From a virus: a stretch of DNA of 34,228 nt. Within the stretch, counting starts at the first letter, position 1. Every line of letters starts with the position of its first letter. Both the position numbers and the translations under genes were made by a program. Shown piece after piece: positions 1 through 34,228 of the stretch. The stretch is from IMG/VR virus record IMGVR_UViG_3300035045_000025, positions 1 through 34,228 of that record. One strand, written 5' to 3'. The notes beneath the pieces are model-generated. The model did not search any database. It saw only the letters and a list, made by a program, of their open reading frames with translations, and had not been told where the DNA came from.

Positions 1-569
1 ATCTGACGACCGCTAAAGGAGAAGGGAGAGGCGAATAGATAAACTCAAGTCCTCATAGCTCTACCGAGTCTGAGGAGTTTATAGGTGTACATCAACGCCC
101 ATCAAAACTCTTAAACTTTGTAAACTTGATAAGGACTTGTTTAGTTTGTCTGTTTAGCGTAGGCAAAGAGAAGATTTAAGTAGACATGGGTGGACTCTTT
201 TAGCACTTCAAAGTTAATCAAAGGCGAGTAGGAACTTTGAAGTGCTAAAATGGGGTGGTCACATTTTACTAGAACTTGTTAGTTTATATGGTCTTGGGAA
301 GGACTCCCAAGTTCTAGGGGGAGGCAGGAGACCACCCCAGTCCACCCATGTATCTATAGCATACTCATACAAAATCTAGCAGTTTCTCCGTCAACCAGAT
401 TTGCCCGTAAGTAGTTTACACTAACTTCAAAGGGGCTAGTTATTTTTAATCGGTATGGATAGTTTTTGGGTGGGTGTTTTTGAGGTAAGTAGAACTACTT
501 AGTTGCCCTCAATAATGGCTATATGCACCCGGGGGGAGCACTAAAGTTATTATAGTGTTGGATTTTGAT
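1..569. ncRNA. Gene-free, highly structured region (candidate large ncRNA or DNA structural element)
   Basis: About 570 bases with no convincing reading frame and a run of nested inverted repeats that are GC-rich compared with the AT-rich genes nearby. In order I see a hairpin at 41-80, a hairpin at 113-147 enclosed by a 4-bp pair (95-98 with 157-160), a perfect three-way junction at 184-351, a long closing stem at 354-462, and a hairpin at 480-512. The elements follow one another without conflict, as in a multi-domain RNA. The arms are perfectly complementary, so the strand cannot be decided from G-U pairs, and a DNA role (packaging site or origin) is also possible. The left end may continue outside the window. 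I do not recognise a known RNA family, and no tRNA or intron core is visible. Confidence 0.5.
184..351. repeat. Perfect three-way-junction inverted repeats
   Basis: Three perfect stems meet with almost no unpaired bases. P1 is 13 bp (184-196 with 339-351). P2 is 18 bp (198-215 with 233-250, 17-nt loop). P3 is 9 bp (252-260 with 330-338). The junction has a single base between P1 and P2 (197), a single base between P2 and P3 (251), and none between P3 and P1. Inside P3, P4 is 10 bp (269-278 with 308-317), and a further hairpin P5 (293-299 with 305-311) competes with P4 for bases 308-311. These pairings are read directly from the sequence. The function is unknown. Confidence 0.85.
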
Positions 570-590
570 TTTGTCAAGAGGGTTGACAAA
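570..590. promoter_or_regulatory. Operator-like dyad overlapping the -35 box
   Basis: Two 8-bp arms, TTTGTCAA (570-577) and TTGACAAA (583-590), are perfect inverted repeats separated by five bases. The right arm contains the -35 hexamer of the promoter described next. A repressor dimer binding here would block polymerase. That role is inferred from the geometry only, and no repressor gene is visible in the window. Confidence 0.45.
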
Positions 591-611
591 TTTATTTCCG
601 AAGTATATACT
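583..611 (+). promoter_or_regulatory. Sigma70-type promoter for the packaging/structural genes
   Basis: A perfect -35 box TTGACA (583-588) and a -10 box TATACT (606-611, five of six consensus bases) are separated by exactly 17 bases. Transcription would be expected to start about seven bases after the -10 box, at 617-619, which is the ATG at 618. The message would then be leaderless or nearly so. The match is far better than the average AT-rich stretch here, but it has not been tested. Confidence 0.6.
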
Positions 612-617
612 AAGCCT

Positions 618-1052
618 ATGGCAATGTTACCAACTCAGTCTAATCAGACCCAAAGAAAGCTTACAGAAAAGCAGCAATCCTTTTTGGAACACCTTGTTGA
701 AACGCAAGGAGATGCTAAAAAGGCTGCTGAGTTAGCAGGTTATACAAGTCATTATCATCATGTGGTTAAGACCCTCAAGAATGAAATACTTGAACTAACT
801 CAGGAAATCTTGGCAAACTCTGCACCTAAAGCAGCATTTAAGCTTGTCGAGATTATGGAGTCTAATAGACCTATAGTACAAGCTAATAATAAACTATCAG
901 CAGCTCAAACGTTGTTGGATAGGGTTGGAGTTAGTAAAATAGATAAGTTAGACGTTAATCACAACTTAAACAGTGGTATCTTTGTCATGCCTGATAAAGC
1001 CCCACTGGATTTACCAGAGGAAGATTATGAAGATATTTCTGACAGAGATTGA
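618..1052 (+). CDS. terS: Terminase small subunit (probable)
   Basis: A protein of 144 aa if it starts at the ATG at 618. The N-terminal half carries the pattern of phage small terminases that recognise DNA through a helix-turn-helix: LTEKQQSFLEHLVETQGD, then KKAAELAGYTS and a following helix. The C-terminal half has AAQTLLDRVGVSK, also usual in this family. The protein would select viral concatemer DNA and hand it to the large subunit encoded 2 kb downstream. A GTG at 555 would add 21 residues. I prefer 618 because the promoter boxes at 583-611 lie inside that extension and no ribosome site precedes 555. There is no clear ribosome site before 618 either, consistent with a leaderless start. 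ATG 624 is a third option. Confidence 0.75.
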   Translation: MAMLPTQSNQTQRKLTEKQQSFLEHLVETQGDAKKAAELAGYTSHYHHVVKTLKNEILELTQEILANSAPKAAFKLVEIMESNRPIVQANNKLSAAQTLLDRVGVSKIDKLDVNHNLNSGIFVMPDKAPLDLPEEDYEDISDRD

Positions 1053-1233
1053 AGAAAAAGGCAAAAAGTATGCAGGACCTAATATAGTTGCAGAAAACTT
1101 AGCAGAAGCTGAGGAAGCAGCTAAAGCAAATAACTTAAAAGTAGTAGGGGAGTTTGTTGAGTTGGTTGTTGGTAGTGGGTTAATGCATTATTTAGAAGAA
1201 GAAATACACAACAAGGATAGGGTGTTACACTAA
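1027..1233 (+). CDS. Small conserved phage protein, 68 aa
   Basis: Starts at ATG 1027 inside the end of the small terminase gene, preceded by a good ribosome site (AGAGGAAG, about 1016-1023). A longer frame from GTG 973 is possible but lacks such a site. The protein begins MKIFLTEIEEKGKKYAG and continues with an alpha/beta pattern (AENLAEAEEAAKANNLKVVGEF). This resembles small uncharacterised proteins of marine phages that carry a two-strand-plus-helix fold. No catalytic motif is visible and the function is unknown. Confidence 0.75.
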   Translation: MKIFLTEIEEKGKKYAGPNIVAENLAEAEEAAKANNLKVVGEFVELVVGSGLMHYLEEEIHNKDRVLH

Positions 1234-1421
1234 TGGCAGTAAAGAAAAAAAAGAAAAGTACAGTAAACAAAGCAGGTAATTACACAAAACCTACTATGCG
1301 TAAAAGATTATTTAATAAAATCAAAGCCGGTAGCAAAGGTGGTCGAGCAGGACAATGGTCCGCACGAAAAGCTCAAATGTTAGCAAAACAATATAAAGCT
1401 GCCGGTGGCGGTTATAAATAA
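1233..1421 (+). CDS. Small basic protein, DUF5872-like
   Basis: A 62-aa, very Lys/Arg-rich protein whose ATG overlaps the previous stop. Its C-terminal part, KGGRAGQWSARKAQMLAKQYKAAGGGY, is split here as KGGRAGQWSARKAQ followed by MLAKQYKAAGGGYK. It matches my recollection of the DUF5872 signature (GG-x-x-GQWSARK-x-Q-x-L plus a terminal GGGY) known from large DNA viruses and marine phages. The family has no established function. The strong positive charge suggests nucleic-acid contact. It sits in a train of similar micro-genes between the two terminase genes. Confidence 0.75.
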   Translation: MAVKKKKKSTVNKAGNYTKPTMRKRLFNKIKAGSKGGRAGQWSARKAQMLAKQYKAAGGGYK

Positions 1422-1507
1422 TGAGTCGCCCTCAACAAACACAACAAGTAAATTTTGTTGACTTAGCAGAACTAATTAGGCAACAACAGCTACAATGCAA
1501 TGGCTAG
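1421..1507 (+). CDS. Micro-protein, 28 aa
   Basis: The ATG overlaps the preceding stop (TAATG at 1419-1423), and the stop at 1505-1507 overlaps the start of the next gene at 1500. The frame therefore exactly fills what would otherwise be an unusual gap in a tightly packed gene train. The product begins MSRPQQTQQVNFVDLAELI and is Gln-rich, unlike its basic neighbours. No homology is recognised. Its support is position and overlap only. Confidence 0.45.
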   Translation: MSRPQQTQQVNFVDLAELIRQQQLQCNG

Positions 1508-1811
1508 AAAACGTAAAGACCCTAAAGTAGGTACAGGTAAAAAGCCTAAAGGCTCTGGCAGACGTTTATATACTGACGAGAATCCTAAAGATACTGTTAG
1601 TATTAAGTTTGCTACTCCAGCAGATGCTAGAGCAACAGTAGCTAAAGTAAAAAGAATTAAAAAACCTTTTGCTCGTAAGATACAGATATTGACTGTTTTA
1701 GAACAACGAGCTAAAGTATCTGGTAAAACTCAACAAGCAGCTATAGCCAAACGAGGCAAAGAAGCAATTAGGAAAAAACATGGCACTAAAAAAGTCACAA
1801 AGAAGTCTTAG
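1500..1811 (+). CDS. Basic phage protein, 103 aa
   Basis: A Lys/Arg-rich protein with a conserved-looking core: RRLYTDENPKDTVSIKF, then TPADARATVAKVKRIKKP and FARKIQILTVLEQRAK. The core looks folded (strand, then two helices), while both ends are charged tails (KRKDPKVGTGKKPKGSG and KKHGTKKVTKKS). Similar short proteins occur in marine phages and large viruses, possibly as DUF5824, though I am not certain of that name. Function is unknown, and DNA binding is an inference from charge. It overlaps the next gene by 32 bases. Confidence 0.7.
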   Translation: MARKRKDPKVGTGKKPKGSGRRLYTDENPKDTVSIKFATPADARATVAKVKRIKKPFARKIQILTVLEQRAKVSGKTQQAAIAKRGKEAIRKKHGTKKVTKKS

Positions 1812-2028
1812 AGCTTGGACTAAACAGAAATGGCGAACTAAATCAGGTAAAAAGTCTTCAGAGACTGGAGAACGCTATTTACCTGAAGCAGCTATTAAAA
1901 GCCTTACTCCGCAGGAGTACGCTGCGACTTCTCGAAAAAAACGCAAAGATACCAAAAAAGGTAAACAATTTTCTAAACAACCTAAACGAGTTGCTAAAAA
2001 AGTACGTAAATATAGGAAAGTATCATGA
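1780..2028 (+). CDS. Basic protein, DUF6321-like
   Basis: An 82-aa protein with ATG at 1780, an upstream AGGAAA-type ribosome site and overlaps with both neighbours. The motifs RAWTKQKWRTKSGKKSS, TGERYLPEAAIKSLTPQEYA and a Lys-rich tail with KQPKRVAKKVRKYR match what I recall as DUF6321, a family in phages and large viruses with no proven role. The WTKQKWRTKSGK opening and the high charge suggest binding to nucleic acid. The neighbours make a packaging- or genome-associated role plausible but unproven. Confidence 0.7.
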   Translation: MALKKSQRSLRAWTKQKWRTKSGKKSSETGERYLPEAAIKSLTPQEYAATSRKKRKDTKKGKQFSKQPKRVAKKVRKYRKVS

Positions 2029-2333
2029 GTAAAAAGAAAGACCCAAGACTTGCCAGAGCTGGAGTTTCAGGTTATAATAAACCTAAACGAACTCCGGGGC
2101 ATAAAACTAAATCACATATAGTTGTTGCTAAGGAAGGCGATAAAATAAAAACTATTCGTTTTGGACAACAAGGTAAAAAAGTTGGTACAGTAAGTGGTAC
2201 AGCAGGTAAACCTAAAGCAGGAGAGTCTGCAAGAATGAAAGCTAAACGTAGAAGTTTTAAAGCTAGACATGCTAAAAATATTAAAAAAGGAAAGATGTCA
2301 GCAGCATATTGGGCTGACAAAGTAAAATGGTAA
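2025..2333 (+). CDS. Basic marine-phage protein, 102 aa
   Basis: Starts four bases before the preceding stop (ATGAG overlap) with GGAAAG upstream. Characteristic pieces are DPRLARAGVSGYNKPKRTP at the N-terminus, KIKTIRFGQQGKKVGT in the middle, and RRSFKARHAKNIKKGKMSA with AAYWADKVKW at the C-terminus. I recognise this arrangement from many unannotated marine phage proteins, but no function is known to me. The net charge is strongly positive. It could coat or condense DNA, or act as a small regulator. Confidence 0.7.
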   Translation: MSKKKDPRLARAGVSGYNKPKRTPGHKTKSHIVVAKEGDKIKTIRFGQQGKKVGTVSGTAGKPKAGESARMKAKRRSFKARHAKNIKKGKMSAAYWADKVKW

Positions 2334-2386
2334 AATTAACAGAAAAAGAAATACAGCTTATAAATAATATATTATCTGAAGACTAA
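2327..2386 (+). CDS. Micro-protein, 19 aa (tentative)
   Basis: ATG 2327 overlaps the end of the previous gene, and the stop at 2384-2386 lies one base before the next ATG. The product is MVKLTEKEIQLINNILSED. It is acidic and could form one helix. The exact fit between neighbours is the only support. Confidence 0.35.
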   Translation: MVKLTEKEIQLINNILSED

Positions 2387-2387
2387 T

Positions 2388-2540
2388 ATGCCTTACGCAG
2401 GACATTTTAAAGTAAAATCAGCAGCTAAACGTAATCGTATGGCTCGTAATAAAGCTCGAGGTCAAGTAGTTAGTGATAAACAGATTGCTGATAACTGGGA
2501 TAAAATTTTTAATAAAACTAAAACACAGGAGCAAAAATGA
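2388..2540 (+). CDS. Basic micro-protein, 50 aa
   Basis: Reads MPYAGHFKVKSAAKRNRMAR at the N-terminus and ends in KIFNKTKTQEQK. The first half is rich in Lys/Arg and the second half, QIADNWDKIF, looks helical. Its stop overlaps the next start as ATGA (2537-2540), typical of translational coupling. No known family. It continues the series of small basic proteins. Confidence 0.6.
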   Translation: MPYAGHFKVKSAAKRNRMARNKARGQVVSDKQIADNWDKIFNKTKTQEQK

Positions 2541-2686
2541 TAGATGTAGATTTAGTCATTATTGTATTAATAATATTAGGAGTTGGTATTTTTGCTATTA
2601 AAGCTAAATACCCACAAAAATATGAACAAGTTAAAGAAATTTTACAGGACTACTGGGAAAATCTTAAAACTTATTTCGATAAATAA
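2537..2686 (+). CDS. Small single-span membrane protein, 49 aa
   Basis: Starts in an ATGA overlap after a clear AGGAG ribosome site (2527-2531). Residues 4-22 (VDLVIIVLIILGVGIFAI) form one strongly hydrophobic membrane span. They are followed by a charged amphipathic tail with aromatic residues (KYPQKYEQVKEILQDYWENL). The layout resembles small phage membrane effectors, but the sequence does not identify a function. Confidence 0.6.
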   Translation: MIDVDLVIIVLIILGVGIFAIKAKYPQKYEQVKEILQDYWENLKTYFDK

Positions 2687-2691
2687 TTGTA

Positions 2692-2961
2692 ATGGATATA
2701 TTACCTGACGGTTATATTCGTAAAAAATCCTCAACCATACCTTTTGGGTATGAAGAGGATGGTATGATTGAAGGCTATTTAAAACCTATTCCTCAACAAT
2801 TATCAGTACTAAAAGAAGTAGCTGAAGCTGTATTTCATGGTGAAATTAGTTTAGGTATTGGAGTTGATTGGTTAGAAGCTGAAACAGGTAAGAAACTTTC
2901 TCGTATGGGTTTAAAAAAATATGTAGATAAGAAGTATGGAAGATTGGGAAAAAAATCCTGA
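2692..2961 (+). CDS. Possible HTH protein upstream of the large terminase, 89 aa
   Basis: The C-terminal part, GIGVDWLEAETGKKLSR followed by MGLKKYVDKKYG, reads like a recombinase-type helix-turn-helix. In some marine phages I recall a similar segment next to or at the start of the large terminase. The gene overlaps the large terminase start by 26 bases, so translation is probably coupled. A role as an extra DNA-recognition unit for packaging is inference; it could equally be a small regulator. Confidence 0.65.
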   Translation: MDILPDGYIRKKSSTIPFGYEEDGMIEGYLKPIPQQLSVLKEVAEAVFHGEISLGIGVDWLEAETGKKLSRMGLKKYVDKKYGRLGKKS

Positions 2962-4582
2962 AAAGTACTTGACAAACCCTGATGGGAGCTATATACTTAA
3001 CAAAGACGGTACTCCACGCAAAAAGGGGGGTAGACCTAAAAACTCAGAACTATCTGATATTCAATTAGCTTTAAGAGCTAAAAAGAAATTAGATAGAAAA
3101 AGTACTAAAGTAAAAAAGCTAACTAGAAGTTTAGCAAAAGTAAAAAAAGAAGTAGAAGCAGAAACTAAAGCTTTAACTTCTAATGTTCTAACAAAAGAAG
3201 AAACAAAAGTTCTTCCAGATGAATTACAAGAACATTTAGATACTACTGGGTCTCATGTGGCATTTATGCCGAATGATGGACCACAGACAGATTTTTTAGC
3301 TGCAGCCGAAAAGGATGTACTTTATGGTGGAGCAGCAGGTGGTGGTAAAAGCTTTGCAATGCTTATCGACCCACTAAGGTATTGTGATAAGTCAGCTCAT
3401 CGAGCTTTAATACTTAGAAGGTCAATGCCAGAGCTCAGAGAGCTTATAGATAAATCTAGGGAATTGTACCCAAAAGCATTTCCCGGAGCTAAGTTTAGAG
3501 AAGTAGAAAAGTTATGGAACTTTCCTTCAGGAGCTAAAATAGAATTTGGATTTTTGGAACGAGATGCAGATGTGTATCGTTATCAAGGACAAGCCTATAG
3601 TTGGATTGGTTTTGATGAAATAACACATTTACCAACAGAGTTTGGTTGGAACTATCTAGCATCTAGGTTAAGAACAACCGACCCAGCACTGCCAACGTAT
3701 TTACGTTGCACGGCTAACCCCGGAGGAGTTGGTGCACATTGGGTTAAAAAAAGGTATGTTGAACCTTCAGACCACAATAAAACATTTATTGGTAATGATG
3801 GTTTAACTAGAAAGTTTATTCCAGCAAGATTACAGGATAATCCTTTTCTTGCAGAAGACGGAGAGTATGAAAGAATGTTACTCTCATTACCAGCAGTACA
3901 GCGAAAGCAACTGCTAGAGGGTAACTGGGATATTAGTGAAGGTGCAGCCTTTGCTGAGTTTGACCCTAACATTCATGTTATACCTCCTTTTGATATTCCT
4001 ACATGGTGGGAAAGAACAAAAGGAATTGACTACGGTTATGCTTCGGAAAGTTGTTGCCTTTGGGCAGCAGTAGACCCAGAAGATAAAACGATTATAGTTT
4101 ATCGAGAACTATATCAAAAAGGTCTTACTGGTGAAGTCTTAGGTGATAGAATAACTGATTTAGAAATGAATGAAGTTAAATCTATTACTGGAGTCTTAGA
4201 TACTGCAGCATGGTCAAGAACAGGATATACAGGTCCTACGATTGGTGAAATACTAATTAAAAAAGGACATAAACTCAGAAGAGCTGATAAAAATAGAATA
4301 GCTGGTAAAATACAAATACACGAACATTTGCGACAAAATAACGAAACAGGTAGACCAAGATTGCAAATAACAAGTAGTTGTGTTAATTTAATAAAAGAAT
4401 TACAAAGTCTACCATTAGCGAGTTCTAATCCAGAGGATGTAGATACTCATTCGGCTGACCATGCTTATGATGCTTTGCGTTATATGATTATGGGTAGACC
4501 TAAATTAGACCATCCTTATGATAGGATGTTAAGAATAAAAACATCTGGATATGTACCTTCAGATGATAAATTTGGATATTAA
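2936..4582 (+). CDS. terL: Terminase large subunit (packaging ATPase and nuclease)
   Basis: A 548-aa motor that pumps DNA into the prohead and cuts it. The ATPase domain has a Walker A P-loop GGAAGGGKS at residues 131-139 (K138, S139) and a Walker B motif WIGFDEITHLP with D227 and E228. The C-terminal RuvC-like nuclease offers the expected acidic residues: D365 in GIDYGYASES, D422 in LDTAAWS, and D508/D512 in HSADHAYDALRY. The first 75 residues are a charged leader with a GGRPK AT-hook-like piece and a Lys-rich coiled stretch, which may contact DNA or the small subunit. Length and motif order are normal for the family. Its stop overlaps the portal start by one base. Confidence 0.95.
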   Translation: MEDWEKNPEKYLTNPDGSYILNKDGTPRKKGGRPKNSELSDIQLALRAKKKLDRKSTKVKKLTRSLAKVKKEVEAETKALTSNVLTKEETKVLPDELQEHLDTTGSHVAFMPNDGPQTDFLAAAEKDVLYGGAAGGGKSFAMLIDPLRYCDKSAHRALILRRSMPELRELIDKSRELYPKAFPGAKFREVEKLWNFPSGAKIEFGFLERDADVYRYQGQAYSWIGFDEITHLPTEFGWNYLASRLRTTDPALPTYLRCTANPGGVGAHWVKKRYVEPSDHNKTFIGNDGLTRKFIPARLQDNPFLAEDGEYERMLLSLPAVQRKQLLEGNWDISEGAAFAEFDPNIHVIPPFDIPTWWERTKGIDYGYASESCCLWAAVDPEDKTIIVYRELYQKGLTGEVLGDRITDLEMNEVKSITGVLDTAAWSRTGYTGPTIGEILIKKGHKLRRADKNRIAGKIQIHEHLRQNNETGRPRLQITSSCVNLIKELQSLPLASSNPEDVDTHSADHAYDALRYMIMGRPKLDHPYDRMLRIKTSGYVPSDDKFGY

Positions 4583-6810
4583 TGGCAGACAACGAAAATA
4601 CATTTTTAAACGCAGATAATATCTACGAAGAAGTAGAGGGTGAAGCTGGTAAAAATTTAAATCTTGAAGAAGACCAACGTATAAATTTAGTTGGTACAAT
4701 TCTTGATAGATTTTACAAAGCAGAAGATGCTCGAAGGTCTGATGAACGTAGATGGTTACGAGCTTACGAAAATTATCGTGGACTTTATGGTAAAACTGTA
4801 AAGTTTAGAGAATCTGAAAAATCTAGAATATTCGTTAAGATAACTAAAACAAAAGTACTTGCTGCTTTTGGACAATTAGTAGATGTTATTTTTGGTACAG
4901 GTAAATTTCCTATAGGTATTTCTGAAACTAAATTACCAGAAGGTGATAAAGAAGATGCCTTCTTAGATGTTAATAATCCTAATCCTTCTATAGAATCTGG
5001 TAATGTACCTGATAATATTGGTAATAGAATAGAAGATGAACCAGTTGAAAGTATTTATGCTTATGGTTATGAAGGAGATGGTAAAGTTTTAAAACCCGGT
5101 GCTACTATTGGTACTGGAATGTTTGAAAAAAGTATTGAAGAACTAGCTGATGAAGCTGGTATTTTAAAAGAAGGTTTAACACCTGACCCATCTATTATGG
5201 AAATATCTCCAGCACAAAGAGCTGCGAGAAGAATGGAAAAATTAATCCATGACCAAATAGAAGAATCGAATGGTTCATCAGAAATAAGAAATGCACTTTT
5301 AGAATCTGCATTACTTGGTACAGGTATTGTTAAAGGTCCATTTAATTTTAATAAAACTTTAAATAGATGGACTTATGATGAAGAAGGAGAAAGAAAATTT
5401 AATCCTCTTGAAGTTAGAGTACCAAGAATAGAATTTGTAAGCTGTTGGGATTTTTACCCAGACCCTGCAGCAACTAATATAGATGAATGTGAATATGTAA
5501 TACATAGACACAAAATGAATCGTAGTCAATTAAGGCAGTTAAGAAACATGCCTTTCTTTGATAAAGAAGCTATTAGAGAATGTTTAAGACTAGGAGCTAA
5601 CTACGAAGAAAAAAGTTTTGAAGCTCAACTAAAAGATGATTCTACTGTTGATGAAGAATACTCTTCAAACTTTGAAGTCCTTGAATACTGGGGTATTATG
5701 GATGCAGAGTATGCTAGAGAAGTTGGTATTGATTTACCTGATAGTGTAGATGATTTAGATGAGATACAGATAAATGCATGGATATGTGGTAATAAATTAT
5801 TACGAGCAGTAATAAATCCATTTACACCTTATCGTATTCCATACAATGCTTTTCCTTATGAAAGAAACCCCTATAACTTTTTTGGTATAGGTATCGCTGA
5901 GAATATGGATGATTCTCAACAGATTATGAATGGTCATGCTCGGATGGCTATTGATAATTTAGCATTAGCTGGTTCATTAGTATTTGATGTTGATGAATCG
6001 GCTCTTGTTGGTGGACAGAACATGGAAATATATCCGGGTAAGATATTTAGAAGACAAGCAGGAGTACCGGGTCAGTCTATATATGGCTTAAAGTTTCCTA
6101 ACACTGCACCAGAAAACATGATGATGTTTGATAGGTTTAGACAGTTAGCAGATGAACAAACAGGTATTCCTAGTTACTCACATGGACAAACTGGAGTACA
6201 AAGTATGACACGAACTGCTTCTGGTATGTCAATGTTACTAGGAGCTGCTAGTTTAAATATTAAAACAGTTATTAAAAATCTTGATGACTTTTTATTAAAA
6301 CCATTAGGAGAGGCTTACTTTCAATGGAACATGCAGTTCTTTGAAGGTGAGGTAGATGTGGTAGGTGATTTAGAAGTTAAAGCAACTGGTACAAATAGTT
6401 TAATGCAGAAAGAAGTTAGAAGTCAAAGACTAACAATGTTTTTACAAACTGCACAAAATCCAACTATTGCACCTTTTGTTAAAATATCTAAATTGGTTAG
6501 TGAACTTGCCTATAGCTTAGACTTAGACCCTGATGAAATCTTAAATGACCCAGAAGAAGCAGCTATGATGGCACAAATTATAGGAATGCAAAATGCTGGA
6601 CAAAACACAGGCGAGGAAGCTCAACCCGGTAGTCAACAACCCACAGGTGTGGGAAGTGCTGGTGGAGTACCTCAAGGAACGCAAAATGTTGGAGTTACAG
6701 GCACTGGCGGTGGCAACATCGGAATCGGAAATGTTCCGGTTGCAGGGGAAGATAGCTTCTCTGGTACACTTAGAGGCTCTGCCCCAACAGGTCAAGGAGG
6801 CTCTGAATAG
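4582..6810 (+). CDS. Portal protein
   Basis: A 742-aa protein directly after the large terminase, as expected for the dodecameric portal through which DNA enters and leaves the head. Supporting segments include an RRWLRAYENYRGLYG start region, a central wing/clip region with VEYWGIMDAEYA-type motifs (seen as LEYWGIMDAEYA), PYERNPYNFFGIGIAENM, and the GIPSYSHGQTGVQSMTRTASGMSMLLGA region that in podovirus portals precedes the crown helices. The last 70 residues are low-complexity Gly/Gln/Thr (for example GTGGGNIGIGNVP), probably a flexible tail. Identity rests on position, size and these motifs; oligomeric state is family knowledge. Confidence 0.88.
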   Translation: MADNENTFLNADNIYEEVEGEAGKNLNLEEDQRINLVGTILDRFYKAEDARRSDERRWLRAYENYRGLYGKTVKFRESEKSRIFVKITKTKVLAAFGQLVDVIFGTGKFPIGISETKLPEGDKEDAFLDVNNPNPSIESGNVPDNIGNRIEDEPVESIYAYGYEGDGKVLKPGATIGTGMFEKSIEELADEAGILKEGLTPDPSIMEISPAQRAARRMEKLIHDQIEESNGSSEIRNALLESALLGTGIVKGPFNFNKTLNRWTYDEEGERKFNPLEVRVPRIEFVSCWDFYPDPAATNIDECEYVIHRHKMNRSQLRQLRNMPFFDKEAIRECLRLGANYEEKSFEAQLKDDSTVDEEYSSNFEVLEYWGIMDAEYAREVGIDLPDSVDDLDEIQINAWICGNKLLRAVINPFTPYRIPYNAFPYERNPYNFFGIGIAENMDDSQQIMNGHARMAIDNLALAGSLVFDVDESALVGGQNMEIYPGKIFRRQAGVPGQSIYGLKFPNTAPENMMMFDRFRQLADEQTGIPSYSHGQTGVQSMTRTASGMSMLLGAASLNIKTVIKNLDDFLLKPLGEAYFQWNMQFFEGEVDVVGDLEVKATGTNSLMQKEVRSQRLTMFLQTAQNPTIAPFVKISKLVSELAYSLDLDPDEILNDPEEAAMMAQIIGMQNAGQNTGEEAQPGSQQPTGVGSAGGVPQGTQNVGVTGTGGGNIGIGNVPVAGEDSFSGTLRGSAPTGQGGSE

Positions 6811-6825
6811 AATAGAGGAATAAAT

Positions 6826-8493
6826 ATGGCTAAAAGAAAAATAACAGAACCTGCACTTTTACAACAAAAAGGAAATAAAAAAGATACTTTTCAAGATAGA
6901 ATGGACCGTTTAATTGGGCAAAGTCCATTTGAAGAAAGAAATCAGTTAAGACGTCAATTACAAGATGAAATTTATTTAAAAGTTATAGGCAACGAAAAAC
7001 AAAAAGAACTAGAAAGTCGTTTAGAAAAATTATCAAATCGTGATTTTTTTATGTCTGAAAATAAAGAATATTTAGCTAAAAGAAAAGATTATTTGGATAA
7101 AATTAAATTTAAAATGGAAAAAGATGCATTAGATAAACGTGGTGAAACTATTCAAATGTTAAATGAAAGAGATAAAAATCAAGAAGGTGGATTACTTTCA
7201 GACGACAGAGAAAAGTTTGTATTTGGTGCGAGTGCATTAGCTAAAATAATAAATAATTTAATTAAAAAATCTTCTACACCTAAACAATTTAAAAATGATA
7301 AAGTTATTAAAGAATTAGATAAAACAGTAGAGTATCATCAAAATCGTATAAAAAATCATGACTATGAAGCTGAAATAGAATCTATTGGTAGAGATGAATT
7401 AACTAATGAAGAATTAATGGAATTAAGTCCTGAGTTTGATAAATTTGAAATAGAAAATATTCTTAGAGAAAAAGATGACTTAATTAAAAGAGCAATAAAA
7501 GAAAATAAAACTCCTACTCAAATATTAAAAGAATTGCAACCTCAAGAACTTGAAGAATTTCCAAAAAGAAGTCCACTTAATGTTGGTGGTGAATTACAAA
7601 ATCCTGAAAAAGCTGATTTAGATAATGATGGTGAACTATCATCTTATGAAGAAGCTAGAGGTAAAGCTATTGAAGAAAACATGCGTGATAAAAAAGCTAT
7701 AGGTGGACTTGGTGGAATATTTGGAAGTGTAATAAATTCAGTAAGAACTAATCCTCAAATGAGAAAAAAACTTGGTATGCCTGAATTAGAAACAGATGAA
7801 TATGGACAATTAAAACCTTTACCTCCAGCAAGAATAAGTGCACAAGTAGGTGGCATGATGATGGATGACCAAATGGCAGACATGCTGGAAACAGAAGAAC
7901 CATCTAATATGGATAATCAAATGGCAGATATGATGCCAGAAGAAAAAACAGCAGAACAAAAAGCTATTGAAAAAGCACAAGCTCCAGATGAAGAAATGGA
8001 AGAAAACTATGTAGACTTTTTAATAGATGAAGCATTAGATGATGAAGAAGAAGAAATGCTAATGAAAGAATTACAAGCAAATCCAAAACTTAGTATGTTG
8101 TTTGACAAAGTTATGGAAGTTGCAATGGAATTTTCAGGCTCAGGACCTGTTGAAGGTCCGGGGTCAGAAGTCTCCGACAGTATACCCGCAAGGCTATCTG
8201 ACGGTGAATTTGTCTTTACTGCAAAGGCTGTAGATGTTTTAGGAGTTGACAATTTAATGTCACTAATGAAACAAGCTGAAGCTCAAGCAGACGAAAGACA
8301 AACAGCTCAAGACGGTGGGCTAATGGAAGAAGAAGATACTGTTATGCCGGTTGAACAACAACCAGTTAGACAGGATATTCGAGTTACTAAAGAAACAGTT
8401 GGTTCTCAAGCAGCAATGCAAGAAGAAGACGATTTAGTTGGTGATGAGATTAAAAAATCTATGCTTTCTAATAGACCATACGTTAGAAGCTAG
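6826..8493 (+). CDS. Head-module protein with an EF-hand-type loop, 555 aa
   Basis: It lies between portal and scaffold and is highly charged, with long predicted helices in the first 230 residues. Residues 264-275, DLDNDGELSSYE, form a textbook 12-residue EF-hand/dockerin calcium loop with acidic residues at 1, 3 and 5, Gly at 6 and Glu at 12. The C-terminal part has acidic repeats with MADM pieces, then GPGSEVSDSIPARLSDGEFV. The SIPARLSDGEFV motif recurs in marine phage virion proteins near the head genes. The 125 bases after the gene hold a structured leader. It is probably a virion-associated or assembly protein; its exact role is unknown. Confidence 0.7.
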   Translation: MAKRKITEPALLQQKGNKKDTFQDRMDRLIGQSPFEERNQLRRQLQDEIYLKVIGNEKQKELESRLEKLSNRDFFMSENKEYLAKRKDYLDKIKFKMEKDALDKRGETIQMLNERDKNQEGGLLSDDREKFVFGASALAKIINNLIKKSSTPKQFKNDKVIKELDKTVEYHQNRIKNHDYEAEIESIGRDELTNEELMELSPEFDKFEIENILREKDDLIKRAIKENKTPTQILKELQPQELEEFPKRSPLNVGGELQNPEKADLDNDGELSSYEEARGKAIEENMRDKKAIGGLGGIFGSVINSVRTNPQMRKKLGMPELETDEYGQLKPLPPARISAQVGGMMMDDQMADMLETEEPSNMDNQMADMMPEEKTAEQKAIEKAQAPDEEMEENYVDFLIDEALDDEEEEMLMKELQANPKLSMLFDKVMEVAMEFSGSGPVEGPGSEVSDSIPARLSDGEFVFTAKAVDVLGVDNLMSLMKQAEAQADERQTAQDGGLMEEEDTVMPVEQQPVRQDIRVTKETVGSQAAMQEEDDLVGDEIKKSMLSNRPYVRS

Positions 8494-8618
8494 GCGATAA
8501 AGCTACCCTGTTACAGGCACTTTATCTTATTTAAACTGAAAGGCGACCTTTACAAGACAAGCCCTGCAAGTGCACACGCAGCTACCTTGTTAAACGAAGC
8601 CCTGAGTAGGAGTACAAA
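8494..8618 (+). promoter_or_regulatory. Structured leader upstream of the scaffold and capsid genes
   Basis: One of the few sizeable forward-strand gaps. It contains a hairpin GATAAAG/CTTTATC (8496-8502 with 8520-8526) with an inner CCTG/CAGG pair (8507-8510 with 8514-8517). A second hairpin pairs ACAAG 8557-8561 with CTTGT 8586-8590. A 13-base direct repeat, AGCTACC-C/T-TGTTA, occurs at 8501-8513 and 8580-8592 with one mismatch, and AAGCCCTG occurs twice. No T-run follows, so this is not an ordinary terminator. A clear ribosome site (TAGGAG) precedes the scaffold ATG. It may be an RNA stability or control element for the highly expressed capsid genes. Confidence 0.5.
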
Positions 8619-9500
8619 ATGACAGAAGAAGTCAAAAATGAGGAACAGCCAAATCCTTATAATTTAAAAAAATCTTGGCACGAAGGAAATGATAAACCTT
8701 TTCAATCAGCAGACCAGCTTTACTTTGAAGAGCCATCTGAAAAAAATAAATTATTTAAATCAGGTGATGTTAATGAAGCAGAGCAGGTTGGTAATGTTGA
8801 AGTAGATAATTTGGAAGCTAAGGATAGTCCTTATAAAAAACCAGACTACAAAAAACGTTACGATGATTTAAAAAAACATTATGATAGTAAACTTAATGAG
8901 TTTAAAATCAGAGAGCAAGAGCTTTTAAATGAAGCAGCTAGTAATAGACCAGCTTATCAAGCTCCTAAAACTGAAGAAGAACTTGAAGAGTTTAAAACAA
9001 AATATCCTGATGTTTTTGAGGTTGTAGAAACAGTAGCTCATATGCAAAGCGAATCTAAGGCAAAAGTTCTAGAAGAACGTCTTAGTCAACTCCAAGAACG
9101 TGAAGCTCAAATGTTAAAACAATCTGCAGAAGAAAGGTTAATGGAAAAACATCCTGATTTTGATGAAATTAGAAACAGTGATGACTTTCATTCATGGGCA
9201 AAAGAGCAACCCCAGTCTATACAAGATTGGATTTATAATAACTCTAATAACCCTGATTTAGCTAGTCGTGCATTGGATTTATTTAAAAAAGACTTAGGAA
9301 TAGAAGCTGCTCCAAAAAAGACAACTTCTAAAAAGACTAAATCTGCTGCTGATATGGTATCTACTAAAACAACAAGTGTAGAACCTAAACAGGAAAAGAT
9401 ATGGTCGGAAAGGGAGATTGCTGCAATGAGTATGGCTGAGTTTGATAAACACGAAGCTGAAATAAGCGAAGCTATGCAACAAGGCAGAATCACAAAATAA
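8619..9500 (+). CDS. Capsid assembly scaffold protein (probable)
   Basis: A 293-aa, very hydrophilic and highly charged protein immediately before the major capsid gene, the usual place for the scaffold. The middle (about residues 70-170) is rich in Glu/Lys/Gln with coiled-coil character (YDDLKKHYDSKLNEFKIREQ, LEERLSQLQEREAQM). A Pro/Lys/Thr linker follows (APKKTTSKKTKSA), and the C-terminus is an acidic helix (MAEFDKHEAEISEAMQ), where scaffolds commonly dock onto the coat protein. There are no catalytic motifs. The assignment rests on position and composition. Confidence 0.75.
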   Translation: MTEEVKNEEQPNPYNLKKSWHEGNDKPFQSADQLYFEEPSEKNKLFKSGDVNEAEQVGNVEVDNLEAKDSPYKKPDYKKRYDDLKKHYDSKLNEFKIREQELLNEAASNRPAYQAPKTEEELEEFKTKYPDVFEVVETVAHMQSESKAKVLEERLSQLQEREAQMLKQSAEERLMEKHPDFDEIRNSDDFHSWAKEQPQSIQDWIYNNSNNPDLASRALDLFKKDLGIEAAPKKTTSKKTKSAADMVSTKTTSVEPKQEKIWSEREIAAMSMAEFDKHEAEISEAMQQGRITK

Positions 9501-9525
9501 ACTATAAATACACAGGAGTATTATC

Positions 9526-10509
9526 ATGGCTCAATTTTTTGAACCTTCAACTGATACTGATGCAAACTTTGCGAACTCCGTAAGTGGACAAACTAATAGT
9601 TTCTTTTTACCTTCGATTTACTCTAAAAAGGTTTTAAACTTTTTCAGAAAAGCATCGGTGGTTGAAGCTATTACTAACACCGACTATGCCGGTGAAATAT
9701 CTGCTTTCGGAGATTCTGTAAAGATTATCAAAGAACCTGTAATCTCTGTATCGGATTACACTAGGGGTTCTGATACTACTGCTACTAAATTAACTGACCA
9801 AGAGTTAACTTTAGTTGTAGATAGTGCAAAGGCTTTCAAATTCATCGTAGATGATATTGAAACTAATATGTCACACGTTAACTTCAAAGAAGTAGCAACT
9901 TCTTCTGCAGCTTACGCATTAAGAGATTCTTATGATGCTGCAGTAATCGCTGCTATGTTCTCTGGATTGTCTGCTTCCTCACCTGACCACACAATAGGTG
10001 CGGATGCTGCTGCTGCTACTCAAACTATGGGTCAGCATCAAGGTGGTTCTAACTCTGTCGACCTTACAGGTTCTGACGGTACTGGAACTGACCCACTTGA
10101 CATGATGGCATTTATGGCTAAATTGCTAGATGAGCAAAACGTTCCTGAAGAAGGAAGATGGTTCGTTGCACCACCTTCATTCTACAATGAACTTTCTCAA
10201 TCTGGTTCTAAGTTAATGTCTGTAGACTTTAACGCAGGTCAAGGCTCTATAAGAAATGGTCTTGTATCTAGTGGTAAACTAAGAGGATTTGACATGTACA
10301 AATCTAATAATGTTGCTGCTACTAGCACATGTACTGGCAAGGTTCTTGCTGGACACATTTCTTCTACTGCAACTGCTCAAACTATCATCTCAACTGAGGT
10401 TTTAAGAGACCCTAGTTCTTTTGGTGATATTGTAAGAGGATTGCATGTATACGGAGCTAAGGTCCTTAGACCAGAAGCTTTAGTTGGTGCTTTCTACACA
10501 GTAGACTAA
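9526..10509 (+). CDS. Major capsid protein
   Basis: A 327-aa protein after the scaffold with a strong AGGAG ribosome site. The sequence is well balanced and unlike the charged neighbours: FFLPSIYSKKVLNFFRKASV near the start, then GEISAFGDSVKIIKEPVISV, a helix with RDSYDAAVIAAMFSG, and near the end DIVRGLHVYGAKVLRPEALV. These features agree with a coat protein of HK97/P22-type fold as seen in marine podoviruses. Codon choice is more C-rich (for example AAC, GAC, TTC) than in flanking genes, a common sign of very high expression. A terminator follows directly. Confidence 0.88.
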   Translation: MAQFFEPSTDTDANFANSVSGQTNSFFLPSIYSKKVLNFFRKASVVEAITNTDYAGEISAFGDSVKIIKEPVISVSDYTRGSDTTATKLTDQELTLVVDSAKAFKFIVDDIETNMSHVNFKEVATSSAAYALRDSYDAAVIAAMFSGLSASSPDHTIGADAAAATQTMGQHQGGSNSVDLTGSDGTGTDPLDMMAFMAKLLDEQNVPEEGRWFVAPPSFYNELSQSGSKLMSVDFNAGQGSIRNGLVSSGKLRGFDMYKSNNVAATSTCTGKVLAGHISSTATAQTIISTEVLRDPSSFGDIVRGLHVYGAKVLRPEALVGAFYTVD

Positions 10510-10517
10510 ATATAATT

Positions 10518-10544
10518 GGGGGAGTCTTCGGACTCCTCCTTTTT
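10518..10544 (+). terminator. Rho-independent terminator after the capsid gene
   Basis: A nine-pair, GC-rich stem (10518-10526 with 10531-10539, including one G-T pair) is closed by a TTCG tetraloop and followed by five T residues. It lies between the capsid stop and the next ribosome site. It would limit read-through, so capsid mRNA should exceed the downstream tail messages, or it may protect the 3' end of capsid mRNA. Confidence 0.85.
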
Positions 10545-10555
10545 AGGAGAACAAC

Positions 10556-10672
10556 ATGGAAAACAAAATTATGTATTACGAAACTATTCATCAGAAAGAA
10601 GAAAAGTGTTCTGAGATGGTAGGTCACAATACTATGAGATTCAAATACGAAGAATCTAAGGGAGAAAAATAA
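10556..10672 (+). CDS. Small protein, 38 aa
   Basis: Starts after a clear AGGAG site (10545-10549) just past the capsid terminator and ends in a TAATG overlap with the next gene. The product begins MENKIMYYETIHQKEEK and is charged and hydrophilic. No homology is recognised. Confidence 0.5.
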   Translation: MENKIMYYETIHQKEEKCSEMVGHNTMRFKYEESKGEK

Positions 10673-10818
10673 TGTACGGAATGGACAAAAAGAAAAAAAA
10701 GAAAATGATGTACGGTGGTTCTGCTCGTAAGAATATGAAACACGGTGGTCCTCACAATAAAATGGACAGAATTGGCATGGCTATGGGCGGTGCTATGGAT
10801 GTACAAAAACCTAACTAA
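10672..10818 (+). CDS. Small Lys/Met/Gly-rich protein, 48 aa
   Basis: Begins MYGMDKKKKKKMMYGGSARK and continues with Gly/Met-rich sequence (GMAMGGAMDVQKPN). YGG/HGG patterns of this kind are common in small structural proteins near capsid genes of marine phages. It overlaps its upstream neighbour by one base. Function unknown; a minor virion or capsid-decorating role is only a guess from position. Confidence 0.5.
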   Translation: MYGMDKKKKKKMMYGGSARKNMKHGGPHNKMDRIGMAMGGAMDVQKPN

Positions 10819-10819
10819 A

Positions 10820-10966
10820 ATGAAAGTTGCAGCTCCAAAAGGTTATCACTGGATGAAGCAGCCAAATGGCAGTTATAAACTAATGAAGCACTCTGGAAAG
10901 TTTGTTAAACATAAGGGTGCTTCATTAAAAGCAGATTTCAAAATACAAAAAGTTCATAAAAAATAA
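10820..10966 (+). CDS. Small basic protein, 48 aa
   Basis: Reads MKVAAPKGYHWMKQPNGSYK and ends KADFKIQKVHKK. A longer frame from ATG 10745 exists, but its first 25 residues run over the previous gene, so the start at 10820 is preferred. The stop overlaps the ATG of the connector gene. The HWM-x-x-PNGSYKLM core looks like a small beta-rich domain and recalls conserved unknowns of marine podoviruses. The basic character may mean DNA or capsid contact. Confidence 0.6.
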   Translation: MKVAAPKGYHWMKQPNGSYKLMKHSGKFVKHKGASLKADFKIQKVHKK

Positions 10967-11733
10967 TGGCAACTACATATTTAGACTTAACTAATGAAAT
11001 ACTTAGGGAACTAAATGAAGTTCCTTTAACTTCTACAAACTTTGCAAGTGCTGTAGGTTTTCAACAGTTTGTTAAAGATGCTATAAACAAAGCTATCTTT
11101 GACATAGCAAATGAAGAACCACAGCTACCATTCTTTTCTGCAGGATTAAGTGGAGCAACAGACCCGTTTTACGGTAATACAACTGTTGCGACAGTAGCTG
11201 GACAAAGATGGTATACATTAAAAGCTGATAGTTCTAGTATAACTACAGACTTTGCATCTATTGATTGGGATGATTTCTATATTACAACAATCAATGTTTC
11301 TGGAGAATCAGCTCCGTTTGTTTCTAATGGGTTAAAACATATTAACCTTGAAGAGTGGCGAAGATTTTTAAGAGACCCAGAAAATTCAGATGATGCAAAT
11401 ACACAAGCTTATGGTGAGCCTAAATATGTATTTAAATCTCCAGATAGTAGAAAGTTTGGGTTAAGTCCAATACCAGACAAAGTTTATAATGTACACTTTT
11501 ATGCATTTAACAGACCAACAGCATTAAGTGCTTTTGGTGACGAAATAGTTTTTCCAGAACAATACAGTAATGTAATTACAGCTAGAGTTAGATATTATGT
11601 GTGGCAATTTAAAGAAAGTCCACAACAAGCTGCATTTGCATTAGAAGATTATAAAAAATCATTAAAACATATGAAGTCAAGTTTAATTAATCCTACCCCA
11701 AGAGCTATGGTAGATGACAGACTTTATTATTAA
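10966..11733 (+). CDS. Head-tail adaptor (tail tubular A-like)
   Basis: A 255-aa protein beginning TYLDLTNEILRELNEVPLTS, the usual opening of adaptor proteins that sit under the portal in short-tailed phages. Next comes a helical region with FVKDAINKAIFDIANEEPQL, a beta-rich centre (WYTLKADSSSITTDFASIDW) and a C-terminal helix (FALEDYKKSLKHMKSS). It is followed directly by a large beta protein, mirroring the tubular A then tubular B order of T7-like tails. The assignment rests on motifs and order. Confidence 0.75.
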   Translation: MATTYLDLTNEILRELNEVPLTSTNFASAVGFQQFVKDAINKAIFDIANEEPQLPFFSAGLSGATDPFYGNTTVATVAGQRWYTLKADSSSITTDFASIDWDDFYITTINVSGESAPFVSNGLKHINLEEWRRFLRDPENSDDANTQAYGEPKYVFKSPDSRKFGLSPIPDKVYNVHFYAFNRPTALSAFGDEIVFPEQYSNVITARVRYYVWQFKESPQQAAFALEDYKKSLKHMKSSLINPTPRAMVDDRLYY

Positions 11734-11736
11734 TTT

Positions 11737-13344
11737 ATGGCACGTTCACAACCATATACAGTAGCATGTTCAGGAGGTTTAGTTACCGCATCAAATGCTA
11801 TTGATTTACTTAAAACTCCCGGTGTAGCAACTGAGTTAAAAAACTTTGAAGTTTCTACTAAAGGTGGTTATAGACGTATTAATGGCTTTACAAAATTTGG
11901 TGGTGGTAGTGCAGTACAACCTACTGGAGGTACAGCAACTATTTTAGGTGCAATACCCTATGCAGATGGTGTAGTTGTTTGTGCAGGTACAAGTATTTAT
12001 TTTAGTCAAACCGGTACAAGTTGGATGGAAATAAATAGAAGTAGTGTTTCTGTTAGTGGTGTAACTAAAACAGCATTTGAACTTCTTTCAGTTTTAACTA
12101 GAACTAATCAAGCACAATGTCAGTTTGCTTTATTTGAAAGTGCTACATCAGATTATGGAACATTAGTTATTGCTGATGGAGTTAATAAACCTTATGCATT
12201 TAGAATGGAAGGTACAGGTGCATTAAATACAAGAACATTTTTTGGTGAAGAAATTACTGTTACAGGTACAAAAGGAGTTGAATACATAACAGTACATGAT
12301 AAACATTTAATAGCTGCTGGAGTTGAAGATAATTTAAATACTATATTTTATAGTGGTACTTTAGACCCAACAGATTTTACTAGCACTGGTTCTGGTTCGA
12401 TTGCTTTAGAAGACCAAGTAAAAGGTATTAAAAGTTTCCGTAATGAATTATTTATATTTTGTGAAAACTCAATATTTAAATTACAGAATATAAATAATTC
12501 TAGTACGATAGCTGTAGTTCCAGTTACTAAAAACGTAGGTTGTTTAAGTGGTCATAGTATTCAAGAAATTGGTGGTGACTTAATATTTTTAGCACCAGAT
12601 GGATTAAGAACAGTAGCTGGTACAGCAAGAATTGGAGATGTAGAGTTAGGAACAGTTAGTAGTAATATACAAAATATTCTTAGTGATTTAGCAGAAAGCA
12701 TAAATATATTTACAATTAATAGCGTAGTGTTAAGAGAAAAATCACAATACAGATTATTTTATACAAATACTGGAGCTTCAGATGCTACACAAAGAGGAAT
12801 TATAGGAACACTAAGACCTAATGGTTTTGAGTGGTCTGAAACTAGAGGATTAGAAGTTACTGCTATTGGTTCTGGTTTTGATAATAATGGAGTTGAACAA
12901 TATTATCATGGTGATACTAATGGTAACGTTTACTTACATGACAATGGTAATGATTTTAACGGCACTGCTATTTTAGCAAGATATACTACACCAGACTATG
13001 ATTATGGTGATTTAGGAACTTTAAAAACTTTACACTTTCTTAGAGTTTCTATGGCAACAGAAGGTATTGCAGAACCTGATGTACAAATTAAATTTGACTT
13101 TAATAGTTCAGATATTCAACAGCCTTCGGATTTATTTGATTTAGGAGTTATAAATCCACCTTCATTATTTGGTGATGCAGTATTTAATACAAATAAATTT
13201 GCTGGACAAAATAATCCAATGATAAGAGTACCTCTACAAGGCAGTGGTACAAGTAATAATTTTACAATAATAAGTAATGATACAAAACCAAGTTACACAG
13301 TTAACGGACTTTACGTAGACTTTATACCTTCAGGTAGGAGATAA
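11737..13344 (+). CDS. Tail tube/nozzle protein (tail tubular B-like)
   Basis: A 535-aa, almost entirely beta-rich protein. The opening, with LLKTPGVATELKNFEVSTKG and GYRRINGFTKFGG, is a pattern of tail nozzle or tube-stabilisation proteins of short-tailed phages, which form a beta-propeller-like ring through which DNA passes. Repeating blades are suggested by ADGVVVCAGTSIYFS, FRNELFIFCENSIFKL and YHGDTNGNVYLHDNG. It follows the adaptor gene and precedes the fibre, as expected. No enzyme motif is visible. Confidence 0.72.
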   Translation: MARSQPYTVACSGGLVTASNAIDLLKTPGVATELKNFEVSTKGGYRRINGFTKFGGGSAVQPTGGTATILGAIPYADGVVVCAGTSIYFSQTGTSWMEINRSSVSVSGVTKTAFELLSVLTRTNQAQCQFALFESATSDYGTLVIADGVNKPYAFRMEGTGALNTRTFFGEEITVTGTKGVEYITVHDKHLIAAGVEDNLNTIFYSGTLDPTDFTSTGSGSIALEDQVKGIKSFRNELFIFCENSIFKLQNINNSSTIAVVPVTKNVGCLSGHSIQEIGGDLIFLAPDGLRTVAGTARIGDVELGTVSSNIQNILSDLAESINIFTINSVVLREKSQYRLFYTNTGASDATQRGIIGTLRPNGFEWSETRGLEVTAIGSGFDNNGVEQYYHGDTNGNVYLHDNGNDFNGTAILARYTTPDYDYGDLGTLKTLHFLRVSMATEGIAEPDVQIKFDFNSSDIQQPSDLFDLGVINPPSLFGDAVFNTNKFAGQNNPMIRVPLQGSGTSNNFTIISNDTKPSYTVNGLYVDFIPSGRR

Positions 13345-13346
13345 TT

Positions 13347-16300
13347 ATGGCACAAACATATACAAGACAGAGCTCATTTGCAGATGGAGATACTATAACT
13401 GCTGCTTTGTTTAATGATGAATATAACCAGTTAGTAAATGCTTTTGCATACTCTTCAAGTAGTGCAAGTTCTACTGGACACCGACACGATGGTACTGCTG
13501 CTCAAGGTGGTAATATATTTAAAATTGGTGATTTAGACTTTTTAAATAAAATAGAAGTTGATAGTTCTAATAATAGATGGGGATTTTATGTAGAAGTATC
13601 TGCTGCTGCTGTAGAACAAATTAGAATACAAGATGGTGCTATTGTTCCTGTTACTGACAGTGATATAGATTTAGGAACAACTTCATTACGTTTTAAAGAT
13701 ACTTTTACTGACTCAATAACTACTACAGGTAATGTTGATGTTGGAGGTAATTTAACAGTCACAGGTACTACAACTTTTAATGGTGGTACAATTACTATGG
13801 GTGATGCTGCAGATGATAATGTAGTTTTTGGTGCAGATGTTAACTCAAATATTATTCCTAATACAGACAATACATACGACTTAGGAAGTTCTTCTCAAGA
13901 GTGGAAAGATTTATATGTTGATGGTGTAGCTTATTTAGATGGTATTAATTTTAATGGTACAGCAATTACTTCAACTGCTGCTGAACTTAACATTCTTGAT
14001 GGGGTAACAAGTACTGCTGCAGAACTTAATATTTTAGATGGAGTTACAAGTACAACTGCTGAACTTAATATTTTAGATGGAGTTACTTCTACTACTGCTG
14101 AGTTAAATATACTTGATGGTGTAACAGCTACAACAGCAGAATTAAATATACTTGATGGTGTTACATCAACTGCAGCAGAACTTAACATTCTTGATGGTGT
14201 TACTTCAACTGCAGCAGAACTTAACATTCTTGATGGGGTAACTGCAAATGCATCTGAACTAAACATTCTTGATGGAGTTACTTCAACTACTGCAGAATTA
14301 AATATTTTAGATGGTGTTACTGCAACTACAACTGAATTGAATTTACTTGATGGTGTTACATCTACTACTGCAGAATTAAATATTCTTGACGGAGTTACCA
14401 GTACTGCTACAGAACTAAATTTACTTGACGGTGTTACTGCAACTACAACTGAATTAAACTATGTTGATGTAGCTACAGCAGGAACTGTAGAAGCTTCTAA
14501 AGCTATTGTAGTTGATAGTAATAAAGATTTTACTGGTGGTAGAAATATTACTATTACAGGTGAACTCGATGCAGCTACATTAGATATTAGTGGTGATGCA
14601 GATATAGATGGAACACTTGAAGCTGATGCTATAACAATTAATGGAGTTACTTTAGCAGAAACTATTTCTGATACTGTAGGAGCTATGGTAACAAGTAATA
14701 CTGAAACTGGTATTGCCGTTACTTATGACGACAGTGACAATACTTTAGACTTTGTAATTGGCACACTTAACCAAGATACTACAGGTAATGCAGCTACAGC
14801 TACAGCATTAGAAACAGCTAGAACAATACATGGAGTTTCTTTTGATGGTACAGCTAATATAGATTTAACAGAAGTTGTACAAGATACTGTAGGAGCTATG
14901 TTTAGTTCAAATACTGAAACAGGTATTACTGCAACATATCAAGATAGTGATGGTACTATTGATTTAACAGTGACAGGTGCAGCAGTTACTAATATTGCTG
15001 ATGCTGATGGCGATACTAAAGTTCAAGTAGAAGAAAGTTCTGACGAAGATACAATACGTTTTGATACTGCTGGTACTGAACGTATGGTAATTACTTCTGG
15101 AGGAGATGTTTCTATAGGTCCGAACGGTTCTAATCCTTTTGGGATAAGTTATACAGGAACAGACTTTGCAGTAAGCGAAGCATCGGGAACTGCTAGTATT
15201 CAATTAGACGGTGGTAATGCAGCAAGAATGGATTTTGGTGTAGGTGGAACTGCATTATTTAGAATATACAATGACACCTCAAACTACACTGAATTTAAGA
15301 GAACAACTGACCATCCAATTATTTTTAATGTAAATAATGCAGAAACTGCAAGATTTTTAAGCACAGAATTAAAACTTGCCTCTGGTAAAAAACTTGTTGG
15401 TGGTGGCTCAAGTGTAGATTTTACAATTCAATCAGAACACAGAACTGAAATCATAGGAGCTAGTAAAGGAACTGTTATATTAAAAGACCAAGGAACTGCT
15501 TATGCTTTGTTTGAAAGACCTACAAGCACAAACGATTTTGATATACAAAATCCTATTTCAGACGGAGATATAACTTTTGTTGGAAATGATGGTGGTAGCA
15601 CAATAACAGCTCTTACTCTTGATATGTCTGATGCTGGAAGGGCTATGTTTAATGGCTCTATTGATATTGGTGGTGGTAATATTACAAGAACTGGAGATTT
15701 AACTTTAGATGGTTCTGGAGATTTAATTCTAGATGCAGGTGGCGATAATATAAAATTTACTGATTCTGGAACAGAAATAGGACAAATTGATATGGGTTCT
15801 CAGAACCTGACATTTAGGTCGCAAGTTGATGATAAAGATATAATATTCAGAGGTCAAGATGGTACTTCAGAAATTGTAGCTCTTACGCTAGATATGTCAG
15901 AAGCTGGTAAAGCCATTTTTAATGGAGATATAGCAAATGCTTCTGGAGATATGACTATTGATGTTGCAGGGGATATTATCCTTGATTCTGATGGCTCAAG
16001 TATAAGGTTTAAAGATGGGGGTACATTAAATAGTCGTCTGGGATTAGATAGTGCAGGTCTTATTGTAACAGTAGAAGGTGCAGATAAAGATTTTTTTATA
16101 AATGGAGATGATGGCGGTTCAGCGATTACAGCACTTAGGGTAGATATGTCAGATGCTGGTGCATTAATTTGTAATGGTAATGTTACAGCTTTTGGTAGTC
16201 CTTCTGATATAAGATTAAAAGAAAATATTGAAGTTATTCCTGATGCTCTTGATAAAGTAAAACAATTAAAAGGAGTCACTTTTAATTACAAAAAAGATGG

Positions 16301-16487
16301 AAATAAAAGCACAGGACTAATAGCACAAGACTTAGAAAAAGTATTACCTGAAGTAGTTTATGAAACTTCTGATATAGATAATGATGAAGAAAAACACTTA
16401 GCTGTTCGTTATGGGAATACAGTAGGTTTATTAGTTGAGGCTATTAAAGAATTAGAAGCTAGAGTAAAAGAACTGGAGAATAAATAA
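13347..16487 (+). CDS. Tail fibre with ELNILDGV repeats and S74 chaperone
   Basis: A 1046-aa host-recognition fibre. The first 60 residues (DGDTITAALFNDEYNQLVNAF, then TGHRHDGTAAQGG with an HxH pair) form the probable tail-attachment part. Residues 208-376 are thirteen 13-residue repeats. Long beta-helical or triple-stranded shaft sequence follows, with GDADIDGTLEADAITINGVT and recurrent ITALTLDMSDAG-type segments. The C-terminus is a Peptidase_S74 intramolecular chaperone starting SDIRLKENIEV at Ser953, with the partner Lys958 five residues on. In this family the chaperone trimerises the fibre and then cuts itself off before the Ser. Intact catalytic residues suggest normal maturation. Confidence 0.9.
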   Translation: MAQTYTRQSSFADGDTITAALFNDEYNQLVNAFAYSSSSASSTGHRHDGTAAQGGNIFKIGDLDFLNKIEVDSSNNRWGFYVEVSAAAVEQIRIQDGAIVPVTDSDIDLGTTSLRFKDTFTDSITTTGNVDVGGNLTVTGTTTFNGGTITMGDAADDNVVFGADVNSNIIPNTDNTYDLGSSSQEWKDLYVDGVAYLDGINFNGTAITSTAAELNILDGVTSTAAELNILDGVTSTTAELNILDGVTSTTAELNILDGVTATTAELNILDGVTSTAAELNILDGVTSTAAELNILDGVTANASELNILDGVTSTTAELNILDGVTATTTELNLLDGVTSTTAELNILDGVTSTATELNLLDGVTATTTELNYVDVATAGTVEASKAIVVDSNKDFTGGRNITITGELDAATLDISGDADIDGTLEADAITINGVTLAETISDTVGAMVTSNTETGIAVTYDDSDNTLDFVIGTLNQDTTGNAATATALETARTIHGVSFDGTANIDLTEVVQDTVGAMFSSNTETGITATYQDSDGTIDLTVTGAAVTNIADADGDTKVQVEESSDEDTIRFDTAGTERMVITSGGDVSIGPNGSNPFGISYTGTDFAVSEASGTASIQLDGGNAARMDFGVGGTALFRIYNDTSNYTEFKRTTDHPIIFNVNNAETARFLSTELKLASGKKLVGGGSSVDFTIQSEHRTEIIGASKGTVILKDQGTAYALFERPTSTNDFDIQNPISDGDITFVGNDGGSTITALTLDMSDAGRAMFNGSIDIGGGNITRTGDLTLDGSGDLILDAGGDNIKFTDSGTEIGQIDMGSQNLTFRSQVDDKDIIFRGQDGTSEIVALTLDMSEAGKAIFNGDIANASGDMTIDVAGDIILDSDGSSIRFKDGGTLNSRLGLDSAGLIVTVEGADKDFFINGDDGGSAITALRVDMSDAGALICNGNVTAFGSPSDIRLKENIEVIPDALDKVKQLKGVTFNYKKDGNKSTGLIAQDLEKVLPEVVYETSDIDNDEEKHLAVRYGNTVGLLVEAIKELEARVKELENK
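13968..14474 (+). repeat. Thirteen 39-bp coding repeats in the fibre gene
   Basis: Thirteen tandem units encode T-S/A-T-x-x-ELNILDGV, the last one degenerate (ELNYVDVA). The protein sequence is nearly constant, while the DNA differs at many synonymous sites between most units. Units six and seven differ at only a few bases. This is a protein-level repeat maintained by selection rather than fresh replication slippage. Confidence 0.95.
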
Positions 16488-16843
16488 TGGCAATAAATTA
16501 TACATGGAATGTAAATACTGTAGATGTTAAAGAAATAAACGGAAATACTGATACTGTTTTTAATGTACATTGGGTTCTTACTGCAACTGATGATACTAAC
16601 AATGATGCTGAAGGAAATCCACAAACTGCAACAGCTTCTAGTACTATAGTTTTAGATACTTCAAGTATATCTAATTTTATTCCTTTTGAAGATTTAACTG
16701 TAACTAAAGTGCAAAGTTGGGTTGAAGATGCCTTAAATAAACGAGATGATACTAAAGTAGAAATTATAAAAAATGTTCTTGCTTCAGACATAGCAAATAA
16801 AATTAATCCACCTTTTGAAACTAAAACTTTACAAACTAAATAA
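16487..16843 (+). CDS. Conserved small tail-region protein, 118 aa
   Basis: Opens with NYTWNVNTVDVKEINGNTD, followed by beta strands (VFNVHWVLTATDD, TASSTIVLDTS) and a helical second half (LTVTKVQSWVEDALNKRDD, VEIIKNVLASDIANKI). I recall similar proteins after fibre genes in marine phages, probably virion accessory components, but have no function for them. Start and stop each overlap a neighbour by one base, so it is translated as part of the fibre operon. Confidence 0.65.
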   Translation: MAINYTWNVNTVDVKEINGNTDTVFNVHWVLTATDDTNNDAEGNPQTATASSTIVLDTSSISNFIPFEDLTVTKVQSWVEDALNKRDDTKVEIIKNVLASDIANKINPPFETKTLQTK

Positions 16844-17520
16844 TGGCTTTACAAACTTCAGGTGCTATATCTTTAGACCAAATTCATGTTGAAGCTGGTG
16901 GTACTACTGGTACTACATGTTCTTTAAATGATTCTGATATTAGAAATTTAACTGAAGCTTCTGGTAAAACTATTAATAATACATTAGGAACTACTGTAGA
17001 CTTTGATGACTTTTATGGTGCTACTAATATTCCAACATGGACTACTACAATTACTAATGGTCAAGTTAATAGAAGTGGAGTAGGACCTAACTATGGTACT
17101 ATTAATGATTTTAGGCATGGTTATATAAAACAAAATTTTGGAGATACTGCTGACGTAGGTAGCATAACTGATGATGCAGACCAATATTATTTTGACAATA
17201 ATCCACTTAAATCAATAATGTGGCGAAATATTACAGGAGATAGTGCACAAGTAGGTTTTAAAGGTGTATTTGTAAGAGCTCAAAAAGCTAATGCTACTAT
17301 ATCTAATACAGATGCAGGTGCATTTAAAACAATGAAAGTAACTACTTCTACCAGTTCTGTTACTACATTAAATAGGTCAGATGCAACTTTTAGTTCTTCT
17401 AGTGGTGGTACTGATACTTCTTTACATCATAATACATGGAATTGGAGTGGTTCTTATACAAGCACAGCTACTTTAGGTGCTAGTGGTACAAATTCAACAA
17501 TACTTTTTAGTCGTACTTAA
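16843..17520 (+). CDS. Fibre-like or receptor-binding accessory protein, 225 aa
   Basis: The N-terminus SGAISLDQIHVEAGGTTGTT followed by SLNDSDIRNLT is a recurrent opening of tail-associated proteins in marine and cyanophages. DFDDFYGAT closes this small domain at about residue 60. The remainder is beta-rich and full of Ser/Thr/Asn (TSTSSVTTLNRSDATFSSSS), as in fibre tips or adhesins. Position right after the fibre supports a role in host binding. No chaperone or enzyme motif is seen. Confidence 0.65.
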   Translation: MALQTSGAISLDQIHVEAGGTTGTTCSLNDSDIRNLTEASGKTINNTLGTTVDFDDFYGATNIPTWTTTITNGQVNRSGVGPNYGTINDFRHGYIKQNFGDTADVGSITDDADQYYFDNNPLKSIMWRNITGDSAQVGFKGVFVRAQKANATISNTDAGAFKTMKVTTSTSSVTTLNRSDATFSSSSGGTDTSLHHNTWNWSGSYTSTATLGASGTNSTILFSRT

Positions 17521-17528
17521 ATTAAAAT

Positions 17529-18605
17529 ATGAGTGAAATAAAATTAAAAGAAGAATCTATGGAAGATACCTTAAAAAATAAAGTATCGGGAGCTAGATTA
17601 GATTTTGATGAAAATAATAATCCTTTTTATAGATTAACTATGTATTTAAAAGAACCACATACTGATATTGAATATTATATGGAGTTAAATAAAAACGACA
17701 GTAAAGAACTTATAATACAAAAAGAGGATGGAAATTATGTAGAAGAAGAAAATGTTAAATATTTATACCAGATGTGGAAAGTTGATTTAAATTCAACAAG
17801 ATTACTTAAAGTATGGAAAGAAGGAGAAAAGGGAATAGATATTCCTGAAGAATGGTGGGATGAGGGTGTAACATCAGTTCCTTTTGATACTGCCATGTGG
17901 GATGAAGTTTTTGTTGATAAAGAAAAAGTAAAGATAGATTATAATATAACTGTTGTTGGAAATGAAGCTGATAGAGTAACTGAATTAGTAACAAAGATTA
18001 AAGAAAAATTTCCAAATGAAAAAGATTTTTATGTAAATGACCATACTATTATTGGTGAATATTTAGATAATCATACAATAAGACCGCCATATAAATCACA
18101 TAATACAGTTACTCTTTACTATATGTATTATGATAAAACTGAGTATAAAAAATTATTAGAAGAATATAAAGTTCCACATCGAGATTTGTATTCATATAAA
18201 TTTTGGTATGGTCATAAATATGATATTGATTCAAGTAAAAGATTATTAAAAGTAGTAATACAAGATTCAGATGCAGCAAGTAATTATCAAAAACATCCAG
18301 ATTCTTTTATTCCTAGACCACAGCTACCAGTTTGTATGGATGCATATTTTGCAAAAATATATTCGGAAGATGGTACAGAAGCAGATGAATATGATGTCTT
18401 TTTTTCAACAACATCTGATATAATGCAAGAATATTGTGAAAAAAATAATCTTAAATTTCCTCTGCCAGATAATAGAATACATGACCATGTTTGGGTTTTC
18501 GGTCTTGTTTATGATAAAAATACTTTAGAAATAAAACAAACTAAAGCATACGTTAAAGTAGTTCAAAATCCTGAAAACTGGTTTGCTTTTGCTTCAAGTA
18601 GATAA
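17529..18605 (+). CDS. Unknown protein, 358 aa
   Basis: A soluble, charged and aromatic-rich protein with no signal peptide or membrane span. It has two Trp-rich parts (LYQMWKVDLNSTRLLKVWKE, WWDEGVTSVPFDTAMWDEVF) and a middle with KEKFPNEKDFYVNDH and LYYMYYDKTEYKKL. I recognise no family. It lies between fibre-like genes and the large virion proteins, so a tail or fibre accessory role is likely by position only. No ribosome site is obvious; it follows the previous stop by eight bases and may be coupled. Confidence 0.6.
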   Translation: MSEIKLKEESMEDTLKNKVSGARLDFDENNNPFYRLTMYLKEPHTDIEYYMELNKNDSKELIIQKEDGNYVEEENVKYLYQMWKVDLNSTRLLKVWKEGEKGIDIPEEWWDEGVTSVPFDTAMWDEVFVDKEKVKIDYNITVVGNEADRVTELVTKIKEKFPNEKDFYVNDHTIIGEYLDNHTIRPPYKSHNTVTLYYMYYDKTEYKKLLEEYKVPHRDLYSYKFWYGHKYDIDSSKRLLKVVIQDSDAASNYQKHPDSFIPRPQLPVCMDAYFAKIYSEDGTEADEYDVFFSTTSDIMQEYCEKNNLKFPLPDNRIHDHVWVFGLVYDKNTLEIKQTKAYVKVVQNPENWFAFASSR

Positions 18606-18709
18606 TGAATTTAGAAAAAGAAATAAAAAAAATTAATAAAAAATTCTATATAAAAATAGAAGAAGAAAAAAAATTTAGAAAAAACTTTAACATAAAATTT
18701 TATAATTAA
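18605..18709 (+). CDS. Micro-protein, 34 aa, Lys-rich (tentative)
   Basis: ATG at 18605 overlaps the previous stop (TAATG), and the stop falls one base before the next ATG. The product is extremely rich in Lys, Ile, Phe and Asn (KKFYIKIEEEKKFRK) and could form one charged helix. Support is only the exact fit; in such A-rich sequence a chance frame is possible. Confidence 0.35.
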   Translation: MNLEKEIKKINKKFYIKIEEEKKFRKNFNIKFYN

Positions 18710-18710
18710 T

Positions 18711-18953
18711 ATGGAACTATCATCATACTTAATCTGGAATGCTTTTATAACATTAGTTTTAGCTCCAATACTTTATAACATTCGACAAAATGCTCAAGAA
18801 AATAAACGTATTGATATTTTGTTAAATAAAACTAGAGAAGAGATTGCTAGAGACTATGTTACTAAAAATGAGTCCAGAGCAGTTATGAAAGACTTAGTAG
18901 ATAGGTTAGATAAATTAGATGAAAAGCTTGACAAACTCTTTGAATTAAGGTAA
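18711..18953 (+). CDS. Membrane-anchored coiled-coil protein, 80 aa
   Basis: One N-terminal membrane span (about residues 6-23, YLIWNAFITLVLAPILYN) is followed by a charged helix with coiled-coil pattern (REEIARDYVTKNESRAVM, then DLVDRLDKLDEKLDKLFE). Similar small anchored coiled coils occur near lysis and ejection genes of podoviruses. It could be a holin-, spanin- or ejection-related protein, but the sequence alone does not decide. Confidence 0.6.
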   Translation: MELSSYLIWNAFITLVLAPILYNIRQNAQENKRIDILLNKTREEIARDYVTKNESRAVMKDLVDRLDKLDEKLDKLFELR

Positions 18954-18961
18954 AATAGTAA

Positions 18962-21199
18962 ATGAAAAAGAAATACAAAAGAGCAGGAACTACTTCAGAA
19001 CGTCAAGACTATCGCAAAGGTGGTCTTGTTGGTGATAGTAAAAGAGTAAAAGTTTATGGTGGTGGAGGAGGTTATGGTCCTTCTTTTAGTTCACAATATT
19101 CCGCAGCTTTAGCAGGAAATATACCAGACTTCTCTGGGGTGGATTTTAGTGGACTATCAATACCTACAAATGCACCTGCACCTAAACCTGAACAGCCTCC
19201 TGCCCCTTCAATATTTGAACCAGCACAAGCTACACAAGGACAAGAATTAGTAACTCCTCAAACACAAAGTAATAATACAACAATTGTACAAGGACAAAGT
19301 AGTATAGGTGTTGAAGATGTTGGAACAATTGCAGGAGAACCTAAAGTAAATATACTTGGACAACCAATAGGAGGAACTACCATGTCAGAAGGAACTTTAA
19401 AACCAGAAGATGTAGATAGAAAAAGAAAAGATTTAGAATTACAGGCAGCAGGTCGTGGTATTCAAACTACTCCTATGCAAGTTAAAACTTTAACAGGTCA
19501 AGTAACAGGAGGAGAGTTAGAGCCGGGAACTGGAGATTTAGGTGGAGTACAAACTATAACTGGTACAACTGGACAAGTACAAGCCCCAGAACAAGTTACT
19601 ACTGCTGCACCTACTCAAGCTGCTCAACCACAACAAGTAGCTCCTGCACAAATAGGTGCGGTTGAAACTGTAACTACTCAACCTACTCAAGCTGCGGTAG
19701 GAACTGTTAGTGATAAATCAGTAGCAGAAAAAGTAGATGTTAGTACTGTACCTACTATTACTGGTGTTAATGTAGATATTAAAGAAGGAGCATTAACTGA
19801 TAGAGTAGTTGCTCAAATGTCTCCTGAAGCAGTTGCTCAAGCTGCTCAAGTAAATGGTTTAGATGTTAGAAGAGTCACTAGAGCAAAAGAAGAATTAAGA
19901 AATGCTGGTATAGATGAAATAACTATTGCAGAACTTGGTAATGACCCTGCAGCTCTAGAAAACAGATTAATGAATCTGACAGATAAAGATAGAGGTTTAG
20001 TTGCTGGACTACCTGAAGAAGCTTTAGTTAGTACACAAATGAATACTCTTTTAGCAGGTATTGAACAAGGAACTGTACCAACATGGGCAAGACCTGCAAT
20101 GGCACAAGTAGATGCTATTCTTGCTCAAAGAGGTTTAGAAGCTTCTACAGTTGGTAGAGATGCATTATTAAATACAATTATTCAAAGTGCTTTACCAATA
20201 GCACAAAGTAATGCTCAAGCTATACAAACATCATTAGCTCAAGAAAGAGCTACAGAAGCTCAAGTAGCAATTAAAGATGCTGAGTTTAGACAGCAAACTG
20301 CTCTTACAAATGCTAACAATGTTTTTAAATTAGACTTAGCACAGTTTAGTGCTGACCAACAAACTGCTTTAGCTAATAGTAAATTTTTACAAACTGTAAG
20401 TTTAGTTGAATCTAATAATGACCAACAAGCTGTTATTCAAAATGCTGCATTATTATCTCAAGCTAATTTAGCTCAAGCTACTGTTGACCAACAAAGACAG
20501 ATAAATAATGCTAAAGCATTTTTACAAATGGATATGGCTAATTTAAATGCTGAACAACAAACTAATGTACTTAATGCTCAACAAATACAACAAGCTGCAC
20601 TAAGTAATGCTGCTGCTCAAAATGCTGCTAAACAATTTAATGCTACTAGCGAAAATCAAGTTAATCAGTTTATGGCTACTCTTGCAGCAGATACTGAAAA
20701 ATTTAATACTACACAGATGAATGCTATTCAACAGTTTAATGCTACACAAGCAAACGCTGCTGCAGCTAGAGATTCACAAAGAAGTTTTGATTTAGAAAAA
20801 TTTAATACTGGTATAAGAAATCAAATAGAACAATTTAATACTGCATTAGAAAATAATAGAAGAGAGTTTAATGCTAAAAACAGTTTAGCTATTGCTCAGT
20901 CTAATGCTCAATGGCGAAGACAAATAGCAACTGCAGATACTGCTGCTATTAATGCTGCTGCTGAACAAGCAGTTAAACAAAATTTTTCATTAACTTCACA
21001 AGCTCAACAAGCTTTGTGGCAAGACTTGAGAGACCAAGCACATAATATATTTACAGGTGCTAGAAAAGATAAGGACATAGTAGCTCAAATAGTTGCAGAT
21101 TTTGCAGCTAATCAATTTGCAAATGATGCAGCTATGAACGGTATGTTAAAAGTAGTTAAAAGTACAATAACAAGTCTAACAGACTATTCAATATCCTAG
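18962..21199 (+). CDS. Large helical virion protein with hendecad repeats, 745 aa
   Basis: Three parts are visible. Residues 1-60 are basic and Gly-rich (KVYGGGGGYGPSFSSQYS). Residues 60-260 are a Pro/Gln/Thr-rich flexible linker. From about 290 to the end the protein is Ala/Gln/Asn-rich and helical. Within this, five 22-residue repeats, each beginning near a QQ pair, start at residues 444, 466, 488, 510 and 532, and eight 11-residue repeats, mostly starting FN, run from 559 to 646. Such periods suggest long right-handed coiled coils. By position it is likely an internal core or ejection protein. The stop codon overlaps a strong ribosome-binding sequence belonging to the next frame. Confidence 0.72.
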   Translation: MKKKYKRAGTTSERQDYRKGGLVGDSKRVKVYGGGGGYGPSFSSQYSAALAGNIPDFSGVDFSGLSIPTNAPAPKPEQPPAPSIFEPAQATQGQELVTPQTQSNNTTIVQGQSSIGVEDVGTIAGEPKVNILGQPIGGTTMSEGTLKPEDVDRKRKDLELQAAGRGIQTTPMQVKTLTGQVTGGELEPGTGDLGGVQTITGTTGQVQAPEQVTTAAPTQAAQPQQVAPAQIGAVETVTTQPTQAAVGTVSDKSVAEKVDVSTVPTITGVNVDIKEGALTDRVVAQMSPEAVAQAAQVNGLDVRRVTRAKEELRNAGIDEITIAELGNDPAALENRLMNLTDKDRGLVAGLPEEALVSTQMNTLLAGIEQGTVPTWARPAMAQVDAILAQRGLEASTVGRDALLNTIIQSALPIAQSNAQAIQTSLAQERATEAQVAIKDAEFRQQTALTNANNVFKLDLAQFSADQQTALANSKFLQTVSLVESNNDQQAVIQNAALLSQANLAQATVDQQRQINNAKAFLQMDMANLNAEQQTNVLNAQQIQQAALSNAAAQNAAKQFNATSENQVNQFMATLAADTEKFNTTQMNAIQQFNATQANAAAARDSQRSFDLEKFNTGIRNQIEQFNTALENNRREFNAKNSLAIAQSNAQWRRQIATADTAAINAAAEQAVKQNFSLTSQAQQALWQDLRDQAHNIFTGARKDKDIVAQIVADFAANQFANDAAMNGMLKVVKSTITSLTDYSIS
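20291..20899 (+). repeat. 22-residue and 11-residue helical repeats (coding)
   Basis: QQ pairs recur every 66 bases from 20291 (units at residues 444, 466, 488, 510, 532). From 20636 to 20899 come eight 33-base units, FNATSENQVNQ, FMATLAADTEK, FNTTQMNAIQQ, FNATQANAAAA, RDSQRSFDLEK, FNTGIRNQIEQ, FNTALENNRRE and FNAKNSLAIAQ, in unbroken register. DNA similarity between units is modest, so the repeat is at protein level. Confidence 0.85.
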
Positions 21200-21203
21200 G
21201 AGG

Positions 21204-22391
21204 TGCGACTTCTTTAAGAAAATATTTAAAGGTGTAGGAAAAGCAGTTAAGGGTGTTGTCAAAGGTGTTGGCAAAATCGTTAAAGGTGTTGGTAAAGCAG
21301 TTAAAGGTGTTGCCAAAGGTGTCGGTAAACTTGTTAAAAAGGCATGGAAGAATAAATATATTCGGGCAGCACTACTAATCGCTGCAGTTGCTACGGGAGT
21401 AGGGGCTATTGCTGTAGCTGGAGCTACTGGAGCAGGGGCTGGTGGTATATTAGCTGCTACAGGTCTTAAAGGTGCATCGGCATTTGGTGCTTTAATGAAA
21501 GCTGGATTTGTAGGGTTTTCTGGAACTCTGGGAACTACTGCAGGATTATTAGGAGCTGGAGGAAAATTTGCTTTAGGCTCTAGTATTTTAGCTGGTGGTT
21601 CTGCTATTACTCCAGTTGCACCTACAACAGCAGCAGCAGGTGCTTTTGGTACTACTGTTGCTTCTACTGCTCCTGTTTCATTAACTTCTACAGGAACTGC
21701 AGGAGGAGCTCTTAGTACTGCTGCTACACCTATTTCTGGATTAACTACAACAGCTTCTACAGGAGCTTTTAGTACTGCTGCTCCTATTACTAGCAGTTTA
21801 AGTTCTGTTGCCCCAACTACTTTTAGTTCAACTTTGGGGGCAGGAGCAACAACTGGTGGAGGAACATTTATTGGAGGATTAGGAGCAACACCTACAGGAC
21901 CAATGAGTCTTGCACCTACAACAGCAGCAGGAACTTTTACCACTTCTGCACCTATAACAACAAGTAGTAGTGTAAGTGTAACAGGAACAGCAACTTCTAC
22001 TTCACCAGTACTTAGAGGTACAACTCCTAAAAAATTTGGATTTTTAAACGATTTAAAAGAAGGCTTAAAAGGTGGTGTTATAGATGGTGCAAAAAGTCTT
22101 GTATCAAATGGTCTTTATAATTTAGTCATGCATGGTGATATTAAAGGAGAAAAATTTGAACAAGACCTTACAGCTACTGGTAGCGGACAAGCTAGTAGTT
22201 ACCTAGGTAGTTATGCTTTACCGAGTGATATAGATTTTCAAGCTTCTGGTATAGGTGGTGATACTATTGGCAATACTTATGTCAGTATGTTACAAAATTT
22301 AAATTATGGTACGGGTTCTCTTGATTATGCAAGACATACCAATATGGCTCTTATGAGAGGAATCCAAATACCTCAAATACAATATGCTTAG
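21204..22391 (+). CDS. Cationic, glycine-rich membrane-active protein without a visible start codon
   Basis: An open frame of 395 codons, clearly coding from its first bases: CDFFKKIF, then two copies of an 18-residue cationic repeat (KGVGKAVKGVVKGVGKIV and a near copy), LVKKAWKNKYIR, and a hydrophobic Ala/Gly segment (ALLIAAVATGVGAIAVAG). A long Gly/Thr/Ser/Ala region follows, and a compact C-terminus (PKKFGFLNDLKEGLKGGV). A strong AGGAGG lies at 21198-21203, but no ATG, GTG or TTG is in frame before ATG 21495, which would delete the cationic part. A lost start codon, a non-standard start, or frameshifting from the upstream gene could explain this. Membrane interaction is inferred from composition. 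Confidence 0.7.
   Translation, partial: CDFFKKIFKGVGKAVKGVVKGVGKIVKGVGKAVKGVAKGVGKLVKKAWKNKYIRAALLIAAVATGVGAIAVAGATGAGAGGILAATGLKGASAFGALMKAGFVGFSGTLGTTAGLLGAGGKFALGSSILAGGSAITPVAPTTAAAGAFGTTVASTAPVSLTSTGTAGGALSTAATPISGLTTTASTGAFSTAAPITSSLSSVAPTTFSSTLGAGATTGGGTFIGGLGATPTGPMSLAPTTAAGTFTTSAPITTSSSVSVTGTATSTSPVLRGTTPKKFGFLNDLKEGLKGGVIDGAKSLVSNGLYNLVMHGDIKGEKFEQDLTATGSGQASSYLGSYALPSDIDFQASGIGGDTIGNTYVSMLQNLNYGTGSLDYARHTNMALMRGIQIPQIQYA
21228..21335 (+). repeat. Tandem 54-bp repeat encoding KGVGK units
   Basis: Two adjacent 54-base units (21228-21281 and 21282-21335) encode 18 residues each and differ only by V/A and I/L changes plus silent bases. Each contains KGVGK-x-V and KGV sub-repeats that would form an amphipathic cationic helix. 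Confidence 0.9.
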
Positions 22392-22393
22392 TT

Positions 22394-23164
22394 ATGTTAA
22401 AAAAAGATAAAAAGTTAAGAAAAGTTGTTAATCCTACAGTAAGTGGTGCAGCTTTAGAAATAATAAATGAGTTAGATAAAAATGATGTAGCTCTTGAAGA
22501 ATTTACTGGTGGTGATTTTTTTGAAAGACCAGATAATCGTGGTGAAGAAAGATTACCTTTAGCAGATGTAAAAAACTCAGAAAACATGGCAGAAAATTTA
22601 GAGTTTATAACATCTCATTTATCTGAAAGACAAGATGTTCCCGGAGCTTCTTTAACAAATGACCCAGAAAAACCTTACCCTTGGGAGCAACCACCACAGT
22701 TTGCAAATCCTAGAGAAGCACAAGACTATATGTACACTTTACTTTCTACTCCAGAAGTAGCAGGAGATGTAGTTACAGCATTAGGTCAAGGTATATCTGT
22801 AATGGACTTGACAAGTTTATTTATATTTACTGGTTTTATTAGTGGTAAATTTACTCCAGACGTAGGTTTATTAATTGGTGAATCAACAGCATATTTTATT
22901 ATGGCTCTTGGAGAAATGGCTAACATTGAATATCACATTGAAGATGATGATACAGATATAGATGAGTTTATCGAAAAAGATGTAAATGATAAAATCATGG
23001 AATTAAATAACATGGAAAGAATAAGACAGTTATCAAATCAAAATAAAGTTCAAAAAAGTGATATACCAAAAGAAATTTTGACAGAAGCAGAACAAAGAGT
23101 TGATACAAGTTTATTAGCTCCAACAGAAACAGAAGATAATAATTTATTAGATAGGACAGAGTAA
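22394..23164 (+). CDS. Virion-associated protein, 256 aa
   Basis: An acidic, soluble protein with a conserved-looking middle: PGASLTNDPEKPYPWEQPPQ, then REAQDYMYTLLSTPE and a hydrophobic helical stretch (VMDLTSLFIFTGFISGKF, VGLLIGESTAYFIMALGE). I associate the pattern of a short NDP-x-KP-x-x-WE-x-PP segment followed by helices with marine phage virion proteins whose function is unknown. The last 80 residues are charged helices. It sits between two probable ejected proteins and overlaps the next gene by one base. Confidence 0.65.
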   Translation: MLKKDKKLRKVVNPTVSGAALEIINELDKNDVALEEFTGGDFFERPDNRGEERLPLADVKNSENMAENLEFITSHLSERQDVPGASLTNDPEKPYPWEQPPQFANPREAQDYMYTLLSTPEVAGDVVTALGQGISVMDLTSLFIFTGFISGKFTPDVGLLIGESTAYFIMALGEMANIEYHIEDDDTDIDEFIEKDVNDKIMELNNMERIRQLSNQNKVQKSDIPKEILTEAEQRVDTSLLAPTETEDNNLLDRTE

Positions 23165-25275
23165 TGGCAAGAGAAATAGATTTAAGTGGAATAGCAGCAG
23201 GAGTACAACAAGCTAATCAAGGTAGAAGAGATTTTGTTAAAGATGCTTTTGACGATGCAAGAGATGACAGGTTTAAATCAAAATTTGTAGAACCTTTTAT
23301 TCGAGAAACTGTTTTAGATGGTCCAGAAAGAAGACGAAAAGAACGTCTTGAACTTCAACTACGTGGTCCTGAACTTATAAATAGTATTAATAAATCTAAA
23401 GCTGGATTAATTAATAGTCGTAGTGAAGCTTTAAGAAGTACATTTGATAGAATTGAAAATTTTGCAGATGGTCCTGAAGCTGGAGCAAAAGTAATAGCAA
23501 GAGAGTTAATGGCTAAGTCAGACATAGGTAAACAATTTTTAGGAAGTGGTATATTTAGCCTTAATCACCCTCAATTTAAATTTATTCCACAATCTCTTAA
23601 AAAAGAAATGATTCAACTGTATGAAGAAAGAATTAATAAACAAGCTGAATTTATTTTAAAAACTCATAATGAAATAAAAGACTCTGGAATTTTAAAAAAC
23701 TATGATGTAAGCAATGCTTATTTAATGAGTCAAGATAATTATGACAAAGTAACTGCTGCAATTAATTTAGACGTAGGATTATCTGACCCATTTAGACGAG
23801 GAGTTAATGCTATATTTGGTGATGACGAAGCTGCTGATGTTGCAATGCTTTATAAACAAGCTAATGTACTTCAAGATAAAATAAATAGATTTTATAATGA
23901 GTCTGAAAAGTTTGTTAACTTAAGTAAAACTGTTGTTAAAATGGATGATAACTTAGAAACTTATTTGGATGCTGTTAATAATCTTGATAAAACTAAATAT
24001 GAAAATTTTACTAAAAATTCTAAGAACGCAATTAATCAAATTGGTACAGATAAAGAAAGCGAACTTTATAAAAATGTTTTTACTACCGATGCAGGTGTTT
24101 TAGCTCAATGGAATGAGGGTGATTTAATTGATAAAGAAAAAGGACTTTATACTGCTAATCCAAAAAGATTAGAAGGTAGTAGAACTGTTTTAAATCCTTT
24201 TGGTGTGGAAGTAGAGGACTGGATTCCATTTAATGATATTTATGCAGTAGCTGAAGAAAAAATTACTTATCGTCAAAGAGCTGTTATTGATGGTAAATTA
24301 GTTGAAAGAGATGTTCCAATGCAAGAAAAAGACTTTAGAGCATTTTTAGGTAGAATGGTAACTAATCTTGCTACTGGTTTAAAATTTGAATCTGAAAGAA
24401 ATGGTAATCCTACAGCTAAAGACGATACAGGTTATTTAGCTGCTGCTTATAGACTTTTAGCTCAAAATGGTTATATAAGAATGAAAGATGCTAATAATAT
24501 TGAAAAGGGTTTAATTCTTGTAAACCCTTTAAGTAGTAGCAATGTTATTTCTGGAAGTGGAGCACTTTCTGTAGAGGAAAGAGAACTATTAGGCATTGAT
24601 AATTTATACAATATGGGTGTGAATAGAACAATAAAAGATGCTGAAGAAACTGGTGGAGGCGATGATGAAAAATTTGTTCAAACTATTACAGCTAATGCAG
24701 AAAATGATATAGAAGAAGAATTAGACGAAACTGAAGATGTCGATGATAGAGAAAGACTTTTTCTAGCTTTAGATGATGTTAATGATTCAAAGCTTAGTAA
24801 TAATGCCAAGCGTAGATTAATTGTAAAACAACTAATTGCTCCTACTAAAAGTAATCAAGGAGTATCTTATGTATACGATTCAGCATCAGGTTTAACATAC
24901 ACTGCTGGAGAATTGACTAAAGCAGATGCAGAATCTATTTACAAAAGACTTCTTTTAGTTAATGAAGTAGACTCAGACCCTGAAATAAGAGGTTTAATAG
25001 ATGCAGTATTTACTGATGATGTAGATGGTCAAATGACTGATATACTAGATATGAGAAGAAATCTTAGAAGACCAAATTTGCTTAAACCTACTCTGACTGC
25101 TTTATCAAACTTTAATGATAGACAACAACGAGCTTTTGATTTAAAACAATTAGAAGACTATGCTAATGGTAATAGTTTTATAAGTTCTAACAGACTAAAA
25201 ACATTATTTAAAAAATATGATTTAGAAGCAAACGCTAGTCAAGAAAAAGTTAAAGAATTTTTAAGAAACATATAA
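23164..25275 (+). CDS. Large predicted internal virion protein, 703 aa
   Basis: A charged, mainly helical protein with no signal peptide or obvious membrane span. Opening EIDLSGIAAGVQQANQGRRD, then long helices (RKERLELQLRGPELINSINK) and an acidic patch around residues 498-530 (AENDIEEELDETEDVDDRE). No enzyme motif is recognised. Size, helicity and position before the 1437-aa protein match the gp15-like member of the internal core set of short-tailed phages, but sequence homology cannot be claimed. Confidence 0.62.
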   Translation: MAREIDLSGIAAGVQQANQGRRDFVKDAFDDARDDRFKSKFVEPFIRETVLDGPERRRKERLELQLRGPELINSINKSKAGLINSRSEALRSTFDRIENFADGPEAGAKVIARELMAKSDIGKQFLGSGIFSLNHPQFKFIPQSLKKEMIQLYEERINKQAEFILKTHNEIKDSGILKNYDVSNAYLMSQDNYDKVTAAINLDVGLSDPFRRGVNAIFGDDEAADVAMLYKQANVLQDKINRFYNESEKFVNLSKTVVKMDDNLETYLDAVNNLDKTKYENFTKNSKNAINQIGTDKESELYKNVFTTDAGVLAQWNEGDLIDKEKGLYTANPKRLEGSRTVLNPFGVEVEDWIPFNDIYAVAEEKITYRQRAVIDGKLVERDVPMQEKDFRAFLGRMVTNLATGLKFESERNGNPTAKDDTGYLAAAYRLLAQNGYIRMKDANNIEKGLILVNPLSSSNVISGSGALSVEERELLGIDNLYNMGVNRTIKDAEETGGGDDEKFVQTITANAENDIEEELDETEDVDDRERLFLALDDVNDSKLSNNAKRRLIVKQLIAPTKSNQGVSYVYDSASGLTYTAGELTKADAESIYKRLLLVNEVDSDPEIRGLIDAVFTDDVDGQMTDILDMRRNLRRPNLLKPTLTALSNFNDRQQRAFDLKQLEDYANGNSFISSNRLKTLFKKYDLEANASQEKVKEFLRNI

Positions 25276-25276
25276 T

Positions 25277-28200
25277 ATGTCTTTATTTGATATTAAAACT
25301 CCTAATTTAGAGGAGAATAAACCTGTTGAAAAACAGCCGATAACTTTACAAGATGAACCAATTAATCATCGTGGTGAGGGTAATTTTTTATTAAAAGATG
25401 CTCAGAGTAAAAATTTATTTACTATTGACGATTCTAAAATTAAAACTACATCTTTTAATCAACAACCTTCTCAATTAGATTATAGAACTCTAAAACCTGA
25501 TTATGGTGTTACAGACTTTGAAAATAATAAAGAAGTTATTAGAGATGCCGAAAAAGTTTTAGGATATTTTGGCAGTAATGATGAGATTGTTGAGTGGTTA
25601 AGAGATGCTGAAATAAGCACTACGAGTTTAGTTGCTAGAGCATTTAAAGCAAAGAATGCACCAGATGATGTAAAACTAGCTTATGCTAGACTACAAAATA
25701 ATTTTCGCAAAGCTAATTTAAAAAATCCTACTGAGTGGATTGGCTTACTTAAAAATGGTTTTGTAGATGTAATGGCAGACCCATTAACTATTATTTCTTT
25801 ATTAGCTGCTCCTTTTACAGCAGGAGCTTCTTTTGCTGCTAAAACTGCATTAAATCAAGCTATTAAACAAGGTCTTAAAAGATACAGTCTTTCAGAAGCT
25901 ACGAAGTTAGGTACAAGACCAGCAATATTAACTGGAATAGAAGGTGCTGCTTGGTCAGGCTTACATAACTATTACAATCAAGACTTAGATATTAATTTAG
26001 GACTAAGAAATAATCTTGATTTAAATGAGTTATTAACAGTTACTACTACAGGGGGAGTGCTTGGTGGTGCATTAGGTTTTACATCTGGAGCATTAGATGG
26101 TCGTAAATATTTTAAAAAATCATACATCTTACATAATGCTGATGAGCAAATTAAAGTTGCCGACTCTAAAACTAGAAAGCAAGTAGTAGAAACAGAACAA
26201 GCTTACGATGCAGTTTTGCCTACCTTTAACAGTCCTAAAGTATTAATAGAAAGAGCTATCGGAGGATTTTTTGGTAAAGCTACTACTCCGTTATTGACTA
26301 TTGCTAAGTCTTCTAAAACTTTAGATTACTTTTTAAGACAGCTCCGTTATGATTATGGTCGTACAACTTTTGGTTCTAACTTTAAAGAAGAAACAGGTGA
26401 AGAAGCTTTATCTTTATTTGAAGGTATAGCTCGAGGTTTTGGTAAAAGGCATTATCCGTTAGAACAAATATTTAATAAATTAGGCAGAACTTCTAGATAC
26501 GAAAACTTTTTTCAAGCAAGAATTACTGGAGAAGACAATGCAGCTCTACTTAAATTATTACAGACTAGAGGAACAGCTAAACAATTTGAGTACAATAAAG
26601 AAGTTTTAGATATTTCTGATGAAGTAAGAGAAGCCTACAAAGGTATAAAAAAATTATTAGATGATACTTTTGATGAAGGTGTTGATGTAGGTATTTTTAG
26701 AAAACAAAACAGAGTTCAAAATTATTTTCCAAGAATATTTTCTTTTGGTTTATTACAAGCAAATAAATCACAATTTAAAGCTTTATTAAAAAAACATGGT
26801 TATGCTACACCTGTAAATACAAAAACAAAAAAATATCAAAAATATTATAATAAATTAGAATTAGATAAACCAGAAGGTGAAAGAACTATTGAGTTAGGTA
26901 TTCCTGCTGATGCCAGAACTATTGACCAAGAAGCTTTTGGACTACAACAAAAATATGGTGTTGATAGTTTTGAAGACTTGGCTATACAAAGAGGAGCTAA
27001 AGAATCTGAAGTAGCTGAAAAAGCTATTGATTTAAAAGCAAATGAAATAGTTGAAAATATGTTAGCAATGCGACATACTCCATTTGAATTTAGACCTACT
27101 GGAAGTGTCGGTGCTGGAAAAGGCTACATGCAACATCGAGTGTTTACTAAGATACCTGATGACGAATTAGTAAACTTTTTAGAAACAGATGTTACTGATG
27201 TTTTAACAGATTATTTTACTAGCACAACTCAGACCATAGAAAGAACTAAAAGATTTGGTTTAACTCTTGGTGACTTTGATGAAAAAATTATTCAAAAAAT
27301 AGAACAAGAACTAAGTGATAATTTACCTGCAAATTTAAGTACAGAACAAAGAATAAAATATGGTGAAGATATTCAAACTATTTTGCAGAGAGTTAGAGAT
27401 TTGCATGGTAAGAGTACAGGATTAGATGTTGATAGACCTGTTACTTTAGGTGGGGGTAGACTACAAACTATTTCTGAATGGGGTAGATTAACTCAACAAG
27501 TAGCTCACTTACCTTTAGCAGTTATTTCAAGTATAACAGAACCTATCATTATGTTATCGAGAGTAGGGGTCACAGATGCTCCTGCAGCCGTAGTAGAAAT
27601 AGGAAAGTCTATTGTTAAAGGTATACAAAAAACTGTAGACAGAACTATACAAGGAGCAAAATCGGTTGCTACTGGTAAAAAAGTTACTTTTAAAGACTTG
27701 GATGACGATTATTGGAAAGAGCTTTATGATGTTGGTTTAGCTTTAGAATCTGCAACACTTGATGGTTTTGATAGACTTGCAAGTGGTGATGCCTTAACTG
27801 GTAGAAGAGCTAAGGGTTTACAGAATATGTTCTTTAAAATGAACTTTCTTACACAATGGACACAATCAGTTCAAGCAGCTTCTTTTGTAACAGGGCAAAA
27901 AATTATCAGACGAAATGCTCAAAAGCTTTATGAAGATTCTATTGGGGCAATAACTTTATCTACTGGTAATTTTAGAAACGCTGGAGTAAATCAAAAAGAT
28001 TATTTAATAGGACAATTAAATGAATTAGGTATTGACGAACAAGATGCAATTAATTGGTATCGTCAATCTTTAAATGAAAATAAAGAATTTGATGTAAATT
28101 TATCTCAACAATTAGATTTTTATTCTGAGAAATATTTACCCGGAGCAGGAAGATTTGTTAACGAGGTTATTCTTAACCCTTCTGTTGCAGCAGCAAATAA

Positions 28201-29590
28201 ACCATTAATGTTTAGTAGCCCCGCAGGGAAATTACTATTTCAATTTGCTGGTTATCCGACTGCATTTAATAACATTGTAATGAAAAGGTTTGTAAATGAA
28301 AGTTTTAAATACCCGATGTCTGCTTCTCCTAAAGTACTAGGGGCTACTTTAGCTATGACTTCAGTAGCCGTATTAGGTAATTATTTAAGAAGTGAAGGTA
28401 CTTCTTTTGTGGACTATCAAACTGGTAGACCAAAAACAGAGGGTGAAATAATAGCAGATGCTTGGGCAAGATGGGGAGGCTTTGCTTTCTTTGATTATGC
28501 TAGAAGAATAAATCAAAATTATAAATATGGTTCAGGAACTATTGGTTCACTAGCTAAAGGAGTAACTGGTCCTTTACCTGCAGATGTAGTTGACATGATT
28601 TTATATAGAAAAGGTATTTTTTCTATAGGAGCTTCTAACACACCTTTCTATGGAGCTATGGGTTTATTTGATAAAGATGCTCAAAAAGCTTGGCGAACAG
28701 CAGGAAGAGAACTAGATAAAAAAGTAGAAGGATTTATTTTTGGAGAAAAAAAATCTTCATCTAATAGCAGAAGGACCTATAGAACTGGAGGACCTGCTGT
28801 TAATGTTCCTAATGCTCCTGATAGACCAGAAGAAAGAGTAAATAAAAATACTGGTGTACCTTATGATTTAGAAGCTGGACCAACTGCACAGCCTGAAAAG
28901 AACAGAGCAGGTTTGAGTGAAGAAGGAAAGTTATTAGCAACAATGCAACGCAGACAAAGAAAAAATCAAGGACTAGAAGTAGAAGGCTATGACTCTTATT
29001 TACAAAGTATGAGAAGTTGGGAAAGTGACCACGGTAATACTCCTATAAGAACACATGATGCTAGAGAAAAAAATTTAAAAGAAAGTGAAAGAAGTTTTGA
29101 TATTGCTTATGGACATAAAATTACTAAAGATGAATTAAGAACTGGAAAAATATATGGTATAGATTTTATTAATTTAAAAACAGGAAAATATATACCTCTT
29201 ACAGAAGAGCAAAAAATATTTATTCAGAAACAAGATATAAATACAAATGTAAAAAATGCTTTAAATAGTGGCTGGAGGGAAAAATTAAAACAAAGAAATT
29301 TAACATTTGAAAATTTACCATCACAATATAAGTTTGCTTTAGCTGATTTAGCTTACAATGTTGGAGGAACTAAGGCAGGACAAGAATGGACTGCTATATT
29401 TGATGATATAAAAAATAATAATACTGCTTCTTTTGTTAAAAATTTAAGAAGACAAGACGGTGGTAAAAATACTGCAGGTATGGATAACAGAGCTGCAAAA
29501 GCTGCTTTTAAAGCAGGTCTTATAAATAATAGAAGAGAAGCTATAGAATATGGTTTATCTTTAACTAACACTAATGAAATACCTGAATGA
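25277..29590 (+). CDS. Giant ejection-type virion protein with C-terminal lysozyme-like domain, 1437 aa
   Basis: The largest gene here, in the place of a T7 gp16-like DNA-ejection protein. The N-terminal third has hydrophobic helices (LTIISLLAAPFTAGASFAA near residue 175 and GGVLGGALGFTSGAL near 260) that could enter the membrane. The centre is long and helical. The last 200 residues look like a GH24-type muramidase: SWESDHGN with candidate catalytic Glu1249, DIAYGHKITKDEL (Asp1275 to His1280) like the GYGH motif, and ALADLAYNVGG (Y1360, N1361, G1363) like the YNVG motif. The Glu to GH spacing is about eleven residues longer than in T4 lysozyme, so the fold call is moderate. It probably opens the wall during DNA entry, or serves lysis. 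Confidence 0.7.
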   Translation: MSLFDIKTPNLEENKPVEKQPITLQDEPINHRGEGNFLLKDAQSKNLFTIDDSKIKTTSFNQQPSQLDYRTLKPDYGVTDFENNKEVIRDAEKVLGYFGSNDEIVEWLRDAEISTTSLVARAFKAKNAPDDVKLAYARLQNNFRKANLKNPTEWIGLLKNGFVDVMADPLTIISLLAAPFTAGASFAAKTALNQAIKQGLKRYSLSEATKLGTRPAILTGIEGAAWSGLHNYYNQDLDINLGLRNNLDLNELLTVTTTGGVLGGALGFTSGALDGRKYFKKSYILHNADEQIKVADSKTRKQVVETEQAYDAVLPTFNSPKVLIERAIGGFFGKATTPLLTIAKSSKTLDYFLRQLRYDYGRTTFGSNFKEETGEEALSLFEGIARGFGKRHYPLEQIFNKLGRTSRYENFFQARITGEDNAALLKLLQTRGTAKQFEYNKEVLDISDEVREAYKGIKKLLDDTFDEGVDVGIFRKQNRVQNYFPRIFSFGLLQANKSQFKALLKKHGYATPVNTKTKKYQKYYNKLELDKPEGERTIELGIPADARTIDQEAFGLQQKYGVDSFEDLAIQRGAKESEVAEKAIDLKANEIVENMLAMRHTPFEFRPTGSVGAGKGYMQHRVFTKIPDDELVNFLETDVTDVLTDYFTSTTQTIERTKRFGLTLGDFDEKIIQKIEQELSDNLPANLSTEQRIKYGEDIQTILQRVRDLHGKSTGLDVDRPVTLGGGRLQTISEWGRLTQQVAHLPLAVISSITEPIIMLSRVGVTDAPAAVVEIGKSIVKGIQKTVDRTIQGAKSVATGKKVTFKDLDDDYWKELYDVGLALESATLDGFDRLASGDALTGRRAKGLQNMFFKMNFLTQWTQSVQAASFVTGQKIIRRNAQKLYEDSIGAITLSTGNFRNAGVNQKDYLIGQLNELGIDEQDAINWYRQSLNENKEFDVNLSQQLDFYSEKYLPGAGRFVNEVILNPSVAAANKPLMFSSPAGKLLFQFAGYPTAFNNIVMKRFVNESFKYPMSASPKVLGATLAMTSVAVLGNYLRSEGTSFVDYQTGRPKTEGEIIADAWARWGGFAFFDYARRINQNYKYGSGTIGSLAKGVTGPLPADVVDMILYRKGIFSIGASNTPFYGAMGLFDKDAQKAWRTAGRELDKKVEGFIFGEKKSSSNSRRTYRTGGPAVNVPNAPDRPEERVNKNTGVPYDLEAGPTAQPEKNRAGLSEEGKLLATMQRRQRKNQGLEVEGYDSYLQSMRSWESDHGNTPIRTHDAREKNLKESERSFDIAYGHKITKDELRTGKIYGIDFINLKTGKYIPLTEEQKIFIQKQDINTNVKNALNSGWREKLKQRNLTFENLPSQYKFALADLAYNVGGTKAGQEWTAIFDDIKNNNTASFVKNLRRQDGGKNTAGMDNRAAKAAFKAGLINNRREAIEYGLSLTNTNEIPE

Positions 29591-29835
29591 TACTATACAG
29601 AGAAAAAGATTTAGATGAAGCTTACAAGGTAGATTGTAAAGCTCGTACTCGTAATAACATGCCTTGGATAAAGCGAGAAGATTTTAGAAAGATATACGAA
29701 GACTTAATGGATTTATATATGATACAACTAAGCCCTAAACAGCTTTTAGAAGTTGAAGAGATTCCTGAAGTATTACTAGACTCATTAAAAGGAATACTAA
29801 ACAAAAGCTTACACTTTGAACCAGAGGAAAAATAA
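29587..29835 (+). CDS. Small protein, 82 aa
   Basis: ATG overlaps the previous stop (ATGA at 29587-29590). A soluble, charged alpha-helical protein: REKDLDEAYKVDCKARTRNN, then MPWIKREDFRKIYEDLMDLY and LEVEEIPEVLLDSLKG. The KARTRNNMPWIKREDFRKIYE segment (21 residues, split here as KARTRNN and MPWIKREDFRKIYE) looks conserved. No known function. It lies between the lysozyme-bearing gene and two membrane proteins, so a link to lysis or entry is possible. Confidence 0.6.
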   Translation: MILYREKDLDEAYKVDCKARTRNNMPWIKREDFRKIYEDLMDLYMIQLSPKQLLEVEEIPEVLLDSLKGILNKSLHFEPEEK

Positions 29836-30269
29836 TGGGCTTTCCTTTTGAAATAATTACCATGCTTGGTTCTACTGTACTTAGTGGAGTCATGAGTATC
29901 TGGGCAGAAAGTAGAAAGGCAAAAGCAGAAGAACAAAAGCTACTTATCTCTAGAGGTGAGTTTGAAATGAAAGCCATAGCTGCTGCTCGTAATGTAGAGA
30001 ATGTAGGCTTTCAATGGACTAGAAGAATTATCGCACTAACTGCTATCTTTGCAATCGTAGTACTGCCAAAATTAGTTGCAGTCTTTGCTCCAGATATTTC
30101 AGTCACAGTTGGTTATACGCAATTCAAACCCGGATTTTTATTCTTTACACAAGATGTAGAGATATTTAAATGGATAACATTTGAGGGCTTAGTAATAACT
30201 CAATTAGATACAAACTTAGTATCGGCTATTATTGGTATGTATTTCGGTGGTAGCTTAGTAAAGCGATGA
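29835..30269 (+). CDS. Holin-like membrane protein, 144 aa
   Basis: Three hydrophobic stretches are visible: EIITMLGSTVLSGVMSIW at the N-terminus, RIIALTAIFAIVVLPKLVAV near residues 63-84, and a weaker C-terminal one (SAIIGMYFGGSLV). A charged helix (ESRKAKAEEQKLLISRGEFE) separates the first two. Size, three spans and position after the lysozyme-bearing gene fit a holin of the three-span class, which would perforate the inner membrane at lysis. Homology is not certain. It overlaps the following gene by four bases (ATGA). Confidence 0.5.
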   Translation: MGFPFEIITMLGSTVLSGVMSIWAESRKAKAEEQKLLISRGEFEMKAIAAARNVENVGFQWTRRIIALTAIFAIVVLPKLVAVFAPDISVTVGYTQFKPGFLFFTQDVEIFKWITFEGLVITQLDTNLVSAIIGMYFGGSLVKR

Positions 30270-30553
30270 AAGGATTAGACTATATAGGCATAATAGAAAC
30301 AGTAGGAATACCCATGGTAGGTGCTATTGGCATGGGGTATTTAGTATGGCTAGTAGTAAAGTTTTTGATGGCAGACATTCATAAAAAATTAGATGTCCAA
30401 CATCAAATGATTGTTGCCTTGATAGATAGAATCAGGCAAATGGATAATGATATGATTCGGATTGATGCCATGTGTAGAGCTGCAATGGGTCTAGACCCTG
30501 ATGTCAGCCGAATAGCCAGAGCAGACGGTCAAAAAGACCAACGCAAAGACTAA
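30266..30553 (+). CDS. Small single-span membrane protein, 95 aa
   Basis: One membrane span in residues 9-34 (TVGIPMVGAIGMGYLVWLVV) is followed by an amphipathic helix (DIHKKLDVQHQMIVALIDRI) and a hydrophilic tail ending ADGQKDQRKD. Coupled to the holin-like gene by an ATGA overlap. Likely a lysis partner, such as an antiholin- or spanin-like protein, though no defining motif is seen. Confidence 0.55.
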   Translation: MKGLDYIGIIETVGIPMVGAIGMGYLVWLVVKFLMADIHKKLDVQHQMIVALIDRIRQMDNDMIRIDAMCRAAMGLDPDVSRIARADGQKDQRKD

Positions 30554-30629
30554 CTCATAAAAACTTTATCAGGTGCTGAATGGCTTGTCTATTCGGTAGA
30601 ATTAACTATTTTTCACAGGAGGTAAAAGA

Positions 30630-30713
30630 GTGAGGACAGACGAAACTGTATGCGTATTATGCATAATGTTTTGGGTTGCTTGTGGTATGTTTTATGCTAC
30701 TGTAACTTTTTAA
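30630..30713 (+). CDS. Membrane micro-protein, 27 aa, GTG start
   Basis: A near-perfect ribosome site (AGGAGGT, 30617-30623) sits six bases before GTG 30630. The product is almost one hydrophobic helix with three Cys residues: TDETVCVLCIMFWVACGMFY, then ATVTF. It ends four bases inside the tail of the convergent reverse-strand gene. The ribosome site is stronger than that of most genes here, which favours a real product. Confidence 0.5.
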   Translation: MRTDETVCVLCIMFWVACGMFYATVTF

Positions 30714-30943
30714 TCCGTATTTTGAACACGGGCATTTAAACAAGATTCAATATAACTATGTATTTCATCAAGTTTAACTGTAGCTTCTCTTATGATAACC
30801 CGAAGATTTTCATAGTCTTGTCGGGATAGATATTTTTTAAGTTTCGCTATATCAACTTTAGTTCTTTCAGTGACAAGGTTTCCGCTTTTGTCATACAGTA
30901 ATCTATAAGCTAAAAGTTGTGCTTCATTTCGTTTCGTTTTCAT
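30710..30943 (-). CDS. Small unknown protein, 77 aa
   Basis: Starts at ATG 30943 inside the end of nrdB, with AGGA at a good distance upstream; a TTG at 30958 would add five residues but is less likely. Charged and helical: MKTKRNEAQLLAYRLLYDKS, then RTKVDIAKLKKYLSRQDYEN and EATVKLDEIHSYIESCL. No known family. It is the last gene of the reverse-strand reductase operon in this window and meets the forward operon tail to tail. Confidence 0.6.
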   Translation of the reverse strand: MKTKRNEAQLLAYRLLYDKSGNLVTERTKVDIAKLKKYLSRQDYENLRVIIREATVKLDEIHSYIESCLNARVQNTD

Positions 30944-31916
30944 TGTTAAATCCTGCAAAGGTTAATTTTCCGTAATCACCTCTGAGTCCAGCTTTCTGAT
31001 ATGAAGTAGCTCTACCTTCAAAAAAGTTTTGATGTTCAACTCCCAACACATCGTCTAACCATGTCAGAGGATTATCTTTCTGATTAAAGTTAGGTTTAAG
31101 TCCTAACTGTAATAATCTTCTATCGGCAATGTATTTGTTATACGCATACATTTCCTCTTTGGTTAGCCCTTCTATATCTCCCATCTCAAATACTAAGTCA
31201 AGAAACTTTTCTTCAAGTTTTACCATCTCTCTACATATCTGATAGATTTCTTTTTTAAAGTCATCTGTCCAGATGTCTAGATTTTCTTTGATAAATTCTC
31301 TAAATAATTTAGTCATGGCTTCTACATGTAAACTTTCATCTTTAATAGAGTATGCCACAATCTGACACATACCTTTCATCTTACCAAATCTTTGAAAGTT
31401 CATAAGTATAGCGAAGCTACTGAATAGCTGTAAGCCTTCCGTAAAGGCTGAATAAACGGCTAAAGCTTTGGCGATAGTCCTTTTATCAGACTTAATAGCT
31501 TTGAGGTCTGTAATGTACGCATGTTTGTCAGACATTTCTTCGTATTCAGCAAAAGCTTTGTACTCTATCTCAGGCATTCCAACAGTATCTAGTAGTAAAC
31601 TGTAGGCATGTTGATGAATTGCTTCCATGTTACCAAAGGACAGCATCATCATTCTAGCTTCTGGAAGTTTGAAAAGTTGCATATACTTTTCTACATAACC
31701 CGAAGCAACATCTACATCTGACTGAGTAAACAATCTGAATATCTGAACTAAAAGATTCTTTTCTGAATCAGTTAATCTTTCATTCCAATCTTTTACATCA
31801 GTATGTAGTGGCACTGACATAGGATGCCAATGCATTCTGTTTTGTAAATCGTAATACTCAAACATCCAACTGTAGTCGAATGGTTTGTAGTAATCTCTAG
31901 TTTTTAATAAGCTCAT
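30924..31916 (-). CDS. nrdB: Ribonucleotide reductase small (beta) subunit, class I
   Basis: A 330-aa radical-generating subunit that supplies the tyrosyl radical for reduction of ribonucleotides to deoxyribonucleotides. All expected di-metal ligands are present at the spacing known from E. coli NrdB: D67, E98 and H101 (MEAIH), E160 (AFTEGLQ), E194 and H197 (DESLH). The radical tyrosine is Y105, four residues after H101. The C-terminal tail carries YGKLTFAGF for docking and radical transfer to the large subunit. The gene starts directly after the nrdA stop; a GAGGG site lies in the end of nrdA. It looks fully functional and serves phage DNA synthesis. Confidence 0.95.
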   Translation of the reverse strand: MSLLKTRDYYKPFDYSWMFEYYDLQNRMHWHPMSVPLHTDVKDWNERLTDSEKNLLVQIFRLFTQSDVDVASGYVEKYMQLFKLPEARMMMLSFGNMEAIHQHAYSLLLDTVGMPEIEYKAFAEYEEMSDKHAYITDLKAIKSDKRTIAKALAVYSAFTEGLQLFSSFAILMNFQRFGKMKGMCQIVAYSIKDESLHVEAMTKLFREFIKENLDIWTDDFKKEIYQICREMVKLEEKFLDLVFEMGDIEGLTKEEMYAYNKYIADRRLLQLGLKPNFNQKDNPLTWLDDVLGVEHQNFFEGRATSYQKAGLRGDYGKLTFAGFNNENETK

Positions 31917-33806
31917 TTATCCCTCACAAGCAATACATTCCACATCATCTAACTTTATTCGTGGAACTTTTATATTAACATTCTCTGCAGCTTTAGCAGC
32001 ATCAGACCTAAAATAATAAAGTGATTTTAATTTATTCGCACCATACCAATGAACATCACTAACATACTGTAAGTATTCATTATGTTGTTCTTGGTCCTGA
32101 GTTGAGTCAGGTAAGATAAAAAATAAATTAACACTTTGACTTTGACATATAAACTCTTGTCGTTTATACGCATGTTCAACAACCCAGATTTGATTTATCT
32201 CATCTGCGGTTTTAAATACTTCTTTTTCTTCTTTTGTAAATAACTTTAAGTTTTGTATTGACCCACGATTGTCACTAATATCTTGCCAAACTTTCTTACG
32301 CTTTTTAGGGTCAGTTATTTTTTTGTTGATGAGTTTTTCGAGGTTTTTGTTTCTAACTTTATAGCTTCCAGATAGCGTTTTGTGAGTGAATACGTTAGCC
32401 CTGATGGGTTCGATGGATGGAGAAGTTCCCCCACAAATAATACTGGAACTAGCATTAGGTGCAACAGCAAGGAGATGGCAATTCCTAAGACCAGAATTAG
32501 AAATATCAGGAGCTTCCCCCCGTAGTACAGCAAGTCTTCGAGATGCATTGACAGCAGCTCCCTTGATGAACTTAAATAATTTATAGTTGATTCCAGTCGA
32601 GAAGATTCCCTCAAAGGGAATGTTTTGATTCTGTAAATAAGAATGAAAACCCATTGCTCCAAGACCAATAGACCTTTCACGATAGGCTGAATAAGCAGCT
32701 TTTGTAAAACCTTCTTTGCCTTCTTTAATATGTTTTTTAAATCTCTCATAGTTTGCATTATAACCTCCAAGTGAATTTAAATCGACTGCATTTTCAATAA
32801 AGTGTTCTAGTACATTGTCAAGCATAGTGACTAAATCATCAATAAATTTTTCTTCCTTAGACCATTCATCAAAGTGTTCAAGGTTAACACTTGACAAACA
32901 ACAGACTGCAGTTCTTTCTTCATTAGTAGGTAAAGTTATTTCTGAACATAAGTTGCTTTGTTTTACCTCTAAACCTAAATCTTTTTGTCCTTGTGGTAGA
33001 GCATCATTACAATTATCTATATTAACAATATAAGGCTCTCCAGTTTCTGCTCTAGCATCTAATAGTTTAGACCAGAGTTCTCTAGCTTTTATAATCTTAA
33101 CAGCTTCATTTGTTTTCGGGTCAATCAATCGCCAATCGTCATCTTCTTCTACAGCTTTTAAAAACGCATTAGTTATATTAACTCCATTATGTAAGTTCAA
33201 ACATTTTCTATTTACATCACCACCAGATTCTTTTCTCATAACCATAAACTCTTCAATCTCTGGATGTGATATATCCATGTAAGCAGCATAGCTACCTCGT
33301 CTAGTCACTCCTTGATTAAAAGCTAACATCTGAGAGTCTACTACTTTCATAAAAGGTATTGAGCCAGTAGACTTACTACCATTACTTGTAGGTATACCAT
33401 CACTTCTAACATCGCCCCAATAACCACCAATACCGCCACCAGAACTAGCTAACCAAATGTTTTCATCATAGTGGCTAGATAAACCTTCACGATTATCAGG
33501 AACATAATTAAGAAAACAACTGATAGGTAAACCTCTAGTTGTACCACCATTAGAAAGAATAGGGGTGGAAAACATAAACCAAAGATTAGAAACATAATTA
33601 TAAATTCTTTGAGCCATGTCAAAGTCGGTTTCTTCTTTAAATGTAGAAACAAATACTGAAGCTCTAGCAAAAGCTTCTTGTGGTGAAGTTTCGTTCTGCC
33701 ATAAGTATCTATCTTGAAGAGTATCTAAACTAAACTTGTCTAGTTTTTTATCTCTGTCATAGTTTATAATTATTCCTAAATAAGGATGTTCACCCTTTTT
33801 TTCCAT
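31917..33806 (-). CDS. nrdA: Ribonucleotide reductase large (alpha) subunit, class I
   Basis: A 629-aa catalytic subunit, shorter than the roughly 750 aa of many bacterial NrdA because the N-terminal ATP-cone activity domain is missing. Catalytic residues are intact: first redox cysteine C97 (SCFLNY), N285-C287-E289 (SNLCSEI), second redox cysteine C303 (AVCCLSSVNL), radical-transfer tyrosines Y597-Y598 (LYYFR), and a C-terminal thiol pair C624/C627 (ECIACEG) for reduction by thioredoxin or glutaredoxin. The start at 33806 has a GGAGG site (33813-33817), and the gene overlaps the upstream gene by 17 bases. Loss of the ATP cone would remove dATP feedback inhibition. Confidence 0.95.
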   Translation of the reverse strand: MEKKGEHPYLGIIINYDRDKKLDKFSLDTLQDRYLWQNETSPQEAFARASVFVSTFKEETDFDMAQRIYNYVSNLWFMFSTPILSNGGTTRGLPISCFLNYVPDNREGLSSHYDENIWLASSGGGIGGYWGDVRSDGIPTSNGSKSTGSIPFMKVVDSQMLAFNQGVTRRGSYAAYMDISHPEIEEFMVMRKESGGDVNRKCLNLHNGVNITNAFLKAVEEDDDWRLIDPKTNEAVKIIKARELWSKLLDARAETGEPYIVNIDNCNDALPQGQKDLGLEVKQSNLCSEITLPTNEERTAVCCLSSVNLEHFDEWSKEEKFIDDLVTMLDNVLEHFIENAVDLNSLGGYNANYERFKKHIKEGKEGFTKAAYSAYRERSIGLGAMGFHSYLQNQNIPFEGIFSTGINYKLFKFIKGAAVNASRRLAVLRGEAPDISNSGLRNCHLLAVAPNASSSIICGGTSPSIEPIRANVFTHKTLSGSYKVRNKNLEKLINKKITDPKKRKKVWQDISDNRGSIQNLKLFTKEEKEVFKTADEINQIWVVEHAYKRQEFICQSQSVNLFFILPDSTQDQEQHNEYLQYVSDVHWYGANKLKSLYYFRSDAAKAAENVNIKVPRIKLDDVECIACEG

Positions 33807-34071
33807 TCTTTTCCTCCAATCTTAAAATGTAAATTGCTATCATTGTATAGTGTATAATCTTTAGTAAGTCATCAATATTCTTACCATCTTTCTTACCAAA
33901 CCTCATGGCATATTTCATAATGTTGCCCATAGCAAACCCTTCGCCATAACCAGCATCAAGTATCATGTCAGTAGCTTGATATTTTCCATGTGAATAGTGC
34001 TTATCATAAGTACCATCAACATAATGTTCTATCATTTTTAAAATAACTTTTTCATCAAATTTATAATTCAT
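33790..34071 (-). CDS. T7 gp1.7/DUF3310-like protein, 93 aa
   Basis: Begins MNYKFDEKVILKMIEHYVDG. The second half, QATDMILDAGYGEGFAMGNI and MKYAMRFGKKDGKN followed by DDLLKIIHYTMIAIYIL, matches the DUF3310 pattern (glycine-asparagine helix, KY-x-x-R, then a Lys-rich helix with HY). T7 gp1.7 of this family is reported to be a nucleotide kinase, which would suit a gene placed before nrdA. A longer frame upstream runs over the preceding gene, so ATG 34071 is preferred. It overlaps the upstream gene by 11 bases and nrdA by 17. Confidence 0.65.
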   Translation of the reverse strand: MNYKFDEKVILKMIEHYVDGTYDKHYSHGKYQATDMILDAGYGEGFAMGNIMKYAMRFGKKDGKNIDDLLKIIHYTMIAIYILRLEEKNGKKG

Positions 34072-34228
34072 TGTCTTTCCATTCATCAGGTAAATTGCCT
34101 TCATAAAACCAACGGAAGTCATTAGACTCTGCCCATTCAGCATGAGTTCTTTTACTGCCGTCTCTTCTTTTCTTAGCTTGAGGCATAGGAGCATAAGGTT
34201 TCTGAAAAAAGAAAACCAGTTCAACATT
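34061..34228 (-). CDS. Partial small protein at the window edge
   Basis: A reverse-strand frame enters from beyond the right edge and gives 55 residues before the stop at 34061-34063. Recognisable pieces are PMPQAKKRRDGSKRTHAEWA, then ESNDFRWFYEGNLPDEW. An internal ATG (giving MPQAKKRRDG) could also be the start. The gene overlaps the DUF3310-like gene, matching the style of this operon. It recalls small unnamed proteins in nucleotide-metabolism regions of marine phages. No function can be assigned. Confidence 0.55.
   Translation of the reverse strand, partial: NVELVFFFQKPYAPMPQAKKRRDGSKRTHAEWAESNDFRWFYEGNLPDEWKDNEL

Follow-up and report, generated by a model that had tools for sequence, protein, structure and literature searches.

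A three-way junction without a single mismatch lies in a gene-free region beside the terminase genes of the viral DNA analyzed here (IMG/VR record IMGVR_UViG_3300035045_000025, a stretch of 34,228 nucleotides, hereafter the window). The question raised by this locus is whether the junction represents a large phage ncRNA, serves as a packaging signal or is an element of replication, the three roles considered in a preliminary description of the sequence. The structure is real and unusual, and it looks likelier to belong to a replication or early-gene switch than to a new RNA family.

The junction and its genomic setting

The junction at 184-351 was recovered exactly where it had been placed and far above chance, with stems of 13, 18 and 9 bp and linkers of 1 nt (197), 1 nt (251) and 0 nt, as described earlier. 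Stem P1 pairs 184-196 with 339-351, the P2 hairpin (198-250) pairs 198-215 with 233-250 as 18 perfect bp around a loop of 17 nt, and P3 pairs 252-260 with 330-338. The 5' arms of P1 and P3 are nearby inverted copies of the outer part of a conserved element and of GACCACCCC in its core, respectively. The minimum free energy of 150-400, folded as RNA, was -88.5 kcal/mol on the plus strand (z = -5.0) and -86.7 kcal/mol on the minus strand (z = -6.9); the fold is thus equally strong on both strands, and none of 200 shuffled sequences folded as well. The stems had been described as GC-rich against the AT-rich genome, which holds for P1 and P3 only, P2 being ~28% GC. Within P3, an inner arm (269-317) consists of a 10-bp stem (269-278/308-317) and a 7-bp hairpin (293-299/305-311) that overlap, so that the two exclusive states proposed for it can be drawn in the window; in relatives the 10-bp stem is not kept, with 91.7% of cells paired, four pairs broken and the inner arm decayed in lineages L015 and L018.

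The absence of a named RNA family with this shape was borne out by a cmscan search of the junction against Rfam, which returned nothing at the gathering threshold and only chance-level matches in a lax scan, with no covariance-model match to GOLLD, IMES, phi29 pRNA or any other Rfam family. The only Rfam match in 12 related loci was a glutamine riboswitch (RF01739) at L029:4316-4431 (E 9.5e-8).

The genome in the window is of the HMO-2011 type (pelagiphage-like), and its TerL is 65-67% identical to those of Pelagibacter phages HTVC115P, HTVC103P and HTVC104P. These phages are relatives of HMO-2011, and HMO-2011-type phages are a dominant and widespread marine viral group (PMC9038755). The junction lies in the divergent intergenic region between early and late genes; in HTVC115P, the element separates early genes running in one direction from terS, terL and the structural genes running in the other. 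To the right of the element in the window, two predicted promoters stand back to back, a leftward sigma70 promoter at 549-577 (minus strand; TTGACA-17-TATAAT, 12/12) that almost all lineages share in perfect or near-perfect form, and a rightward one at 583-611 (plus strand; TTGACA-17-TATACT, 11/12) that would serve terS and the late genes, both functions being read from sequence. The terS gene (620-1052, plus strand) likely begins at ATG 620; the listed 165-aa ORF starts earlier, at GTG 555, ahead of the predicted promoter. Relatives of terS were found in 223 viral stretches.

Several further observations were made in this region and beyond it. A conserved initially transcribed sequence, AACTTTAGTGCCCCCCGGGT, directly follows the leftward promoter in most lineages (window 530-577). 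In HTVC115P (L163), a terminator-like hairpin with a T-run was recognized by eye soon after the leftward promoter, upstream of terS at ~54.3-54.5 kb, which suggests a short leftward RNA in that isolate. Window positions 40-180 and the leaders of relatives carry degenerate ~9-nt tandem repeats of AGTCT/AAGNCTT-like units at a spacing of 9, and AGTCT pairs at this spacing stand out in the leader (13 pairs among 78 sites). Elsewhere, the window encodes a tail-fibre-like protein with many tandem copies of the motif LDGVTSTAAELNI (13347-16487).

Conservation of the two halves of the junction

Collection of 160 related loci by TerS and TerL yielded 55 distinct lineages with the element; as these share ancestry, the counts given here are not independent. 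The 3' strand of the junction, consisting of the core GGCAGGAGACCA, a pyrimidine tract and TATATCTATAGCAT, is conserved in sequence in nearly all of them. We refer to it as the right copy of the element (315-351), in which the core occupies 323-334 and is accompanied by the C-rich tract and the 3' arms of P3 and P1 (330-351). Alignment of the lineages also revealed an AT block, TGTATCTATAGCATACTCATACAAAAT (349-375), conserved in nearly all lineages, close matches to which are essentially single copy in 12 genomes that were searched. In most lineages this block is followed by an inverted repeat of the type TTAACCAG...CTAGTTTAC; in the window it was located by alignment and profile as TCAACCAGAT...TAGTTTACA (391-420), and in relatives, including the roseophages CRP-1 and CRP-13, it reads GTTAACCA...TGGTTTAC. 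A local hairpin within the right copy (GGGGTA-GGCAGGAGACCA-TACCCC) was considered and rejected as a general feature: it forms more pairs than slid controls but is broken in many lineages, among which its G and C runs are exchanged.

Blast searches with the region and with the consensus element gave no match in phage records, so a profile was needed to find the element there. The profile matched the window at 316-421 (1.6e-25), HTVC115P (3e-6), CRP-1 (E 0.0012) and HTVC103P (0.006), and the matches in HTVC104P, HTVC033P and HMO-2011, which fell below the inclusion threshold, were judged by position and by eye.

The positions of these matches bear on the suggestion that the junction is a packaging signal, that is, a pac site read by the small terminase. 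In the pelagiphage clade the element is found immediately ahead of terS, contigs pass freely through the site as would fit circularly permuted genomes, and HMO-2011 carries a P22-type coat annotation. In CRP-1, however, the element (53.4-53.5 kb) lies in the divergent region 4.6 kb from terS (48.5-48.8 kb), which means that it follows the divergent region and not terS and which weakens any pac site linked to that gene; HMO-2011 shows the same separation through a weak sub-threshold match at 53.6 kb and a likely terS counterpart at ~45 kb. No fixed ends were found at the site, and a cos or terminal-repeat site was ruled out by contig ends that do not cluster at the element. The packaging proposal thus fared poorly, and we regard a pac function as very improbable.

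Conservation of the 5' half is of a different kind. Among the 52 of 55 lineages with enough upstream sequence for the comparison, a nearby complementary arm was detected against swapped genomes in ~14 and was absent in about 38, the 5' half of the junction being replaced by unrelated sequence in most lineages. Even the close relatives L012 and L016, in which the 3' strand is identical to that of the window, have no near 5' arm, and in L012 an inverted copy lies 926 bp to the left. Replacement by unrelated sequence had been named in the preliminary description as an argument against a conserved RNA; it has occurred in the 5' half and not in the 3' half.

Where the near arms are present, pairing is kept. 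Within the lineage of the window, P1 and P3 are almost invariant and 4 of the 18 P2 pairs are changed on both sides with none broken, the four double changes separating two haplotypes and thus possibly reflecting one or few events. P1 has been replaced compensatorily in the L005-type lineage. The part of the ncRNA proposal that stands is this retention of pairing, since perfect P2 pairing with free change of sequence is also what is expected of a structured RNA. The part that does not stand is a three-way-junction RNA conserved throughout the group, for which the near arm is missing in too many lineages and wobble changes favor neither RNA strand. The junction is one lineage's own version of a short control element that is itself conserved.

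The main rival to a DNA-level function, possible but on balance unlikely, is that the region forms the structured 5' leader of the leftward early transcript or a separate ncRNA. Transcription would begin just left of 549 on the minus strand and run through the right copy together with the hairpins; once folded, the leader would control early transcription by antitermination or processing, or act as an RNA of its own. The consensus leftward promoter that almost all lineages have to the right of the element, the long leader ahead of the first early gene (ORF A), the excess of folding in the leader and the compensatory changes in P2 all fit such an RNA, and the lack of an Rfam family and of a near arm in most lineages speak against it.

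Strand bias offers a further comparison, because selection on an RNA helix should make one-sided changes lean to G-U on one strand. Mismatches in near pairs comprised 5 G-U on the plus strand, 7 G-U on the minus strand and 24 transversions, and those in pairs with the far copy described below comprised 2, 5 and 34, respectively; without a strand bias in G-U, they do not favor RNA over DNA. The folding excess was likewise similar on both strands, with z<-3 in 14/47 and 13/47 cases compared to 2 and 1 in the terS control. The lack of bias in wobble and in folding counts against the leader and, with such small counts, points weakly to DNA.

A mirrored copy beyond the early cassette

A search of each lineage with the reverse complement of its own right copy located, in most of them, an inverted copy lying 0.9-1.4 kb further left. 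The match of each far copy to the right copy of the same genome is the strongest new result of this study: own far-copy scores summed to 871, compared to 689 +/- 18 after swapping among genomes (permutation p 5e-5), and controls with direct orientation, reversed arms and neighboring search windows were flat for the far copy. Lineage-specific changes in the flanks are matched in the partner, as in L131 (CCCTACCCCC), L113 (GTGTCC), L025 (GGTGG), L115 and L134, and by eye the swapped G and C runs are also matched between right and far copies. In the lineage of the window itself, the mirror copy lies only ~60-150 bp away and the perfect junction results. The mirrored copy was not detected in six isolates outside the subclade of the window (HTVC115P, HTVC103P, HTVC104P, CRP-1, CRP-13 and HMO-2011), and the pairing is therefore not universal.

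The two copies enclose a pair of small leftward genes, A (~60 aa) and B (~90-140 aa), for which Pfam and PHROGs searches gave no convincing family match; in L078 they span about -1192 to -726, counted from the core, with equivalents elsewhere. The far copy stands just beyond this two-gene early cassette. Genes A and B are on the opposite strand in L024 and L028, as is gene A in L013, and the lineage of the window has two plus-strand ORFs weakly similar to B (1.8e-5) and A (0.015, in a four-sequence search). These opposite-facing cassettes, including that of the window's lineage, have no far copy. The far copy passed the score cut in 19/25 lineages with a leftward cassette versus 0/6 others (p 0.001, uncorrected for ancestry).

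The restriction of the far copy to leftward cassettes also fits a role linked to transcription or to the boundaries of the cassette. For the leader RNA it is a favorable point, set against the position of the far copy past an apparent minus-strand terminator in the lineages inspected by eye, where little transcription would be expected. A cassette-boundary role would mean that the inverted copies delimit an exchangeable or invertible early-gene cassette and are kept alike by recombination. The copies do bracket ORFs A and B, the pair occurs in both orientations (in the lineage of the window by weak similarity), and the segment differs between close relatives with colinear flanks, as between L029 and L024, which are colinear on both sides of A-B. 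The opposite-facing cassettes without a far copy are nevertheless not the same DNA turned around, no lineage compared showed the same DNA in both orientations between matching repeats, and phages without a left copy still have a conserved right copy. We therefore consider the cassette-boundary role doubtful.

Proposed function of the mirrored pair and comparison with known systems

The surroundings of the far copy look origin-like, in agreement with the replication role that had been proposed among others. The window starts inside the region and itself has no DnaA boxes, and the observations on AT-rich DNA, DnaA boxes and repeats come from the left flanks of its relatives. AT-only DNA abuts the left copy, and perfect DnaA boxes (TTATCCACA) are enriched ~10-fold in the left flank, with 29 in 32.8 kb vs 22 in 257 kb; they form same-orientation arrays there, and several lineages lack the boxes. 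Such arrays were observed ~1.4-1.6 kb left of the element in L078, L038, L041, L048, L005, L188 and others, and they are a candidate origin for these phages. In the nearer relatives of the window, arrays of AAAGGTACA replace the DnaA boxes, and other short repeats occur elsewhere. Clusters of AAAGGTACA/TGTACCTTT and CGCCCTCAA repeats were seen ~1.1-1.7 kb left in L172, L182, L183 and L171. The change in sign of GC skew at ~30 kb coincides with a change in gene direction, so the skew is no test of an origin.

Our preferred interpretation, with a probability of roughly 0.4, is that the junction is the right half of an inverted-repeat pair that acts as DNA in a putative replication origin or early control region. 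The right and mirrored copies would be recognized in DNA form as mirror-image partners, either by forming hairpins when the DNA is single-stranded or by offering one replication or control protein two sites in inverted orientation. Such a pair could, for example, load priming machinery in opposite directions or loop the region, and P2 would be a hairpin serving as spacer, in which pairing and not sequence is maintained; the choice of mirrored priming or protein sites as the mechanism is what we infer. A long shot by comparison is that the leftward early transcript, which includes the right-copy sequence, pairs with the left copy next to the AT-rich and repeat-rich DNA and forms an R-loop that primes the opposite fork. 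Both DNA sites would then co-vary without wobble bias, as observed, and one RNA would prime replication in two directions.

None of the papers searched described a replication origin or an early-control site in HMO-2011-type phages. The co-varying mirrored pair beside origin-like arrays provides a defined target for locating both, and the junction in the window is a naturally occurring form of it with the two copies brought close together.

Among known structured RNAs, the phi29 pRNA is a three-way-junction RNA of DNA packaging. The junction resembles it in shape, in roughly similar size and in lying near packaging genes, but it comes from an unrelated phage group, has no Rfam match and belongs to an element untied from terS in CRP-1. 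Like large ncRNAs of phage and marine origin such as GOLLD and IMES, it has structured stems that are GC-rich within the AT-rich DNA of a marine phage; it differs in lacking a covariance-model match and in a 5' half that is not conserved.

Among DNA elements, the ssi sites of RSF1010 are close to an origin that has repeats and AT-rich DNA. The ssiA/ssiB pair of this plasmid is the nearest analogue, sharing some of its defining features with the pair described here: the arrangement as a mirrored pair with one site per strand is found for the right and far copies, in the subclade of the window only. The RSF1010 pair consists of single-strand initiation sites for the RepB' primase, one on each strand (PMC4434180). 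Its sites differ in having a defined local hairpin read by a primase of the archaeo-eukaryotic type, whereas a local hairpin is unsupported in the core here and the HMO-2011 annotation lists a Toprim_N primase. Phage and plasmid origins built on DnaA boxes or iterons are similar in their same-orientation TTATCCACA arrays, short repeats and AT-rich stretch, to which the phages studied here add a co-varying inverted-repeat pair whose halves stand ~1 kb from each other and flank two small genes.
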